From: Rhodobacter sp.
Lineage (GTDB): Bacteria; Pseudomonadota; Alphaproteobacteria; Rhodobacterales; Rhodobacteraceae
Assembly (NCBI GenBank): GCA_030066215.1
Contig: JASJCA010000035.1
Span: 1-64,000 of the forward strand
Reading direction: 5' to 3'
Length of the DNA: 64,000 bases
Shown: positions 1 through 64,000 of the stretch, piece after piece
Numbering within the stretch: position 1 is the stretch's first letter
How the letters are laid out: each line of letters begins with the position of its first letter
Notes under the pieces: generated by a model
Database searches by the model: none
What the model was told of the DNA's origin: nothing
Seen by the model: the letters and a program-made list of their open reading frames with translations, nothing else
Program-made: the position numbers and the translations under genes

Positions 1-162
1 AAACCCGCGGATCGCCACATCCGCCGCGACGCCGCCCTCGGTCCAGGGGGCGCGGTCGTCCTCGGCCTCGATCAGCGCGAATTCGTCGCTGTCCGGGCCG
101 AGGACGACCGCGCCCCCTGGACCGAGGGCGGCGTCGCGGCGGATGTGGCGATCCGCGGGTTT
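1..162. repeat. Foldback inverted repeat at window edge
   Basis: Bases 1-67 are an exact reverse complement of 96-162, leaving a 28-nt spacer (68-95). The right arm is the coding sequence of the following dioxygenase. The left arm is the same coding sequence on the opposite strand, and read in reverse through the spacer it continues as plausible dioxygenase sequence (…EFALIEAEDD…). A genuine gene would not carry its own reverse copy here, so this looks like a strand-switch chimera at a contig end rather than a biological element. Confidence 0.9.
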
Positions 163-636
163 CACTCGGCGTCGATGCGGCTCAAGGACGCCGGCGGCTC
201 GGCGGAGCTCTTGCGCTTCATGGGCTACGACGAAGTCGGCCGCGACGGCGACACGATCCGGTTCGCGGTGCCGGGCGGCAACGGCGCCGACGTGATCGAC
301 ATCGAAGAGCTTCCGGGCGCCGGGCACGCCGATCAGGGCGCGGGCTCGGTCCACCACATCGCCTTTGCCGTCGAAAACCGCGAGCAGCAGCTCGAGGTGC
401 GCCAGGCGCTGATGGACACCGGATATCAAGTCACGCCGGTCATCGACCGCGACTATTTCTGGGCGATCTACTTCCGCACCCCCGGCGGCGTTCTGTTCGA
501 GGTGGCGACCAACGAGCCCGGGTTCGACCGCGACGAGAACAGCGCGCATCTGGGCGAGGCGCTGCGGCTGCCGACCCAGCACGAACATCTGCGCGAGGTG
601 CTGGAAGCCAAGTACCTCGAACCGATCGAGGATTGA
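97..636 (+). CDS. Ring-cleaving dioxygenase, C-terminal VOC domain (5'-truncated)
   Basis: This is the second half of a two-domain vicinal-oxygen-chelate dioxygenase of the MhqO / ring-cleaving type, normally about 310 residues; only about 180 are visible. The hallmarks are AIRGFHS at the start of the second VOC repeat, VHHIAF with the metal-binding His, and DRDYFWAIYFRTPGGVLFEVAT with the metal-binding Glu. The frame is open to base 1, but everything left of about 96 belongs to the foldback artefact, so the true N-terminus is missing. An internal ATG at 145 is unlikely to be the real start. The next gene starts 3 nt downstream and encodes an esterase, the same pairing as mhqO-mhqD in quinone/aromatic detoxification, so a role in aromatic or quinone turnover is inferred. 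Confidence 0.75.
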   Translation, partial: AEDDRAPWTEGGVAADVAIRGFHSASMRLKDAGGSAELLRFMGYDEVGRDGDTIRFAVPGGNGADVIDIEELPGAGHADQGAGSVHHIAFAVENREQQLEVRQALMDTGYQVTPVIDRDYFWAIYFRTPGGVLFEVATNEPGFDRDENSAHLGEALRLPTQHEHLREVLEAKYLEPIED

Positions 637-639
637 GCG

Positions 640-1245
640 ATGGACCACTTTGCGGAAACCCCGGGCGACGGCCCGCTGGTCTTCACCTTTCACGGTACCG
701 GCGGGGACGAGACCCAGTTCCACGGCCTCGCCCGCCGGATCCTGCCCGACGCGCATGTGATCTCGCCCCGCGGCGAGGTGTCCGAGGCCGGCATGAACCG
801 CTTTTTCCGGCGCACCGGCGAGGGCGTCTACGACATGGGCGACCTGGCCTTGAGGACCGACGCGATGGCGGGGTTCGTCGCCGCGGCCAAGGCGCGGGTC
901 GGGGCCGATCGGGCGATCGGCTTCGGCTATTCCAACGGCGCCAATATCCTGGCCGCGGTGGCCTTCGCGCATCCCGGGCTTTTCACCGACATCGCGCTGC
1001 TGCACCCGCTGATCCCCTGGACCCCGGACCCCGCGCCGGGATTGGCCGGCCGGAACGTCCTGATCACCGCCGGCCGCCGCGACCCGATCTGCCCGGCGCC
1101 GATGACCGAGGCGCTGGCGGCTTGGGTCACGGCCCAGGGTGCCGCGCCCGAGCTGCACTGGCATCCCGGCGGCCACGAGGTGATCGCGAGCGAGATCGAG
1201 GCGCTCGCCGGGTTTCTCACCCGGCAGCCGGTGCGGGCGGGATAG
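640..1245 (+). CDS. Alpha/beta hydrolase, phospholipase/carboxylesterase family (MhqD-like)
   Basis: A cytoplasmic 201-residue serine hydrolase of the carboxylesterase/phospholipase family. An oxyanion HGTGGDE motif lies near residue 18, the nucleophile elbow GYSNGA has Ser98, Asp148 sits in GRRDPICP and His179 in GGHEV, so the triad is complete and in family order. There is no signal peptide. The ATG lies 3 nt after the dioxygenase stop, so the two are probably translated together. In Bacillus-type mhq operons such a hydrolase accompanies the dioxygenase in handling hydroquinones; the exact substrate here cannot be read from sequence. Confidence 0.8.
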   Translation: MDHFAETPGDGPLVFTFHGTGGDETQFHGLARRILPDAHVISPRGEVSEAGMNRFFRRTGEGVYDMGDLALRTDAMAGFVAAAKARVGADRAIGFGYSNGANILAAVAFAHPGLFTDIALLHPLIPWTPDPAPGLAGRNVLITAGRRDPICPAPMTEALAAWVTAQGAAPELHWHPGGHEVIASEIEALAGFLTRQPVRAG

Positions 1246-1300
1246 GGCGAAAGTCGGTTCGGCGGTTGAGTCCGCCATGTGAAGGCGTTCGAGCGTTGCC

Positions 1301-1472
1301 GGGCGCGGACTCAAGGCGCGCAGCGCCGCCGCGCCATCGCCGACCCGCCCCGGAGGGGTGGCGATTGGTCAACGTCAGCGCATCGCTTGATGCCCTACGG
1401 ACTCGGCCACCATAAAGCGCACCCGAACAAGCGTTGGGTCGCCAAACCGCGGGTCGGCGATGGCGCGGCTTC
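1301..1472 (+). repeat. Structured intergenic repeat, copy A
   Basis: First of six related intergenic elements (A-F) in this window. A small hairpin GGCGC-GCA-GCGCC (1315-1327) is followed by a perfect 21-bp stem whose arms are 1328-1348 and 1449-1469. The enclosed region carries the conserved CTACGGACTC and CCATAAAG blocks. No plausible gene occupies 1246-1566 apart from this element. It lies between the esterase gene and era. Arms and blocks match copies C and D closely, with covarying pairs in B and F. Function unknown: a structured RNA, a non-autonomous mobile element or a protein-binding hairpin are all possible. Confidence 0.85.
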
Positions 1473-1566
1473 GCACTACCGAGGCAACGACAGACAAGGA
1501 CCCGACACCGAAAGCCCCCCACCATTCCCCTGGCGCCACGGGGCGATCCGCGCTAGGGCCAGCGGC

Positions 1567-2493
1567 GTGACTTCGCAGAGCCAAGAGACCCGGCGCGCCG
1601 GCTTCGTCGCGCTGATCGGCGAGCCCAATGCGGGCAAGTCGACCCTGCTGAACGCGATGGTCGGCCAGAAGGTCTCGATCGTCACCCACAAGGTGCAGAC
1701 CACGCGCGCCCGGATCCGCGGCGTGGCGATCGAGGGCGCCGCGCAGATCGTCTTCGTCGACACGCCGGGCCTGTTCCGCCCGCGCCGCAGCCTCGACCGC
1801 GCCATGGTCGCCGCGGCCTGGAGCGGGGCCGCCGACGCCGACCTGATCGTCCTGATGGTCGAGGCACATCGCGGGTTGACCGACGGCGTCGCGCGCATCC
1901 TCGACGACCTCGCCGCGCGCGGCGGCGGCCGCCCGGTGGCGCTGGCGATCAACAAGATCGACAAGGTGAAGTCTGAGACGCTCTTGGCCTTGGCGCAGGA
2001 GCTCAACGCCCGCTTCGACTTCGCGCGCGCCTTCATGATCTCCGCCGAGAAGGGCCATGGCGTCGACGATCTGCGCGCCTGGCTGGCGGCGGAACTGCCC
2101 GTCGGCCCCTGGCTCTATCCCGAGGACCAGATCGCCGACCTGCCGCTGCGGATGATGGCCGCCGAGATCACCCGCGAGAAGCTGACCCTGCGCCTGCACC
2201 AGGAACTGCCCTACCAGCTGACCGTCGAGACTGAGGCCTGGGAGGAACGCAAGGACGGCTCGGCGCGCATCGACCAGGTGATCTATGTCGCCCGCGACGG
2301 GCACAAGGGCATCGTGCTGGGCCGCAAGGGCGAGACCATCAAGGCGGTCAGCCAGGCCGCGCGGGCCGAGCTCGAGGACATGCTGGACCGCCGCATCCAC
2401 CTGTTTCTGCGGGTCAAGGTCCGGCCCGGCTGGCTGACCGAGGCCGACCGGTTCGCCGCGATCGGCCTCGATATCGCCGACGGCAGGGACTAG
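1567..2493 (+). CDS. era: GTPase Era, 30S ribosome assembly
   Basis: Era binds the 3' end of 16S rRNA and couples 30S maturation to GTP hydrolysis. The protein shows the G-motifs in order: GEPNAGKST (about 18-26), QTTR, DTPG (about 64), NKID (about 129) and SAEKG. The C-terminal KH domain has the GRKG loop and ends with the conserved VRPGW. A GTG at 1567 gives 309 residues, the usual length. The frame stays open upstream to 1279, but that stretch is repeat copy A and has no Era homology. DUF1491 follows 6 nt later. In relatives era normally follows rnc on the same strand; here rnc lies 3 kb away and convergent, suggesting a local inversion. Confidence 0.93.
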   Translation: MTSQSQETRRAGFVALIGEPNAGKSTLLNAMVGQKVSIVTHKVQTTRARIRGVAIEGAAQIVFVDTPGLFRPRRSLDRAMVAAAWSGAADADLIVLMVEAHRGLTDGVARILDDLAARGGGRPVALAINKIDKVKSETLLALAQELNARFDFARAFMISAEKGHGVDDLRAWLAAELPVGPWLYPEDQIADLPLRMMAAEITREKLTLRLHQELPYQLTVETEAWEERKDGSARIDQVIYVARDGHKGIVLGRKGETIKAVSQAARAELEDMLDRRIHLFLRVKVRPGWLTEADRFAAIGLDIADGRD

Positions 2494-2499
2494 CGGCCG

Positions 2500-2835
2500 A
2501 TGACCCCGCGCCTGACCGCCGAGCTTTGGGTCCAGGCCTATCTGACCCGCCTGCGCCTGGCCGACATCCCCGCCTTCGTGGTCGCCCGAGGCGATGCCGA
2601 TGCCGGGGCGGTGCTGGTCAAGCAGAACCGACTGGACGGCTCGGCCAAGGTGTTCCAGCGCAGCGTCGACATCTTCACCGGCGACCGGATGTGGGTGCTC
2701 TTGGCCGAGGGGCCCGACGCGGAGGTCGAGACGACCATCGCCAACCAGCGCGGTTTCGACCCCGACCTGTGGGTCATCGAAGTCGAAGACCGCGGTGGCC
2801 GCCACCTGCTGGATGAGCCCGGGCTGGACACCTGA
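2500..2835 (+). CDS. DUF1491 family protein
   Basis: A 111-residue protein matching the alphaproteobacterial DUF1491 family, which is usually found directly after era in Rhodobacterales. Typical features are the N-terminal RLTAELWVQAYLTRL segment, the VLVKQNRLDG strand and the acidic FDPDLWVIEVED region. No signal peptide or membrane segment. The function is not established. The start ATG is 6 nt after the era stop, so it is co-transcribed with era. Confidence 0.85.
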   Translation: MTPRLTAELWVQAYLTRLRLADIPAFVVARGDADAGAVLVKQNRLDGSAKVFQRSVDIFTGDRMWVLLAEGPDAEVETTIANQRGFDPDLWVIEVEDRGGRHLLDEPGLDT

Positions 2836-2889
2836 GGCCGGCGTGAATCCAGAAAGCGAATCTGGCCCGGGGCTGGCTTTGTTCGCATG

Positions 2890-2945
2890 TCTTGAGAAGC
2901 GGGGCCCATCGCCACCCCTCCGGGCTGGGGCTGCGCTGCTTGTGT
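2890..2945 (-). repeat. Possible degenerate remnant of the structured repeat, opposite orientation
   Basis: Read on the minus strand this stretch gives CAAG…GCGCAGCCCC followed by CCCGGAGGGGTGGCGATGGG, which resembles the 5' hairpin and the inner stem arm of copy A with the 5' outer-stem arm deleted. It is the only copy-like sequence in reverse orientation and lies inside the era-recO block suspected of being inverted. The match is partial, so the call is tentative. Confidence 0.3.
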
Positions 2946-3050
2946 CCGTGCTCGGGATAATCCGGCAGCGTCCTTTCCGGCTAGGCCCCACAACGGGCGC
3001 GCAGCCCGCCCAAGCGCGGTTCCGCAACGGCGGCACGCGACGACACCGGA

Positions 3051-3797
3051 TCACCGCGTCACGACAAGCCGATAACCGAAGTCGCGGGCTTCGAGGTCCA
3101 GCAAATCTGCATAGCGCCGTGCCCAGGCGCCGCTATCGAGGTCCCGCCGAAGCCGTCCCAGGGCCTTGGACACGTCGCCCACCGCCCAGAAAGACGAGAT
3201 CGCCGCCCGGATTCGCGGGTCGAGATAGGCCCGCGGCCGGCGCCAGTAGGCGCAGAGGAACCCGTCGGAGCAGTCATGCGGGATTGGCACCGCCGAGATC
3301 TCCACCGGTCCCAGCCACGCCGCGTAGTCCGTCAGCGGCGGCATCTGGCGGTCGTCGAGCCGCACCAGCTCGGGGATGTAATCGGCCAGCCAGAACCCGC
3401 GGATCGCCGGGTCGTAGGTCAAGAGCACCACCGGCCCATGCGTCACCCGGCGCATCTCGGCCAAACCGCGGGCCTTGTCGGTCCAGTGATGCACCGTCAG
3501 GATCGCCATTGACGCGTCGAACGCATCGTCGGGAAACGGCAGGTCTTCGGCCTGGCCCTGGATCACCGGCGCGGTGCCGGGCGGGCGTTGGCGGATCATT
3601 TCGGCCGACGGCTCGACGGCGGTGACCTGCCGGTCCGCGGGTTCGTAGGATCCCGCACCGGCGCCGACATTGAGCACCGTCTCTGCCGGCCCCAAGGCAC
3701 GCTCGATCTGCGCCGCGATCCGCGGATCGGGCTTGCGCAGCGTCGCATAGTCGACGCCGATGGTGTCGTAGGTGGCGGCCACGAGGGGCCTTACCAC
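3051..3797 (-). CDS. Class I SAM-dependent methyltransferase
   Basis: A 248-residue protein with a Rossmann methyltransferase core. Motif I is VLNVGAGAGSYEP (about 41-53), the acidic ribose-binding position is in TAVEPS, motif II-like FDASMAILTVHHW and a post-motif LLTYDP follow, as in the UbiE/methyltransferase-11 group. The C-terminal third is helical and ends DFGYRLVVTR. The substrate cannot be inferred. It lies antisense between era-DUF1491 and recO, with its 5' end 69 bp from recO, so the two share a divergent promoter region. Confidence 0.75.
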   Translation of the reverse strand: MVRPLVAATYDTIGVDYATLRKPDPRIAAQIERALGPAETVLNVGAGAGSYEPADRQVTAVEPSAEMIRQRPPGTAPVIQGQAEDLPFPDDAFDASMAILTVHHWTDKARGLAEMRRVTHGPVVLLTYDPAIRGFWLADYIPELVRLDDRQMPPLTDYAAWLGPVEISAVPIPHDCSDGFLCAYWRRPRAYLDPRIRAAISSFWAVGDVSKALGRLRRDLDSGAWARRYADLLDLEARDFGYRLVVTR

Positions 3798-3866
3798 GGC
3801 CGCCTGCCGATGTCAGCGTAGGGCGGCGTCTTCACCCTGCCGCGGCGGGCGGTTACTCTCAGCGGC

Positions 3867-4589
3867 ATGGACTGGCAAGACACCGGCACCGTTCTCGTGG
3901 CGCGCCGCCACGGCGAGACCTCGGCCATCCTGCAGGTCTTCACCGAGGCGCATGGCCGCCATGCCGGGGTCGTGCGCGGTGCCACCAGCCGCAAAATGCA
4001 ACCGGTGTTGCAGCCCGGCAGCCAGGTCGCCGTCACCTGGCGCGCCCGGCTCGAGGATCATCTGGGCAGCTACGCGGTCGAGCCGGTGCGAAGCCGCGCC
4101 GCACTGATGACCGGGCGGTTGGAACTGGCCGCGCTCAATGCCGTCACGGCGCTGCTTGTGTTCACGTTGCCCGAGCGCGAGCCGCACCCGGCGCTTTATG
4201 CCCGCACCGTCGCGTTGCTGGATTTGATCGGTGAGACAGACCTTTGGCCGCTGGCCTATCTGCACTGGGAATTGGCGCTGCTCGAAGAGATGGGCTTCGG
4301 TCTGGACCTGTCGGCCTGCGCCGTGACGGGCGCGCGGGACGGGTTGGCCTTTGTCTCGACCAAGACCGGCCGCGCGGTCACCGCCGAGGCCGCCGGTCCT
4401 TGGAAAGACCGCCTGCTGCCGCTGCCGGCCTGCCTGCAAAGCCCCGAACCCGCGCCCGCCGGCGACATCGCGTTGGGTCTGCGCACCACCGGCTTCTTCC
4501 TGGAAAACCGCCTCGCCCCGTCGCTCGGCGACCGCCCTCTGCCGGACGCCCGCCGACGGTTCACCGACCTCCTCAGCCGCCAGGATTGA
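3867..4589 (+). CDS. recO: DNA repair protein RecO
   Basis: A 240-residue RecO, which loads RecA with RecR in recombinational gap repair. The N-terminal OB-fold is recognisable as [15 protein letters not shown]…[19 protein letters not shown], with the following [18 protein letters not shown] typical of alphaproteobacterial RecO. The central helical part contains [12 protein letters not shown] and [27 protein letters not shown]. Length fits the family. In relatives recO lies downstream of era; that order is retained here with a divergently oriented methyltransferase in between. Confidence 0.9.
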
Positions 4590-4741
4590 GGTGCGGGTGC
4601 AGGCCGGTAATTCCAAGATGACCACCTATCCGCGGGCAGAGTCTTTCAGTGAAGTGCATTATCTTGGATTTGGGCAGTCGAAGTGATGGTGGTTATATCG
4701 GTCGGCGCTTGGTCTGGAGCCGCCGTTCGAGCGCCGCCCCG

Positions 4742-4885
4742 GGCACGGAGTCAAGGGGTGCAGCCCCGCCGTGCCCATCGCCAACCCGCTCGGGTGGGGT
4801 GGCGATTTGTCGACACCCGTGCACCGCTCGATGCCCTACGGACTCGACCACCATGAAGTGCCGCCGTTCAGAGGTCGGATAGGTG
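4742..4885 (+). repeat. Structured intergenic repeat, copy B (3' arm missing)
   Basis: The leading hairpin is GGGGT-GCA-GCCCC (4755-4767), a covarying version of GGCGC-GCA-GCGCC in copies A and E. It is followed by the 5' outer arm (GTGCCCATCGCCAACCCGC), inner arm GGGGTGGCGA and the CTACGGACTCGACCACCAT block. After GTTCAGAGGTCGG (to about 4878) the sequence diverges, so the 3' arms present in all other copies are absent. It lies between the convergent recO and rnc genes and takes up most of the 318-bp gap 4590-4907; nothing else is recognisable there. The broken end may mark a rearrangement breakpoint. Confidence 0.8.
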
Positions 4886-4907
4886 GGCCCAGCTTCTCGA
4901 TAGACGA

Positions 4908-5591
4908 TCACCCGCCGCCCAGCCGGTCCAACAGGATCCGGGCGGCCAACTGTTCGGCCTGCCGTTTCGACGGCGCCTTGCCCTGGGCCGACTGGCCACC
5001 CGAAAGCCGCGCCTCGATGGTGAACACCGGGGCGTGGTCGGGACCGTCGCGGGCGATTTCGACGTAGACCGGCGGCGGCTGTCCCTTGGACTGCGCCCAT
5101 TCCTGCAGCGCCGTCTTGGCGTCGCGGGCGTCGGCCTCGACCTGCGCAATCCGGTCGCCCCAGCTGCGCAGGATCACCGCCCGAGCGGCCTCGAACCCGG
5201 CGTCGAGATAGACCGCGGCAATCACCGCCTCCATCGCGTCCCCCAAGAGCGCTTGCTTGCGGCGGCCACCGGACATCATCTCGGACCGGCCCAACCGCAG
5301 AACGTCGCCGAGCTGCAGGTCTTGGGCCACGTCGGCGCAGGTTTCCTTGCGCACCAGCGCGTTGAAGCGCGGGGCAAGCTGGCCCTCGTTGGCGCCCGGG
5401 TCGTGGCCCAGAAGCGCTTCGGCCATCACCAGACCCAGCACCCGGTCGCCGAGGAACTCCAGCCGCTGGTTGTCGGGCCGGGTGGGCGAGGACATTGAAC
5501 CGTGCGTGAGGGCGCGCTGTAGGAGGTCGGGGTTTTCGAAGCGGTGCCCGAGCCGTTTGGCAAAGGCGGATAGGTCGGCCGACAGCTTCAA
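4908..5591 (-). CDS. rnc: Ribonuclease III
   Basis: RNase III, the double-strand-specific endoribonuclease that processes rRNA precursors. The catalytic signature NQRLEFLGD is at residues 41-49 (with R rather than S after it) and the second acidic cluster is in [18 protein letters not shown]-terminal dsRNA-binding domain ends in [20 protein letters not shown]. No ATG fits; a TTG at 5591 overlaps the lepB TGA (TTGA), gives 227 residues, the normal size, and implies translational coupling. The frame continues upstream without homology. It is the last gene of the acpS-lepB-rnc run and ends beside repeat copy B where era would be expected. Confidence 0.9.
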
Positions 5592-6379
5592 TCGATCGCC
5601 TTGAAGAACCGGTCGCCGCGCCAGGTCCAGAAGAACAGCATCGAACGCCCGGCGGAGGAGAACATGATCCGGTCGGCGCGGCCGATCAGGTTTTCGAACG
5701 GCACGAAGCCGACACCCAGGGCAGATTGCGGCACCCGGCTGTCGGTGGAGTTGTCGCGGTTGTCGCCGATGAAGAAGAACTGGCCCTCGGGCACGGTGTA
5801 GACAGGGGTGTCGTCCAGCCGGGTGGGCCGAATGTTCAGGATCGAGTGGCTGGGACCGCTCGGGAGGGTCTCGGTAAAACGCTCCTTGACGCAGGTGCCG
5901 CCGAGGCCGACGCCGCCATTGGCGCATTGCGGGAAGCTACCCACTGGACCTTGCTTTTCAAACACCTCTTCGAACGGCGTTTCCGGCACTTGCTTGGCTT
6001 CCTGGCCGTTGATGAACAGAACGCCGTTCTTTACCTGGATCTTGTCGCCGGGCAGGCCGACGATACGTTTGATGAAGTCGCTGCCCGTCACCGGATGGCG
6101 GAACACAGCGACATCGCCCTGCTTGGGATCGCCGGCAAAGATCCGCCCCGGAAACGGGCAGATGGCGAACGGGCAGGAATAGCGCGAATAGCCGTAGGCC
6201 ATCTTGTTGACGAACAGGAAATCGCCGATCAGCAGCGTGTCCTTCATCGAACCCGAGGGGATCCAGAACGGCTGAAAGAACAGGGTGCGGAACACGCCGG
6301 CGATCAGAAGGGCATAGACGATCGTCTTGACCGTCTCGAGGATGCCGTCCTTCTTGCCCGTCTTGGTGGCCATGCTCAT
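5588..6379 (-). CDS. lepB: Signal peptidase I
   Basis: Leader peptidase of 263 residues, anchored in the inner membrane with its active site on the periplasmic side. One N-terminal membrane segment (about 19-35) runs directly into the box B motif PFWIPSGSM with catalytic Ser44. The general-base Lys is in [13 protein letters not shown], and box E reads [14 protein letters not shown] 30-40-residue insert with [11 protein letters not shown]-like cysteines lies between boxes, common in alphaproteobacteria. The initiator could also be Met3. Its stop overlaps the TTG of rnc, so the pair is coupled. Confidence 0.93.
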
Positions 6380-6431
6380 GTCCCGCCTCGCGCTGCCTGC
6401 CGCGGTGTCATGGGGGGACGGGTCGAGGGAG

Positions 6432-6833
6432 TCAAGCGATGGGGCGGGCCTCGATCACCACGAAGGCCTGAGCCCAGGGGTGGTCGTCGGTCAACGTGAC
6501 GTGGATGATGGCCTCGTGACCCTCTGGCGTCATAGACTTTAGCCGATCCGCCGCCCAGCCGGTCACGTGCATTTGCGGTTGGCCGCTGCGCAGGTTCGTG
6601 ACCGCCATGTCCTTCCAGGCGATCCCCATGCGCAGACCCGTGCCGAGCGCCTTTGAGCAGGCCTCTTTCGCGGCCCAACGCTTGGCATAGGTGCCTGGGG
6701 TATCACGCCGTCGCTCGGCCTTTCGCTGCTCGATCTCGGTGAAGACGCGGTTGCGAAAACGGTCGCCGAAGCGGTCCAACGTGCGCTCGATCCGCTCGAT
6801 ATTGGCCAAGTCAGTGCCGATACCCAGGATCAT
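6432..6833 (-). CDS. acpS: Holo-[acyl-carrier-protein] synthase
   Basis: AcpS transfers the 4'-phosphopantetheine arm from CoA to apo-ACP. At 133 residues it has family length. Mg-binding Asp8 lies in the N-terminal [15 protein letters not shown] and Glu57 in [14 protein letters not shown]. It heads the minus-strand run acpS-lepB-rnc (52 nt to lepB), the conserved alphaproteobacterial arrangement; pdxJ, often upstream, is absent here. Confidence 0.93.
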
Positions 6834-6926
6834 CGCGATGCCAATGAACCGCTGGCGGAAAACCGCTGGAAAATCGTCGGATTTCCGGCGGACCTTTTCG
6901 GCGCGGTTAGAGCATGGACCATCGTC

Positions 6927-7379
6927 TCACGGGATCTCGTAAACCGGCATAATGGCGCCGGTGGCCTGATTGATGGTGACGGCCAGGATCGCAGGATCAA
7001 TGCCGCCAGTCGCAGGCGCGAAGCGCTGGGCAGGAAGGCGCAGCGTCAGCCCTTGGGCCGGATCGTAAGCAGCCTCTAGGCGCTGAAAGTCGAGCCCTGC
7101 GAACCCTATGCCGCCTTCACCTTCGGCGACCACCGCGCAGGTGCGGCCACCGAGTTCGTCGTAGGGCGGTGAGAGCACCAACAGATAAAAGGCACCGGCG
7201 GCCGGCTCGATGGTGTCGAGCAGTGCGACCCGGACCTCGCCATTGGCGAATTGGCGGGTGTGCTGATCCCAGGGTTCAACGATGTTCTGGGCCGAGCCTT
7301 GCCAGCCGTCGCAGCCGATGACGGTTTGGGCCGTGGCCGGCGCGCCGAGGGTCACGGCAAGCAGTAGCGCTCTGAGCAT
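6927..7379 (-). CDS. Hypothetical secreted protein
   Basis: 150 residues from the ATG at 7379. A short signal peptide (MLRALLLAVTLGAPATAQ) points to export, with likely cleavage after ATA/Q. The mature part begins TVIGCDGWQGSAQNIVEPW, contains a second Cys in GRTCAVVAEGEG, and looks like a compact beta-rich fold. No named family is recognised. An upstream in-frame extension to 7580 lacks the signal peptide pattern and overlaps the divergent small gene, so the internal start is preferred. It follows acpS in gene order but on an independent unit read towards it. Confidence 0.6.
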   Translation of the reverse strand: MLRALLLAVTLGAPATAQTVIGCDGWQGSAQNIVEPWDQHTRQFANGEVRVALLDTIEPAAGAFYLLVLSPPYDELGGRTCAVVAEGEGGIGFAGLDFQRLEAAYDPAQGLTLRLPAQRFAPATGGIDPAILAVTINQATGAIMPVYEIP

Positions 7380-7572
7380 GGTCGGCTCCGGGGCGACGGG
7401 TTGGGTCCGGACAGCATTTGCATGCAACCGGGGGTTTGGCAATTCCCGGCGCCGCCGCATTCCTGCCCGGATCGGGTCACGAAACGACCCGCAAATTGCC
7501 GCTGGCCAGGCCTTCTGTCGCCGCCTTTCGTTGCGAAACCGGGAACAATCGAGTGGTGAAAGGGCCATTGAG

Positions 7573-7764
7573 ATGAGCACGCAGATGATTTTCGACGAGG
7601 CGACCGTCCGCTATCTCGACGGAAAGGCCAAGGCGATGATGAACGGCCGCCGTCCGCAGGTCTTCGGCAACGGGCCGACGGGCCGGGCCTATTGCGCGCC
7701 GGACATCCCGGAATTTCGGATCTTCGCGGACCTCAAGCGCCGCGTGCAGTTCTGGAAGCGCTGA
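7573..7764 (+). CDS. Small hypothetical protein, 63 residues
   Basis: An ATG at 7573 opens a 63-residue basic protein (MSTQMIFDEATVRYLD … RRVQFWKR). Codon third positions are GC-rich as in neighbouring genes, which supports coding. It is divergent from the secreted protein at 6927-7379, with a 193-bp shared upstream region. There is no membrane segment or recognisable domain. The alternative upstream start at 7282 would run through the divergent gene and is unlikely. Confidence 0.45.
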   Translation: MSTQMIFDEATVRYLDGKAKAMMNGRRPQVFGNGPTGRAYCAPDIPEFRIFADLKRRVQFWKR

Positions 7765-8082
7765 GGCCCACAGGGACTTCTTCGCGACCTTGCAGCCATG
7801 ACCTGACGGATTTGCCCGGGTTTTGGGGGCTTGGCGCATCCACGTCGGCACGGCCCCAACGTCGACGCATCAACGATCCAATTGACGCGACTGCGCCACC
7901 ACTTCACGGACGTCTTACCCCTTCAGCGGGCTGGCCGGTGAACCGGTGACCTGCGGCCGCTCCTCGCCAGACATTGACGTTTGAGCGCCTCCCGGGGGCA
8001 CGGCTTTTCGCGGAACTGACGATGTCCCTTCAGGCCGGTTATCGGCGGCTGGAGCCAACCAAGACCCTGGCTTGCCCGACCG
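7765..8082. other. Intergenic stretch, no gene seen
   Basis: 318 bp between the small 63-residue gene and the 3' end of the molybdenum hydroxylase gene. No open frame with coding character, no RNA gene, no copy of the dispersed repeats and no clear terminator hairpin were found. Confidence 0.6.
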
Positions 8083-10326
8083 TCAGACGAACTCCACGAA
8101 TTTGTTGAACGGCATCTCGCGCAGGCGCTGGCCGGTGGCGGCGAAAATGGCGTTGGCGAGCGCCGGGGCCGCCGGGGGCACGGGCGGCTCGCCGATACCG
8201 CGGATCTTGGGTTGGTTTTCCAGGCCCCGCACCACTATCTCGGGGCATTGATAGAGCCGCATCGCCTCGTGCCAGTCGTAGTTCGACTGCTCGGCCATAC
8301 CGTCCGCATAGGTAATTTCGCAGTTCATCGCGTGGCCCAGCCCCCAGACGACGGCGCCCTGGACATGGTTTTCGAAGTTCACGGGATCGACCACGCGGCC
8401 GACATCGGCAGCGACGAAGACCCTGTCGATCTTGATCCCGTCCTCGGTGGCGGTAACCTCGACCACTTCGGCCGTGGGCGTGCCAAACGAACTGACGAAG
8501 GCGACGCCGCGGCCGCGGCCGGCACCAAGCTCGCTGCCCCAATTCGACATCTCGCCGACAGCCTCCAGCACCTTGCGGGCGACGTCGTAATCGCACATGC
8601 CGATGCGCGCCTCGAGCGGGTCCCGGCCGGCGGCGTGGATCAGTTCGTCCAGAAAGCCCTCCGCAAAGAACCCGGCATGGCTCGCCCCGACCGAACGCCA
8701 CGAACTGACCGGCGCCAGTTCCGGCGCGCGGTAGGCGCGGACCCGCAGGTTGTCGATCTTGTAGGGCATGTTCCAGGCGCCGGCGACGATCTGCATGTCC
8801 GGGCCGGGCGGCGCGGGGAAGCCCGCGCGCGGCATCTGCGACGCGATGGGCGAGGGCGACGCGATCGACAGGTCGTAGGTCGTCACTGCGCCGTCCGTCA
8901 CGGCGCCGGCGCCGCGGGCCATGGCGATCTGACGCGGGTAGTCGTGGGCGAAATCCTCTTCCCGGCTGAAGGTCAGCTTGACCGGCGTGTCCTTCATTTG
9001 CGCGCCGATCTCGGCGGCGTAGCGGATGTTTTCGAATTCCAGCCGGTGGCCGAAACTGCCGCCGGCGTACTGGTTGTGGAAATGCACGTCCGCAACATCG
9101 TGGCCGGTGATGCCGGCGACCATATCCTCGACCGTGCGCGGAATCTGGTGGCCGGCCCAGATATCGACGCGGGCGTCGGTGACCAGGATCAGCGCGTTGA
9201 GCGGCTCCAGCGGGGCGTGGGCAACATACGGCGCGCGGTATTCGGCCTCTATCGGGTCCGCGGCGGCAAGCGCGGCGGGCACGTCGCCCTCGTGCCGCCA
9301 CTCGTCGTCGAGGCGGTCCTCGGTGAATGACGCCGACAGCGCCGCCCAGTGATCGTCCTGCTCGGCTGGATAGGGCGCCTCGGCCCAGTCGTACTCGATA
9401 GCATCCGCGGCCTGGAAGGCGCGCCAGGTGTTGTCGGCGATCACCGCGACGCCGTTGGTAACAGGCAAGATTTTCTGGACGCCGCGCATCGCCTCGGCCG
9501 CGCTGGCGTCGTAGCCGTTCAGCGCCCCGCCCTGGCGCGGGTTGAAGCGCACGGTGGCATGGACCATGCCGTCGAGCGCAAGATCGATGCCGTAAGTGGC
9601 GGTGCCGGTGGACTTCTCGACGATATCGAGGCGCCGCTGCGGTTTTCCGATCAAACGCCACTCAGACGGGTCGCGCAGGGTAACGTCGGTGACGGGATCG
9701 AGCGCGGCCGCCTCTGCGGCGAGATCGGTATAGGCGATCTGGGTGCCGTCGGGCAGGGTGACCGCGGCGCCGGCGGTAGTGAGGTTAGCCACAGGCACGC
9801 CGCTTCGCTGTGCGGCGGCGAGCTTCAGCGTCTCGCGCGCGACGGCGCCGGCCTCGCGCAGTTTGTCGAAGCTGTCGGCGACGGCCGTCGAGCCACCGGT
9901 GGCCTGGATGCCGAAGATCTTGACCACGTAGCCGACGACGGTGCGGGCGGTCTCGGCCCCCCAACTGTCGTCGCGCGACATGAACGGCGCGCCCTCTTCG
10001 GAAAAGGCCCGGTTCCAATAGGCGGGGTCGGGCGGGCCGAAATCGGTGGTGAACTGGCCAGGGTCGAGGTCCATCTCTTCGGCGATCAGCATCGCCTGCA
10101 TGTGGCGCACGCCCTGGCCGACATCGGAATGCGGGGTGATCAGCGTGATCCCGTCGGCGTCGATCTTGACCCATGGGTTGAAGGTCGCTTCACCCTCGGC
10201 GAGGCCCGCGGCCAGCGGGTTGGGGTGCGGGCGTCGGGCCATGTAGACGCCGAAGGCGACGCCGCCGGCGATAGCGACGGAGCCGATCAGAAAGGTGCGG
10301 CGGGCGATTGTGCCGAGGCGCGACAT
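8083..10326 (-). CDS. Molybdopterin-binding oxidoreductase large subunit (isoquinoline 1-oxidoreductase / aldehyde oxidase type)
   Basis: 747-residue large subunit of a xanthine-dehydrogenase-family molybdenum hydroxylase. A Tat-type N-terminus (IARRTFLIGSVAIAGG) suggests export or membrane anchoring in folded form. Family motifs include ITPHSDVGQGVRHMQ near the N-terminus, GGSFGHR, and the C-terminal GIGEPPVPPAAPALANAIFAATGQRLREMP, whose Glu is the expected catalytic base. The paired [2Fe-2S] subunit is encoded immediately upstream (1-nt gap). No FAD subunit is encoded, as is usual for the isoquinoline/aldehyde oxidoreductase branch, and the c-type cytochrome partner sometimes linked to this branch is also absent. 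Substrate unknown: an aldehyde or N-heterocycle is likely. Confidence 0.85.
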   Translation of the reverse strand: MSRLGTIARRTFLIGSVAIAGGVAFGVYMARRPHPNPLAAGLAEGEATFNPWVKIDADGITLITPHSDVGQGVRHMQAMLIAEEMDLDPGQFTTDFGPPDPAYWNRAFSEEGAPFMSRDDSWGAETARTVVGYVVKIFGIQATGGSTAVADSFDKLREAGAVARETLKLAAAQRSGVPVANLTTAGAAVTLPDGTQIAYTDLAAEAAALDPVTDVTLRDPSEWRLIGKPQRRLDIVEKSTGTATYGIDLALDGMVHATVRFNPRQGGALNGYDASAAEAMRGVQKILPVTNGVAVIADNTWRAFQAADAIEYDWAEAPYPAEQDDHWAALSASFTEDRLDDEWRHEGDVPAALAAADPIEAEYRAPYVAHAPLEPLNALILVTDARVDIWAGHQIPRTVEDMVAGITGHDVADVHFHNQYAGGSFGHRLEFENIRYAAEIGAQMKDTPVKLTFSREEDFAHDYPRQIAMARGAGAVTDGAVTTYDLSIASPSPIASQMPRAGFPAPPGPDMQIVAGAWNMPYKIDNLRVRAYRAPELAPVSSWRSVGASHAGFFAEGFLDELIHAAGRDPLEARIGMCDYDVARKVLEAVGEMSNWGSELGAGRGRGVAFVSSFGTPTAEVVEVTATEDGIKIDRVFVAADVGRVVDPVNFENHVQGAVVWGLGHAMNCEITYADGMAEQSNYDWHEAMRLYQCPEIVVRGLENQPKIRGIGEPPVPPAAPALANAIFAATGQRLREMPFNKFVEFV

Positions 10327-10327
10327 C

Positions 10328-10786
10328 TCAGGCCCCCCTCAGGCTGGCGGCGGCGGACTTCACTGCGGCGCGGATGCGGGGATAGGTGCCGCAACGGCAG
10401 AGATTGCCCGACATGGCGTCGTCTATGTCGTCGTCGGTGGGGTCGGGGGTCTCGGCCAGGAAGGCGGCGGCGTTCATGATTTGACCCGACTGGCAATAGC
10501 CGCATTGCGCGACCTGGTGCTCGATCCAGGCTTGCTGGACGGCGTGCAGGGCGTCGGGCGTGCCGAGGCCCTCGATGGTGGTGACGGGACCATCCAAATC
10601 CGCGGCGGCGATCTGGCAGGAGCGTTCGGCGACGCCGTCGATGTGCACGGTGCAGGCGCCACACTGGGCGATGCCGCAGCCGTATTTGACGCCAGTAATG
10701 CCGAGCACGTCGCGCAGCACCCACAACAGCGGCATGTCGTCCTCGACATCCACCTCGTGGGTCGTCCCATTGACCGTCAGTTGCAT
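10328..10786 (-). CDS. (2Fe-2S)-binding small subunit of molybdenum hydroxylase
   Basis: 152 residues with both canonical clusters. A plant-type ferredoxin centre ([15 protein letters not shown], later RSC) precedes the C-terminal helical-bundle cluster ([10 protein letters not shown] and [14 protein letters not shown]). It transfers electrons from the molybdenum site of the large subunit encoded next on the same strand (stop and start 1 nt apart). No signal peptide, consistent with hitch-hiking on the Tat signal of the large subunit. Upstream lies repeat copy C. Confidence 0.9.
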
Positions 10787-10969
10787 GGAGGCCTCCCGCA
10801 GAAGCTGATTCGCGTGGTTGCCGCAACGCTACATTGGGGCGGGGCACAAAGGAACGGCGGTCGACGGATTGTGACGTGAGGGCGGATGGCTGCCGAGGGT
10901 GTGGTGGGTCACGTAGGCGACGCGCCGGGAGGGACTATGCCTGCCCAAAACGTGGAGGTTCCGCTCCGG

Positions 10970-11141
10970 GCGCGGACTCAAGGCGCACAGCGCCGCCGCG
11001 CCATCGCCAACCCGCCCGGGTGGGGTGGCGATTGGTTGAGGCTCGCGCGCGGCTTGAAGTCCTACGGACTCCACAGCCATAAAGCGCCGCCGTTCAGAGG
11101 TCGGCTCGCCACCCCGCGGGTTGTCAATGGCGCGGCTCCGT
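10970..11141 (+). repeat. Structured intergenic repeat, copy C
   Basis: Contains hairpin GGCGC-ACA-GCGCC, outer-stem arms GCGCCATCGCCAACCCGC (5') and GCGGGTTGTCAATGGCGC (3'), inner arms GGGGTGGCGA and TCGCCACCCC, plus the AGTCCTACGGACT mini-hairpin, CATAAAG and GTTCAGAGGTCGG. Relative to copy A, a G-C pair in the outer stem is replaced by A-T on both sides; two mismatches are also present. It occupies the 419-bp gap 10787-11205 between two minus-strand genes; no other gene is supported there. Confidence 0.85.
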
Positions 11142-11205
11142 TCGATGTTACCAGCGTTTGGCCCATCCAACCTCGCCCGACCCATTCGGCCGCCAAACTC
11201 GCGCC

Positions 11206-12279
11206 CTAAACCCGCGGTCCGAAGTTCCGGCTCCTGGCGATCCAGCTGACGACCAGCACGGTGAAGGAGATCCGGAACAGGTGATGCGCGGCGACGATGA
11301 CCGGGCTGACGCCGAGGCTCAGGGCGATCAGGCCCATCTCGGTCACCCCACCTGGCGCGAAGCTGATGAAGAGCGCGTCGAAGGAAATCGGCAGCCAGGC
11401 GGCGAAGACCGCCGCGAAGGCGAAACTGACGACAAGCATCAGCGCCACGCTCAGTGTACCGAGAGCTACGGTCTTGCCGAGGAGTGCGCCGGTCACCGAC
11501 GAAAACTGCGTGCCGAGCCCCGCGCCGATCACGAGCTGCGCGGCGTTCAACAGCCAGCCCGGCGGCACCGCCTGGGCGAGGCCGGTGACGTGCACCGCGG
11601 CGCTGAGCAACAGCGCGCCCATCAGATGGCCAGCGGGGATCCGCAGGCGTTTACCCAGGGGCGCGCCGACCGCGGCCAGGGCCGCGATCCAGGCGATGTC
11701 GGTCCAATCGTAGGGCTGGGCCGAGAAGGTCTGGCCGGCGGCACTGCCCACCGCGACGCCGTCCCAGACCAGAAACAGCATCGGCACGAGGATCACGACC
11801 AGCACGATGCGCGTAAAATGCTGCACCGTCAGGATGCGCACGTCGCCGCCGGCCTGTTCGCCGAAGCTGATCGCCTCGACCAGCCCGCCGGGCATCGCCG
11901 CGTAGACTGCCGTCACCGGGTCGTAGCCGCCGAGGCGGCGGTAGAGCTGGTAGCCCATGGCGTGGGTGAGCGGCACGAAGACCGCGACGCCGACCAGCGA
12001 CGGCCAGAGCGACGGCAGGGCGCGCATCAGATCGGGTGTGAAACTGGCGCCGATCATCACGCCGATCACCGCGACGCAGGCGAACCGCAGCGGCTGCGGG
12101 AAATGGATGCGGCGGCCGGACCGGGTGGTGGCGGCGATGGTGTAGCCGGCCGAAACCACCAGGCTGCCGATCAGATAGGGCATCGGCAGGCCCAAACCGG
12201 CGGCGGCGAGGCTGCCGAGAAGACTCAGTGCCAGGATCGCGGTGATCTCGATCCAGCGGGTGCGGGGCGTGCCGGCCAT
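11206..12279 (-). CDS. AbrB family membrane permease
   Basis: 357-residue polytopic membrane protein (about ten hydrophobic segments) of the AbrB family, which is often mis-described as a regulator or ammonia monooxygenase. Two internal halves each carry a family signature: PMPYLIGSLVVSAG with VIGVMIGASF in the first, and AGHLMGALLLSAAVH with VIGAGLG in the second; VYAAMPGGLVEAI lies between. The family is thought to transport small organic solutes or regulate their flux. It is divergent from the reductive dehalogenase gene with a 94-bp intergenic region, so co-regulation and a role in moving its substrate or product are possible but unproven. Confidence 0.75.
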   Translation of the reverse strand: MAGTPRTRWIEITAILALSLLGSLAAAGLGLPMPYLIGSLVVSAGYTIAATTRSGRRIHFPQPLRFACVAVIGVMIGASFTPDLMRALPSLWPSLVGVAVFVPLTHAMGYQLYRRLGGYDPVTAVYAAMPGGLVEAISFGEQAGGDVRILTVQHFTRIVLVVILVPMLFLVWDGVAVGSAAGQTFSAQPYDWTDIAWIAALAAVGAPLGKRLRIPAGHLMGALLLSAAVHVTGLAQAVPPGWLLNAAQLVIGAGLGTQFSSVTGALLGKTVALGTLSVALMLVVSFAFAAVFAAWLPISFDALFISFAPGGVTEMGLIALSLGVSPVIVAAHHLFRISFTVLVVSWIARSRNFGPRV

Positions 12280-12373
12280 CCGCCCTCTCTGCGCCTCTCA
12301 GACCGCGCTGGCAAGGCGCAGCGGCTTGATGTTTGGCGCCGCCGCCGCCACGATGCTGCCGAGGGGAGGGGCG

Positions 12374-15300
12374 ATGGCGATCCGGTTCTTTTCGGACAAG
12401 CACCGGCCGGTGCATCTGGGGCCGTTCCCGCTGGAGCGGCTGCGGCGCGGGCCGATGCCGGATCTCGGCGCGGTGCCGCGGGCCGAACCGCTGAGCTTTC
12501 GCCGCGGCAACGCCCCGGCGTCGATCGTCAACGCCATGGGCGACTACCAGGCGATGATGGACGCGATCCGCGACGGGCTGGTCAACAAGACCCGCGCGGT
12601 CTGCCCCGAGGACCCGCAGGACCGCGCCGATCACCTGAAGGCCTTCGGCTATTTCTCGGACGCCGCAATGGTGGGGGCCGGGCCGCTACCGGACACCGCC
12701 GTGCTGCAGACGCCGACCCGCAACCCCGATATCGACCGGCTGGCCCACGATCTGCGCACGCGGCAGACCAAGACGCTGGCCTCGGGCATCGACATGATCA
12801 TGGCCGATCTCAAGGAATCGATGGAGGCGCCGCCCTCGACCATCGCCGGCCACCGCCATGCCGTGGTCTTCCTTTACGACATGCCGCGCGATCCGAAACC
12901 GGGCGAGGCGGGCTGCGACTGGCTGGAAGACGCCCAGGCGCAACGCGCGTGCCTGCGCGCGACCGAAACCGCGGTGGTGCTGGCGAATTACATCCGGCTT
13001 CTGGGCTGGGACGCCAAGGCGCATTCGGCGACCTCGTCGGATGTGGACCTGGGCCGCCTCGCCGTGGCGGCGGGGCTGGCCACGGTCGAGGACGGGCGAC
13101 CGGTCAACCCTTACGTGGGCGAGCGGTTCGGGGTCGCGGCGCTGACCACCGATTTCGAGCTGGCGCATGACGGGGCGCTTGCGCCGCTGGCCGAGCAGCC
13201 CTGGTTCAAGACCAAGGGGCCGGCCTGGTGGCTGGGCATGGGCTTTCGCAAATCCGCCCTGAACGGCGATCCCTTCGCCTCCCGCGAGTTCGCCGACGGG
13301 CCGCATCTGTTTGAGACGCTGAAGCGGGTCGACACCCCCACGACCTTCATCGACGAGGCCCATGTCGCCCGGGTGCCGAAGCGCACCGATATGTTCGCCC
13401 GCGCCCAGTTCGGCGACATGGGCAAGGCCAATCAGGAGGCCGCGAAGGGCGGGTATTATGCCCGCAAGGCCGCGCCGTCGATGGCGCAGCGCCGGATGCT
13501 CGGGGCCTTCGTGTTGCTGCAGGACGGCGAAGCCGAGGCGGTGGATCGACCCACGGATGCGGAACGCAATGCACTGAATGTGAAGGCGGCGAGCTATTTC
13601 CTCGGCGTCGATGCGGTGGGCATCTCGCGCTGCCCGGACTGGACCTGGTACAGCCACGACGCCACCGGCGCGGTGCTCGACCCGCCGCACGACCAGGCGA
13701 TCTCGATGATCATCGACCAGGGCTACGAGACCATGGAGGGCGCCTCGGGCGACGACTGGATCTCGGTCGCCCAGTCGATGCGCGCTTACTTGAGGTTCTC
13801 CCTTCTCGGCGGTGTCATCGCCAAGCAGATCCGCAATCTCGGCTACAAGGCCAAGGCGCACACCGTGCTCGACGGCGAGGTGCTGCAGCCACCTCTGTTG
13901 CTGCTCAGTGGCCTCGGAGAGGTCAGCCGGATCGGCGAGGTGATCCTGAACCCGTTCCTGGGGCCGCGGCTAAAATCCGGCGTGGTGACCACGGACATGC
14001 CGCTCGCCCACGACAAGCCCGTCGATTTCGGCCTGCAGAACTTCTGCGAGCACTGCAACAAATGCGCCCGCGAGTGCCCGTCCGGCGCGATCACCGCCGG
14101 GCCGAAACTGATGTTCAACGGCTACGAGATCTGGAAGTCCGACAGCCAGAAATGCGCGACCTACCGGATCACCACGCTAGGCGGCGCGATGTGCGGCCGC
14201 TGCATGAAGACCTGCCCGTGGAACCTTGAGGGTCTATTCGCCGAAAAGCCGTTCCGTTGGGCCGCCATGAACCTTCCCCGCACGGCGCCGTGGCTTGCCA
14301 AGCTCGATGACGCCGTCGGCAATGGCGGGCTCAATCCGGTCAAGAAGTGGTGGTGGGACATCGAGCTCTACGAAGACGGCGGCTACAAACCCGCGCGCAA
14401 CCCGGTCAACGCCCGCGACCTGCAAAAAGACCTGGACCTTCACTACGAGGACCAGACGCTGGCCGTGTACCCCGCGCAGCTCGCGCCGCATCCCTGGCCC
14501 TATCCGTTCCCGATGGACCGCGAGGCCGGGATCGAGGCGTATCAGGCCCTGGTCACGGCAGAGGAATACCAGGACCGGCTCGCCAAGGGCGACGACAGCG
14601 TCCTGCAACGCTACGTCGCGGAAGGCGAAAGCCCAGTTTTGCGGGTCGAGGTCACCAAGGCCGAGGCGATGACCGGCGACGTCACCAAGTACGAGTTCCG
14701 GTCGCTCGACGGCACGGACCTGCCCGAATGGCAGGCCGGGGCACATCTCGACATCGTCGTCGCCCCCGAATTCCTGCGGCAATACTCGATGTCCGGCGAT
14801 CCAGCGGACCGCTCGGTCTACCAGATCGGCGTCCTGCGCGAGGATGACGGGCGCGGCGGCTCCAAATTGCTGCACCGGATCTTCAATGAGGGCCGCAAGG
14901 TCTTCATTTCGCGGCCGATCAACCACTTCCCGCTCGACGAGACCGCCACCAAGTCGTTCCTGATGGGCGGCGGCATCGGCATCACTCCGATGATCGCCAT
15001 GGCGCACCGCCTGCACGCCACCAGCGCCGAGTTCGAGATGCACTACTCGATCAAGTCCCGCGACCAGGGCGGCTATCTGGACGACCTGGCCGCCGTTCCC
15101 TGGGCCGACCGGGTCACTTGCCATGTCTCGGACGAAGGCACCCGCGCCGACCTCGATGCGCTGCTGGAGGGCTATCGGGACGGCTGGCACGTCTACACCT
15201 GCGGCCCCGACCGCTACATGACCGGCGTGATCGAGGCAGCCGATCGGCAGGGTTTTCCGGAAGAGGCGCGGCACCTGGAATACTTCTCGGTCCCCGAGGC

Positions 15301-15583
15301 GCCGGATTACGTGAACCACGACTTCACCCTGACCCTGGCGAAGACCGGCAAGTCCTTCGCGGTCCCGGCGGAAAAGTCCGCGACCGACGTGCTGGCCGAA
15401 AACGGCATCCACGTGGACGTCAAATGCTCGGACGGGATCTGCGGGGTGTGCAAATGCGGACTGATCTCGGGCGAGGTCGAGCACCGCGATTTCGTCCTAT
15501 CGAAGGCGCAGCGCAAGGATGCGATCATCCTCTGCCAATCCCGCGCGGCGGAAGAGGGCGGCGAGGTGGTGATCGACCTCTGA
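12374..15583 (+). CDS. Self-sufficient reductive dehalogenase (RdhA fused to FMN/NAD(P)H reductase and [2Fe-2S] ferredoxin)
   Basis: 1069 residues from the ATG at 12374, preceded by a strong purine-rich ribosome site (GAGGGGAGGGG). Residues 1-about 700 are a corrinoid reductive dehalogenase: a GLGEVSRIG motif, then two 4Fe-4S motifs, CEHCNKCARECP near 558 and MCGRCMKTCPW near 605. Residues about 750-960 are a phthalate-dioxygenase-reductase-like module with flavin motif RQYSMSG (about 802), nicotinamide motif GGGIGITPM (about 864) and YTCGPDRYM. The last 110 residues are a plant-type ferredoxin (CSDGICGVC, about 1016, plus LCQSR). No Tat signal, so it is cytoplasmic and catabolic, not respiratory. 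The layout matches the BhbA type, known to remove halogen from dihalo-hydroxybenzoates using NAD(P)H. The natural substrate here is unknown. It is followed after 88 nt by the hydantoinase-like gene. Confidence 0.88.
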   Translation: MAIRFFSDKHRPVHLGPFPLERLRRGPMPDLGAVPRAEPLSFRRGNAPASIVNAMGDYQAMMDAIRDGLVNKTRAVCPEDPQDRADHLKAFGYFSDAAMVGAGPLPDTAVLQTPTRNPDIDRLAHDLRTRQTKTLASGIDMIMADLKESMEAPPSTIAGHRHAVVFLYDMPRDPKPGEAGCDWLEDAQAQRACLRATETAVVLANYIRLLGWDAKAHSATSSDVDLGRLAVAAGLATVEDGRPVNPYVGERFGVAALTTDFELAHDGALAPLAEQPWFKTKGPAWWLGMGFRKSALNGDPFASREFADGPHLFETLKRVDTPTTFIDEAHVARVPKRTDMFARAQFGDMGKANQEAAKGGYYARKAAPSMAQRRMLGAFVLLQDGEAEAVDRPTDAERNALNVKAASYFLGVDAVGISRCPDWTWYSHDATGAVLDPPHDQAISMIIDQGYETMEGASGDDWISVAQSMRAYLRFSLLGGVIAKQIRNLGYKAKAHTVLDGEVLQPPLLLLSGLGEVSRIGEVILNPFLGPRLKSGVVTTDMPLAHDKPVDFGLQNFCEHCNKCARECPSGAITAGPKLMFNGYEIWKSDSQKCATYRITTLGGAMCGRCMKTCPWNLEGLFAEKPFRWAAMNLPRTAPWLAKLDDAVGNGGLNPVKKWWWDIELYEDGGYKPARNPVNARDLQKDLDLHYEDQTLAVYPAQLAPHPWPYPFPMDREAGIEAYQALVTAEEYQDRLAKGDDSVLQRYVAEGESPVLRVEVTKAEAMTGDVTKYEFRSLDGTDLPEWQAGAHLDIVVAPEFLRQYSMSGDPADRSVYQIGVLREDDGRGGSKLLHRIFNEGRKVFISRPINHFPLDETATKSFLMGGGIGITPMIAMAHRLHATSAEFEMHYSIKSRDQGGYLDDLAAVPWADRVTCHVSDEGTRADLDALLEGYRDGWHVYTCGPDRYMTGVIEAADRQGFPEEARHLEYFSVPEAPDYVNHDFTLTLAKTGKSFAVPAEKSATDVLAENGIHVDVKCSDGICGVCKCGLISGEVEHRDFVLSKAQRKDAIILCQSRAAEEGGEVVIDL

Positions 15584-15671
15584 CGATCCGGTCAGCCAGG
15601 TCCAGGTGCCCGGATGTCCGAAACTCCAACGGGCGTTGAATCTGCCAGCCGTCGCGCCCATGATCCGGCCC

Positions 15672-17063
15672 ATGTCGCACGACCTCGTCATCAAGAGCGG
15701 TCAGGTGGTCACGCCGGACGGCACAGCGGTCGCCGATCTCGCGGTGACCGGCGGCAAGATCGCCGCCATTGGCGATGGCCTGTACGGGGCGCAAGAGGTC
15801 GACGCCACGGGGCTGATCGTCCTGCCCGGCGGCATCGACCCGCATTGCCATATCGAGCAGAAGTCCGGCATGGGCCAATGGAACGCAGATACGTTCGAGA
15901 CGGCGACCCGTTCCGCGGCCCTCGGCGGCACTACCACCGTCATCTCCTTCGCCGCGCAGCATAAGGGCCAGCGCCTGAAGGATGTCGTCGCCGACTACAC
16001 CACCCGCGCCCAACGCGGCGCCGCCATCGACCATGCCTTCCACATCATAATCTCCGACACCACCGTCCCTGACTTCGAGACTGATCTGGCCCAACTCATC
16101 GCCGCCGGCCACCGCTCGTTGAAACTCTTCACCACCTACAACATCAAGCTCGGCGACGCCGATATCCTGCACGTGATGACGCTGGCTCGGCAGCACGGCG
16201 CGCTGGTCTGCGTCCACGCCGAAAACGACGCCCTGATCCAACACGCCAAGGCCAAACTCCTGACCGAGGGCAAGACCCGCCCGGAACATCACGCCGCCTC
16301 GCACCCCCGCGCGGCTGAGATCGAGGCGGTCGCTCGCCTTTGCCAGTTCGCCGAATACCTCGACCAGCCGGTGATGCTGTTCCACATCTCAACCGCCGAG
16401 GCCGCCGAAACGATCCGCAAGGCCAAGGCCCGCGGCGCGCGCATCTGGGCCGAAACCTGCCCGCATTACCTGCTGATGACCGAGGACGTCCTAACCCAAG
16501 ACGGCCTAGACGGCGCCAAGTGGATGTGCTCGCCGCCGCAGCGGACCTCCGAGGACCAGGACGCGCTGTGGCAGGCGCTTTCGGACGGCACGCTCGACCT
16601 GATCAGTTCGGACCACGCCCCCTACCGCTTCGACGAAACCGGCAAGCTCGCCGCCGGCCCGGACGCTCGCTTCGATCAGATCGCCAACGGCCTGCCGGGC
16701 CTCGAAACCCGCCTGCCGCTGATCTTCGACGCGCTCGTCACCAAGGGCCGCGGCAGCCTGCAGGACCTCGCCCGCCTCACCGCCACCGCGCCCGCCGAGA
16801 TCTACGGCCTGCCGGACAAAGGCCGCCTCGCCGCCGGCTACGACGCCGATATCACCCTTTGGGATCCGCACCGCAGTTACGCCTACGGCGCCAACGACCT
16901 GCACGACAATGTCGGCTATAACCCCTGGGCGGGCCATTCGATCACCGGTTGGCCCATCCGCACCTACCTCCGCGGCCAACTCATCGCCGACAATGGCCAG
17001 TTCCTCGGCACCCCCGGCGCCGGCCGCAGGATCGACCGCCCCACCGCAGGACCGAATACATGA
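15672..17063 (+). CDS. Cyclic amidohydrolase, dihydropyrimidinase/hydantoinase-like
   Basis: 463 residues from the ATG at 15672 (an upstream in-frame extension lacks homology). It is a TIM-barrel amidohydrolase of the D-hydantoinase/dihydropyrimidinase/allantoinase group that opens cyclic amide rings. Metal ligands are visible in GGIDPHCHIEQ, the carbamylatable Lys in SLKLFTTYN, then VHAEN, LFHIST and SSDHAPY. The C-terminus carries the usual KGRLAAGYDADITLWD. Its stop overlaps the next start (ATGA). With a VOC protein, a hydantoin-racemase-like protein and a DHDPS-family lyase following in overlapping order, it probably acts in catabolism of a cyclic imide, hydantoin or pyrimidine. Confidence 0.85.
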   Translation: MSHDLVIKSGQVVTPDGTAVADLAVTGGKIAAIGDGLYGAQEVDATGLIVLPGGIDPHCHIEQKSGMGQWNADTFETATRSAALGGTTTVISFAAQHKGQRLKDVVADYTTRAQRGAAIDHAFHIIISDTTVPDFETDLAQLIAAGHRSLKLFTTYNIKLGDADILHVMTLARQHGALVCVHAENDALIQHAKAKLLTEGKTRPEHHAASHPRAAEIEAVARLCQFAEYLDQPVMLFHISTAEAAETIRKAKARGARIWAETCPHYLLMTEDVLTQDGLDGAKWMCSPPQRTSEDQDALWQALSDGTLDLISSDHAPYRFDETGKLAAGPDARFDQIANGLPGLETRLPLIFDALVTKGRGSLQDLARLTATAPAEIYGLPDKGRLAAGYDADITLWDPHRSYAYGANDLHDNVGYNPWAGHSITGWPIRTYLRGQLIADNGQFLGTPGAGRRIDRPTAGPNT

Positions 17064-17452
17064 CCAACCGCCCCACCGCGCCGAACCAACTGGCGATCAC
17101 CTTCCTCTACTACCGCGACCTGCCCACCGCGATGGCGTTCTACGAAAACATCCTCGGCCTGCCGCTCGCCATCGATCAGGGCTGGTGCAAGATCTACCGA
17201 ATCGCCGACGGGGCGCATGTCGGCCTCGTCGACGAAACCAAGGGCATGAACAGCTGGACGCCCGAAAAACCCGTCCAGCTTTGCATCCGTGTGCCGGATG
17301 TCGACGCGTGGTTCGCCTACGCCCAGGGGAAAGCCCTACCCAACCTCAGCGAGCTTTTCGTCAACGACGAAATCGGCATCCGCGCCTTCGTCTTCGACGA
17401 CCCCGAGGGCTACCAAATCGAAATCCAATCCGCCACGCGGGCGGGGGCCTAG
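17060..17452 (+). CDS. VOC family protein (glyoxalase/bleomycin-resistance fold)
   Basis: A 130-residue single VOC domain made of two beta-alpha-beta-beta-beta repeats: ITFLYYRDLPTAMAFYENILGLPL in the first and VQLCIRVPDVDAWFAYAQ…FVFDDPEGYQIEIQSA in the second, ending in the metal-position Glu of the EIQ strand. The first strand has Tyr rather than the classical His. The ATG overlaps the amidohydrolase stop by ATGA, and a TAG directly abuts the GTG of the racemase-like gene, so it belongs to the same operon. Isomerase, lyase or binding functions all occur in this fold; none is specified by sequence. Confidence 0.75.
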   Translation: MTNRPTAPNQLAITFLYYRDLPTAMAFYENILGLPLAIDQGWCKIYRIADGAHVGLVDETKGMNSWTPEKPVQLCIRVPDVDAWFAYAQGKALPNLSELFVNDEIGIRAFVFDDPEGYQIEIQSATRAGA

Positions 17453-18136
17453 GTGGACAAGTCCCTCATCGTCATCAATCCGAACTCGTCCGAGACCGTT
17501 ACCGAGGGCATCGACGCCGCGATCGAGCCACTCCGCTCCCTCGGCATCCCGATCCGCTGCGTCACGCTGACCGAGGGCCCACCCGCCATCGAATCGCAAC
17601 GCCAGGCCGACCTCACCATCGCCCCGATGCTCGCCCTCGCCGAAACCTTGGAACCGCAGGCACTGGGCTACGTCATCGCCTGCTTCGGCGACCCGGGGCT
17701 TCACGCCCTGCGCGACCAAGTCGGCCTGCCCGTGGTCGGCATCCAAGAGGCCGCCGTTGCTGCCGCGCTGCAGCTTGGCCAGCGCTTCGGCATCATTTCG
17801 ATTCTAAGCGCCTCGATCCCGCGCCACATGCGCAGCCTCGGCGCCATGGGCGTGACCGACCGCCTCGCCGGCGACCGCGCGCTAGGCCTGGGCGTGGCGC
17901 AACTCGCCGACTCAAAGGCCACGCAGCAGGCTATGATCGACACCGGCCGGGTACTGCGCGACCATGACGGCGCCGACGTGCTGATTATGGGCTGCGCCGG
18001 GATGGCCGGCTACCGCGGCGCGCTGCAGGACGCCACAGGCCTGCCGGTGGTCGAGCCCTGCCAGGCCGCCGCCGCTCAGGCCATCGGCCAGATCACGCTC
18101 GGCCTCAGCCACAAAGGACAGACCCATGCTCGATGA
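17453..18136 (+). CDS. Asp/Glu/hydantoin racemase family protein
   Basis: 227 residues starting with GTG directly after the previous stop. The fold starts with VINPNSSETVT. Two catalytic-type cysteines are present, in ACFGDPGL and in MGCAGMAGY, the arrangement seen in cofactor-independent hydantoin racemases. The pair hydantoinase plus hydantoin racemase is a classic combination for using both enantiomers of 5-substituted hydantoins. The gene overlaps the following lyase gene by 11 nt. An aryl-malonate-decarboxylase or maleate-isomerase activity in the same superfamily is less likely given the context. Confidence 0.8.
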   Translation: MDKSLIVINPNSSETVTEGIDAAIEPLRSLGIPIRCVTLTEGPPAIESQRQADLTIAPMLALAETLEPQALGYVIACFGDPGLHALRDQVGLPVVGIQEAAVAAALQLGQRFGIISILSASIPRHMRSLGAMGVTDRLAGDRALGLGVAQLADSKATQQAMIDTGRVLRDHDGADVLIMGCAGMAGYRGALQDATGLPVVEPCQAAAAQAIGQITLGLSHKGQTHAR

Positions 18137-19040
18137 AACCGCCAAGGGCGTCTTCACCATCGCCGTCACGCCGTTTCTGCCCGACGGCGCCTTGGACCTC
18201 GACAGCGTCGACCGCATGGTCGATTTTTACGCCGAGAAGGGCGCGACCGGCCTGACGATCCTCGGCATGATGGGCGAGGCCGGAAAGCTGTCGGCCGCCG
18301 AGTCCGAGGCGGTCGTGAAGCGGGTCGTGGCGCGCACCGATCTGCCGGTGGTGGTCGGCGTCTCGGCGCCGGGCTTTGCGCCGATGCAAACGCTGGCGGC
18401 CGAGGCGATGGCGGCCGGCGCGGCGGGCGTCATGGTCGCACCGCACCACACGCTGAAGACCGACGGCCAGATCATTGGCTACTATCACTCCGTGGCCGAG
18501 GTCCTGGGCGATGCGCCCTTCGTCCTGCAGGACTTCCCGCTGGTCACCGGGGTCGTGGTGCCGGTAGAGGTGATCCTGAAGATCGTCGAAGACTGCCCGA
18601 CCTGCGTGATGCTGAAGCACGAAGACTGGCCTGGGCTTGACAAGATCAGCGCGCTCCGTGCCGCGTCCGAGGGCGGCGCGCGGCGCATCTCGATCCTCTG
18701 CGGCAATGGCGGGCTCTATCTGACCGAAGAAATGCTGCGCGGCGCCGACGGGGCGATGACCGGCTTCGCCTATCCCGAGATGATGGCCGATGTGGTGAGC
18801 GAGATGCAGGTCGGCGACGTCGCCCGGGCGCGTGACATCTTCGACGCCTACCTGCCGCTCGTGCGCTACGAAAGCCAGCCCGGCATCGGCCTTGCGATCC
18901 GCAAGCACACCCTGGCCAGGCGCGGCGCCATCGCGCATCCCACGGTCCGCAAACCCGGGCCGGGCCTGTCGGCGGCGGCGGAGACCGAAGTGGCCGCCCT
19001 GGTCGAGCGGCAGGAACGCCGCCTCGCGCAACTGGGCTGA
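18126..19040 (+). CDS. Dihydrodipicolinate synthase / N-acetylneuraminate lyase family protein
   Basis: 304-residue class I aldolase barrel. The Schiff-base Lys is in VMLKHEDWPG, the N-terminal FTIAVTPFLPDGALD and GMMGEAGKLSAAE are family typical, and GNGGLYLTEE lies in strand 8. The usual catalytic Tyr position reads LQDFPLVTG, so the tyrosine is replaced by Phe or shifted, arguing against true DapA and for a catabolic aldolase/lyase. It overlaps the racemase gene by 11 nt and ends the run that begins with the reductive dehalogenase. It likely cleaves a carbon skeleton produced by the preceding enzymes. Confidence 0.78.
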   Translation: MLDETAKGVFTIAVTPFLPDGALDLDSVDRMVDFYAEKGATGLTILGMMGEAGKLSAAESEAVVKRVVARTDLPVVVGVSAPGFAPMQTLAAEAMAAGAAGVMVAPHHTLKTDGQIIGYYHSVAEVLGDAPFVLQDFPLVTGVVVPVEVILKIVEDCPTCVMLKHEDWPGLDKISALRAASEGGARRISILCGNGGLYLTEEMLRGADGAMTGFAYPEMMADVVSEMQVGDVARARDIFDAYLPLVRYESQPGIGLAIRKHTLARRGAIAHPTVRKPGPGLSAAAETEVAALVERQERRLAQLG

Positions 19041-19113
19041 CCGCTGCGTATCGGTCTCTTGCGAACCTTCATTGCGGACGAAAAACTCCGGGTATTCGCC
19101 AAGCAAGGTGCCC

Positions 19114-19764
19114 CTACCGCGCCAACGCCGCATCCAGCCGGTCGAGGGCAAAATATGGCGCCAGCAGCGTCCGCAGCTCTGCCCGCCGCGGCGCCTTGGG
19201 GTCGAATAGGGCGTAGCACAGGTAGTCCTCGATCAACGCCGCCTGTTGCTCGTAACCGTATTCCAGGAACCCCGCGCCCGGTTCGGGGACGTAGAAATAG
19301 GGGTCCGCGTTGGTCAGGCTCTCCAGTGCAGCCGAGCCAGGCCGATACCCCGTGACCGCCCGGTTCTGCCACTGCCAGACATGCACTAATTCGTGTGCCA
19401 TGATCAGCGCTTGCGGCAGCAGCACCGTATCGGGCCAGCCGGGCATCGTGTCTGCGCGGTAGAAGTCGGACATCACATGTACCCGGTTCCGGACCGCAAA
19501 GGCCGGCGGCGGTCCCGGCTCCAGCCCCGTCTCGACCCGGTCGCAAACCCCTGGCCGCGGCTCGATCTTTCCGGACACCTTCGGCAGGGGTTTCGCCCGG
19601 GTGGTCGCCGGAAACACCCCGAGCCCTTGCGCCACCCGTGTCTGTTCCAAATCCAGCCCGTCGCCGAACAGGTCCGCCGCGAACGCCCGCTCGCCCTCGG
19701 CCAGGGGCCGCGCGCAGCCCGCCAGCAACAGGGCCGCAAGCAGAAGGGCGAGCCGCACCGTCAC
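19114..19764 (-). CDS. Putative lipoprotein with HExxH zinc-peptidase motif
   Basis: 216 residues from the GTG at 19764, 5 nt after the stop of the upstream dehydrogenase gene. A lipoprotein signal (VRLALLLAALLLAGCARP) predicts membrane anchoring through Cys. The mature domain contains MAHELVHVWQWQN, an HExxH-type zinc site, and a downstream acidic EDYLCYALF helix that could supply the third ligand. No named family is recalled. An alternative ATG at 19818 would put a charged stretch before the signal and overlap the neighbour, so it is not used. Likely an envelope metallopeptidase or a degenerate relative. Confidence 0.6.
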   Translation of the reverse strand: MTVRLALLLAALLLAGCARPLAEGERAFAADLFGDGLDLEQTRVAQGLGVFPATTRAKPLPKVSGKIEPRPGVCDRVETGLEPGPPPAFAVRNRVHVMSDFYRADTMPGWPDTVLLPQALIMAHELVHVWQWQNRAVTGYRPGSAALESLTNADPYFYVPEPGAGFLEYGYEQQAALIEDYLCYALFDPKAPRRAELRTLLAPYFALDRLDAALAR

Positions 19765-19768
19765 CGCA

Positions 19769-20755
19769 TCACAGCATCGCCGGCACCACCAAATCCGGCG
19801 GGCGGTGGCCGTCAGCAAAGGTCTTGACGTTGATGATCACCTTCTCGCCCTGTTCGATCCGGCCCTCTTCGGTGGCGGATCCCATATGCGGCAGCAGCAC
19901 CACGTTGTGCAACTCCCGCAGCCGCGGATTGATGTCGGTGCCGTGTTCGTAGACGTCGAGCCCCGCGCCGGCGATTTCGCCCGATCGCAGCATCCTGGTC
20001 AGTGCGTTCTCGTCGATCACCTCGCCGCGGCTGGTGTTGACGATCACCGCCGAGGGCTTCATCAGCTTCAGCCGCCGCGCGTTCATCAGATGGAAGGTCG
20101 AGGGCGTGTGCGGGCAATTCACCGAAATGATGTCCATCCGGCTGACCATTTGGTCGAGGCTGTCCCAATAGGTCGCCTCGAGTTCGGTCTCGATCTCGGG
20201 GCGCAGCCGCTTGCGGTTGTGGTAGTGGATCTGCATCCCGAACGCCTTGGCCCGCCGTGCCACGGCTTGGCCGATCCGACCCATGCCGAGGATGCCCAAC
20301 CGGCGTCCTCCAACCCGGCCGCCCAGCAGCGCAGTCGGCGCCCAGCCGGCCCAGCTGCCGGCCTGCATGATCGCCAGCCCCTCGGGGATCCGCCGTGTCA
20401 CCGCCAATATCAGCGCCATCGTCATGTCGGCGGTGTCCTCGGTCATCACGCCCGGCGTGTTGGACACCAAGATCCCGCGCTGCCGCGCCGTCTGCACATC
20501 GATATTGTCCACCCCGGCGCCGAAATTGGCGATCAGCTTCAGCTTGTCGCCTGCCTGCGCCAGAAGCCCCTGGTCGATATGGTCCGTAATCGTCGGCACC
20601 AGAACGTCTGCGCGCCGCATCGCCGCCGCCAGCGCCTCGCGCCCCCAGGGCCGGTCGTCGTCGCGCAACTCAGCGTCGAAGAGCTCGGTCATCCTGGTTT
20701 CGACCACTTCGGGCAACCGTCGCGTTACGACAACACTCAGACGTTCAGAGGCCAT
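19769..20755 (-). CDS. D-isomer-specific 2-hydroxyacid dehydrogenase
   Basis: 328 residues. The NAD-binding motif LGILGMGRIGQAVARRAKAFGM sits mid-protein, flanked by the catalytic-domain motifs ANFGAGVDNIDV and VNTSRGEVIDENAL. The general-base His is in LPHMGSAT, preceded by the conserved Glu-containing segment. These features fit glyoxylate/hydroxypyruvate reductase-like enzymes that reduce 2-oxoacids. It is followed by the lipoprotein gene on the same strand and is divergent from the SH3-domain gene. Confidence 0.88.
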   Translation of the reverse strand: MASERLSVVVTRRLPEVVETRMTELFDAELRDDDRPWGREALAAAMRRADVLVPTITDHIDQGLLAQAGDKLKLIANFGAGVDNIDVQTARQRGILVSNTPGVMTEDTADMTMALILAVTRRIPEGLAIMQAGSWAGWAPTALLGGRVGGRRLGILGMGRIGQAVARRAKAFGMQIHYHNRKRLRPEIETELEATYWDSLDQMVSRMDIISVNCPHTPSTFHLMNARRLKLMKPSAVIVNTSRGEVIDENALTRMLRSGEIAGAGLDVYEHGTDINPRLRELHNVVLLPHMGSATEEGRIEQGEKVIINVKTFADGHRPPDLVVPAML

Positions 20756-20889
20756 GCAGGCGTTCCTCTCGCTTCCCTTTCGATGCGCGCAGGGGCAGAG
20801 TTACAGCAACCGGCGCGCGGCACAACCGGAACTCGGGGGTCGCAGCGTCGGACGGGTCAAAACGACCCAGAGGCAAGACGAGGCAGATC

Positions 20890-21408
20890 GTGCGGTTTCG
20901 CGGCGGCAAAGACCGGGTTCTTCCGGGCGTGGCGGGTATCCTGCTGGCCGCGGTTTTGGCGTTTCCGGCGCTCTCGACCGAGCGTGGGTCGGTCACCAAC
21001 CTGCCGATCCCGCGTTACGTGTCGCTGAAGGCCAGCGAAGGCAACGTGCGCCGCGGGCCCTCGCTCAGCCACCGCATCGACTGGGTGTTCAAGCACCGCC
21101 ACATGCCGCTGAAGGTCACCGGCGAATACGGCCACTGGCGCCGCGTGGTCGACCGCGACGGCGCAGGCGGCTGGGTGCATTACTCGCTTCTGTCCGGTGC
21201 CCGCACGGTGATCGTCGAGCGCGATATGCTGCCCTTGCTGATGAAGCCCGACGCCGGCGCTCCGGTGAACGCCCGGGCCGAGATCGGCGTTGTCGCGCGG
21301 CTGGACGAATGTGCCGGCGACTGGTGCAAGATCCGCGCCGAGCGCCACCGCGGCTGGGTGCCGCGCGCCGCGCTGTGGGGCGTGGCGCCGCGCGAGACCG
21401 TGGAGTAG
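20890..21408 (+). CDS. Secreted bacterial SH3-domain protein
   Basis: 172 residues beginning at GTG 20890. An N-terminal hydrophobic stretch (VLPGVAGILLAAVLAFPALS) acts as signal peptide or anchor. Two SH3b-like repeats follow: VSLKASEGNVRRGPSLSHRIDWVF…GWVHYSLLSG and a second ending GDWCKIRAERHRGWVPRAALWG. Such domains bind peptidoglycan or cell-wall peptides in the periplasm. It is followed after 6 nt by the glycan-type gene at 21415, so the two are probably co-transcribed. Confidence 0.75.
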   Translation: MRFRGGKDRVLPGVAGILLAAVLAFPALSTERGSVTNLPIPRYVSLKASEGNVRRGPSLSHRIDWVFKHRHMPLKVTGEYGHWRRVVDRDGAGGWVHYSLLSGARTVIVERDMLPLLMKPDAGAPVNARAEIGVVARLDECAGDWCKIRAERHRGWVPRAALWGVAPRETVE

Positions 21409-21414
21409 CCGGGC

Positions 21415-22401
21415 ATGAACCAGTTGCGATCGCCCTTCGTGATTCGCCGCGGCGCGACCGCGGTCAATTCGCTGGTGATCCACGCCGCAGACGGCTGGTA
21501 CGACTCGATCAAGGCCGACAAGTTCGACTTCTTCACCAAGCTCGTGCGCCACGCCACCGGCCAGGGCCTGGCTACCCGGGTCGTCGCGGCCGAGGGCAGC
21601 GCGGCGAAGCTGCTTCTGGAACAGGACGACATCCACATCGTCGTCGGCGACCTGCCGGGCTACGGCCGCGGACGGCTGCACGCGATGCCGACCTATGTCT
21701 GGGGGTTTTGGTACCTCGACGAGGTCGGCGTGCACTGGAACTCGTCCCTGCGTTTCGCCCGGTTCTGCCCCGACGAGGTCGATTTCGACAAGGCCGAGTA
21801 CTTCTTCAACGGCGTCACCGGCTACATGCTGCGCGAGAACGTCTCGACGATCCCGCAGGAAGTGCGCATGAAGAACCCGATGCAGGACGCCGCCGCGGTG
21901 GTCTATTGCCAGGAAATCGAGGGCGCCGCCGACCGCAGCCACTATCTGACGACCGAGCAGATGATCCGCATCACCGCCAGCACCTGCGCGGACGAGAAGG
22001 TCTATGTCAAACCGCACCCGAACCAGTCGAAACTGGTGCGCAAGGCGATCATGGACATCGCCGCCGACTACCAGAACGTGGTGGTCTCGGACGCCTCGAT
22101 CCACGACTTGACCGATGCCAGCCGCATGGTGGTGACGCAGAACTCGGCCGCCGGGTTCGAGGCGCTGATGCAGCGCCGCTGCGTGATCACCTGCGCCAAA
22201 TCCGATTACTGGCACGCCACGCTGACGCCGAAGCGCGACGGCGACCTGCGCGAGGCGCTGCAATTCGGCCCCGAGGCGATAGCTGATTTTCCGTTCGAGA
22301 AATACTTATATTGGTTCCTGGACCGGAACTGCCTGGAACCCGCCAAGGATGAATTCGTCAAACGCGCCTGGGCGCGGATCAAGGACAAGGCGTTTCTCTG
22401 A
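21415..22401 (+). CDS. Hypothetical protein, glycosyltransferase/capsule-export-like
   Basis: 328 residues with no signal peptide. The C-terminal half has a nucleotide-sugar-transferase-like pattern, VYVKPHPNQSKL and VVTQNSAAGFEALMQRR, reminiscent of capsule polysaccharide (KpsS/KpsC-type) or GT-B enzymes. The N-terminal half includes GDLPGYGRGRLHAMPTY and an aromatic-rich WGFWYLDEVGVHW segment. The family is not named with confidence. It follows the SH3-domain gene after 6 nt and precedes a CDF transporter; a role in surface polysaccharide or envelope assembly is a guess from motif and neighbour. Confidence 0.5.
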   Translation: MNQLRSPFVIRRGATAVNSLVIHAADGWYDSIKADKFDFFTKLVRHATGQGLATRVVAAEGSAAKLLLEQDDIHIVVGDLPGYGRGRLHAMPTYVWGFWYLDEVGVHWNSSLRFARFCPDEVDFDKAEYFFNGVTGYMLRENVSTIPQEVRMKNPMQDAAAVVYCQEIEGAADRSHYLTTEQMIRITASTCADEKVYVKPHPNQSKLVRKAIMDIAADYQNVVVSDASIHDLTDASRMVVTQNSAAGFEALMQRRCVITCAKSDYWHATLTPKRDGDLREALQFGPEAIADFPFEKYLYWFLDRNCLEPAKDEFVKRAWARIKDKAFL

Positions 22402-22419
22402 TCGCCGGGCGCGGGCCCG

Positions 22420-23370
22420 GTGACCGGGCCGTCGGCGCATCGGCTGAACCGCTCTGCCGGGCTGATGTCGGCCGGCGTGGCGCTGGTTCTGGTGCTGGCC
22501 AAGCTCTGGGCCCTGGGTCAGACCGGCGCTCTGTCGGTCGCCGCCAGCCTCGCCGACAGCGCGCTCGACCTAATGGTGTCGCTTGGCGGACTTGCGGCGA
22601 TCCTCTATGCCGCGCGACCGCCGGACGAGGACCACGCGTTCGGACACAGCTCGGCCGAGGATCTCGCCGCACTCGGTCAATCGGTGGTGATCCTGGTCTC
22701 GGCCGGCGTGATCGCCTTTGCCGCCGTGGCGCGTCTTCTGGCCGGCCCGCCCGGGCCGATCCGGTCCGAGGCCAGCGGCATCGCCGTGATGGGCTTGTCG
22801 ATCGCGCTGACCCTGGCGCTGGTTCTGTGGCAGCGCCGGGTGATCCGGTCGACCGGCAACCGCGTGGTGCGGGCCGACCAGCTGCACTACATGGGCGACC
22901 TGATCCCCAATGTCGGAGCGATCCTGTCGCTGGCGGCCTCCGCCTGGCTCGGCCTGGGGCAGATCGACAACATCGTCGCGCTCGGCGCGGCGGCGATGCT
23001 GGTGGCGGGCTCGCTTCGGATCGGCAAGGGCGCGTGGGACGCGCTGATGGACCGCTCGGCTGACCCGGCGATGATCGCCGGGATCGAGGCGCTCGCCCGC
23101 GACTGGCCTGGGGTGCGGGGGTTCCACGACCTCAAAACCCGCACCGCCGGCAGCCGGGTCTTCGTCAACCTGCATATCGAGCTCGACGGCGCCCAGAGCC
23201 TCGAAGACGCGCATGCCACTGGCGCCGCCCTGCGCCGCGCCATCGTTGCGGCCTATCCGCAGGCGGATGTGATCATCCACAAGGATCCGGCGGGCGTTAG
23301 CGTCCATCCCGAAGATACCCGCCGCGCCCGCGACCCGTTGCAGGAAGGAGCCCGCGATGACATCCCATGA
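22420..23370 (+). CDS. Cation diffusion facilitator (CDF) metal exporter
   Basis: 316 residues, starting GTG at 22420. Six membrane segments with the CDF hallmarks: ASLADSALDLMVS in TM2 (DxxxD metal ligands), DHAFGHSSAEDLAAL after it, and HYMGDLIPN in TM5 (HxxxD). This is the FieF/ZitB-type tetrahedral Zn/Fe site. The cytosolic C-terminal domain has GVRGFHDLKTRTAGSRVFVNLHIELD. Exports divalent metal using proton antiport. The 3' end overlaps the next gene by 14 nt. Confidence 0.9.
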   Translation: MTGPSAHRLNRSAGLMSAGVALVLVLAKLWALGQTGALSVAASLADSALDLMVSLGGLAAILYAARPPDEDHAFGHSSAEDLAALGQSVVILVSAGVIAFAAVARLLAGPPGPIRSEASGIAVMGLSIALTLALVLWQRRVIRSTGNRVVRADQLHYMGDLIPNVGAILSLAASAWLGLGQIDNIVALGAAAMLVAGSLRIGKGAWDALMDRSADPAMIAGIEALARDWPGVRGFHDLKTRTAGSRVFVNLHIELDGAQSLEDAHATGAALRRAIVAAYPQADVIIHKDPAGVSVHPEDTRRARDPLQEGARDDIP

Positions 23371-24451
23371 ACGCTGGGACGTTGCCCTGAGGATCTTGTT
23401 CGCCGTGATCGGCGGGCTCTTCACTCTGTTCGTCTTCCTTCTCGCGCAGCATCAACGGACCATCGCCGACGAGACGGCTGCGTTGGCGGCGGAAGAACGA
23501 AAGCTCGCACAAGCGCGCGAAATCGACCTGCGAGAGCGCACATCGCTCTTGGGGTCCGACGCGCTGATCCAGGCCTTCATCGGCGCCGACATCACCAGCG
23601 CCTGCCACGCCTTCCGGGTCTTGTCGGGGATGAGCCAGGCGGCCAGCGACGAGGGCTTGGAGGTTTTGCCACAGCAAGTCGCGCAAATCCTCGCGGCGCG
23701 CCGCAACATCGGCACCGACTGCACATTGGAAGCCGAAACCAGCTTGGGTGCGGCATCCTTCGATCTGGCGGAGCTGCGGGTCGAAGAGGCCGCAAGCATC
23801 GGCACGCCGCAGCCGGCCGCGGACAGCCAGGACAACTGGTTTCCGGTGGTTTTGTCGCTGAAGATCTCGACGCCGAACTCACTGGCGAGGGCGCAGGCCT
23901 TCGCCGACTCGGTGGATGACAGGTTGTCGAGAACCGGTGATTCAGAGGTGCCGAAGGCCAGGATTTGGGAGACACAGATCAGCCGAAGCTATGCCGTCAC
24001 GCTTGGCGGTCCGGCGTCCCGGGAGGTTGCCGACCGTCTGGTAAAGCTCGCCAGAGAGCAAGGCGTCGCCGACGATGCCTTTGCGCAGCAGAACAAAGGT
24101 TGGGTGGATGTCGAGCGGCAGGCCGACCCGGTCACCGAGGTCCCGCTCGCGGGCTTCGACATCTTCGTTCACCTGCCCGCTGATCGGGATTCGCCGGAAC
24201 GGCGCCGTTTCCTGCTGGCGGGCCTGGCCGCCTTGGGCGGCAACGTCCGCGGCTTCGACACCCAGGTCAATCGGTTCGGGATCGGCGTCGACCACCTTGC
24301 CGGCAACCCGCAGTCAGAGACGGCGGCACGCGCCGTCAGCGATTTCCTGGCCGGCGATCCGGCATCCGGCACTCCCCAGCCGCGGCCCTTGAAAACGCTT
24401 GGAAGTCCATCGACGGCCGCGACGACCTTGGGGCTTTGGCTGGACGGTTAA
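23357..24451 (+). CDS. Hypothetical single-span membrane protein with coiled coil
   Basis: 364 residues overlapping the CDF gene. One membrane helix (about 11-29, ILFAVIGGLFTLFVFLLA) is followed by a charged helical stretch rich in Glu/Ala/Arg (about 30-60), probably coiled coil. The rest appears to be an extracytoplasmic alpha/beta region with single Cys residues in TSACHAF and GTDCTLE. No known domain was recognised. Its stop codon overlaps the stop of the convergent peptidase gene (shared TTAA). Confidence 0.55.
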   Translation: MTSHERWDVALRILFAVIGGLFTLFVFLLAQHQRTIADETAALAAEERKLAQAREIDLRERTSLLGSDALIQAFIGADITSACHAFRVLSGMSQAASDEGLEVLPQQVAQILAARRNIGTDCTLEAETSLGAASFDLAELRVEEAASIGTPQPAADSQDNWFPVVLSLKISTPNSLARAQAFADSVDDRLSRTGDSEVPKARIWETQISRSYAVTLGGPASREVADRLVKLAREQGVADDAFAQQNKGWVDVERQADPVTEVPLAGFDIFVHLPADRDSPERRRFLLAGLAALGGNVRGFDTQVNRFGIGVDHLAGNPQSETAARAVSDFLAGDPASGTPQPRPLKTLGSPSTAATTLGLWLDG

Positions 24452-26490
24452 GCAGTGACCGGAGCGGTCGGCTCAAACAGCCCCCGCCCCTTCAGCAAGG
24501 CCTCCACACCCGGCATCTTGCCGCGGAATTTTCGGTAGAGAACGTCGGCCTCTTCCGACCCGCCCGCCGACAGGATGAAGCGTTCGAGCTTGCCCGCCAT
24601 CTGGGCATCGAACGGCCCGCCCGCCTCTTCGAAGGCCTCGAAGGCGTCGGCATCCATCACCTCGGACCACATATAGCTGTAATATCCGCTCGAATAACCG
24701 TCGCCGGCGAAGACATGAGCGAAATGCGGCGTGGCGTGGCGCATCCCGATCGCCCGCGGCATGCCGATCTCGTCCAGGATCTCCGCCTGCCGCGCCATCG
24801 GGTCCTCCGGCGCCGCGCCTCGATGAAATGCAAGATCGACCAGCGCCGAGGCCACGTACTCGACCGTCTGGAACCCCATGTCGTAGGTCGTGGCGGCCAA
24901 CAGCCGGTCGAGCAGCGCCGGCGGCATCGGCGCCCCGGTCTCGGCATGGGTGGCGAATTCGGCCAGCACCTCGGGCACCTCCAGCCAATGCTCGTAAAGC
25001 TGGCTCGGCAGTTCGACGAAATCGCGCGCGACGCTGGTCCCCGAGATCCGCTGATAGGTCACGTCCGACAGCATCTGATGCAGCGCGTGGCCGAATTCGT
25101 GGAACAGCGTGCGCGCGTCGTCGTAGCTCAGAAGCGCCGGCTGCCCCGGCTCGGGCTTGGCGAAGTTGCAGACGTTGACCACGATCGGGCGGATGTCGCC
25201 GGCCAGCTTCTGCTGCTGCCGGAAGGACGAACACCAGGCGCCCGACCGCTTCGACCCCCGCGCGAAGTAGTCGCCGACGAAGACCGCCAGGTGGCGGCCG
25301 TCGCGCGTCACCTCCCAGACCCGGACGTCGGGGTGATAGACCGGCACCTCGGCAGGCGCGAAAGCCAGGCCGAAAAGCCGCCCGGCACAGGCGAAGGCCG
25401 CCTCGATCATCCGGTCGAGCTGCAGGTACGGCTTCAGTTCGGCCTCGTCGAGGTCGTGTTCCGCCTTGCGCCGCTTTTCGGCGTAATAGCGCCAGTCCCA
25501 AGGTTCCAGATCGCCGTTGATCCCATCGGCATGCAGCATTTCGGTCAGCACCGCCGCATCGGCCTCGGCCGCCGCCCGCGCCGGCCGCCAGACCTGCATC
25601 AACAGCTTTTCGACGGCGTCTGGCCTCTTCGCCATTTCCGTCTCGAGCTTGTAGTCGGCGAAGCTTTCGTAGCCCAGCAAGGCGGCCCGTTCCTGGCGTA
25701 ACTCCAGCGTCTCTGCCGCGATCGCGCGATTGTCCGTCTCGCCACCATTGGCGCCGCGCAAGGTCCAGGCCGCGTAGGCCGCCCGCCGCAGGTCGCGCCG
25801 CGGCGAGAACTGCAGAAACGGCACGATCAGCGACCGCGACAGGGTCACGGCCGGCCCGTCGAAGCCCTTTTCGGCGCCCGCCGCCCGCGCGCTCGCTACC
25901 ACGAAATCCGGCAAGCCCTCGAGGTCGTCGTCGGCAAGCTCCAGGGCCCAGCCGCGTTCGTCCGCCAAGAGGTTCTGGGTGAACTGCGTGCCCAGCACGG
26001 CCAGCCGCTCTTTCACCGCGGCCAGCCGGTCGCGCGCCGCGCCCTCCAGCCGCGCGCCCGACCGCACGAAACCGCGGCGGGTTAGGTATAGAACCCGCTG
26101 CTGCTCGTCGGTTAAATCCAGCGTCTCGCGGGCCTGCCACAGCGTCTCGATGCGCTCAAACAGCGGCCGGTTCATAGTAATCTCCGAAGCGTATTGCGCC
26201 AGCTTCGGCGAAAACGCCCGCTGCAACGCCTCGCGCTTGGGATTGCTATCGGCGCCGGCGAGGTTGAAGAATAACGAAAGCACCCTGTCGAGCGTCGCAT
26301 CGGCCTGCTCCAGCGCCTCGATGGTGTTGGCAAAGCTTGGCGCCTCGGCCTGCGCCGCGATCCGGTCGATTTCCGCGCGGGCCTGGGCCAGGGCCGTCTC
26401 GAAGGCCGGCTCGAAATCGTCGTCCGAGATCGCGTCGAACGGGGCGATCCGGAATGGGGTGTCCCAGTCCTGAAGCAGCGGGTTGGTCAT
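24448..26490 (-). CDS. M3 family oligopeptidase (PrlC/Dcp type)
   Basis: 680 residues from the Met at 26490 (MTNPLLQDWDTPF); the longer frame to 26550 adds non-homologous sequence. Zincin of the thimet oligopeptidase family: FHEFGHALHQML gives the HExxH zinc site, with the third ligand expected in the following ELPSQLYEHW segment. No signal peptide, so it is cytoplasmic. It degrades small peptides, including cleaved signal peptides. It ends tail-to-tail with the preceding gene, the stops overlapping by four bases. Confidence 0.9.
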   Translation of the reverse strand: MTNPLLQDWDTPFRIAPFDAISDDDFEPAFETALAQARAEIDRIAAQAEAPSFANTIEALEQADATLDRVLSLFFNLAGADSNPKREALQRAFSPKLAQYASEITMNRPLFERIETLWQARETLDLTDEQQRVLYLTRRGFVRSGARLEGAARDRLAAVKERLAVLGTQFTQNLLADERGWALELADDDLEGLPDFVVASARAAGAEKGFDGPAVTLSRSLIVPFLQFSPRRDLRRAAYAAWTLRGANGGETDNRAIAAETLELRQERAALLGYESFADYKLETEMAKRPDAVEKLLMQVWRPARAAAEADAAVLTEMLHADGINGDLEPWDWRYYAEKRRKAEHDLDEAELKPYLQLDRMIEAAFACAGRLFGLAFAPAEVPVYHPDVRVWEVTRDGRHLAVFVGDYFARGSKRSGAWCSSFRQQQKLAGDIRPIVVNVCNFAKPEPGQPALLSYDDARTLFHEFGHALHQMLSDVTYQRISGTSVARDFVELPSQLYEHWLEVPEVLAEFATHAETGAPMPPALLDRLLAATTYDMGFQTVEYVASALVDLAFHRGAAPEDPMARQAEILDEIGMPRAIGMRHATPHFAHVFAGDGYSSGYYSYMWSEVMDADAFEAFEEAGGPFDAQMAGKLERFILSAGGSEEADVLYRKFRGKMPGVEALLKGRGLFEPTAPVTA

Positions 26491-26594
26491 CGGGGCGGCT
26501 CCTGTGGTTTCGGTCGGATATAGTGCGGGATCGGGCGGTTGGCAGGGCATGGGGCGGCGGGATTCGATCTGGTGCGGAGGTTAGAGAATTATCA

Positions 26595-26768
26595 CTGGCG
26601 CGGAATCAAGGCGCGAAGCGCCGCCGCGCCATCGCCGACCCGCCCGGGTGGGGCGGCGATTGGTCGAAGCGCCCGCACCGCGTGACGTCCTACGGACTCG
26701 ACAGCCATTAAGTGCCACCGTGCAGAGGTCAGTTCGCCACCCCGCGGGTCGGCGATGGTGCGGCTTTT
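26595..26768 (+). repeat. Structured intergenic repeat, copy D
   Basis: Hairpin GGCGC-GAA-GCGCC (26610-26622) is followed by outer arms GCGCCATCGCCGACCCGC and GCGGGTCGGCGATGGTGC and inner arms GGGGCGGCGA and TCGCCACCCC. The loop region holds CGTCCTACGGACTCG and CCATTAAG. One G-U-type exchange (GGTGC) is tolerated in the stem. It lies in the 357-bp gap 26491-26847 between the peptidase start and the DUF4399 gene end; nothing else is recognised there. Confidence 0.85.
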
Positions 26769-26847
26769 CGCCACTTGACCGACGTCCGACCCGGCCCGTT
26801 GCGACCGCCCAGCGAACCGTCCTGCCCGGCACCCGGCCCGACCGGCC

Positions 26848-27279
26848 CTATTGCACGGTGATGGTGATCACCTCCGACACGACCGGCGGGTCGTGCGGCA
26901 CGTGGCCGGCATCTCCGAGCACAAGTTGCAGCGTGTGGCTGCCCGGCGCGAGGTCCAGCGTGATCTCGGTCTGCCCGCCGCCGAAATGCTTGTGGTTATC
27001 GTCGTTCGGCAGCGCCAGTTCGAACTCTTCGGCCCCGAATTCGCCCTCGCCCAGCGGCGGTCGGTCGATCAGCAAATGATGGTGGCCGGTGTTTTCCTTC
27101 TCGGTCCCCGCCGGAGCGACACCCATGCCCGACAGCCCGAAATTGATCGTCACCGGGCTCGACACCGTGGCGCCGTTTTCGAGGCCCACGAAATAGACCA
27201 TGGCGCCTTCGGGCGACATCGTGTCCTGGGCAACGACGGGGGTCGCGGCGAGTAGCGCCGCAGCGATAAGCATGCGCAT
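26848..27279 (-). CDS. DUF4399 domain secreted protein
   Basis: 143 residues with a cleavable signal (MRMLIAAALLAATPVVAQ). The mature part is the DUF4399 type: VYFVGLENGATVSSPVTINFGLSGMGVAPAG, a HHHLLID strand, and HKHFGGGQTEITLDLAPGSHTLQLVLGD near the C-terminus. His-rich positions suggest possible metal binding, but no activity is established for the family. Monocistronic in appearance, between repeat D and the ABC permease gene. Confidence 0.85.
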   Translation of the reverse strand: MRMLIAAALLAATPVVAQDTMSPEGAMVYFVGLENGATVSSPVTINFGLSGMGVAPAGTEKENTGHHHLLIDRPPLGEGEFGAEEFELALPNDDNHKHFGGGQTEITLDLAPGSHTLQLVLGDAGHVPHDPPVVSEVITITVQ

Positions 27280-27336
27280 GATTGTTCCTCCTTCAATCGT
27301 CGATGACTATAGCGTGGCGCGCCGTACAGTCCAAAC

Positions 27337-28134
27337 TCACGCCTGCTGACGCGCTCGCAACCGCCGTTCCAGCCGCCGCAGCGCCAGCGACAGCGTGACG
27401 GTCATCATCAGATAGATCAGCGCGACCACGTTATAGGTCTCGAAATAGCGGAAATTACCCGCCGCCGTGACCTTGCCGAGCTGGGTGATGTCGCTGACGC
27501 CCAGGACCGAGACCAGCGACGAATCCTTGACCATGGCGACGAAGTCGTTGCCCAAGGGCGGCAGGATCATCCGGAACGCCTGTGGAAACACGATCAGCCG
27601 GAACCGCAGCCAGCCGTTCAGGCCGAGCGCCTCGGCGGCCTCGATCTGACCCTTGTCGACCGATTGCAGGCCGGCGCGGAACACCTCGGCGATGAACGCC
27701 GAATAGCCGATCGTCAGCGCCAGGATCGCGCGCCACAAGAGCGGAAAGTCACGGGTGCGGATCGGGTCGAGGCCGACGGTCTCGGCAACCCAGTTCCAGC
27801 CGGCGACCAGCGCCGGGGCCAACACGAAGGCCACGTACAACAGCAGCACGATGATCGGGATGCCGCGGACGATCTCGATATAGAACCGCGCGATCTGACG
27901 CAGGATCAGCGACCGCGACAGGCAGGCCACCGCCAGGAGAAGCCCAATCACACAGGCCGCGCCGAAGCCCACCAGGGTGACGAAGACGGTGATGCCGACG
28001 CCCTTGGTCAGGGTCGCCAGCACCTGGGTATAGAGCTCATCGGCGACGATCCGGTAGATGAAATAGGCCGCCAGCGCCCCGGCGAGCACCAGCCACCAGG
28101 GAAAGTCGCCGTCGTCCTGCGGCTCGGGGATCAC
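27337..28134 (-). CDS. Amino-acid ABC transporter permease (HisM/GlnP type)
   Basis: 265 residues with about five to six membrane segments. The permease signature for ATPase contact is EAAEALGLNGWLRFRLIVFPQAFRMILPPLGN, matching the EAA loop of polar amino-acid importers. VRGIPIIVLLLYV is also typical. The periplasmic binding protein is encoded upstream on the same strand, but 606 bp away, separated by repeat copy E and two hairpins; no ATPase gene is adjacent. The ATPase is presumably encoded elsewhere. Confidence 0.85.
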   Translation of the reverse strand: MIPEPQDDGDFPWWLVLAGALAAYFIYRIVADELYTQVLATLTKGVGITVFVTLVGFGAACVIGLLLAVACLSRSLILRQIARFYIEIVRGIPIIVLLLYVAFVLAPALVAGWNWVAETVGLDPIRTRDFPLLWRAILALTIGYSAFIAEVFRAGLQSVDKGQIEAAEALGLNGWLRFRLIVFPQAFRMILPPLGNDFVAMVKDSSLVSVLGVSDITQLGKVTAAGNFRYFETYNVVALIYLMMTVTLSLALRRLERRLRARQQA

Positions 28135-28362
28135 GGGCGCAGGCTCCGGGCCAGACCCGGGGTGGCTTGCCGGGAATTCAGAGGCGCGCGCCCTGCCGCT
28201 TCGCGGCTGATCTCGTAAAGCGGCGGGGTCCGGCGAAACCGTCTCCCGCGCGGATTATCCCTCCGGCCAACGCCAACACATTTCTGTACCGTACAGGCGG
28301 AAGATGGGCAGGAATGCGATGACACGGATCGGTGTAGAGCGGACGTCGGTTCATTGCCCTCG

Positions 28363-28536
28363 GGAACGGAATCAAGGCGCGCAGCGCCGCCGTGCCCATC
28401 GCCAACCCGCCCCGGTGGGGTGGCGATTTGTCTAGCTTCGCAGATCGCTCGATGTCCTGCGGACTCGACCACCATAAAGTGCCGCCGATCAGAGGTCGGC
28501 TCGCCACCCCGCGGGTCGGCGACGGCCACGGCTCCC
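28363..28536 (+). repeat. Structured intergenic repeat, copy E
   Basis: Hairpin GGCGC-GCA-GCGCC, then 5' outer arm CCGTGCCCATCGCCAACCCG and 3' arm CGGGTCGGCGACGGCCACGG. The CCGTG/CACGG end pairs perfectly where other copies have CCGCG/CGCGG, a compensatory change, though other positions mismatch. Inner arms GGGGTGGCGA/TCGCCACCCC and the CATAAAG and ATCAGAGGTCGG blocks are intact. It sits between the binding-protein and permease genes of one transporter. Confidence 0.85.
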
Positions 28537-28610
28537 TGCCAGACCCCAACGTCCGCTCGCGGCCGAAGGCCACCGCTCAGCCCTTTCGTCCGAGGCCATC
28601 GTGCTCCAAC

Positions 28611-28736
28611 GGCTCGGGGCTCCGCCCGTTCGCGGCTGAAGTCGTCCACTGGACGACTTCCGAGACGCCGCTGCCTGACGGCCCGGGGCTTCGCCCGTTC
28701 GGCGCTGAAACGCTCCACTGGAGCGTTTCCAAGCCG
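28611..28736. repeat. Tandem 69-nt unit carrying two 23-bp perfect hairpins
   Basis: Two direct units with period 69 share the lead GGGGCTYCGCCCGTTCG…GCTGAA. Each contains an 11-bp-arm palindrome centred on C: 28638-28660 (arms GAAGTCGTCCA/TGGACGACTTC) and 28707-28729 (arms GAAACGCTCCA/TGGAGCGTTTC). The outer parts of the arms differ but stay complementary while the CCACTGG centre is constant. This is REP-like. They lie just downstream of the binding-protein stop, where they may stabilise the upstream mRNA or attenuate transcription into the permease gene. Confidence 0.8.
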
Positions 28737-28740
28737 CGCC

Positions 28741-29535
28741 TCACCCACCCAGCTTGTAGTCCAGGAACCACTTCGTGTTCAGCGCATCGATGGTGCCGTC
28801 GTCCTTCATCGACTGGATCGCCGCGTTCATCGGCTCCACGAGGTCCGAGCCCCTGGGGAAGATGAACCCGAAATCCTCGGTCCCAAGCTTCTCGCCGACG
28901 ATCTTCAGCCCGCCGTCCGAGGCCTCCACATAGCCCGCGCCCGCCGTCCCGTCGGTCAGCACCAGATCCACGTCGCCCGCCTTCAGCGCCTGCACCCCGG
29001 CGCCGAAGGTCTCGAACAGTTTGATCCGCGGGTTCGCCTCGTCGCCGTCGAGCACGTCGTAGACGCCCACATAGAACGGCGTCGTGCCCGGCTGCGCGGC
29101 CATCAGCAGGTCGTCATCGGCGGCAAAGGACGCCGCGTCGGCGAACCGCGCCTCGTCGCCGCGCACCATCATCACCATCTCGGAACGCATATAGGCGTCC
29201 GAGAAATCCACCATCTCGGCCCGGTCCTCGCGGATCGTGATGCCGGTCATGCCCAGATCGTACTGCCCCTCGCTGACCGCCGGGATCATCGCGTCCCACG
29301 AGATGTTCTGGTACTCGACCGCGATGTTCAGCCGCTCGGCGATCTCGGCCATGGCGTCGTATTCCCAACCGATCGCGTCGCCCGAGCCCGGATCGACGAA
29401 TTGCAGCGGCGGATAGGCGTTCTCGGTCACCACGACGACGGTGCGCCCGCCCAGATCCGGCAGATGCCCGCCCGCTTCGGCCGCGGACATCGACACGACA
29501 GCCGCCAATCCGGCGGCAACGGCACTCCATTTCAT
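28741..29535 (-). CDS. Amino-acid ABC transporter substrate-binding protein
   Basis: 264 residues with a signal peptide ([21 protein letters not shown]). Family 3 periplasmic solute-binding fold: [60 protein letters not shown] with the ligand-carboxylate Arg in [16 protein letters not shown], and a C-terminal hinge LDYKLGG. Delivers a polar amino acid to the permease encoded 606 bp downstream. Confidence 0.88.
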
Positions 29536-29602
29536 GGCAGCTCTCCCAATAAAGACCTGGACAGACTAGGCCCGCCCGCCCGATCCTGTCCAGAACAAGG
29601 GC

Positions 29603-29624
29603 CTTCTTCTCGTCTCAAATACTC
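29603..29624 (+). repeat. Lineage-type intergenic motif (TTCTTCTCGTC..AAATACTC)
   Basis: This 22-nt sequence recurs with two differences at 36789-36810, both in non-coding DNA. Similar CTTCTT…AAATACTC sequences are common between genes in Rhodobacteraceae as I recall. Here it lies in the 168-bp gap between the MoeB-like gene and the binding-protein gene. Confidence 0.5.
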
Positions 29625-29703
29625 AGACCACACCCCGCACGGCGCCTGAACGACACGTCGCCTGGCAACTGGCAAGACAAGCGCGCGGTAGCGCACAATT
29701 GGA

Positions 29704-30738
29704 TCAGCCTTCGCCGCAGACCGGGCAGTCTGCCCGCCGCGACAGCGCCATCACCCGGGTCTCGCCGTAAAGCGCGTCGTAGATCAGCATCCGCCCGGCC
29801 AGGGTCTCGCCGGCGCCGACCAAGTGCTTCACCGCCTCCACCGCCATCATCGCGCCCACGACGCCGGGCAGTGGCCCAAGGACGCCGGCCTCGGCGCAGG
29901 ACGGCGCCAGCCCCGGCGCCGGCGCTTGCGGGAAAATGCATTGATAACAGGGACTTCCGCGTGCCGGATCGTAGAGGCTGATCTGCCCCTCCCACTGCGA
30001 CAGCGCTGCCGCCACCAGCGGTACGGACGCCACGGCGCAAACCCGGTTGGCCAGATAGCGGGTGTCGAAATTGTCGCTCCCGTCGAGCACCAGATCGTAC
30101 TCGGCCACCAAATCGGCCGCGATGTCGTCGGTCAGCCGCCGGTTGTAGGGCCGTACCGTCACATAGGGGTTGACCGCCCGCATCCCGATCTCGGCGGAAA
30201 ACACCTTCGGCATACCGAGGCGCTCGTCGGCATGGATCACCTGGCGTTGCAGGTTGGCGTTTTCGACCGCGTCGTCGTCGATCACGCCGATGGTGCCGAC
30301 CCCGGCCGCCGCCAGGTACAGCATCGCCGGCGAGCCCAACCCGCCCGCGCCCACCACCAGCACCTTCGCCGCCTTGAGCCGCTTCTGCCCCGGTCCACCG
30401 ATCTCGCGCAGGACGATGTGGCGGGCGTAACGCTCCAGCTCGGCGCCCTGAAACGCGCCCGGCGCTGCCGCCTCGGCCTCCGGCTGCGCGCGCCGCTTCA
30501 CCGCGCCCAGCACGCTGCGATAGCCGAAGACCACCAGCCCCAAGACCCCAAGCACCAGCCATTCCGACAAGGTCCCGCCCATCGCCCGCTGCAGCGGATG
30601 GCCCGCCGGCACCACGACCAGCATCGCCAGCACCGCCACATACAATAGCAGGATCATCAGCCAGCGTGCCCGGGCCGGCGCGTTCAGCGCCCGGCCGAGC
30701 CCCCAAAGCCCGGCGGCGAGGACCAGGAAATAGACCAT
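29704..30738 (-). CDS. MoeB/ThiF/HesA family adenylyltransferase with N-terminal membrane region
   Basis: 344 residues. The first 75 hold two to three hydrophobic helices (FLVLAAGLWGLG, WLMILLLYVAVLAMLVVV, WLVLGVLGLVVFGY), unusual for this enzyme class. The E1-like domain starts near residue 97 with RYARHIVLREIGGPGQKRL, followed by the ATP loop VLVVGAGGLGSPA and the zinc pairs CYQC and CPVC. Such enzymes activate the C-terminal Gly of MoaD/ThiS-type sulfur carriers in molybdopterin or thiamine synthesis. The start overlaps the dut stop (TGATG). Confidence 0.82.
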   Translation of the reverse strand: MVYFLVLAAGLWGLGRALNAPARARWLMILLLYVAVLAMLVVVPAGHPLQRAMGGTLSEWLVLGVLGLVVFGYRSVLGAVKRRAQPEAEAAAPGAFQGAELERYARHIVLREIGGPGQKRLKAAKVLVVGAGGLGSPAMLYLAAAGVGTIGVIDDDAVENANLQRQVIHADERLGMPKVFSAEIGMRAVNPYVTVRPYNRRLTDDIAADLVAEYDLVLDGSDNFDTRYLANRVCAVASVPLVAAALSQWEGQISLYDPARGSPCYQCIFPQAPAPGLAPSCAEAGVLGPLPGVVGAMMAVEAVKHLVGAGETLAGRMLIYDALYGETRVMALSRRADCPVCGEG

Positions 30739-31208
30739 CAGCCGCGCCCGGTGGACCCGAACCCGCCCGCGCCCCGGGGCGTGTCGCTCAAATCACCCGC
30801 CACCTCGAACCGGGCCCGCGCGACCGGCGCCACCACCATCTGCGCGATCCGGTCGCCGTGGCCGACCACGTAGGGCTCCTTGCCGAGGTTCACCAAAATC
30901 ACCCCCAGCGGCCCGCGATAATCGCTGTCGATGGTGCCGGGCGTGTTGACCAGGGTGATCCCGTGCCGCAGCGCCAGGCCGGAGCGCGGCCGGATCTGCG
31001 CCTCGAACCCCTCCGGGATCTCGACCCGCAGCCCGGTCGGCACCAGCACTCGGTCGAGCGGCTCCAACATGATGCCCTCGCCGCGGGTCGCAAACGGCAG
31101 GTTCGCCCGCAGATCCGCCCCCGCCGCGCCGGCCGTGGCGTAGTCCGGAAGCGGCACCGAGCGGTCGGCGCCGTCCTCCCATGTCACCCGCAGGACCGGG
31201 CCGGTCAC
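30738..31208 (-). CDS. dut: Deoxyuridine triphosphatase
   Basis: 156 residues from a GTG at 31208 that overlaps the coaBC stop (GTGA). All five dUTPase motifs are present: [56 protein letters not shown] and the C-terminal glycine-rich [10 protein letters not shown]. Hydrolyses dUTP to dUMP, keeping uracil out of DNA. The coaBC-dut pairing is widely conserved; here the MoeB-like gene is fused in as a third overlapping cistron. Confidence 0.93.
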
Positions 31209-32398
31209 GCCAAAGCCTCGGCGATCTTCGCGGCGAGCCGTGCCGCCACCTGGTCCTTGCCCATCCGCGGCCAGGCCTCGGCGCCCGCGTCGGTAATCAG
31301 CGTCACCGCGTTCTCGGTCCCGCCCATGATTCCGGTCTCGGGCGAGACGTCGTTCGCCACGATCCAATCGCAGCCCTTGCGCGCCCGCTTCGCGGTGCCG
31401 TGCGCCACCACATCCTCGGTCTCGGCGGCAAATCCCACCACCAGTGCCGGCCGCCCGTCGCCGCTCTGCGCCACGCTCGCCAAAATGTCGGGGTTCTCGG
31501 CGAACTCCAGCACCGGCAGCGCGCCGCCGTCCTTCTTGATCTTCTGCGGGCGCTTCTCGGCCATACGCCAATCCGCCACCGCCGCCGCGAAGACCCCGGC
31601 ATCCGCCGGCAGCGCCGCCGTCACCGCGTCGAGCATCTGCTGTGCGGTCTCGACCCGCACCACAGTCACGCCCTCGGGCGGCGGCACGGCGGCGGGCCCG
31701 GTGACGAAGGTCACCTGCGCCCCCAGTGCCGCCAGCGCCCGCGCAATCGCAGTTCCTTGAGCGCCCGAGGACCGGTTGGCGATATAGCGCACCGGGTCGA
31801 TCGGCTCGTGCGTCGGGCCCGAGGTCACCACGATGTGCCTCCCCTTCAGCGGCCCGTCCATCAGCGCCGCCTCGACTGCGGCGACGATCTCCAATGGCTC
31901 CGCCATCCGACCGGGCCCGTACTCGCCGCAAGCCATGTCACCCTCGGTCGGGCCCACCACCAGCACGCCGTCGCCGGTCAGCGTTGCCAGGTTGCGCTGC
32001 GTCGCGGGGTGCTGCCACATCCGCACGTTCATCGCCGGCGCGATCAGCACCCGCTTGTCGGTGGCCATCAGCACGGTCGAGGCCAGATCGTCGGCATGTC
32101 CGCCCGCCATCTTCGCCATCAGATCGGCGGTGCAGGGCGCCAACACCAGCAGATCGGCGTCGCGGGATAGCTCGATATGCCCCATCTCGGCCTCGTCGGT
32201 CAGATCGAAGAGGTCGCTGTAGACCTTCTCGGCCGCGAGCGCACTCGCCGATAGCGGCGTCACGAACTCGGTCCCCGCGCGTGTCAAAACCGGCACCACC
32301 GAGGCGCCGCGCTCGCGCAGCCGCCGGATCAGATCGAGCGCCTTGAACGCCGCGATCCCGCCGCCGATGATCAGAAGTATGCGTTTGCCGCCCAGCAT
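31205..32398 (-). CDS. coaBC: Bifunctional phosphopantothenoylcysteine decarboxylase / phosphopantothenate-cysteine ligase
   Basis: 397 residues. The N-terminal flavoprotein half (CoaC) starts [21 protein letters not shown] and contains the conserved APAMNVRMW segment. The C-terminal half (CoaB) begins with the [23 protein letters not shown] motif and includes AAVADWR and NDVS. It carries two consecutive steps of CoA synthesis. First gene of the coaBC-dut-moeB overlapping run on the minus strand. Confidence 0.93.
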
Positions 32399-32455
32399 GA
32401 CCGCCCTCCGCCTCCCGTCTTAGGCGCATCCCTGGGGCGAGACAATGGGACGACG

Positions 32456-32682
32456 ATGGCCGAAACAGACCTGACCACGACGCTGAACGCCCCCTCGACA
32501 CGGGGTGGAGGGCGCTGCAGAAACCCGCCACCCCGGCCGAAACAACCCGCTTCACCGACCGCATCCGCATCGAGGCCGGCCTGCTGACGTCGCTGATCCA
32601 CCCCCGGACCCGCGCCTTCCATGCCCACCGCCAACGCCGCTGGCACCGGCTGATCGCCAACGGGTTCGATCTGGAGTCATAG
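32456..32682 (+). pseudogene. Possible small gene with a frameshift
   Basis: From the ATG at 32456 the first 16 codons read METDLTTTLNAPSTR-like sequence, but that frame then turns Pro/Arg-rich and stops early. A good-looking frame begins one register away at 32506 (WRALQKPATPAETTRF) and runs to the TAG at 32680, ending IANGFDLES. Joining the two by one base near 32500-32506 (a GGGG run) would give about 75 residues. Either a sequencing or natural frameshift, or chance. No family recognised. Confidence 0.35.
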
Positions 32683-32739
32683 GGCGGGGGGTGGGACGGC
32701 AGACCTAGGGTTGCGGGTGAGTTGGTGCGACACCCCGGG

Positions 32740-32908
32740 CCGGGTTAATAGCGCCGCAGGCGCCCTGGCCCAGCGGCGGCCCGCCCCGGTGGGCTGCCGC
32801 TTTGGCCGCCACAAGCGCTCAGTTGATATGGAAGAGGTGCCTTGCTGCCATAAAGCACGCCGTTCATAGGTCGGTGCGGCATCCCGCGGGCCGCCGCTGG
32901 GCCGTGCG
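32740..32908 (+). repeat. Structured intergenic repeat, copy F (divergent but structure-conserved)
   Basis: The most diverged copy. The small hairpin is GCGCC-GCA-GGCGC (32751-32763), arms swapped relative to copies A and D yet still perfectly paired. The outer stem arms GGCCCAGCGGCGGCCCGC (32767-32784) and GCGGGCCGCCGCTGGGCC (32886-32903) differ from other copies at many positions but pair perfectly over 18 bp. CATAAAG and GTTCATAGGTCGG in the loop are retained. It lies in the 549-bp gap 32399-32947 together with the broken small gene. Confidence 0.8.
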
Positions 32909-32947
32909 GGCAACGTACATTTTCACCTCTGGCGCTCCAGCTCGCCT

Positions 32948-33772
32948 TCACCGCTCGTCGAACACCGCGCAGGGGTCGTCGCGCTCGGCGGGGTCGGTGA
33001 CCAGCCAGTAGTCGTAGGGCACCGCCTCGCCCGGCACCGATTCGAACTGCGCCACCGTGATCACGTCAAGCTCCGGCGCCGCGAATTCCAGCGCCCGCGG
33101 GATGCCCCAGTCCTCGCGCGCATGCCCGTTGCCGGTGATCACCGCCACCGGTCCGCCGGTCTCGGCCACCGCCGCAATCACCGCGCGGGCGAGGCCGGCG
33201 TCGCGCAGCCGTTGTGCCTCGACCATGCCGCCCAGCATCTCCTCGGGCAGCGCATCGCAATGCGCCGCCATCTGGCCGGCCTCGCGCGTGGCCTGTTCGC
33301 CGTCGTCGAGCGCTCGGTCGAGCCCGAAGAGCGCCGCCGAGCCACCCATCACGTCGGCCGCCCCGTCCGAGACCGCCGCGCGCACCAGGTCGCGCTCTAC
33401 GGCGCCGCCGAAGAACACCGGCTGCTCGGCGGCCAGGAAGATCGGGTAGTACATCGAGAAATCCGGCCAGCCGCCGGCCTCCCACTGCAGCGCATGCTCC
33501 AGACGGTCCTCGGACGCCAAAAGCTCGGGCGTGATCCGCAAGGCCTGGCGCTCGGTCAGCATCTCGAAGACCAGCGCCTGCGCTCCCATCGTCGCCACCG
33601 CAATCGCCTGATGCGCGTGATGCGCCGGATTGTCGTGCAACTCCCCCAGAATCACCACGTCCGCTGGCGGCAACCGATAGAGCTCGCCGGTGTCGATCTG
33701 CTCGGCCGCGGCCGAAAACGAAACGGCCGCCAGAACCCCGGCGGCCGCGCATGAGGGGAGTGAACGTCTCAT
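32948..33772 (-). CDS. ChaN family lipoprotein/heme-binding-type protein
   Basis: 274 residues with a signal region (MRRSLPSCAAAGVLAAVSFSAAA). The ChaN domain is recognisable by VVILGELHDNPAHHAHQ near residue 40, ALVFEML, and a late VITGNGHAREDWGIP. Characterised ChaN binds stacked haems and is iron-regulated. The ATG overlaps the rpoH stop (ATGA), so it is translated from the rpoH mRNA and probably belongs to the same stress response. Confidence 0.8.
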   Translation of the reverse strand: MRRSLPSCAAAGVLAAVSFSAAAEQIDTGELYRLPPADVVILGELHDNPAHHAHQAIAVATMGAQALVFEMLTERQALRITPELLASEDRLEHALQWEAGGWPDFSMYYPIFLAAEQPVFFGGAVERDLVRAAVSDGAADVMGGSAALFGLDRALDDGEQATREAGQMAAHCDALPEEMLGGMVEAQRLRDAGLARAVIAAVAETGGPVAVITGNGHAREDWGIPRALEFAAPELDVITVAQFESVPGEAVPYDYWLVTDPAERDDPCAVFDER

Positions 33773-34647
33773 ACGAGGAATTCGTGCACCTCTTTCGACT
33801 GTGCTTCAAGGCTCTTGCGCATCTTGCCAAACGCCGCAGCCTCAAGCTGCCGGACGCGTTCTTTCGACAGCCCCAACTCTTGCCCCAAAGACTCCAGCGT
33901 CCGCGGTTCCTCGCGCAGCTTACGCTCACGCACGATGAAGCGCTCGCGGTCGTTGAGGTTTTGCATCGCCGACACCAGCCAGCCGCGCAGCGTGTCGATG
34001 TCCTTGTCGTGCTCGACCGTCACCGACGCCTGTTCGCTTTCGTCTTCCAACGTCTCGATCCACTCCCGGCCTTCGTCGTCGGTCGACTGCGTGGCGTTGA
34101 GCGAGAAATCAGATCCGGCCAGGCGGCCTTCCATCATCTCGACGTCATGCAACGGCATGCCCACCTCGACGGCGATCATCTGCCGCAACTGATGCTTGTC
34201 GAGCCGTTCACCCACGGCCGCCGCCTCACGTTCCAGCCGCGCCTGCACCCGGCGCATATTGAAGAACAGCGACTTCTGCGACGAGGTCGATCCGGTCCGC
34301 ACCATCGACCAGTTGCGCATCACGAAATCCTGGATCGAGGCTTTGATCCACCAGACCGCGTAGGTCGAAAATCGCACGCCGCGGTCGGGGTCGAATTTGT
34401 CGGCCGCCTTCATCAGGCCCAGCGACGCCTCTTGGATCAGATCGTTCATCGGCGCGCCGTAGCGCTTGAACTTCGCCGCCATCGAAATCGCCAGGCGCAT
34501 ATAGGCGGTGATCAGCCGGTGCAGCGCCTGCTCGTCGCGGCGGTCGCGCCAGGCATAGGCCAGTTCCAATTCCGTCTCGGCGTCCAGCAATTCCGCCTGC
34601 ATCGCGCGGCGGGACAGAGACTGATCGACAAATCCATCAAGTGCCAT
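33769..34647 (-). CDS. rpoH: RNA polymerase sigma factor RpoH (sigma-32 family)
   Basis: 292 residues from the ATG at 34647. Region 2 is clear: RLAISMAAKFKRYGAPMNDLIQEASLGLMKA and the −10-recognition helix FSTYAVWWIKASIQDFVMRNWSMVR. The RpoH box (about SSQKSLFFNMRR) follows, and region 4 has RTLESLGQELGLSKERVRQLEAAAFGKMR. An RpoE-like promoter precedes it, which fits the RpoHII type of Rhodobacterales, active under singlet-oxygen and other stress, better than the heat-shock RpoHI. chaN overlaps its 3' end. Confidence 0.9.
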   Translation of the reverse strand: MALDGFVDQSLSRRAMQAELLDAETELELAYAWRDRRDEQALHRLITAYMRLAISMAAKFKRYGAPMNDLIQEASLGLMKAADKFDPDRGVRFSTYAVWWIKASIQDFVMRNWSMVRTGSTSSQKSLFFNMRRVQARLEREAAAVGERLDKHQLRQMIAVEVGMPLHDVEMMEGRLAGSDFSLNATQSTDDEGREWIETLEDESEQASVTVEHDKDIDTLRGWLVSAMQNLNDRERFIVRERKLREEPRTLESLGQELGLSKERVRQLEAAAFGKMRKSLEAQSKEVHEFLV

Positions 34648-34703
34648 GTCAAACCCCCCGGTCTTGGGCCAACCGTGACGGCCCTTACGTCCGAACTTTG
34701 TTA

Positions 34704-34733
34704 TTGGTACGGAGAGGCCCCGGGGGTGGATCA
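34704..34733 (-). promoter_or_regulatory. Putative RpoE (ECF)-type promoter of rpoH
   Basis: On the minus strand TGATCC (34733-34728) is followed by exactly 18 nt and then TACCAA (34709-34704). Rhodobacter RpoE promoters are described with a TGATC −35 element, about 18-nt spacing and a −10 starting TA. Predicted transcription would begin about 50 nt upstream of the rpoH ATG. The element lies between rpoH and the divergent cobU, whose ATG is only 9 bp from the −35. Confidence 0.6.
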
Positions 34734-34741
34734 GGAAAAAG

Positions 34742-35284
34742 ATGAAAAAAACGTTGCCAAGGCGGACGGTGGTTCTAGGCGGTGCACGGTCGGGCAAGTC
34801 GTCCTTCGCCGAGCGCCTGGTGGAATTCTTCGACAAGCCAAAGGTTTACATCGCCACCGCCCAGGCCTTCGACGACGAAATGCGCGCCCGGATCGAAGAG
34901 CACAAGGACGCCCGCGGCCACGACTGGCGGTTGATCGAGGCGCCGATGAAGGGCGCCGCGGCCTTGGCGCAGGTCGGCCCCGACGAAGCCGTCCTCTTCG
35001 ACTGCGCCACGATGTGGCTCAGCAACCAGATGCTGGCCGAGACTGACGTAACAGCGGCGCGGAAGGAACTGCTGCAGGCCGTGGCATCCTGCCAAGGCCA
35101 ACTGGTCATCGTCTCGAATGAGGTCGGCCTCAGCGTCGTGCCCGACAACGCGCTCGCCCGCCGGTTCCGCGACGAACAGGGCGCGCTGAACGCGGCCCTG
35201 GCGGGCCAAGCCGATCTCGCCGTCCTGGTCGTGGCCGCGCTGCCGCTGATCCTGAAAGGCACGCTGCCAGAGGGTTTCGCGTGA
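34742..35284 (+). CDS. cobU: Adenosylcobinamide kinase / guanylyltransferase
   Basis: 180 residues. P-loop GGARSGKSSFAERL near residue 13 and the FDCATMWLSNQM and VIVSNEVGLSVVP motifs identify CobU/CobP, which phosphorylates adenosylcobinamide and attaches GMP in the nucleotide-loop assembly of B12. The ATG follows AGGAAAAAG. The next gene starts within its stop (GTGA). Cobalamin supply is relevant to the corrinoid dehalogenase at 12374, though the genes are far apart. No cobalamin riboswitch was recognised upstream. Confidence 0.92.
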   Translation: MKKTLPRRTVVLGGARSGKSSFAERLVEFFDKPKVYIATAQAFDDEMRARIEEHKDARGHDWRLIEAPMKGAAALAQVGPDEAVLFDCATMWLSNQMLAETDVTAARKELLQAVASCQGQLVIVSNEVGLSVVPDNALARRFRDEQGALNAALAGQADLAVLVVAALPLILKGTLPEGFA

Positions 35285-35856
35285 CCCGCTTCTGGTGGGT
35301 GCGCCACGGTCCGACCCACGCCAAGGGCATGGTCGGCTGGACCGATCTGCCGGCCGACCTCTCCGACACCGCCCAGATCGCCCGTCTCGCCGCCTTTCTT
35401 CCCGACGACGCCATCGTCATCTCCTCCGACCTGGCCCGCGCCGCCGCCACCGCCGACGCGATTGCAGACGGCCGCCCCCGCCTCGCCCATGACCCGGACT
35501 TGCGCGAAATCCACTTCGGCGCCTGGGAGATGAAACACCATACCGAGATCGAGGCCCACGACCCGCACCGCATCCGCGCCTACTGGGACCAGCCCGGCGA
35601 CGTGCGCGCGCCCGGCGGCGAGACCTGGAACGAGGCGCTGACCCGCGTCTCCGCCGCCGTCGACCGCCTGATCGCCGCGCATCGGGGCGCCGACATTATC
35701 GCCGTTGCGCATTTCGGCGCGATCGTCACCCAGATCCAGCGCGCCCTCGACATCGAGGCCTACGACGCCTTCTCGCACCGCATCGACAACCTCTCGGTCA
35801 CCCAGATCACCTTTGACGGCGCCTGGCATGTCGGGCCGATCAATCACATCCCGTGA
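35281..35856 (+). CDS. Histidine phosphatase family protein (CobC-like)
   Basis: 191 residues from a GTG that overlaps the cobU stop. The phosphohistidine motif VRHGPTHAKG is at residues 7-16, SSDLARAAATADAIA carries the second Arg, the catalytic acidic residue is in LREIHFGAWE, and the last His is in VAHFGAIV. Coupled translation with cobU suggests it is the alpha-ribazole-5'-phosphate phosphatase of the same nucleotide-loop pathway; a general phosphoglycerate-mutase-like phosphatase cannot be excluded. Confidence 0.8.
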   Translation: MTRFWWVRHGPTHAKGMVGWTDLPADLSDTAQIARLAAFLPDDAIVISSDLARAAATADAIADGRPRLAHDPDLREIHFGAWEMKHHTEIEAHDPHRIRAYWDQPGDVRAPGGETWNEALTRVSAAVDRLIAAHRGADIIAVAHFGAIVTQIQRALDIEAYDAFSHRIDNLSVTQITFDGAWHVGPINHIP

Positions 35857-35914
35857 TCGCCGCCATCAGACCCTTTCGTTTCCCCTTGTGCGGCTATGAA
35901 CCTAGAAGGCGTCC

Positions 35915-36787
35915 ATGACGTACGAGCTTTTCATCGGCGACCGGTCCTATTCCAGTTGGTCCCTGCGCGGCTGGCTTTTGTTCGAACCCTTCGGCATCCC
36001 CGTCACGATCCGCCACATCGCGTTCAACGCCGGTCCGGTCGCGGAACAACTCAGCGATTTGCCCCCCGCCCAAACTGTCCCCGTGCTCCGCACGCCGGAA
36101 GGCGCGGTTGTCGCTGAAAGCCTCGCCATCGCCGAGGAACTTGCCACCCGCCACCCGGACGCGGGTCATTGGCCCGCCGATCCCCTGGCCCGCGCCACCG
36201 CCCGCGCTTTGGCGGCAGAGATGCATTCCGGCTTCGCTGCGTTGCGCGAGAATTGCCCGATGAACCTGCGTGCAGCCTATGCCGATTACGTGCCGCCCGA
36301 GGAGGTCCGCGAGGACCTCGCCCGGCTAGAGACGATCTGGTCCCACGCACGCGCCACCTGCCAGCCGGCCGGTCCCTGGCTCTGCGGTGACTACTCCACC
36401 GCCGACGTCTTCTTCGCCCCGGTCGCCGCCCGCATCGCCACTTATGGCCTGCCGGTCGGCCCCGAGGCCCAGGCTTACGTCGCTGCCCACCTCGCCGATC
36501 CCGCCGTCCGGCGCTGGCGTGCGATGGGCCTCGCCAAGGGCGACACCCTACCGTGGTACGCCCGCGACTACACCTTGACCGATTGGCCTGGCCCTGAACC
36601 GCTCCCCGCCACGCCCAGCGATGGCCCCAGCGAAAACACGGCTTGCCCCTATTCCGGCGAACCCGTGACCCATTTCTTGGAGCTCGACGGCCGCACCTTC
36701 GGCTTCTGCAACGCCTTCTGCCGCGACAAGACCATGGCAGACCCCGAGGCCTGGCCAGCCTTCACCCGGCTTCTGAACACGCCCTGA
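35915..36787 (+). CDS. Glutathione S-transferase with C-terminal Cys cluster domain
   Basis: 290 residues. The first 200 are a soluble GST: thioredoxin-like N-terminal domain starting YELFIGDRSYSSWSLRGWLLF with VPVLRTPEGAVVAESLAIAEEL, then an all-helical domain with WLCGDYSTADVFFAPV. After a Pro-rich linker the last 45 residues add CPYSGEPVTHFLELDGRTFGF and CNAFCRDKT, a short treble-clef/TRASH-like zinc site. This tail is not part of ordinary GSTs and may bind metal. Monocistronic between the cob genes and comM, with a terminator downstream. Confidence 0.8.
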   Translation: MTYELFIGDRSYSSWSLRGWLLFEPFGIPVTIRHIAFNAGPVAEQLSDLPPAQTVPVLRTPEGAVVAESLAIAEELATRHPDAGHWPADPLARATARALAAEMHSGFAALRENCPMNLRAAYADYVPPEEVREDLARLETIWSHARATCQPAGPWLCGDYSTADVFFAPVAARIATYGLPVGPEAQAYVAAHLADPAVRRWRAMGLAKGDTLPWYARDYTLTDWPGPEPLPATPSDGPSENTACPYSGEPVTHFLELDGRTFGFCNAFCRDKTMADPEAWPAFTRLLNTP

Positions 36788-36788
36788 T

Positions 36789-36838
36789 CTTCTTCTCGTC
36801 GGAAATACTCCGGGGGGTCCGGGGGGCTGGCCCCCCGG
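36789..36838 (+). terminator. Gene-end motif plus GC hairpin after the GST gene
   Basis: The motif CTTCTTCTCGTC..AAATACTC (36789-36810) precedes a strong hairpin, CCGGGGGG-CTGG-CCCCCCGG (36819-36838). There is no U-tract, so it would be an atypical or Rho-assisted terminator. Confidence 0.55.
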
Positions 36839-36934
36839 CGGATCGGAGCGCCGCAGGCGGTTCGACACGAAATTAACCGTTCCGAAACCGAATCCATGCC
36901 ACTCGATCACGATAGTGCACGGGGGAGCAACAGC

Positions 36935-38458
36935 ATGGTCGCGCGCGCTTACACGGTCGCCTTCGAAGGCGTCGACGCCCGCATCGTCGAAGTGCAATGC
37001 GCCGTCGCCCCCGGTCTGCCGGCCTTCAACCTCGTCGGCCTGCCCGACAAGGCGGTCAGCGAGGCCAAGGAGCGGGTCCGCGCCGCGCTGACCGCGATGT
37101 CCATCGCGCTGCCGTCGAAACGCATCACCATCAATCTTTCCCCCGCCGATTTGCCCAAGGAAGGCAGCCATTTCGACCTGCCGATCGCGGTCGCCCTTCT
37201 CGCCGCCATCGACATCCTGCCGCAGGACGACGTCGAGGCCACCGTGGCGCTCGGCGAGCTGTCGCTGGACGGCTCCCTGGTGCCGGTCATCGGCGCGCTG
37301 CCCGCCGCCATGGCCGCCGCCGAAGAGGACCGCGCGCTCTTGTGCCCCAAGGCCTGCGGGGCAGAGGCCGCCTGGGTCGGCGCCACCAAGGTCATCGCGC
37401 CCGCCAACCTGGCCGAGGCCGTCCAGCATTTCACCGGCCAGCGCATCCTCGATCCCGCCGATCCGGGCGAGGTCTCCGGCGACCCGTCGGCCCGCGACCT
37501 GCGTGACGTCAAGGGCCAGGAACGCGCCAAACGCGCCCTCGAGATCGCCGCGGCCGGGCGCCACCACGTGTTGATGGTCGGCACGCCGGGATCTGGCAAA
37601 TCCATGCTCGCCGCGCGCCTGCCCGGCATCCTGCCGCCGCTTACGCCCCCTGAGGCTTTGGAAACCTCGATGATCCACTCCCTCGCCGGTCTGCTTGACG
37701 AGGGCGGCATTTCGCGCACCCGCCCGTTCCGTGAACCGCATCACACGGCGTCGATGGCCGCCATCGTCGGCGGCGGCCGCGGTGCGAAGCCCGGCGAAAT
37801 CAGCCTCGCGCACAACGGCGTCCTCTTCATGGACGAGTTCCCCGAATTCCCCCGCGCCGTCCTGGAAACCCTGAGACAGCCGATCGAGACCGGGGAGGTC
37901 GTGGTCGCGCGCGCCAACGCCCACGTGAAATACCCGTGCCGTTTCATGCTCGTCGCCGCCGCCAACCCTTGCAAATGCGGCTACCTCTCCGATCCCGCCC
38001 GCGCCTGCGCCCGCGTGCCCCAGTGTGGAGAGGATTATCTTGGCCGCATCTCCGGTCCGCTGATGGACCGCTTCGATCTGCGCATCGAGGTACCTCCCGT
38101 TGCCTTCACCGACCTCGACCTGCCCGACAGCGGCGATCCGTCGGTGCAAGTTGCCGCCCGGGTCGCGGCCGCCCGCCAGGTCCAGGCAGACCGCTACGCC
38201 GACGTGCCCAACGCCCGCGTCAACGCCGATGCCGAGGGCCAAGCGTTGGAAGACATCGCCACCCCCGACCCCGAAGGCCGTGCGCTACTGACCCGTGTGG
38301 CCGAACGCTTCGGTCTCTCGGCGCGCGGCTACCATCGGGTCCTGCGCGTCGCCCGCACCATCGCCGACCTGGAATGCTCCGAGACGGTGCGCCAGCACCA
38401 TGTCGCCGAGGCGGTCAGCTATCGCCTGATCGAGTCGCGCGAAGCGTTGCCGCAATGA
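36935..38458 (+). CDS. comM: YifB/ComM family AAA+ ATPase (Mg-chelatase-like)
   Basis: 507 residues from the ATG at 36935, preceded by GGGGGAGCAACAGC. The N-terminal Lon-like ChlI domain starts VARAYTVAFEGVDARIVEVQ with LPAFNLVGLPDKAVSEAKERVRAAL. The AAA+ core has Walker A GTPGSGKSM and Walker B LFMDEFPEF, plus the four-Cys stretch CKCGYLSDPARACARVPQC. The C-terminal part ends with helices for arginine sensing. ComM is a helicase promoting branch migration during natural transformation; orthologues occur in non-competent bacteria too. Its last 44 nt overlap the convergent hydrolase gene. Confidence 0.9.
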   Translation: MVARAYTVAFEGVDARIVEVQCAVAPGLPAFNLVGLPDKAVSEAKERVRAALTAMSIALPSKRITINLSPADLPKEGSHFDLPIAVALLAAIDILPQDDVEATVALGELSLDGSLVPVIGALPAAMAAAEEDRALLCPKACGAEAAWVGATKVIAPANLAEAVQHFTGQRILDPADPGEVSGDPSARDLRDVKGQERAKRALEIAAAGRHHVLMVGTPGSGKSMLAARLPGILPPLTPPEALETSMIHSLAGLLDEGGISRTRPFREPHHTASMAAIVGGGRGAKPGEISLAHNGVLFMDEFPEFPRAVLETLRQPIETGEVVVARANAHVKYPCRFMLVAAANPCKCGYLSDPARACARVPQCGEDYLGRISGPLMDRFDLRIEVPPVAFTDLDLPDSGDPSVQVAARVAAARQVQADRYADVPNARVNADAEGQALEDIATPDPEGRALLTRVAERFGLSARGYHRVLRVARTIADLECSETVRQHHVAEAVSYRLIESREALPQ

Positions 38459-39326
38459 ACTCGGCCAGACGGCGCAAGGCCTCGTCCGCCTCGGGCAACC
38501 AGCCCTGGAAGATCGGCCAGACATGCGGCAGGTGGCCCCACAAATCGACCGTGACCTGCACGCCCTGGTGTCGCATCCGATCGGCCAAACGCAGCGTATC
38601 GTCGCGCAATATCTCAGTCCGTGCGGCCTGCAGGAAGATCGGCGGCGCGCCGGCGAACTCGGCGAACAACGGTGACGCACGCGGATCGGCCGGATCCTGC
38701 CCGGCCAGAAAGTGTCCCAACACCGTCTTGGCCTGTGACGCCGGCAGCAACACGTCGCGTTCGGCATTCGCGACAAAACTCTCACCTGACAGCGTCAAAT
38801 CGGTCCAAGGAGAGAAGGCGAACGCGGCCGCAGGCCGCTCGCCGGTTTTCAGCAGGTCCGCCAGAAGCGCCAGCATTACCCCGCCGCCCGATGAATCGCC
38901 GCCCAGAACGATCCGTTCTGCCGCATAGCCCCGCGCCAGCAATCCCTGCCAGACCGCCCGCGCGTCCTCCAGCGAAGCCGGAAACGGATGCTCTGGCGCC
39001 AGCCGATAGTCCGGCAGAAACGCCCGGAGCCTGGTCATCTGCGCCAGCCGCGCTACCATCGCCCGGTGCGTGCGCGGGCTGCCGATCAGATGCGCCCCGC
39101 CGTGGATGTAGAGAAAAATCTCGGGCCGCGCTGGCCGCACCCACGCCCAGTCGCCCGGCACCCCGCCGACCTCGTCCGGCAGATAGCACGTGTAAGGTGG
39201 TGTCCGGAAATACCGCGCTGCCCGCTCGAAGGCGCGTCGCTCAAGGGCCGGGTCGGTCACCCGCGCCAGCCAGGGCTTTTCGACCCGCCGCAGAAATCCG
39301 TTTAGCAGCTGCCGCCGCAGGCTCAC
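38415..39326 (-). CDS. Alpha/beta hydrolase, hormone-sensitive-lipase-like esterase
   Basis: 303 residues. Oxyanion motif [11 protein letters not shown] near residue 73, nucleophile GGDSSGGG near 143, acidic DPRASPLF, and His in WGHLPHVWP, in the order of family IV (HSL-type) bacterial esterases acting on short acyl esters. The 3' end runs 44 nt into the comM coding region on the opposite strand. Its ATG overlaps the stop of gshB (ATGA), so it is co-translated with glutathione synthetase. Confidence 0.85.
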
Positions 39327-40270
39327 CCGCCGGCCCGCCGCGCCTCGATCGCGTCCCAGATCAGCGCGGCGATATTGGTGCCGTCGAACCGCTCCAACTC
39401 CTGAATGCCCGTCGGTGAGGTCACATTGATCTCGGTCAGCCAGTCGCCGATCACATCGATGCCGACGAAGACCTGGCCCTTTTCGCGCAGCGTCGGCCCG
39501 ATCGCCGCGCAGATCTCCTGTTCGCGATCGGTCAGCGCGCTTTTTACCGCCTTGCCGCCCACATGCATGTTCGACCGCACCTCGCCGGGCTGTGGCACCC
39601 GGTTGATTGCGCCCACGGGTTCACCGTCGACCAGGATGATCCGCTTGTCACCGTTTTCGACTTCGGGCAGGAATCTCTGCGCGATCAGCGGCTCGCGCGA
39701 CATGCCGGTGAACAGCTCGTGCAGCGACGACAGGTTCCGGTCATTGGGATCCAATCGAAAGACGCCTGCACCGCCGTTGCCGTAGAGCGGCTTGAGGATC
39801 ATGTCGCCATGGGCGTCCTTGAACGCCTTCAGAACCGAGAGATCGCGCGCGATCGTGGTTGGCGGGATCAGGTCGGGGAACTGCAGGACCAACAGCTTTT
39901 CGGGATAGTTGCGCACCCAGAACGGGTCGTTGACCACCAAGGTGCTGGGGTGGACGTGGTCCAACAGATGCGTCGTGGTGATATAGCCCATGTCGAACGG
40001 CGGGTCCTGGCGCAGCCAGACCACGTCGAATCCGCTGAGATCGACCTCTTCGGCAGGGCCCAGTTCGGCCGGATCGCCGGCCGTGCGCCGTACGGTCAGG
40101 GCATGTGCCCGCGCGGTGACCCGGCCGTCCTGAAAGGCGAGATGGTCCGGCGTATAGAAAGAGAGCGCATGTCCCCGCGCTTGCGCCTCTTCGGCCAGCC
40201 GAAAGGTGCTGTCCGCGTCGATATCGACCGCATGGATCGGGTCCATCTGGAAGGCGACTTTCAGCGGCAT
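39323..40270 (-). CDS. gshB: Glutathione synthetase
   Basis: 315 residues, standard length. N-terminal [30 protein letters not shown], the [16 protein letters not shown] segment and ATP-grasp [17 protein letters not shown] are typical of GshB, which joins gamma-glutamylcysteine and glycine. The C-terminus has [17 protein letters not shown]. It is part of the rsmI-yraN-gshB minus-strand cluster widely conserved in proteobacteria; the hydrolase gene overlaps its end. Confidence 0.93.
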
Positions 40271-40449
40271 GGTGAGGCTCCGGGCGACGATCAGCCCGGC
40301 CTACATGGCGCAGCCTCCTGTTTGGTGCAAGGGAGCCCGTCAAGACCGAAACACCGCTGGCGCCCCTGCGTCATCCGCCCGAATGGTCATGCCATGCGGG
40401 TTTCGGCAATCCCGCCGGTCGGCGCCTTGTCTGCCCGGTGCAGCCGGCG

Positions 40450-40818
40450 TTACTGGCCGAACGCATTCTCCACAATCTGTACGGCGCCGGTTGCATCGAC
40501 CAGTGCGGCGTCGAACCGCGCCTCGGTCGCCTGGCCCGACGGCATCGTCGCCAGAAATCCACTGGCCGCGGCACCGATACGCTGCATCTGGCGGTCTGTC
40601 AGCCGCGCCGCGGCGCTCGCGAAATCGCGGCTCTTCTTGACCTCGACGAAGACCAGCGCCCCCAGCTTTTCAAAGATCAGGTCAATTTCACCGCCGGGTC
40701 CGCGCCAACGCCGCGCCATGGCGTTGTACCCGGCCTCTTCATAGGTCCGCGCCACCGAGTCCTCCGCACTGATCCCTGCTTGATAAGACACCGATCCCGT
40801 CATCTCATCCTCCGCCAT
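40450..40818 (-). CDS. YraN family (UPF0102) nuclease-like protein
   Basis: 122 residues with the restriction-endonuclease-like fold of UPF0102: RWRGPGGEIDLIFEKLGALVFVEVKKSRDF holds the GEID…E.K nuclease-type residues. Role unknown, possibly in DNA processing. The start could be Met1 (40818) or Met6. It lies 56 nt downstream of rsmI, the standard partner. The 179-bp gap to gshB holds nothing recognisable. Confidence 0.85.
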   Translation of the reverse strand: MAEDEMTGSVSYQAGISAEDSVARTYEEAGYNAMARRWRGPGGEIDLIFEKLGALVFVEVKKSRDFASAAARLTDRQMQRIGAAASGFLATMPSGQATEARFDAALVDATGAVQIVENAFGQ

Positions 40819-40874
40819 TTGAGCGCACTTTAGTGCTCAACTCAGGGGATAGCACTGATTCGTCGAATATTCGG

Positions 40875-41732
40875 TTAACGCCCCTTCTGCAGTCTAAGCG
40901 CCGCTTGATAGACGGTGCGGCGCGGTAAGCCGAGCGCCTCGGCGACCGAGGCGGCTGCCTCCTTCACCGACATCCGGGCCAGCGCGTCGGACAGTGCGGC
41001 GTCGAGATCCTCGACCGGCGCCTCGGCGCGATCGCGATCGATCACCAACACGATCTCGCCCTTGACCGGCGCCTCCGCCAACGTCTGCGCCAATTCCGCC
41101 AGGCTGCCTCGTTGCACCTCTTCAAACCGTTTGGTCAGTTCGCGGCACAATGCGGCGGATCGCTCGGCACCAAGGACGTCGGCCGCCTCGGCCAGGAACC
41201 GGGCGACCCGTTTGGGTGAGTTGTAGATCACCAGCGTCGCCGGGATGTCGCGCAGCTCTTCCAGCCAGGCCCGCCGCGCACCCTTGGCGGTCGGCGGGAA
41301 ACCCGCGAACAGGAAGCGGTCGGTCGGCAAGCCGGCCACCGTCAACGCCGCCAGCACCGCCGAGGGCCCGGGCGCCGCCGTCACCTCGTGGCCGGCCGCG
41401 GCCGCCTCCCGTGCCAGCTGGTATCCCGGATCGGCCACCAACGGTGTGCCTGCTTCCGAGGCGTAGGCCACCGATTTGCCCGCGTCCAGGGCCCGTAGCA
41501 ACCCGGGTCGTACCCGTTCGCCATTGTGGTCGTGATAGGCCACCACCCGGCGCCCGCCCAAGGCCACGCCGTGGATCTCCATCAGCCGCCGCAGGCTGCG
41601 GGTGTCCTCGGCCGCCAACACATCCGCTGACGCCAAGATGTCTAACGCCCGCAAGGTGATGTCGCGCGCCGCACCGATCGGCACCGCCACGAAATAGAGC
41701 CCGGCGGTAAGCTGCTGGGCCGCCTGCGTCAT
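40875..41732 (-). CDS. rsmI: 16S rRNA (cytidine-1402-2'-O)-methyltransferase
   Basis: 285-residue tetrapyrrole-methylase-fold enzyme. Family motifs: LYFVAVPIGAARDITLRALDILASADVLAAEDTR, AYASEAGTPLVADPGYQLAREA, AAPGPSAVLAALTVAGLPTDRFLFAGFPP and VIYNSPKRVARFL. It methylates C1402 of 16S rRNA. It is divergent from the LpoA-like lipoprotein gene, the conserved arrangement in proteobacteria. Confidence 0.92.
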   Translation of the reverse strand: MTQAAQQLTAGLYFVAVPIGAARDITLRALDILASADVLAAEDTRSLRRLMEIHGVALGGRRVVAYHDHNGERVRPGLLRALDAGKSVAYASEAGTPLVADPGYQLAREAAAAGHEVTAAPGPSAVLAALTVAGLPTDRFLFAGFPPTAKGARRAWLEELRDIPATLVIYNSPKRVARFLAEAADVLGAERSAALCRELTKRFEEVQRGSLAELAQTLAEAPVKGEIVLVIDRDRAEAPVEDLDAALSDALARMSVKEAAASVAEALGLPRRTVYQAALRLQKGR

Positions 41733-41825
41733 CGCATTGCACCGTGTCAGGGTCGTTTACTCTGTCGTGTGTTGCGCATAGTCTGCGCGCGTTCGCAAGC
41801 GCAGTCGAAGGTCCGGAGTCCGCCT

Positions 41826-43010
41826 ATGTTTCCTTTCCAACATGCCCGGCGCGGCGTCCTGATGCGCGCGCTGCTTGTCCTCTCCGCCCTCGCGCTCGCT
41901 GCCTGCGACGGCCTGCCGGTCCCCGACCGGCTGAACACCGGGCCGCGCATCGATACCGACAAACCGGTCGCCGTGGCGCTGCTGGTGCCCGCTGGATCCG
42001 GCCAAGCTGGCGACAGCATCCTCGCTTCGTCGCTGGAGAATGCCGCGCGGCTGGCGGTCGCCGACCTGCAAGGCGCCCAGATCGACCTGCGCGTCTACCA
42101 AACCGCCGGTCGTGCCGGCCAGGCGGCGGCGGTGGCCAACCAGGCGGTCACCGAAGGTGCGCAGATCATTCTGGGCCCGGTCTATGCCGAAGCCGCCAAC
42201 GCCGCCGGCGTCGCCGTCGCCGCGCGCAACGTCAACGTTCTGTCGTTCTCCAACAACACCGATATCGCCGGTGGAAACGTGTTTGTCCTGGGCAACACGT
42301 TCGAAAACACCGCCGACCGGCTAGTCCGCTACGCGGTGCGTCAGGGCAAGCGCAATATCCTGATCATCAACGCGGAAGACACGGCCGAGATCAAGGGCCG
42401 CAATGCCATCGCCGCCGCGATCTCGCGCAACGGGGCGTCCCAGGCCGGTGCGGTGTCGTTCGAGCTGTCGCAAAATGGCGTTGTGCAAGCGGTTCCGCAA
42501 ATCACTGCCACGGCCAGCAACTCCGGCGCCGACGCGGTGTTCATGACCTCGGGCACCGCTGGCGCCCTGCCGATCTTGTCGCAGCTTCTGCCCGAAAACG
42601 GGCTTAACAGCGCCAGCCGTCAGTTCATCGGCCTGCAGCGTTGGGACATTCCGCCAAGCGCGCCGGAGCTTCCGGGCCTGCAGGGTGGTTGGTTCGCGCT
42701 GCCGTCGCCGTCGCTCACCGCGCAGTTCCGGTCGCGTTACGAGGCCGCCCACGGCGCCCCGCCACACCCGATTGCCAGCCTCGCCTATGACGGCATCGCG
42801 GCCATCGGCGCGCTGGTCAGCGCCGGTAAATCCGACGCCCTGACCACCGCTGCGCTGACCCAGTCGACCGGTTTTGCCGGGGTCAACGGCATCTTCCGCC
42901 TGCGCCCCGACGGCACGATCGAGCGCGGCTTGGCGGTCGCCCAGATCGCCGACAAGCAAGTGAGAGTCATCGACCCTGCCCCAAGAAGCTTTGGCGGCGC
43001 CGGTTTCTGA
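41826..43010 (+). CDS. Penicillin-binding protein activator, LpoA-like lipoprotein
   Basis: 394 residues from the ATG at 41826. A lipobox LALAAC follows a hydrophobic signal, so it is a lipoprotein. The body is a periplasmic-binding-protein-like fold (VAVALLVPAGSGQAGDSILASSLENAARLAV, ILGPVYAEAANAAGVAVAARNV, SLAYDGIAAIGALV). In gammaproteobacteria the equivalent gene beside rsmI and yraN is lpoA, an activator of PBP1a; direct evidence here is limited to fold and position. The glnD frame begins inside its 3' end. Confidence 0.8.
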   Translation: MFPFQHARRGVLMRALLVLSALALAACDGLPVPDRLNTGPRIDTDKPVAVALLVPAGSGQAGDSILASSLENAARLAVADLQGAQIDLRVYQTAGRAGQAAAVANQAVTEGAQIILGPVYAEAANAAGVAVAARNVNVLSFSNNTDIAGGNVFVLGNTFENTADRLVRYAVRQGKRNILIINAEDTAEIKGRNAIAAAISRNGASQAGAVSFELSQNGVVQAVPQITATASNSGADAVFMTSGTAGALPILSQLLPENGLNSASRQFIGLQRWDIPPSAPELPGLQGGWFALPSPSLTAQFRSRYEAAHGAPPHPIASLAYDGIAAIGALVSAGKSDALTTAALTQSTGFAGVNGIFRLRPDGTIERGLAVAQIADKQVRVIDPAPRSFGGAGF

Positions 43011-45786
43011 CCGGGTGCCCGACACCTCGCTAAGCTGGACGCCGGACGATCTGATCTGTCCGGGCCCGGCGATCTTCGACGCGGCTGCGGTGGATGCCGC
43101 GCTGCAGGCCGGATGTGCCGAGGCCGCCGACCACAAGGCTGTGCGCGCGGTGGCCGTGGATGTGCTGCAGAAAGCGTTGAAGGACGGCCGCGCCGCCATC
43201 GCCACGGCCTTCACGGCCGATCCTCTCAACGCCTGGCCCACCGTACGCGCCTACGCCTATCTGACCGATTGCGTCGTCACCACGGTCTTGCAGGTGGCCA
43301 CCGGCCGGCTGCATCCGCTGCCCACGCCGACCGAGGCCGAACGCATCGCCGTCCTGGCGGTCGGCGGCTACGGACGGGCCGAAATGGCGCCATTCTCGGA
43401 CGTCGACCTGCTGTTTCTAACGCCCTACAAGATCACCCCTTGGGCCGAGAGCGTCATCGAGTCGATGCTCTACATTCTCTGGGACTTGCGGTTGAAGGTC
43501 GGGCATTCCAGCCGCACGGTGAAGGATTGTCTGCGCCTTGCGCGCGAGGATTACACGATCCGAACCGCGCTGTTGGAGCACCGCTTCGTCGACGGCCACC
43601 GCCCGTTGGAGGAAGACCTGCGCACCAGACTCTGGTCCGACCTCTTCCGTAACACCGCCGCCGAGTTCATCGAGGCGAAGCTCAACGAACGCGACAGCCG
43701 GCACAAAAAACAGGGCGGCCAGCGGTATATGGTCGAGCCCAACGTCAAAGAGGGCAAGGGCGGCCTGCGTGACCTGCAATCGCTGTTCTGGATCGACAAA
43801 TATGTCCACGGCGTGCGGGACGCCGCCGATCTGGTGTCGCTCAAGGTGTTCCGCCAGGACGAATTCGACTCCTTCCTCGAGGCCGAAAACTTCCTGCTCG
43901 CGGTGCGCTGCCATCTGCATCTTCTTGCCGGGAGGGCCGCGGACCAACTGACCTTCGACATGCAGGTCGAAGTGGCCGAGCGCATGGGCTACGCCGACCA
44001 TGGCGGGCGCCGGGCGGTCGAGCATTTCATGCAGGACTATTTCCGCCAGGCCACCAAGGTCGGCGAGCTGACCCGGATCTTCCTCACCGCGCTCGAGGGC
44101 CGCCACGTCAAGAAGCAACCGAAACTCGTCGGCCTGTTCCGCCGCCGCAAAAAGGTCAAGGACGGCTACGTTGTCGACCTCGGCCGGTTGAACATCCGCG
44201 ACGAGGCCGACTTTCTGTCGAACAAGCTGAACCTCTTGCGGATTTTCGAAGAGGCCCTGCGCACCGGCCTCTTGATCCACCCCGATGCGATGCGGCTAAT
44301 CATGGCCAATCTGCATATGATCGACGACGAGCTGCGCGCCGACAAGGAAGCCACCCGGATCTTCCTCGACCTCCTGCTAAAACATGGAAATCCGGAACGT
44401 GCGCTGCGGCGGATGAACGAGATGGGCGTGCTGGCCGCCTTCATCCCGGAATTCGCGCCGGTCGTGGCGATGATGCAGTTCAACATGTATCACAGCTACA
44501 CGGTCGACGAGCACACCATTCAATGCATCTCGATCCTCGCCCAGATCGAGCGCGAGGAACTGATCGAGGAGTTGCCGGTCGCCAGCCGCATCCTGAAGGA
44601 GGGCGTGAACCGCCGCATCCTCTACGTCGCGCTCCTTTGCCACGACATCGGCAAGGGCAGGGACGAAGACCATTCCGTCCTCGGCGCCAAACTCACCCGC
44701 AAGATCGCCCCGCGGCTGGGTCTGAGCGCGAAAGAGGCCGGGACCGCCGAGTGGCTGGTGCGCTACCACCTCGTGATGTCCGACATGGCGCAGAAACGCG
44801 ACATCGCCGATCCGCGCACCGTGCGCGACTTCGCCAAGGCGGTGCAGACACGGGAGCGGCTCGACCTGCTGACCGTGCTCACCGTCTGCGACATCCGTGG
44901 CGTCGGCCCGCGGACCTGGAACAATTGGAAGGCGGCGTTGTTACGCGCGCTCTATCGCCAGACTCGCCGCGCGATGGAAGACGGGCTCGAGGCACTGAAC
45001 CGCGCGCAACGCGGCACCGAGGCGAAACGCAACCTGCGCGAACGCCTGACCGATTGGGACAAAAAAGAGCTCAAGGCCGAAATCGACCGACACTACCCGC
45101 CCTATTGGCAGGGCCTGCACGTCACCGCGCATGTGGATTTCGCCAACCTGCTGCGCGGCATAGCTGAGGATGAGATTCGCCTGAAACTCACCCCCGACGA
45201 GGACCGCGACGCCACCCGCGTCTGTTTCGCCATGCACGACCACCCGGGCATCTTTTCGCGCATGTGTGGCGCGCTGGCGCTGGTCGGCGCCAACATCAAG
45301 GACGCCCGCACCTTCACCACCAAGGATGGCTGGGCCACCGCCGCCTTCTGGATCCAGGACAAGACCGGCGCGCCCTACGAGGCCGGCCGCCTGCCGCGGC
45401 TGCGCGCGATGATCGAGAAAACCCTGAAGGGCGAGGTCAAGGCCCGCGAGGAAATGGCCTCCCGCGACAAGCTGAAGAAACGCGAGGCTGCCTTCCGCGT
45501 GCCCACCTCGATCGCCTTCGACAACGACGGCTCGGAAATCTACACGATCATCGAGGTCGATACCCGCGACCGCCCCGGCCTGCTCTTCGACCTCACCCGC
45601 GCAATGGCCGCCAACAACGTCTACATCGCCTCCGCCGTGATCGCGACCTATGGCGAGCAGGTCGTCGACAGCTTCTACGTCAAGGACATGTTCGGCCTGA
45701 AATTCTACTCCGAGGCCAAGCAAAAGACCCTGGAGCGCAAGCTTCGCGACGCCATCGAACGCGGCGCGGAGCGGGCGCGGGACTGA
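42991..45786 (+). CDS. glnD: [Protein-PII] uridylyltransferase / uridylyl-removing enzyme
   Basis: About 931 residues. Nucleotidyltransferase signature GGYGRAEMAPFSDVDLLF near residue 124, HD hydrolase motif CHDIGKGRDEDHS near 550, then two ACT domains (ATRVCFAMHDHPGIFSRMCGAL and TIIEVDTRDRPGLLFDLTRAM). It is the glutamine sensor that modifies PII. The start is uncertain: TTG 42991 overlaps the lipoprotein gene; GTG 43015 would lie 5 nt beyond its stop. Either way translation is coupled or close. Confidence 0.92.
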   Translation: MAAPVSDRVPDTSLSWTPDDLICPGPAIFDAAAVDAALQAGCAEAADHKAVRAVAVDVLQKALKDGRAAIATAFTADPLNAWPTVRAYAYLTDCVVTTVLQVATGRLHPLPTPTEAERIAVLAVGGYGRAEMAPFSDVDLLFLTPYKITPWAESVIESMLYILWDLRLKVGHSSRTVKDCLRLAREDYTIRTALLEHRFVDGHRPLEEDLRTRLWSDLFRNTAAEFIEAKLNERDSRHKKQGGQRYMVEPNVKEGKGGLRDLQSLFWIDKYVHGVRDAADLVSLKVFRQDEFDSFLEAENFLLAVRCHLHLLAGRAADQLTFDMQVEVAERMGYADHGGRRAVEHFMQDYFRQATKVGELTRIFLTALEGRHVKKQPKLVGLFRRRKKVKDGYVVDLGRLNIRDEADFLSNKLNLLRIFEEALRTGLLIHPDAMRLIMANLHMIDDELRADKEATRIFLDLLLKHGNPERALRRMNEMGVLAAFIPEFAPVVAMMQFNMYHSYTVDEHTIQCISILAQIEREELIEELPVASRILKEGVNRRILYVALLCHDIGKGRDEDHSVLGAKLTRKIAPRLGLSAKEAGTAEWLVRYHLVMSDMAQKRDIADPRTVRDFAKAVQTRERLDLLTVLTVCDIRGVGPRTWNNWKAALLRALYRQTRRAMEDGLEALNRAQRGTEAKRNLRERLTDWDKKELKAEIDRHYPPYWQGLHVTAHVDFANLLRGIAEDEIRLKLTPDEDRDATRVCFAMHDHPGIFSRMCGALALVGANIKDARTFTTKDGWATAAFWIQDKTGAPYEAGRLPRLRAMIEKTLKGEVKAREEMASRDKLKKREAAFRVPTSIAFDNDGSEIYTIIEVDTRDRPGLLFDLTRAMAANNVYIASAVIATYGEQVVDSFYVKDMFGLKFYSEAKQKTLERKLRDAIERGAERARD

Positions 45787-45798
45787 CCCCAGCCGCCG

Positions 45799-46233
45799 TC
45801 AGAGCCTCCGCAATAGCGCCGACAGCTGCGCCCGTTCCGCCTGCCCCAGTGGCACCATCAATCCGTCAAGGACCTCCGAGAGGATCCGCTGAAACGCCGC
45901 CACCAGATCCCGGCCCTTGGAGGTCAGCGAAACCAGGCTGACCCGCCCGTCTTCCGGACACCCCGCGCGCGCGATCAAACCGCGTTCCTCCAGCATGCGC
46001 AGGCTCCGGGTCATCTGCGACTTGTCCCGCGCCATATGCGCCACCAGAGCGTGGATCGACACCGGCTCCATTTCCGCCACGGCCATCAGTATCATGCCGC
46101 CAAACGGTCCGATCCGGTCGGTATCGACCTGCACCGCCTGCTGATGCAGCCCGGCATGAATGCGCCGCATGAACCGGTCCACGACAAAGGCAAGATCCGA
46201 GGTCTGTTGCATCACACCTGAATTAGTTGACAT
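45799..46233 (-). CDS. MarR family transcriptional regulator
   Basis: 144 residues. Winged-helix core: VSIHALVAHMARDKSQMTRSLRMLEERGLIARAGCPEDGRVSLVSLTSKGRDLV, with the DGR-S wing motif. The ATG at 46233 lies inside the left arm of a 43-bp palindrome; Met8 at 46212 would leave the palindrome fully upstream and may be the true start. Divergent from a four-helix membrane protein gene, the probable target. Confidence 0.85.
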   Translation of the reverse strand: MSTNSGVMQQTSDLAFVVDRFMRRIHAGLHQQAVQVDTDRIGPFGGMILMAVAEMEPVSIHALVAHMARDKSQMTRSLRMLEERGLIARAGCPEDGRVSLVSLTSKGRDLVAAFQRILSEVLDGLMVPLGQAERAQLSALLRRL

Positions 46234-46268
46234 AGTCCACGAATCATCGATTAGTGGACTATGTCAAC
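46226..46268. promoter_or_regulatory. 43-bp operator-like palindrome between marR and membrane-protein gene
   Basis: Perfect 15-bp arms GTTGACATAGTCCAC (46226-46240) and GTGGACTATGTCAAC (46254-46268) enclose a 13-nt centre that itself contains AATC-ATC-GATT. Length and position between divergent marR and its neighbour are typical of a MarR dimer site, or two stacked sites, giving autorepression. TTGACA in the left arm could also serve as a −35 towards the right. Confidence 0.75.
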
Positions 46269-46322
46269 GATACGCTTCCCCTCGCTGGGCCGCAATGGCC
46301 CCGGCCAATCCGGATCTTCCCG

Positions 46323-46766
46323 ATGTCGAACGCTCAGACCATCTCGCTCAAGGCCGCCGCAATCCTCTGGGTCGTCTGGGGCCTCGTCCATGCCTTCGCC
46401 GGCGTCATGGTGCTTGTCAGCGACGCCACAGGCGGATTCCAGGCAATCGCCGACGCCGTCGCGCCGGAGACACTGGCGCTCGACTATCCCGCCGCCGTCG
46501 GCGGCATCCTCAATCAACACGCCTGGAACCTCGGTTGGTTCGGCGTCGCCACGATCATCGGCGCCGTCTTCATATGGCGCGGAAACCTGACCGCGATCTG
46601 GGTGACGGGCATGGTCGGCGGCCTCGCCGATCTGGGCTATCTGCTGTTCGTTGACTTCCCGGGCTACGTGAACTTCTTCCCCGGCACTGTGATGACCTTC
46701 ATCTCCGGCAGCGCCATCGTTCTCAGCTTCTGGGTCTGGTTTGCATCCCGAAACAAGCCGGCCTGA
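46323..46766 (+). CDS. Hypothetical four-helix membrane protein
   Basis: 147 residues from the ATG at 46323. Four hydrophobic segments: AAAILWVVWGLVHAFAGVMVLV, AWNLGWFGVATIIGAVFIW, LTAIWVTGMVGGLADLGYLLFV and FPGTVMTFISGSAIVLSFWVWFA. The family is not known to me. It is divergent from marR across the 43-bp palindrome and probably under its control. An upstream ATG at 46254 lies within the palindrome and adds an unlikely Pro-rich leader. Confidence 0.6.
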   Translation: MSNAQTISLKAAAILWVVWGLVHAFAGVMVLVSDATGGFQAIADAVAPETLALDYPAAVGGILNQHAWNLGWFGVATIIGAVFIWRGNLTAIWVTGMVGGLADLGYLLFVDFPGYVNFFPGTVMTFISGSAIVLSFWVWFASRNKPA

Positions 46767-46835
46767 CACCTCGGTACCAAACGCAACGTCGTTCGCCCGC
46801 CCGGCGAAGCGTAAATGCCATAGCCGCCGCAACAG

Positions 46836-47585
46836 CTACCCCGGAAATATCCGCGCCATCTCGGCCTCGAAATACGCCCAGGTCATCGTCGCCCGGTTCC
46901 CCGCGACCCCGTGGTAATAGGACTGCCCGGTCGCGGTCGGCAGTCCCGCCCAGATCTTGGCGAGGTTCTTCATGAACCTGTGCCGCCCGATCTCGCCGCC
47001 GCGGAACGACAAAAGCCCGGCCTCGTCGAGCAACAGATCGGCCAGCCGATCCTGTACTTGCGGCGAAAACACCGTGTGCGGCGGCAGCCGCAAACGCTTC
47101 ACCAGCCGCCGCAGCGTCGCCGGGATGAACTGATACCGCCCGATCGCATGTGGCTGCCCAGGTGTCCTATCGATCCAGGCGTTGATCTCTGCCAAGGTCA
47201 TCTGCGTCGGCCGCTTCGGAGGCTGCACCGCCGCACCGTGCTGCACCGCGTCATAGCCGCCAGGCCCCGCCTCGGCCTGGGCAATCAAATGCAACAGTTG
47301 CGCGATCTGCGGGCCACCGTGCACCGGCCCAAGCGCCACAGACTTCCGCTGCGGCAACGGCGCGAAGAAACTCGTTCCCTGCTGCCCCGCAAACAGGCTT
47401 CCCAGGCCACGCGCCGCAGTGCCGTCCGCCGGCTGCAATGCAATCAACGGCGCCCGCGCTGACGCCTGCGTGAACAGCGACAAAGACCCGTCCGACGCAG
47501 CCGCGCCGCCCGCTGCGCAGGTCCACAAGACCAGCCAAAGAATACCAACCCGACCCATGCCAATCCCGTTCTGAGACCGTGTCAC
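46836..47585 (-). CDS. Secreted lysozyme-like (GH104-type) protein
   Basis: 249 residues (a start at Met10, 47558, is equally likely). A signal peptide (VGILWLVLWTCAAGGAAAS) is followed by an Ala/Pro-rich linker and a muramidase-like domain: IAQAEAGPGGYDAVQHG, the likely catalytic Glu in AEAG; TQMTLAEINAWID; AIGRYQFIPATLRRLVKRLRL; FSPQVQDRLADLLL. This pattern is the phage-P1/GH104 lysozyme type seen in many Rhodobacterales. Probably cleaves peptidoglycan. Convergent with the membrane-protein gene and divergent from murJ. Confidence 0.7.
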   Translation of the reverse strand: MTRSQNGIGMGRVGILWLVLWTCAAGGAAASDGSLSLFTQASARAPLIALQPADGTAARGLGSLFAGQQGTSFFAPLPQRKSVALGPVHGGPQIAQLLHLIAQAEAGPGGYDAVQHGAAVQPPKRPTQMTLAEINAWIDRTPGQPHAIGRYQFIPATLRRLVKRLRLPPHTVFSPQVQDRLADLLLDEAGLLSFRGGEIGRHRFMKNLAKIWAGLPTATGQSYYHGVAGNRATMTWAYFEAEMARIFPG

Positions 47586-47708
47586 GCGCCCCGCCTACCA
47601 TCCTCGTCTTGAGATTCCGTTGACCGGCCAAGCCCGCGCACCGCCCTATCCGACGCGCCCGCAACCCGCTAAGCTGTCCGCAACGAGAAGGCAGAGCAGG
47701 ACCGCAGC

Positions 47709-49250
47709 TTGAAACCGATCCGCCTGATGGCCGGGTTCTTCACCGTCGGCGTCTGGACCATGGCCAGCCGCGTCCTGGGCTTCGTCCGCGACATCCTGAT
47801 CGTAGCCTTCCTGGGCTCCGGCCCCGTCGCCGAGGCCTTCCTGATCGCCTTCGCGCTGCCGAACATGTTCCGCCGGTTCTTCGCCGAGGGCGCGTTCAAC
47901 ATGGCCTTCGTGCCGATGTTCTCGAAGAAACTCGAGGGCCACGAAGACCCCGAGACCTTCGCGCAAGACGCGTTTTCGGGCCTCGCCACCGTGCTGATCG
48001 CCTTCACCCTCGTGGCGCTCTTCGCCATGCCCTGGCTGGTCCTCGCGATGGCCGGCGGGTTCCTCGGCGACGACCGTTTCGCCCTGGCCACGACATACGG
48101 CCGCATCGCTTTTCCCTACATCCTGTTCATCTCGCTCGCCGCGCTGCTCTCGGGCCTCCTGAACGCCACCGGCCGCTTCGCCGCCGCCGCCGCCGCGCCG
48201 GTGCTGCTCAACGTGCTCTTCATCGCCACGATCACGGCTGCGGTCCAGCTCGGCTGGCCTCTGGGAGACACGCTGGCCTGGACCGTCCCGGTCGCCGGCA
48301 TCGCCCAACTGGCGCTGGTCTGGACGGCCGCCGCCCGCGCAGGGTTCAGACTGCGCTTCACCCGCCCGCGCTTGACCCCCGACCTCAAACGCCTCGCCAT
48401 CATCGCCGCGCCCGCCGCCCTCGCTGGCGGCGTCGTGCAGGTCAACCTGCTGATCGGCCGCCAGGTCGCCAGCTTCTTCGAGGGCGCCATCGTTTGGCTC
48501 TCGGTCGCCGACCGGCTCTACCAGCTGCCCCTCGGCGTCGTCGGCATCGCCATCGGCGTCGTGCTCTTGCCCGACCTCTCCCGCCGCCTGCGCGCCAAGG
48601 ACACCGATGGCGGCCGCTATGCCTTCAACCGTGCCGCCGAGATCAGCCTCGCCCTCACTGTGCCCGCCGCCGTCGCCTTGGTGGTGATCCCCGTGCCGCT
48701 GATCAGCGTGCTGTTCCAGCGCGGCGCCTTCGGGGCGGACGACACCATGGCCACCGCGTTGGCGCTTGCCGTCTACGGCCTCGGCCTGCCCGCCTTCGTC
48801 CTGCAGAAGGTGCTGCAGCCACTCTATTTCGCCCGCGAGAACACCAAGACCCCGTTCTACTTCGCCCTTGCCGCTCTAGTCGTCAACGCCGTCCTCGCCA
48901 TCGGCCTCGCCCCCGTCCTCGGTTACATCGCCGCCGCCATCGGCACCACGGTGGCGGGCTGGGCCATGGTGCTTCTGCTCTGGCGCGGCTCGCGCGGCAT
49001 GGGCGAGGCCGCGCTGCTCGACGACCGCTTCCACCACCGCATCTGGCGCATCCTCCTGGCCTCGGCGCTGATGGGCATCGTCCTCTGGGCTGCCGCTCTT
49101 GTCGCCGCCCCCTACTTCGCCCCGGGCGCACTGCGCTACGTCGCTCTCGCCGTGCTCGTCTCCCTCGGCATCGCCACCTACTTCACCGCCGCCCACCTGC
49201 TCGGCGGCCTCCCCCTCTCCGACATCCGCCGCTCCTTGCGCCGCGGCTAA
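47709..49250 (+). CDS. murJ: Lipid II flippase MurJ
   Basis: 513 residues from a TTG start at 47709. N-terminal GFFTVGVWTMASRVLGFVRDILIVAFLGSG and PNMFRRFFAEGAFNMAFVPMF are diagnostic; fourteen hydrophobic segments follow, including YQLPLGVVGIAIGVVLLPDLSRRL and QRGAFGADDT. MurJ flips lipid-linked peptidoglycan precursors across the inner membrane. The start TTG has no strong ribosome site, hinting at low expression. It is often near glnD and trpS in Rhodobacterales, as here. Confidence 0.92.
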   Translation: MKPIRLMAGFFTVGVWTMASRVLGFVRDILIVAFLGSGPVAEAFLIAFALPNMFRRFFAEGAFNMAFVPMFSKKLEGHEDPETFAQDAFSGLATVLIAFTLVALFAMPWLVLAMAGGFLGDDRFALATTYGRIAFPYILFISLAALLSGLLNATGRFAAAAAAPVLLNVLFIATITAAVQLGWPLGDTLAWTVPVAGIAQLALVWTAAARAGFRLRFTRPRLTPDLKRLAIIAAPAALAGGVVQVNLLIGRQVASFFEGAIVWLSVADRLYQLPLGVVGIAIGVVLLPDLSRRLRAKDTDGGRYAFNRAAEISLALTVPAAVALVVIPVPLISVLFQRGAFGADDTMATALALAVYGLGLPAFVLQKVLQPLYFARENTKTPFYFALAALVVNAVLAIGLAPVLGYIAAAIGTTVAGWAMVLLLWRGSRGMGEAALLDDRFHHRIWRILLASALMGIVLWAAALVAAPYFAPGALRYVALAVLVSLGIATYFTAAHLLGGLPLSDIRRSLRRG

Positions 49251-49272
49251 CGGATCGCGCGCCGCTTGTCCG

Positions 49273-49320
49273 GCCTGTCAAGGCTGCGCAGCACCGCGAA
49301 GCGGCATGGCCTTGACAGGC
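49273..49320. terminator. Hairpin between convergent murJ and rhomboid genes
   Basis: Perfect 12-bp arms GCCTGTCAAGGC (49273-49284) and GCCTTGACAGGC (49309-49320) enclose 24 nt with a further short CCGC-GAA-GCGG hairpin. It lies just after murJ, facing the convergent rhomboid gene, so it could act as a bidirectional terminator. No U-tract. The rest of the gap to 49512 is featureless. Confidence 0.5.
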
Positions 49321-49512
49321 TGGAAGAGCGGCCAATGCTTGAACCGAACCGCTCCCAGCGGTTCTCTCAGCAGAATAAGCACGACCCATGCAACAAGCGC
49401 AGCGCCGACATTTCTCGCGCGCCGCTGGCCAAGGGCAGCAGGCTCCATCGCAGCCGAAGGCGGAGATGGAGAGAAACCAGCGCCGCGCAGAGCGCGGCAC
49501 AATCGGATCACG

Positions 49513-50199
49513 TCACCGTTGCCGCACCCGCTCTACCACCCGCGCCCAACCGCCAGGCGTTACAACGAAGCTCATCACGAACCCGGTGGCGAACCCCGCC
49601 AGATCGGCAACCCAGTCCTTGCCGCCCCCAAACAGCAGCCCGAACACCAGCTGGATTCCCATCAGAAACCCGATCAGCAGAAACGCCCGCCCCTCCGGCC
49701 CGCCTGCCGCCCGCAAATTCGCCCACAGCAGGAACGTGAACGCCCCGATCAGCCCATAGGCCGCCGGAAACCCGCCGATCAGCGGGATCGGATCGTCGAG
49801 CGCCCAGGCAAAGACCAGCGCCCCCACCACCGCCGAACCGAAGAACACCGCCAAGACGGCCCAGCCCGAGACCACCTCGCCGACCCACTTGCCCAGGGCC
49901 AAGACGAAGACGATCACGAACAGCGCCTGGGTGAACGAGGCATGCACGAAGGGATAGGCCACAAGCCGCAGCAGATGCTCCGCCGGCCAGACGTTCAGCG
50001 CCAACATCTGGTCGAAGACGTCGCCGATGACGGCATAATCCTGCACCGCCGCCAGCCGCCAGCCCACCGCGCCCGGACCGCCGACGATCCCCCGCGCGCC
50101 GAGCTGAAACGCCGCCTCGACCCCGAAGATCGCCAGCGCCAGCCCCACCACCACCGGCGGCAACGCATTGAACGGGCTTTCCTCGTGCGGGCTGCTCAT
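49513..50199 (-). CDS. Rhomboid-family membrane protein, probably catalytically inactive
   Basis: 228 residues with about six membrane segments. The rhomboid WR-type region (WPAEHLLRLVAYPFVHASFTQALFVIVFVLALGKWV) and the TM4 motif GGFPAAYGLIGAF are recognisable, but the latter lacks the GxSG serine (F-P in place of x-S). The TM6 position that normally reads AHLGG reads ADLAGFATGF, without the catalytic His. Both residues of the dyad therefore appear lost. Pseudo-rhomboids bind membrane clients without cleaving them; that role is inferred. Divergent from trpS. Confidence 0.75.
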   Translation of the reverse strand: MSSPHEESPFNALPPVVVGLALAIFGVEAAFQLGARGIVGGPGAVGWRLAAVQDYAVIGDVFDQMLALNVWPAEHLLRLVAYPFVHASFTQALFVIVFVLALGKWVGEVVSGWAVLAVFFGSAVVGALVFAWALDDPIPLIGGFPAAYGLIGAFTFLLWANLRAAGGPEGRAFLLIGFLMGIQLVFGLLFGGGKDWVADLAGFATGFVMSFVVTPGGWARVVERVRQR

Positions 50200-50268
50200 G
50201 GGCTTCCTTGACGCCTCTTTCCCCGTCCGCTACCCGATCCCGGCTCGAAACGCCAGCCAGGACCGCCC

Positions 50269-51285
50269 ATGCCCGCCTTCACCCCCCGCGTCTTCTCCGG
50301 CATCCAGCCCTCGGGCGGCCTGACCCTCGGCAACTACCTCGGCGCGATGAAGCGCTTCGTCGACATGCAGAACGCCGGGCATTTCGAGACCATCTACTGC
50401 ATGGTCGACCTGCACGCGATCACCACCTGGCAGGATCCCGCCGACCTGGTGAACGCCACGCGAGATCTCTGCGCCGGCTTCATCGCCACCGGCATCGACC
50501 CCGAACGCTCGATCCTGTTCAACCAGTCCCAGGTCCCCGAACACGCCCAGCTCGCCTGGATCTTCAACTGCGTCGCCCGCATGGGCTGGATGCAGCGCAT
50601 GACCCAGTTCAAGGACAAGGCCGGCAAACACGCCCAGAACGCCTCGCTCGGCCTCTTCGCCTACCCCGCGCTGATGGCCGCCGACATCCTGATCTACCAC
50701 GCCACCCACGTCCCCGTCGGCGAGGACCAGAAGCAGCACCTCGAACTCACCCGCGACATCGCAATCAAGTTCAACCACGACTATGGGCAGGACTTCTTCC
50801 CCATCACCGAGCCCGTCATCGAAGGCGCCGCCACCCGCGTGATGAGCCTCCGCGACGGCTCCAAGAAGATGTCCAAATCCGACCCCTCCGACGCCTCGCG
50901 CATCAACCTCACCGACGACGCCGACACCATCGCGCAGAAGATCCGCAAGGCCCGCACCGACCCCGAGCCCCTGCCCTCGGACCTCGAGGGCCTCACCGAC
51001 CGCCCCGAGGCCCGCAACCTCATCAACATCTACGCCGCCCTGGCCGACACCACCCCCGAGGCCGTCATCGCCGACCACGCCGGCCAGCAGTTCAGCACCT
51101 TCAAGCCGAGCCTCGCCGACCTCGCCGTCGCCAAACTCGCGCCGATCTCATCGGAAATGAAGCGCCTCACCGGCGATCCCGCCGAGATCGACCGCCTCCT
51201 CGCCCGAGGCGCCCAACGCGCCCGAGCCCTCGCCGAACCGATCCTCAAGCGCACCTACGAGATCGTCGGGATGGTGGGGGCTTAG
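50269..51285 (+). CDS. trpS: Tryptophanyl-tRNA synthetase
   Basis: 338 residues, standard length. Class I signatures: the HIGH-equivalent in [12 protein letters not shown] near residue 12 and [10 protein letters not shown] near 201. The conserved [33 protein letters not shown] segment binds tryptophan. The ATG at 50269 follows a 69-bp gap shared with the divergent rhomboid gene. The gene ends at the edge of a low-GC island. Confidence 0.94.
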
Positions 51286-51299
51286 ACGAAACCCCTGCC

Positions 51300-51356
51300 G
51301 TAGGGTGGGTTTCCAACCCACCATTGCTCAGTCGAAAGATGGGTTAGAAACCCATC
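51300..51356 (+). repeat. GTAGGGTG-type REP-like double hairpin (left edge of island)
   Basis: After trpS a GTAGG lead enters hairpin GGTGGGTT-TCC-AACCCACC (51304-51322), followed after 15 nt by GATGGGTT-AGA-AACCCATC (51338-51356). The GTAGGGTG-hairpin-CACC format recurs at 52967-52991, and similar units are widespread REP-like repeats. It may terminate trpS transcription. It marks the left boundary of low-GC DNA. Confidence 0.7.
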
Positions 51357-51366
51357 GAGCGATTAC

Positions 51367-52089
51367 TTAGGACAGGTGCCGGACTTCCTCGACTAGCATA
51401 CGATATTTCTGTGCAAAATCGTCGATATCTTTCTTCTTCGTAATATAATTTCGGCTATGCGCAGCAGTGTCTCCAAGAACCTTCAAGGTTTCAAGGTAGC
51501 TTGGAGCATTGCGACTTAGTCTGAATGTCCTTCCTGACTTAAGCGCATTAATCAGTCCGTTCAACATGACGATATTTCCGTCTGCCCCCCTAATCTGAGC
51601 CTCTTCTCCCTTTGCAGAGTAAGAGTCAATGATTAACACCTCTACCAGCCGTCGCATCATCACGGCGCAACAATCATAGAACTCAAATTGATAACTTCCA
51701 TTAACCTGCTTTACTATTGAAGCCACATACTTTCTTGAACCTTCGAACTCTGAAATCACCAGCACGGTGTCAGATATGACAGGCGGAGCCGACAATATAT
51801 CCGAGTAACGATCTGCGATTTCGCTCTGAGATTTTTTGGGCAACTGAACGGCCCCTCCAGAGGAAATGGATGTGCCTCGGTCAGCCTTCAGTCTATCCCG
51901 AAGTCGGTATAAATTGATGTTCGGCCGAACTGAGTGCTCAGCCAAAAAGTCGACGATTTGTTTGATTGGAACCGATTTTACGCCATCCCGCTGACAAAGG
52001 TACCAACAAGTTCTTCGCGCTAGGTCGACCTCATTTAGACCAGACTCGTGTGAAATTGCGTGCGCAAATTCAATATCATCACTCGTCAT
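51367..52089 (-). CDS. Unknown protein, winged-helix-like N-terminus plus DUF4145/HEPN-like C-terminus
   Basis: 240 residues, with codon use and base composition strongly AT-shifted compared with neighbours. Residues about 20-75 look like a winged helix (SVPIKQIVDFLAEHSVRPNINLYRLRDRL … GAVQLPKKSQ). Residues about 135-235 form a helical region, CCAVMMRRLVEVLIID … LGDTAAHSRNYI, resembling DUF4145/HEPN-type domains where an Arg-rich helix and an AAH motif occur. Function unknown. Its start overlaps the end of the upstream gene by 11 nt, so the pair forms one operon. A defence or toxin-like role is possible but only inferred. Confidence 0.55.
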   Translation of the reverse strand: MTSDDIEFAHAISHESGLNEVDLARRTCWYLCQRDGVKSVPIKQIVDFLAEHSVRPNINLYRLRDRLKADRGTSISSGGAVQLPKKSQSEIADRYSDILSAPPVISDTVLVISEFEGSRKYVASIVKQVNGSYQFEFYDCCAVMMRRLVEVLIIDSYSAKGEEAQIRGADGNIVMLNGLINALKSGRTFRLSRNAPSYLETLKVLGDTAAHSRNYITKKKDIDDFAQKYRMLVEEVRHLS

Positions 52090-52657
52090 TCGCCTTTTCC
52101 AGCCATTCGAGGAATTCAGACTTCGCGGTATCGATCACTGTGTACAGTGTCGAATTGTTTGGGCCACCCTGAGTCAAAAACTCGCTGGAGTTATTCTTTA
52201 GGGTTCTTGAGAGAGTTGGTAGAGACGATTTGATTCGTAACTCGTCCATTACCCGCTTCACGTCCCCTGAGCTAATCGGAGCATCGGCAACGACAGCGAC
52301 AAGGATACACTTCTCCTTCCATTGCCCCTTCACATCTAGAATCTTTTTCTTGATCGCAGAGAAGTCTGATCTCACCTTTATCTGGTTCGACAAATCCGTT
52401 GCGTCCAACTGACTTCCGGAGTCGTCGCTGGAACTCACTGCCTTCTTAGGCAAAGATTTACGGCGTTTTCTCGGTTTGTTTGGCTTCTCGGTTGGTTTGC
52501 CTTCTGGAGCCTCTACAACGTGTTTAACGTTGGCGTTCGCTTTCTCGGCGATAGGCTTCCAGTAGTCGCTAAGGATAGCCTTCACTTCCTCTAACTCTCC
52601 GTCGATTTTGATCGACGAATTCCCAACATGTATCTCGGTTTTCATCACAGGCTCCAA
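52079..52657 (-). CDS. Unknown protein, N-terminal small domain, basic linker and C-terminal winged-helix-like domain
   Basis: 192 residues, AT-rich like its partner. The first 40 residues (KTEIHVGNSSIKIDGELEEV and on) form a beta-hairpin/helix unit seen in small phage or defence-linked proteins. A Lys/Arg/Pro-rich linker (about 50-75) follows. The last 80 residues (SSGDVKRVMDELRIKSSLPT … GGPNNSTLYTVID) look like a winged helix. Met5 could be the start. Both genes of the pair carry apparent DNA-binding folds. Not a family I can name. Confidence 0.5.
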   Translation of the reverse strand: MEPVMKTEIHVGNSSIKIDGELEEVKAILSDYWKPIAEKANANVKHVVEAPEGKPTEKPNKPRKRRKSLPKKAVSSSDDSGSQLDATDLSNQIKVRSDFSAIKKKILDVKGQWKEKCILVAVVADAPISSGDVKRVMDELRIKSSLPTLSRTLKNNSSEFLTQGGPNNSTLYTVIDTAKSEFLEWLEKANDE

Positions 52658-52802
52658 CAGGTAGTCTCTGGGCGGAGATGTGGCACCATAGTTTAATCAG
52701 TACACAGAGTCTAGTAGAGCTAGAGAATTCGATGAATGCATGCCTTAACGCAAAGTGCCCGCTAGTGTTGTGTCTATGGTCTGGTCATTTTAGATTCAGC
52801 CC

Positions 52803-52970
52803 ATGCCACGCATCTCAATAGACATCACCGAAGACGAACACCGCGAAATCAAGGAAGCCGCTGCCCGCAACGGACAGAGCATCAAGGATTTCGTCATCGC
52901 GCGTACATTGAACGAAACGACCAAGGCCGAAGCGAAGGCCGCGTTTCGCGAACTGTTCGATCAAGCGTAG
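52803..52970 (+). CDS. Small ribbon-helix-helix antitoxin-like protein, orphan
   Basis: 55 residues: MPRISIDITEDEHREIKEAA, then RNGQSIKDFVIARTL, a typical ribbon-helix-helix antitoxin N-terminus (ParD/DUF1778-like). The C-terminal ARTLNETTKAEAKAAFRELFDQA tail would normally bind a toxin. No toxin gene follows: the stop codon TAG is itself part of a REP-like hairpin (52967-52991). It is divergent from the two island genes with a 145-bp AT-rich gap between. Confidence 0.65.
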   Translation: MPRISIDITEDEHREIKEAAARNGQSIKDFVIARTLNETTKAEAKAAFRELFDQA

Positions 52971-52991
52971 GGTGCGCATTCATTGCGCACC
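52967..52991 (+). repeat. GTAGGGTG-type REP-like hairpin (right edge of island)
   Basis: The GTAGGGTG lead is followed by arms GGTGCGCA (52971-52978) and TGCGCACC (52984-52991) around TTCAT. It has the same orientation and lead as the unit at 51300, so the two form imperfect direct repeats about 1.67 kb apart with low-GC DNA between them. The TAG of the antitoxin-like gene lies inside it. Confidence 0.7.
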
Positions 52992-53002
52992 TTCCCAATG
53001 CC

Positions 53003-53503
53003 TCACCGACTCGCCTCTCGCAAACACCCACTCCCATCCGCCTCGAACAGCCCCTCCGGCTGGTAGCTCTTCACCGCCGCCCGGGCGGCGAGCCCAATCA
53101 GGCAGGCGAGTTCGTCCTCGCGGTCCGGGTTCGGGGTTTCCAGCACGGCGCGGACGCCGAAGACCGGGGTGCCGTCCTCGGGGATCCTGTAACCCCCCGG
53201 CGAGATCCCAATCAGGATCGACACAGTATAAAGCCAGACCTGCGCTCCCTCGTCCTCCTCGACCCAGCGCCCGTCATCCCGGTCCGGCACGATGTTGATC
53301 ACAATATCCGCCTCTGGACCCTCCACCGACACCATCTCGGTCTGCGACAGCACCTCGAAAAGCGGCGGCACCAGGTCCTGGCCAGAACCGCTGACGAACT
53401 GCGACGAGGTCAGCTCGATGATGTAGCTCTTGCCGTCCAGCGGACCGGCCACCGCGCCGCCGGCGGCGCAGATCAACGCGGCTGCGATCCTGAGGGTCTT
53501 CAT
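53003..53503 (-). CDS. Hypothetical secreted protein
   Basis: 166 residues from Met at 53503. Signal peptide MKTLRIAAALICAAGGAVAG, then a mature part beginning PLDGKSYIIELTSSQF. The rest is beta-rich with single Cys residues near the end (ELACLIGLAARAAV and GSGCLREASR). No family recognised. It is high-GC again, outside the island, and follows the BrnA-like gene on the same strand. Confidence 0.6.
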   Translation of the reverse strand: MKTLRIAAALICAAGGAVAGPLDGKSYIIELTSSQFVSGSGQDLVPPLFEVLSQTEMVSVEGPEADIVINIVPDRDDGRWVEEDEGAQVWLYTVSILIGISPGGYRIPEDGTPVFGVRAVLETPNPDREDELACLIGLAARAAVKSYQPEGLFEADGSGCLREASR

Positions 53504-53593
53504 TTCAGGCTCCGTTGCTGTCGCACCGGCCATGCAACCCCGAAATCCACCGGCCGGCAAGCGTGCAGCAGGCAATCCCGCACGCCAGGCCGG

Positions 53594-54007
53594 TCAAAAC
53601 GCCTCGGCGTCGTCCCGAAGCGCCGCGATCTGCGCCAGTTCCTCGTCCAGCATCTCGTTGACCCGCTTCACCTGCGCGATGCGCATCTGGGCAAAGGTCG
53701 CCAGCACCCGGTTGATGCGGGCGTGATAGCCCTTGCCCATGGCGCGGTAGAATTTCAGCACGGACTCGTCGAGGTAGAGCGACGCCTTCACCTTCATCTC
53801 CTCGACATCCACGTCCTGCTCCAGCGTGTCCCAGGCTTCGGGGACTTGCGCCTGGACGTAGTAGTCGAACACCTCCTCCTGCTTGAGGTGCTCGATGTTC
53901 AACAGCGTCCGCTCCATGTGCAGTTGGCGGGTCTTGCTGATCGTGCGGCCGGACAGCCGGGCGGTCTCCTTCATGGCGCCGCGGTGGGGGTTGGTGGGCA
54001 TCTGCAT
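53594..54007 (-). CDS. BrnA-like antitoxin family protein without a BrnT partner
   Basis: 137 residues from the ATG at 54007, which has a good ribosome site (GAGGAGCG). The C-terminal half, VKASLYLDESVLKFYRAMGKGYHARINRVLATF, is the BrnA ribbon-helix-helix pattern. No BrnT-type toxin gene is adjacent, so it is probably a stand-alone regulator in this lineage. The N-terminus MPTNPHRGAMKETARLSGRTISK is unusual. Three ACCGACG heptamers lie upstream. Confidence 0.7.
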   Translation of the reverse strand: MQMPTNPHRGAMKETARLSGRTISKTRQLHMERTLLNIEHLKQEEVFDYYVQAQVPEAWDTLEQDVDVEEMKVKASLYLDESVLKFYRAMGKGYHARINRVLATFAQMRIAQVKRVNEMLDEELAQIAALRDDAEAF

Positions 54008-54080
54008 CGCTCCTCGGAAATTGATGCCGGGCACATTGCCCGATCCAGGTAAACACCTCGTTGGACCACCGTACGGTCGC

Positions 54081-54109
54081 ACCGACGCAATACCGACGTT
54101 TTACCGACG
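54081..54109 (+). promoter_or_regulatory. Three ACCGACG heptamers at 11-bp spacing
   Basis: ACCGACG occurs at 54081-54087, 54092-54098 and 54103-54109, each exactly 11 bp (one helical turn) apart, in the 238-bp region between the divergent brnA-like and aminotransferase genes. Phased direct repeats of this kind usually bind an oligomeric regulator; the BrnA-like RHH protein itself is a candidate. Confidence 0.55.
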
Positions 54110-54245
54110 TGATACAGACACCCGATTTCGGGCCCGCCGTCGCAAGGGCTCTCGCCTCGAAACCGGCCCGATTTCCGGGCCTGCCGGGCCCTCTGGACCT
54201 CGCCGCACCGCGCCCCTAGTCTGGCCCGACTGCAGGGAGATCGCC

Positions 54246-55109
54246 ATGGCCACCGGCACCAACATCAAGACCTATTTCCAAGGCGCCTGGCACGACGGCG
54301 ACGTCCCCATCATGCGTGCCGCCGACCACGGCTCCTGGCTCGGCACCACCGTCTTCGACGGCGCCCGCTACGCCCAAGGCGTCGCCCCCGACCTCGCCGC
54401 CCACTGCGCCCGCGTCAATCGCTCCGCCGAGGCGCTGATGATCCAACCCACTGTCAGCACAGAGGAAATGGAGCAGATCGTCTGGGAGGGTCTGAAGCTC
54501 TACCCCAAGGACACGGCGGTCTATATCCGCCCGATGTACTGGGCGCTCGACGGCGGGCCCTTGGGCGTGGTGCCGGAAATCGGGCCCACCGGATTCGCCG
54601 TGTGCCTCGAAGAAATCCCAATGGCGCCGCCCGAGGCCACCGCGACCCTGACCACCACCCGCTTCCGCCGCCCGGTGCTGGAGGACGCCGTCGTGAACGC
54701 CAAGGCCGGCTGCCTCTATCCGAACAATGCCAGGATGTTGGCCGAGGCCCGCGCCAAGGGCTACGGTAACGCCCTGGTGGCCGACGCGATGGGCAATGTC
54801 GCCGAAACCGCCACCGCCAACATCTTCATGGTCAAGGACGGCGAGGTCTTCACCCCGATCGCCAACGGCACTTTCCTCGCCGGCATCACCCGTGCCCGTC
54901 ACATCGACAACCTCGCCCAGGACGGCACCCAGGTGCACGAAACCGTCCTGACCTTCGATGATTTCCGCGCTGCCGACGAGGTCTTCATGTCCGGCAACAT
55001 GATGAAGGTGACGCCGATCACGGAGTTCGACGGCACCCATTATCAGGTCGGACCGGTGACCCGGAAAGTGCGCGAGATGTACTGGGACTGGGCTTTTTCA
55101 AGCCATTGA
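54246..55109 (+). CDS. ilvE: Branched-chain amino acid aminotransferase
   Basis: 287 residues from the ATG at 54246 (ribosome site GCAGGGAGA). Fold-type IV PLP enzyme: DHGSWLGTTVFDGARY, VYIRPMYWALDG, PLP-Lys in VVNAKAGCLYPN, then GNVAETATANIFMV and phosphate-binding AGITRARHID. Catalyses the last step of Leu, Ile and Val synthesis. D-amino-acid aminotransferase or aminodeoxychorismate lyase share the fold, but the motif set favours BCAT. Confidence 0.88.
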   Translation: MATGTNIKTYFQGAWHDGDVPIMRAADHGSWLGTTVFDGARYAQGVAPDLAAHCARVNRSAEALMIQPTVSTEEMEQIVWEGLKLYPKDTAVYIRPMYWALDGGPLGVVPEIGPTGFAVCLEEIPMAPPEATATLTTTRFRRPVLEDAVVNAKAGCLYPNNARMLAEARAKGYGNALVADAMGNVAETATANIFMVKDGEVFTPIANGTFLAGITRARHIDNLAQDGTQVHETVLTFDDFRAADEVFMSGNMMKVTPITEFDGTHYQVGPVTRKVREMYWDWAFSSH

Positions 55110-55210
55110 AATAAAATACAAAATCGTTACGTGCGTAGAGCGGACGGGTTGGCGCAGACGCCGGCCTTGCAGCGGTACGAATCGGCAACACTCATGAACA
55201 CACAAGGTTT

Positions 55211-55238
55211 TTAACACTTTTATGACAGTTTTTATGAT
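55211..55238 (+). promoter_or_regulatory. Putative sigma-70 promoter with 12-bp direct repeat
   Basis: TTAACA (55211-55216), 16 nt, TATGAT (55233-55238), in an AT-rich patch unusual for this genome, 40 nt upstream of the secreted-protein ATG at 55278. TTTTATGACAG and TTTTATGATAG repeat with a 12-nt period across it, so a regulator site may overlap. Confidence 0.5.
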
Positions 55239-55277
55239 AGCCTCGGTATTCAGTAAGATACGCTGTGGAGATCGAGC

Positions 55278-55763
55278 ATGCAGTTGTTTTATAGAGTTTT
55301 TCTTTTTGTCTTTGTCGCCGTCGCGATGTCAGCGCCGCCGGCGGGTGCCGAGCCTCTGAGCCAAGCCGAGAGTTTGCAATTCGAGGCCACGTGCCGGCAT
55401 TTCGAGAACCGGGCGCGGTTCAAGCCGCGTCGACCCGATGCGGTGCTCGTCGTTCGGTTGGCCGACAGTTGCCGTGCCGCGTTGAGCGCGGCACAGGCTC
55501 GGGCGCCGCAACGAAAACGGAATGAAATCGCGCTGTCGCGCGCCTATCTCGATCGGCTGACCGAGTTCAAGTCGCTCTACGTGCGGATGATGGTGCAGAA
55601 CGGGCGGTCTTGGCACGGCGCCGCCAAGATGCGGACACCGCGGGTTGCGCGTCTGGGCCTGACCGAAACAGGCGAATACCTGATCGCGCGCCATATGGGC
55701 CTTCTCGGCGCCTTCGACGACTGGGCCTCGGCCACCGGGTTCCGCATCACGCTACAAGACTAG
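55278..55763 (+). CDS. Hypothetical secreted basic protein
   Basis: 161 residues. Signal peptide MQLFYRVFLFVFVAVAMSAPPAGA, then a mature domain rich in Arg and with two Cys (FEATCRHFEN and LADSCRAALS) that could form a disulfide. The C-terminal helical part is LGLTETGEYLIARHMGLLGAFDDWA. No family recognised. It has its own AT-rich promoter region, unlike the compact genes around it. Confidence 0.6.
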   Translation: MQLFYRVFLFVFVAVAMSAPPAGAEPLSQAESLQFEATCRHFENRARFKPRRPDAVLVVRLADSCRAALSAAQARAPQRKRNEIALSRAYLDRLTEFKSLYVRMMVQNGRSWHGAAKMRTPRVARLGLTETGEYLIARHMGLLGAFDDWASATGFRITLQD

Positions 55764-55850
55764 TCACGGCAGCATCGTCGCCGTTGCCTTGGGTTGTTGC
55801 CAGCGCCTCGGGCCTGCGCCATGATCCGACGCGGACCAGGGAGGCCCGCG

Positions 55851-56306
55851 ATGCGCAAGTTCCTCGTTGTGCTGGACGACAGCCGCGAATGCCTGAACGC
55901 TATGCGATTTGCCGCGATGCGGGCAGCCCATACCGGCGGCGGCGTGCAAATCCTGTCGATCATTCCACCGGACGAGTTCCAGCATTGGATCGGCGTCGGC
56001 AACATCATGCGGGAGGAGGCGCGCGAACGCATCCACGCGCATTTCGAGGTTTTCGCCAAGTGGATGCGCGACAAACAGGGGATCGACCCCGAACTGGTGA
56101 TCCGCGAGGGCGAGGCGGTGCCGGAGATCCTGGCGCAGATCAGGGAAGACGACGAGGTCGGCGTTTTGGTGCTCGGGGCCGGGATCGAAAAGTCGGGGCC
56201 AGGCCCGCTGGTAACGCAGCTGTCGAAAAGCTCTGGCAGCCTGCCGGTTCCGATCACCATCGTGCCGGGTGAATTGTCGAAGGAACGGCTGGAGGCGGTC
56301 ACTTAG
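55851..56306 (+). CDS. Universal stress protein (UspA family)
   Basis: 151 residues from the ATG at 55851. Starts MRKFLVVLDDSRECLNAMRFA with the nucleotide-region VLVLGAGIEKSGPGPL; the classical GSxG binding loop is weak, so ATP binding is uncertain. ITIVPGELS closes the last strand. A cytoplasmic stress protein of unknown specific role. The alcohol dehydrogenase gene follows after 21 nt. Confidence 0.8.
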   Translation: MRKFLVVLDDSRECLNAMRFAAMRAAHTGGGVQILSIIPPDEFQHWIGVGNIMREEARERIHAHFEVFAKWMRDKQGIDPELVIREGEAVPEILAQIREDDEVGVLVLGAGIEKSGPGPLVTQLSKSSGSLPVPITIVPGELSKERLEAVT

Positions 56307-56327
56307 ACCAGTTTGGGGGTCCGACCC

Positions 56328-57317
56328 ATGCGCGCCATGGTCTTTACCGGCACGACCCCTGAATTACAGGTGCAAGAGGTGCCGGATCCGCAGCCGGGGC
56401 CCGGTCAGGTCTTGATCGCGGTCGAAGCCTGCGGCGTGTGCCGGACCGATCTGCACGTGGTGGACGGCGATCTGACAGATCCGAAACTGCCGTTGATCCC
56501 GGGGCACGAGATCGTCGGGCGCATAGCGCGCCTTGGGCCGGGAACCGAGGGGCCTCCGGTGGGCCGCCGCGTCGGCGTGCCTTGGCTGGGCCATACCTGC
56601 GGTGTCTGCCGCTATTGCCAAGGCGGGCAAGAGAACCTCTGCGACGCCCCGGGCTTCACCGGATACACGCTGAACGGCGGATATGCCGACCGCTGCGTTG
56701 CGGACGCGAGGTTCGTGTTCGAGTTGCCAGAGGGCGATCCGGTGGCACTGGCGCCGCTTCTTTGCGCCGGGCTGATCGGCTATCGCAGCTACCGGATGGC
56801 GGGCGAGGTGCAGCGGCTGGGCCTCTACGGCTTTGGCGCGGCGGCGCATATCCTATGCCAGATCGCTGTGCATCAGGGCGTCGAAGTCTTCGCATTCACC
56901 CGTGACGGCGACGTGACAGCGCAAGACTTCGCGCGCCGGCTCGGTGCGGTTTGGGCCGGCGGATCGTCAGAGAAGAGCCCGGTGGAGCTCGACGCCGCAA
57001 TCCTATTCGCCCCGGTGGGGGCGCTGGTGCCGGCGGCGCTGAAAGCGGTACGCAAGGGCGGCGTGGTAGTCTGCGGCGGCATTCATATGAGCGACATCCC
57101 GGCATTTCCCTACCGAGACTTGTGGGAAGAGCGGGTGATCCGGTCGGTGGCGAACCTCACCCGGCAGGATGGGTTGGAGTTTTTCCCGCTTGCCGAGGCG
57201 GCCGGCGTGCGGACCGAGACGGTGGCCTACGCACTGGAAGACGCGAACCGTGCACTGCAAGACCTTCGCACGGGCCGGTTGCAGGGGGCGGCAGTGCTGC
57301 GGATCGCGGACGGCTGA
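56328..57317 (+). CDS. Zinc-dependent alcohol dehydrogenase
   Basis: 329 residues from the ATG at 56328. Medium-chain dehydrogenase: catalytic zinc in CGVCRTDLHVVDGDL and PGHEIVG, structural zinc in CGVCRYCQGGQENLC, and a Rossmann LGLYGFGAAAHI segment. Close to the AdhA/AdhP (EC 1.1.1.1) group that lacks a tetramerisation extension. The Usp gene immediately upstream suggests stress-linked expression, as seen for paired usp-adh genes in other proteobacteria. Confidence 0.88.
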   Translation: MRAMVFTGTTPELQVQEVPDPQPGPGQVLIAVEACGVCRTDLHVVDGDLTDPKLPLIPGHEIVGRIARLGPGTEGPPVGRRVGVPWLGHTCGVCRYCQGGQENLCDAPGFTGYTLNGGYADRCVADARFVFELPEGDPVALAPLLCAGLIGYRSYRMAGEVQRLGLYGFGAAAHILCQIAVHQGVEVFAFTRDGDVTAQDFARRLGAVWAGGSSEKSPVELDAAILFAPVGALVPAALKAVRKGGVVVCGGIHMSDIPAFPYRDLWEERVIRSVANLTRQDGLEFFPLAEAAGVRTETVAYALEDANRALQDLRTGRLQGAAVLRIADG

Positions 57318-57353
57318 CGGTGCGGCGCAGGCTGGACGCACCTGGGTTTCGAC

Positions 57354-57368
57354 TTAGAACCGTTCTAA
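57354..57368. promoter_or_regulatory. Irr-box-like palindrome upstream of nfuA
   Basis: TTAGAACCGTTCTAA is a perfect 7-bp inverted repeat around one base and fits the alphaproteobacterial iron control element TTTAGAANNNTTCTAAA in twelve of twelve core positions, missing only the outermost bases. It lies 4 bp upstream of the −35 of the nfuA promoter, so Irr binding could activate or repress Fe-S assembly under iron limitation. Confidence 0.7.
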
Positions 57369-57371
57369 TCC

Positions 57372-57400
57372 TTGACAGGCTGGGACCCCGGGCGCATATC
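57372..57400 (+). promoter_or_regulatory. Putative sigma-70 promoter of nfuA
   Basis: A consensus −35 TTGACA (57372-57377), a 17-nt spacer and a weak −10 CATATC (57395-57400), followed by the ATG 27 nt downstream. A strong −35 with a poor −10 fits a promoter that depends on a bound regulator, here the adjacent Irr-like site. Confidence 0.6.
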
Positions 57401-57426
57401 CGTAAGGCAAACAAGGAACCGCGCGC

Positions 57427-57984
57427 ATGTTCATCCAGACCGAATCGACGCCCAACCCCGCAACGCTGAAATTCCTGCCCGGCCAGACCGTGCTGGAGGC
57501 TGGCACCGCGGATTTCCCGTCCTCGGACACGGCGGGCGCGTCGCCGCTTGCACAGCGGATCTTCGGCGTCGACGGTGTGGCGGGCGTGTTCTTCGGCACC
57601 GATTTCGTCACCGTGACCAAGACCGACGCAGTGGCCTGGGATCACATCAAGCCCGCCATTCTGGGCGCGATCATGGAACACTATCAGTCCGGCGCGCCGG
57701 TGATCGAAGGCGACGCCGTGGCCGCCGGCCATGCCGACCATGACGGACCGGACGGCGAGATCGTGGGCCAGATCAAAGAGTTGCTCGACACCCGCGTGCG
57801 CCCGGCGGTGGCCCAGGACGGCGGCGACATCACCTTTCACGGCTTCGACCGCGGTGTGGTCTATCTGCACATGCAGGGCGCCTGCGCCGGCTGCCCGTCC
57901 TCGACGCTGACGCTGAAGATGGGCATCGAGAATCTGCTGCGCCACTACATCCCCGAGGTCACCGAGGTGCGCCCGGTTGCCTGA
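57427..57984 (+). CDS. nfuA: Fe-S cluster assembly protein NfuA/NifU family
   Basis: 185 residues. N-terminal Nfu domain starts MFIQTESTPNPATLKFLPGQ; the C-terminal NifU domain has the [4Fe-4S] pair in MQGACAGCPSSTLTLKMGIE. It is the scaffold/carrier delivering clusters to target enzymes; several Fe-S enzymes lie in this window (12374, 10328). Ribosome site AAGGAA before the ATG. tsaB begins inside its last codons. Confidence 0.93.
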   Translation: MFIQTESTPNPATLKFLPGQTVLEAGTADFPSSDTAGASPLAQRIFGVDGVAGVFFGTDFVTVTKTDAVAWDHIKPAILGAIMEHYQSGAPVIEGDAVAAGHADHDGPDGEIVGQIKELLDTRVRPAVAQDGGDITFHGFDRGVVYLHMQGACAGCPSSTLTLKMGIENLLRHYIPEVTEVRPVA

Positions 57985-58567
57985 CCCTCTGGTCCTTGGC
58001 TTCGACACATCGGCCGCGCATTGCGCGGCCGCTTTGCTTTCGGGCGATACCGTTCTTGATGTGCGGGCCGAAGAGATGGGCCGGGGTCAGGCCGAGCGGC
58101 TGATGCCGATGCTGGAAGAGATGCTCGGCGCGCAAAGGGCTGTTTGGGCCGATCTGGCGGCGCTGGGCGTGGGCACCGGGCCGGGGAACTTCACCGGCAC
58201 CCGCATCGCGGTTTCCGCCGCGCGCGGTCTGGCGCTGGGGCTCGGAGTGCGGGCCATCGGCGTCACCGCGTTCGAGGCCACCGCCCTGGGTCAGGCGCGG
58301 CCCATCACAGTCACCGTGCCGGCGCCGCGCGGTCAGGTCTATGTGCAACGCTTTGTGGCGGAGGGCGCGGACACGCCGCGGCTTTGCCCCGAGGGCGAGG
58401 TCGGCGGCCCCGTGGTGCCGTGCCTGCCGCCGGACAAGCTGGCGGTCGCGATCGCCCGGGTCGCCGCGGACCGTCGCGACACCGCCCAGGCCCGCCCCGC
58501 GCCGCTTTACATACGACCTGCCGACGCCGCCCCGCCGCGCGAGGCGCCGCCGGTGATCCTTCCGTGA
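57977..58567 (+). CDS. tsaB: tRNA threonylcarbamoyladenosine biosynthesis protein TsaB
   Basis: 196 residues from a TTG at 57977 overlapping the nfuA stop. VLGFDTSAAHCAAALL, ALGVGTGPGNFTGTRIAVSAARGLALGLG and VTVPAPRGQVYVQRF are TsaB signatures (ASKHA fold without ATPase residues). It supports TsaD in making t6A37 of tRNA. rimI overlaps its stop (GTGA), the usual pairing. Confidence 0.92.
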   Translation: MPDPLVLGFDTSAAHCAAALLSGDTVLDVRAEEMGRGQAERLMPMLEEMLGAQRAVWADLAALGVGTGPGNFTGTRIAVSAARGLALGLGVRAIGVTAFEATALGQARPITVTVPAPRGQVYVQRFVAEGADTPRLCPEGEVGGPVVPCLPPDKLAVAIARVAADRRDTAQARPAPLYIRPADAAPPREAPPVILP

Positions 58568-58983
58568 CGCCCGAGGCGCTGGCCGAACTGCACGCGCGCT
58601 GTTTCACCGTGCCGCGGCCGTTCAGCACGGGCGAGTTTCGCGATCTGCTGGCGGCCGAGACCTGCTTTCTGATCACTTGCCCCCAGGGCTTCGCGCTGGG
58701 CCGTGCTACGGTAGACGAGGCCGAGCTTTTGACGCTCGCCGTCGATCCGGGGCACCGCCGGCAGGGCATCGGGCGGGCGCTTTTGGCGGATTTCGAGGCC
58801 GAAGCGCGGCGCCGTGGGGCGCGGCGGGCGTATCTGGAGGTCGCCGCCGGTAACGCGGCGGCGCGGCGGCTCTATGCAGCGGCGGGCTACCGCGACGCCG
58901 GGCGGCGCAAGGCGTATTATCGCGATGCCGGGCGCCAGGCCGAGGACGCGATCGTGTTGGACAAGCCGCTCATCACCGCCTGA
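58564..58983 (+). CDS. rimI: Ribosomal-protein alanine N-acetyltransferase RimI-like (GNAT)
   Basis: 139 residues from a GTG within the tsaB stop. GNAT motif A is TLAVDPGHRRQGIGRALLADF (acetyl-CoA pyrophosphate loop RRQGIG); motif B follows in YLEVAAGNAAARRLYAAAGYRDAGRRKAYY. Acetylates ribosomal protein S18 or a similar N-terminus. Always next to tsaB in this group; ends the nfuA-tsaB-rimI operon. Confidence 0.88.
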   Translation: MTPEALAELHARCFTVPRPFSTGEFRDLLAAETCFLITCPQGFALGRATVDEAELLTLAVDPGHRRQGIGRALLADFEAEARRRGARRAYLEVAAGNAAARRLYAAAGYRDAGRRKAYYRDAGRQAEDAIVLDKPLITA

Positions 58984-59045
58984 TCGGCGCACCCGAATTT
59001 GGCCGCGAAACCGCCGAACCGCCCGGCCGCGGGCACAAAAAGCTA

Positions 59046-59075
59046 TTGACCCCCTTTCGCGGTCGGGGCCTAAAT
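59046..59075 (+). promoter_or_regulatory. Putative promoter of the BMP transporter operon
   Basis: TTGACC (59046-59051), 18 nt, CTAAAT (59070-59075), then 79 nt of leader to the ATG at 59155. It follows an A-rich patch (ACAAAAAGC). No operator or riboswitch was recognised in the leader. Confidence 0.5.
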
Positions 59076-59154
59076 TGCGCCATCGCCGAGTGATCTGCTC
59101 GCTTACCCGGGTGTGCCGGAGCCAACCGGCGCCCGTTCCAATTGGGAGACCACC

Positions 59155-60147
59155 ATGACCGTTCTGACCAAACTTCTTGGCGCCGGCGCCGCGCTGGCCA
59201 TGTCGGCCGCCGCCGCGCTGGCCGAGCCCGGCCTGATCATCGACCTGGGCGGCAAGTTCGACAAGTCGTTCAACGAGGCCGCCTATAACGGCGCGCAACG
59301 CTGGGTCCAGGAGACCGGCGGCACCTATATCGAGACCGAGCTGCAATCCGAGGCGCAGCGCGAACAGAACATGCGCAAGATGGCCGAGCGCGGCGCCAAC
59401 CCGATCGTCGTCTTGGGCTTCGCCAACGCCTCGACGCTGGAGAAGGTGGCGCCGGACTATCCCGACACCAAGTTCGCGATCATCGACATGGTGGTGGACG
59501 CGCCGAACGTGAAATCGATCGTCTACCGCGAGGACGAGGGCAGCTATCTGGTCGGCATGCTGGCGGCGATGGCCTCGCAATCGGGCACCGTGGGCTTCGT
59601 CGGCGGCATGGACATCCCGCTGATCCGGAAATTCGCCTGCGGCTACGTCCAGGGCGTCAAGGCGGTCAACCCCGACGCCACCGTGATCCAGAACATGACC
59701 GGCACCACGCCGGCGGCCTGGAACGACCCCGTCAAGGGCGGCGAGCTGACCCGGACCCAGATCAGCCAGGGCGCCGACGTGATCTATGCTGCCGCCGGCG
59801 GCACCGGCGTGGGCGTGCTGCAGGCTGCGGCCGATGCGGGCGTGTTCTCGATCGGCGTCGATTCGAACCAGAACTACCTGCATCCCGGCTCGGTCCTGAC
59901 CTCGATGATGAAGCGCGTCGACAACGCCACCTACGAGGTGTTCTCGGGCGGCGCCGACGGCTTCGAGGCCGGCATCAGCGTGATGAACCTGGCCGCCGAG
60001 GGCGTGGGTTATGCCCTGGACGAGCACAACGAGGCGTTGATCACCGACGAGATGAAGATGGCCGTCGAAGAGGCGATGGCCAAGATTATCGCCGGTGAGA
60101 TCGAGGTGCATGACTACATGTCCAGCGATAGCTGCCCGGTGATGTAG
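59155..60147 (+). CDS. BMP family ABC transporter substrate-binding protein
   Basis: 330 residues from the ATG at 59155. Signal peptide (LLGAGAALAMSAAAALA) and a BMP/PnrA fold: IIDLGGKFDKSFNEAAYNGAQRW, PDTKFAIIDMVVDAPNV, SYLVGMLAAMASQSGTVGFVGGMDIPLIRKFACGYVQGV, and IYAAAGGTGVGVLQA. Members bind purine nucleosides or related ligands. First gene of the operon with the ATPase and permeases downstream. No lipobox, so a free periplasmic protein. Confidence 0.9.
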   Translation: MTVLTKLLGAGAALAMSAAAALAEPGLIIDLGGKFDKSFNEAAYNGAQRWVQETGGTYIETELQSEAQREQNMRKMAERGANPIVVLGFANASTLEKVAPDYPDTKFAIIDMVVDAPNVKSIVYREDEGSYLVGMLAAMASQSGTVGFVGGMDIPLIRKFACGYVQGVKAVNPDATVIQNMTGTTPAAWNDPVKGGELTRTQISQGADVIYAAAGGTGVGVLQAAADAGVFSIGVDSNQNYLHPGSVLTSMMKRVDNATYEVFSGGADGFEAGISVMNLAAEGVGYALDEHNEALITDEMKMAVEEAMAKIIAGEIEVHDYMSSDSCPVM

Positions 60148-60184
60148 GTCGCAATACCAAGCCCCAAGCCGGAAAGGAGGACAG

Positions 60185-60535
60185 ATGACCCAATCGATCC
60201 AGGACTTCTTTGCGGCTTGGGGCGAGCCTAATGACGACACCGCCTACAGCCTGCTTGAGGGCGCGATCAGCCCGACGCGCTTTGCCTATTACGATCCGAA
60301 GGCGCCGCAGGCGATCACCTCGGTCGCGGACATGGCGGCGATGCTGGCCGGCTTTCCGCCCGGGGCCAGCGCGCTTGTGATAGGCGAGGTGGACCTCACC
60401 AAGGCCTACGCCCGCGCCACGGTCAAGTTCGACTTCGGCGGCGGCCAGGGCATGGTCGGGCAGTATTTCTTCGACCTCGACGAGGACAAGCGGATCCTGC
60501 GCGCGGTCGGGTTCCCGGGCCCGGGGGGGCAATGA
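60185..60535 (+). CDS. Small SnoaL/NTF2-like protein in the BMP operon
   Basis: 116 residues with the pattern of an NTF2-like cone fold: an N-terminal helix with SIQDFFAAWGEPND, FAYYDPKAPQAITSVADMAAML, and late strands ARATVKFDFGGG and GQYFFDLDEDKRILRAVGF. It sits between the binding protein and ATPase genes, with a strong ribosome site (AAGGAGG), and overlaps the ATPase start (ATGA). Not a normal transporter component; a ligand-handling enzyme for the imported nucleoside or base is possible. Confidence 0.6.
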   Translation: MTQSIQDFFAAWGEPNDDTAYSLLEGAISPTRFAYYDPKAPQAITSVADMAAMLAGFPPGASALVIGEVDLTKAYARATVKFDFGGGQGMVGQYFFDLDEDKRILRAVGFPGPGGQ

Positions 60536-62070
60536 CCGATCCCGCGCCGGCCATCGAACTGAAGGGCATCTCCAAGGCCTTCGGTCCGGTTCAGGCCAAC
60601 AAGGACATCGATATCCGGGTGATGCCCGGCACGATCCACGGCATCATCGGCGAAAACGGCGCCGGCAAGTCGACGCTGATGTCGATCCTCTATGGGTTCT
60701 ATCAGGCCGATGCCGGCGAGATCTTCATCAACGGCCAGAAGACCGACATCCACGAGCCGCTGCAGGCGATTGCCGCGGGCATTGGCATGGTGTTCCAGCA
60801 TTTCAAGCTGGTGCAGAATTTCACGGTGCTGGAAAACGTGATCCTCGGCGCAGAGGAGGGCGCGTTGTTGCGGCCGTCGCTGTCCAAGGCGCGGGGCGAG
60901 TTGAAGCGGTTGGCTGAGGAGTACGAGTTGAACGTCGATCCCGACGCCTTGATCGAAGAGATCGGCGTGGGCATGCAGCAGCGGGTCGAGATTTTGAAGG
61001 CGCTTTACCGGCAAGCCGACATTCTGATCCTGGACGAGCCGACGGGGGTGCTGACGCCAGCCGAGGCAGACCATCTGTTTCGCATCCTCAACGGGCTGAA
61101 GGAGCAGGGAAAGACGATCGTCTTCATCACCCACAAGCTGCGCGAGATCATGGAGATCACCGATACCGTCAGCGTGATGCGCCGCGGGGAGATGGTGGCG
61201 ACGGTTCAGACTGCCGAGACTTCGCCGGAGCAGCTGGCCGAGCTGATGGTGGGCCGCAAGGTGCTGTTGCGGATCGACAAGAAGCCGGCGGACCCTGGCG
61301 AGACGGTGCTCGAAGTCGAGAACCTGCGGGTGATCGATGACGACGGCGTGGAACGGCTGAAGGGGATATCCTTCGAGGTCCGGGCGGGCGAGATCCTCGG
61401 CATCGCTGGGGTGGCGGGGAACGGACAGTCCGAACTGTTGGAGGTGCTCGGCGGGTTTTCGAAGGGCACCGGCCGAATTCGGATCAAGGGCGAGGAGATC
61501 GACCTGACGGGGCGGCATTCCGATGGCCAGTCGCGGCGGGCACGCGGCATCGCACATGTGCCCGAGGACCGTCAGCACCTGGGCCTGATCATGGATTACT
61601 TCGCTTGGGAGGACATGGTCTTTGGCTACCACCACGCGCCGGAATATCAGCGCAGCCCCCTCTTCATGGACAACCAGGCGATCCGAGAAGAGACCGACGC
61701 CAAGCTGCACGAATTCGACGTACGCCCGCCGAACCCGCGGCTGCCGGCCAAGAGCTTTTCCGGCGGCAACCAGCAAAAGCTGGTGTTGGCGCGTGAGATG
61801 ACGCGTAATCCGCAATTGCTGTTGGTCGGTCAGCCGACCCGCGGCGTCGACATCGGCGCCATCGAGTTCATCCATCAGAACATCATCAATCTGCGCGACC
61901 AGGGCGCGGCGATCCTGCTGGTGTCGGTCGAGCTCGACGAAATCCTGTCGCTGTCGGACCGCATCGCGGTGATGTTCGACGGCCGCATCATGGGCGAACG
62001 CATGCCCGACGCCACCGACGAGCGCGAACTGGGCCTGTTGATGGCCGGGGTCAGCGGAGAGGCGGCGTGA
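60532..62070 (+). CDS. BMP-type ABC transporter ATP-binding protein (two ABC domains)
   Basis: 512 residues with duplicated nucleotide-binding domains. In the first, Walker A GENGAGKSTLMS (near 41), Walker B ILILDEPTGVLTP. In the second, degenerate Walker A GVAGNGQSELLE, signature SFSGGNQQKLVLAREM and LLLVGQPTRGVDIGA. This two-domain layout is the sugar/nucleoside importer type. ATG overlaps the NTF2-like stop. A palindrome array and 157 nt separate it from the permease gene. Confidence 0.92.
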   Translation: MTDPAPAIELKGISKAFGPVQANKDIDIRVMPGTIHGIIGENGAGKSTLMSILYGFYQADAGEIFINGQKTDIHEPLQAIAAGIGMVFQHFKLVQNFTVLENVILGAEEGALLRPSLSKARGELKRLAEEYELNVDPDALIEEIGVGMQQRVEILKALYRQADILILDEPTGVLTPAEADHLFRILNGLKEQGKTIVFITHKLREIMEITDTVSVMRRGEMVATVQTAETSPEQLAELMVGRKVLLRIDKKPADPGETVLEVENLRVIDDDGVERLKGISFEVRAGEILGIAGVAGNGQSELLEVLGGFSKGTGRIRIKGEEIDLTGRHSDGQSRRARGIAHVPEDRQHLGLIMDYFAWEDMVFGYHHAPEYQRSPLFMDNQAIREETDAKLHEFDVRPPNPRLPAKSFSGGNQQKLVLAREMTRNPQLLLVGQPTRGVDIGAIEFIHQNIINLRDQGAAILLVSVELDEILSLSDRIAVMFDGRIMGERMPDATDERELGLLMAGVSGEAA

Positions 62071-62102
62071 TGGGCTGCGCGGGGCATACGATCTTGCCGG
62101 CT

Positions 62103-62197
62103 CAAGGCCTTTCGAAAGGCCTTGGGGACGCGATTTCGAAATCGCGTGACAAGCGGCTTCGAAGCCGCTTCGTCCAATCCGTTTCGAAACGGATTGG
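62103..62197. repeat. Array of four perfect palindromes with TTCGAA centres
   Basis: Perfect palindromes at 62103-62124 (22 bp), 62128-62147 (20 bp), 62151-62170 (20 bp) and 62174-62197 (24 bp). The gaps are GGG, GAC and CGT, each exactly 3 nt. All four share a TTCGAA centre, while their outer arms (AAGGCC…, ACGCGA…, AAGCGG…, CCAATCCG…) are unrelated. The array lies between the ATPase stop and permease start in one operon, so it must be transcribed. It could form four stem-loops for differential expression of subunits, or be a protein-binding or mobile REP-like cluster. Confidence 0.9.
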
Positions 62198-62227
62198 TCC
62201 CGAAGGCCGACCCGGGGAGGCCGCCTG

Positions 62228-63325
62228 ATGGATAAGATGCCGAAATGGGTCGACATCGCGGTGATCCCGCTGATCAACCTCTTTCTCGCGCTGGTCGTCT
62301 CTGGGCTGGTGGTGCTTTATATCGGCGAGGACCCGTTCCGGGCGATGTCGATCCTGATCAACGGCGCCATCGGCTCGACCTATGGCTGGGGCTACACGCT
62401 TTACTACGCGACGAATTTCATCTTCACCGGGCTCGCGGTGGCGGTGTCGTTCCAGGCCAAGCTGTTCAACATCGGTGGCGAGGGGCAGGCGGCGATCGGC
62501 GGGCTCGGCGTGGCGCTGGTGTGCCTGGCGATGCCCTGGCCGCACTGGACGCTGGCGCTGCCGTTCGCGGTGCTGGGCGGCGCGCTTTTCGGCGCGGCCT
62601 GGGCGGCGATCCCGGCCTTTCTGCAGGCCACCCGCGGCAGCCACATCGTGATCACCACGATCATGTTCAACTTCATCGCCAGCGCGGTCATGGTCTATCT
62701 CTTGGTCAACGTGCTGAAAAAGCCGGGCTCGATGGCGCCCGAGACCTCGCGTTTCCCCGAGGGCGCGTTCCTGCCCAAGGCCTTCGATATGGCGAGCGTG
62801 TTGGGCCTGCCGTTCTCGCGTTCGGCGCCGTTGAACGTGACCTTCTTCGTGGCGCTTTTGTGCTGCCTGCTGGTCTATCTTCTGCTCTGGCACACGCGCC
62901 TGGGCTACCAAATCCGCGCCTTCGGCCATTCCGAGCCGGCGGCGCGCTATGCCGGCATCTCGCCGGTTAAGATCACCATGGTCACCATGCTGATCTCAGG
63001 CGGCCTGGCCGGGCTGATGGGCATCAACGCGGTGATGGGCGAGGCGCAGCGGCTGGTCACCGACCCGGTCCAGGGCGCGGGCTTCGTCGGCATCGCGGTG
63101 GCGCTGATGGGCCGGTCGCATCCCCTGGGCGTGCTGCTGGCGGGGCTTCTCTTCGGCATGCTCTATCAGGGCGGCGGCGAGCTGGAGTTTGAGATCCCGG
63201 CGATCAGCCGCGAGATGATCCTGGTGATCCAGGCGCTGGTGATCCTGTTCACCGGGGCGCTCGACAACATGATCCGGATGCCGGTGGAAAGGCTCTTCGC
63301 CCGCGCCCGGAAGAAGGCGGCCTGA
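62228..63325 (+). CDS. BMP-type ABC transporter permease, first
   Basis: 365 residues, about ten membrane segments. WGYTLYYATNFIFTGLAVAVSFQAKLFNIGGEGQAAIGG is the typical start of the RbsC/YufP-like permease; IRAFGHSEPAARYAGISPVKITMVTMLISGGLAGLMGI carries the ATPase-contact loop. The ATG at 62228 follows GGGAGGCCGCCTG. LysE follows after only 4 nt. Confidence 0.92.
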   Translation: MDKMPKWVDIAVIPLINLFLALVVSGLVVLYIGEDPFRAMSILINGAIGSTYGWGYTLYYATNFIFTGLAVAVSFQAKLFNIGGEGQAAIGGLGVALVCLAMPWPHWTLALPFAVLGGALFGAAWAAIPAFLQATRGSHIVITTIMFNFIASAVMVYLLVNVLKKPGSMAPETSRFPEGAFLPKAFDMASVLGLPFSRSAPLNVTFFVALLCCLLVYLLLWHTRLGYQIRAFGHSEPAARYAGISPVKITMVTMLISGGLAGLMGINAVMGEAQRLVTDPVQGAGFVGIAVALMGRSHPLGVLLAGLLFGMLYQGGGELEFEIPAISREMILVIQALVILFTGALDNMIRMPVERLFARARKKAA

Positions 63326-63329
63326 GCCC

Positions 63330-63962
63330 ATGGACCTGGCGTCGCATCTGCCGCAGCTGATCCTGGCCTGGTCGATCCAGGCGATGGCGGTCTTGTCGCC
63401 GGGGCCCGCGGTCGCCCTGATCCTGGGCGTGGCGGCCGCGCAGGGGCGGGCGGCGTCGATGGCAGTGGTGTCCGGCATCACCGGTTCGGCGCTGCTTTGG
63501 TCCACGGGCACCGCGCTTGGCCTCGCCGCGCTCTTCGCGCAATTCGCCGATCTGGTTCTGATCGTGCGCATCGTCGGTGCGGGATACATGGCCTACCTCG
63601 CCTATCGGGCGTTCAGGACCGCGCTTGCCCCGCCGGCGCTGCATATCGGCGCCCCGGCAGCGCGCGGCTTTGCGCGGAACGCGGCGATGGGGTTCGTCAT
63701 GCAGGTCTCGAACCCCAAGGCGATCTTCTTTTGGCTGGCCATCGCCGCGGTCGGCGGTGTCGGCGAGGCGCCGGCGCCGGTGATCGCCGTCTTCGTCGCG
63801 GGGGCGCTGGTGATCACCTTCATCGGCCATGGCGCCTATGCGCTGATCCTGTCCTCGGTCCCGGTGCGGCGGGCCTATGTCTCGGCCCGGCGGTGGGTCG
63901 AGGGGGCGCTTGGCGTCTTTTTCGCCTATTTTGCCTTCCGGCTGGCCACGGAACGGAGCTGA
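63330..63962 (+). CDS. LysE family amino-acid exporter inserted in the transporter operon
   Basis: 210 residues, six hydrophobic segments. SIQAMAVLSPGPAVALILGVAAAQGR carries the LysE/RhtB SPGP motif, and AMGFVMQVSNPKAIFFWLAI the NPK motif. Exports amino acids or small metabolites. It lies between the two permease genes of the BMP importer, where it is normally absent. A 13-nt sequence (CTGAGCCCATGGA) spans its start and is repeated at the start of the next permease. Confidence 0.88.
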   Translation: MDLASHLPQLILAWSIQAMAVLSPGPAVALILGVAAAQGRAASMAVVSGITGSALLWSTGTALGLAALFAQFADLVLIVRIVGAGYMAYLAYRAFRTALAPPALHIGAPAARGFARNAAMGFVMQVSNPKAIFFWLAIAAVGGVGEAPAPVIAVFVAGALVITFIGHGAYALILSSVPVRRAYVSARRWVEGALGVFFAYFAFRLATERS

Positions 63963-63966
63963 GCCC

Positions 63967-64000
63967 ATGGATCTCTTGACCATCATCCAGATCCTCGACT
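63967..64000 (+). CDS. BMP-type ABC transporter permease, second (cut by window end)
   Basis: An ATG at 63967, 4 nt after the LysE stop, opens MDLLTIIQILD, the usual start of the second (YufQ-like) permease of nucleoside BMP transporters. Only 11 codons are in the window; the identity rests mainly on operon position. Confidence 0.6.
   Translation, partial: MDLLTIIQILD

Follow-up and report, generated by a model that had tools for sequence, protein, structure and literature searches.

A dispersed ~170-nt repeat of Rhodobacteraceae with two mutually exclusive folds is probably a non-autonomous mobile DNA element

The window analysed here is a 64,000-nt stretch of contig C87 of a draft Rhodobacter sp. 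genome (G000, hereafter the home genome; 4.55 Mb, 211 contigs, 89% complete). It carries six copies of a repeat that a first-pass annotation had picked out by eye; all six were found by a covariance model at those places, and all lie on the plus strand. Copy A (1303–1471; model match 1300–1473, 186.9 bits) is a full element, its boundaries being set from copies of other genera. Copy B (4740–4878; model match 4740–4912, 94.6 bits) has lost its 3' arm, as read from the sequence; copies C (10967–11140), D (26595–26768) and E (28361–28536) scored 182.4, 183.8 and 178.7 bits, respectively. Copy F (32736–32910, 109.6 bits) belongs to a divergent subfamily with other members in the home genome. On this contig, a seventh copy (C87:65133) lies shortly beyond the end of the window. 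According to our own gene predictions, copy A lies between tandem genes that run in its own direction, copy B between convergent genes, and copies C, D, E and F each between two genes of the opposite strand. The start of an era-like gene (named from its motifs) was placed too early in these predictions, as a result of which copy A was wrongly counted as overlapping a gene. Among named records, those closest to the era-like product come from Rhodobacteraceae (73–84% identity). Copy E is flanked on both sides by remnants of a genus-specific outer inverted repeat, as judged from its flanks and a flank consensus. The contig itself starts with a perfect inverted repeat, the 67-nt arms of which are separated by 28 nt (window positions 1–162); this is probably a fold-back artefact of the assembly.

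The unit is ~165–175 nt long, has the form GCNCGGAATCAAG...ATAAA...GCNCGGCT and contains five pairing strands, termed a–e; its left end is GCNCGGAATCAAG and its right end GCNCGGCT. In copy A, all on the plus strand, the 5' terminus is formed by strand a (GCGCGG, 1303–1308), which pairs with the start of strand b and has the same sequence as the 3' end of e. The a:b stem is capped by a small hairpin (GGCGC-GCA-GCGCC, 1315–1327), the pairing of which, counted over three pairs, was 97% Watson-Crick across 102 copies of the home genome. Folding and covariation indicate that strand b (1328–1348) pairs either with a and c, in local hairpins, or with e (1449–1469), the 3' arm of a 21-bp outer stem; likewise, strand c (GGGGTGGCGAT, 1355–1365) pairs locally with b or, in the inner stem, with strand d (1439–1448). 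The motif CATAAAG (1411–1417) contains ATAAA, the interior block with the strongest conservation across genera (columns 115–119 of the alignment described below, 1.7–2.0 bits). Two folds can thus be drawn. Fold 1 joins strand a to the start of b, with the small hairpin enclosed between them, and the middle of b to strand c. Fold 2 joins the full length of b to e (21 bp in copy A) and c to d. The folds compete for b and c and are therefore mutually exclusive. The anatomy as annotated earlier, with one outer and one inner stem, was incomplete in this respect, the strands of both stems also forming two local hairpins incompatible with the outer stem. Copy A folded better than 200 of 200 shuffled sequences (z −4.6; −98.9 kcal/mol), with fold 2 as the predicted structure of lowest energy, and the folding of copy F alone was unremarkable (z −1.1; 28 of 200 shuffles were equally good).

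Inspection of the sequences bore out the small-hairpin variants listed earlier for copies A–F and the 18-bp outer stem of copy F, the pairing of which is perfect. The outer stem had been ascribed to all six copies, but copy B lacks it because its sequence diverges after position 4878. Of the loop blocks that had been called conserved, ATAAA was strongly conserved across genera and the others were not. CTACGGACTC is missing from copy F and has one mismatch in copy E, and CATAAAG has one mismatch each in copies B and D. The 10-mer CTACGGACTC alone was not significant in the window (six matches with at most one mismatch versus 2.72 expected; 5 of 100 shuffles held as many).

Conservation is concentrated in the pairing arms. 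In the home copies it was 0.91–0.94 for the arms, 0.81 for the interior and about 0.5 for the flanks, and in the copies of a sister species 0.95–0.97, 0.90 and about 0.74, respectively, against a background of about 0.41. Several aberrant forms were seen. Ten home copies of ~220 nt (L167:10388–10608 and nine others) carry a perfect hairpin (..GGTCCAGTGGACC..) inserted between strands b and c, with GTAG in its apical loop, as a repeat within a repeat. Three core-only members of the F subfamily (L228:10801, L180:13739, L179:7060) have neither the 5' hairpin nor the outer stem and have kept the inner c:d stem. Partial copies, that is, the 5' hairpin alone, a 74-nt mini form and the core-only F forms, resemble remnants or products of recombination.

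Covariation was assessed in a diverse alignment of 102 copies from 72 sources (178 columns), picked from 113 model matches and three window copies after opposite-strand and duplicate rows had been left out. The test used a home-made script with 150 tree-preserving null alignments (smallest possible E of 0.003), in which a substitution is applied regardless of the state of its branch. Among 15,225 pairs of columns, 13 reached E<0.05, 10 of them complementary and three identical, in agreement with the earlier statement that the stems are kept by compensatory change. The complementary pairs were 9-34 in a:b, 39-66 in b:c, 66-141 in c:d, and 34-167, 37-164, 39-162, 44-157, 45-156, 46-155 and 50-151 in b:e; the identities (9=167, 39=141 and 66=162) follow from these. 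The covariation ties a:b, b:c, b:e and c:d, and hence both of the mutually exclusive folds have been kept. Watson-Crick pairs made up 95.5% of the cells for a:b, 96.7% for b:c, 99.0% for c:d (102 copies) and 84–93%, depending on the segment, for b:e, versus 25–33% in slid controls.

The conclusion drawn in the first-pass annotation, that selection for pairing implies function, is nevertheless overstated, as a constraint imposed by mobility or templated correction of quasi-palindromes would also preserve complementarity; covariation over four strands is a caution that covariation by itself is no proof of RNA function. If templated correction rewrote several strands together, complementarity would be kept by mutation, with no need for selection. 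This would account for the concerted changes in four strands (for example, T/A to G/C at columns 39, 66, 141 and 162), in which mismatched intermediates are few, and for the rarity of wobble pairs. It would also fit the coupled changes in length of b and e: among 102 home copies, the number of C residues in b and of G residues in e was 3 and 3 in 51, 2 and 2 in 27, 3 and 2 in eight, and 2 and 3 in none (16 were unreadable). However, strand a is a direct and not an inverted repeat of the end of e, the a:b and c:d pairings (95.5 and 99.0%) are cleaner than b:e (84–93%), and a high-copy carrier (G019) has lost the end of e and kept a:b. We regard correction without selection as unlikely, although not negligible. 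In G019 the last part of e was gone from 20 of 21 readable GCGCGG-type copies, with a:b retained, and the end of e was kept in all three GCCCGG-type copies (six of 30 copies could not be read); the full outer stem is therefore not necessary for amplification.

Wobble pairs were scarce: over seven helix segments of the diverse set, G-U was found in 33 and C-A in 65 of 3738 cells. In 17 tRNAs from the same genome stretches, G-U made up 29 of 359 pairs, a comparison in which the brackets of the tRNA program may omit mismatches. This scarcity is atypical of RNA helices, although the argument is an indirect one. Inference of the strand from wobble asymmetry in b:e (C-A 80 versus G-U 12 in 102 home copies) was tried and dropped, composition being the likelier cause: strand e is G-rich and least constrained, and G-to-A changes in e give C-A, which most likely explains the excess.

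The position of the copies relative to genes was determined from 132 home-genome copies, hand-pruned from 221 model matches by dropping opposite-strand and some weak matches. In gene-called stretches there were 126 copies of at least 100 nt, three of which overlap a predicted gene (copy A wrongly among them); two with one neighbour uncalled were dropped. The 121 classified copies comprised 60 between convergent genes, 37 tandem-sense, 20 tandem-antisense and four between divergent genes. The background of 619 gaps longer than 60 nt comprised 129 convergent, 337 tandem (both ways) and 153 divergent gaps; comparison of the home copies with the remaining gaps gave a chi-square of 89. In the sister species (n=31) the corresponding numbers were 22 convergent, three tandem-sense, five tandem-antisense and one divergent. 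Thus, copies mostly settle beside gene ends and are nearly absent from genes.

A location next to gene ends is also what one would expect of a cis-acting structured RNA in 3' untranslated regions, a terminator, protector of mRNA ends or strand-exchange switch that is copied because it is useful. Such an RNA would be in keeping with the covariation across three and four strands, the conserved, unpaired-looking blocks AATCAA and ATAAA, and the mild sense bias of the tandem copies in the home genome (37 versus 20, p 0.033). The sister species, however, showed no sense bias (3 versus 5), copies are not kept at orthologous sites, no neighbour gene is common (the largest cluster covers six sources), and G-U pairs (33 of 3738) are fewer than C-A mismatches (65) and far from the level in tRNAs (29 of 359). 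Given the scarce wobble pairs and the weak or absent sense bias, a cis-acting RNA role is unsupported, and we consider it improbable. Of the two possibilities named at the outset, structured RNA or mobile hairpin, the second is well supported and the first gained no support from the few wobbles and the inconsistent sense bias.

Cis-regulation of one particular gene was rejected, since clusters of neighbour genes included at most six of 71 sources and a common site was not found; the largest cluster (6/71) encodes an ABC-type ATPase by our own reading. Copies near parE occurred in four sources, 110–914 nt away and at differing sites, and copies near the S10 operon, also in four sources, were of mixed types. 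In four carriers, copies lie in or near the rplW-rplB gap or upstream of rpsS (L286, L278, L271 and L295; our gene naming). These differ in subtype, so this may be a site of repeated insertion.

The covariance-model search proposed in the first-pass annotation yielded many genomic copies, both in the home genome and throughout the Rhodobacteraceae. The home genome has at least 150 copies (among the model matches listed, 201 to 93.5 bits), and an exact 5'-module pattern gave 128 matches versus none for the reversed control. In the family-wide search (E≤1e-4), for which the best seven candidates per genome were scored and the count is a lower bound, the model matched at least 156 of the 394 genomes sampled from this family (155 of 393 genera). 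A class-wide sample of 289 genomes, searched with stricter filters and the best nine candidates per genome, so that weak relatives elsewhere could escape, gave two matching genomes, both of the same family. An initial search of 40 other genomes had given 10 matches, all within the family, and none in 16 genomes of other families. Carriers include Roseovarius sp. MMSF_3359 and Antarcticimicrobium luteum, and Roseovarius confluentis holds a 76-nt mini form. Plasmids carry copies as well (pPABY4 and pPABY5 of Salipiger abyssi, one Pseudosulfitobacter and one Paroceanicella plasmid), with no annotated feature beneath these four matches. The 5' pattern was present in three contigs of viral collections, one of which (L247) gave a full model match; phage records gave no match to the repeat.

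That copies have moved was deduced from a comparison of the home and sister species, which covers stretches of 1.18 Mb and 0.40 Mb. The copies cluster by species, with 101 of 102 home and 30 of 31 sister copies in pure clades, and the mean identity was 0.82 within the home species, 0.88 within the sister species and 0.69 between them. In the fetched stretches, five gaps hold a copy in one of the two species and none in its sister (home copies L214:14121, L171:4542, L242:9636 and L239:3576; sister copy L190:11098). Two gaps are occupied in both, with the same relative orientation in one (L192:9627/L235:8059, where by eye each copy is of its own species' type) and the opposite orientation in the other (L197:17293/L173:1698); an ancient shared insertion at these two gaps is conceivable. 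The intergenic DNA of the two species is too diverged for exact empty sites to be recognized. Target duplications were not detected in 20 copies of three other genera (G010, G168 and G401), in which no flanking repeat exceeded 7 nt and none was at a constant place; movement is therefore deduced from comparison and not from a clean junction. Even so, species-specific amplification and the filled and empty sites support the 'mobile hairpin' reading well. At one locus of G010 (L355, C3 about 1195990–1196050), an element is apparently interrupted by an inverted part of another, a nested insertion. In G019 many copies form tandem pairs ~260 nt apart (L387–L396), joined by a GTAGGGTGGG-type palindrome; this joint (GGTGGGTTGGAAACCCACCCTAC) resembles a GTAG REP.

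In the home genus an outer inverted repeat (..TGGCCTGGAGCGGACGTT / AACGTCCGCTCCAGGCCA..) surrounds the core and is most pronounced in the sister species. Such a repeat would be expected of a classical MITE, a DDE transposon that has suffered a deletion, bears inverted repeats at its termini and depends on the transposase of its parent for movement. Yet the 20 copies from the three other genera have neither this inverted repeat nor target duplications, the flanks shared by the G019 copies are, by eye, not inverted, and flanks in general are much less conserved than the core. A MITE origin thus appears unlikely. As to the enzyme, PF01797 (Y1 transposase) was not detected in the home genome (89% complete) and was missing in 14 of 17 other carriers, the exceptions being G001, G016 and G116; PF00078 (reverse transcriptase) was present in two of 11 carriers tested, in one of them below the cut-off. 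Neither a transposase nor an autonomous parent element was found.

Overall, the data indicate that the repeat is probably (with a rough probability of 0.72) a non-autonomous mobile DNA element of ~165–175 bp, the single strand of which folds into hairpins, with an ecology like that of REP and ERIC sequences. Strand b can pair locally with a and c, or with e while c pairs with d, and lineages retain both options. The host or another element may provide an enzyme that recognizes the 5' hairpins in single-stranded DNA and moves the unit; the single-stranded step could take place, for instance, at the replication fork, insertion as single-stranded DNA being a guess. Insertions might persist chiefly beside gene ends because they do little harm there, or because they help to insulate converging transcripts. 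The arms would be conserved because copies that do not fold are not copied, a view that agrees with arms being conserved above the interior and flanks and with the survival of the 5' hairpins in G019.

Several known systems resemble the repeat in part. REPINs consist of two inverted hairpins and a spacer, are moved by RAYTs and amplify within genomes; in contrast, the present unit has three strands plus a separate 5' hairpin, and the Y1 transposase is absent from the home genome and 14 of 17 other carriers. The ends of IS200/IS605 elements have no inverted termini, make no target duplication and pair with an internal strand, but most carriers tested here are without Y1 transposase, and the hairpin lengths differ. 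ERIC, Correia and similar repeats are intergenic, foldable, high-copy sequences of about 100–170 bp with inferred mobility; they are not known to share sequence or hosts with this repeat.

Rfam 15 gave no match at the gathering score for the whole window, and at E≤5 the sole match in the copy A region was unrelated (1150–1206, minus strand, below the gathering score); the absence of an Rfam match, on which the case for novelty had been made to depend, thus holds for window and copy A region. A description of the repeat itself was not found in the open-licence literature searched. GTAG/CGTC REPs are palindromic units of 20–40 bp with an unpaired GTAG or CGTC tag, located mainly between unidirectional or convergent genes and downstream of coding regions (Di Nocera 2013, PMC3733652). 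These REPs and their dimers are, like the repeat, high-copy extragenic palindromes, often in inverted pairs able to fold apart or as one large stem; the repeat differs in being ~170 nt long and asymmetric, in the absence of end tags, and in having a third, 5' hairpin and the ATAAA interior (PMC3733652). The REP dimer is the nearest published kind found, although the repeat fails the size and tags that define REPs. A secondary effect on transcript ends, as is discussed for REPs (PMC3733652), may exist in addition. The Rhodobacterales motifs HRC-8-4, uORFC-8-2 and SAM/SAH are each tied to single genes (PMC8632094, PMC2864571) and, going by their description, differ from the repeat.

It is possible, though this is a tentative reading, that the repeat represents a new kind of mobile element. 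It would consist of a 170-nt DNA fold with two states, the termini of which are direct repeats that pair with the same internal guide strand; it would occur in at least two fifths of the sampled genera of its family, require no inverted termini, and owe its movement to an enzyme other than a Y1 transposase or a reverse transcriptase, the flip between local hairpins and long stem being part of the cycle of transposition or host exploitation. If the mobile-element reading is right, a common marine bacterial family harbours, at up to 150 or more copies per genome, a structured repeat that has no Rfam match and offers a natural series for studying the movement of such repeats where no transposase is obvious. 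Several contigs of the home genome (C37, C73, C118, C71 and C112) and of G001 (C14, C42, C3, C7, C17 and C18) end in or near a copy; short-read assemblies are therefore probably interrupted by the repeat.
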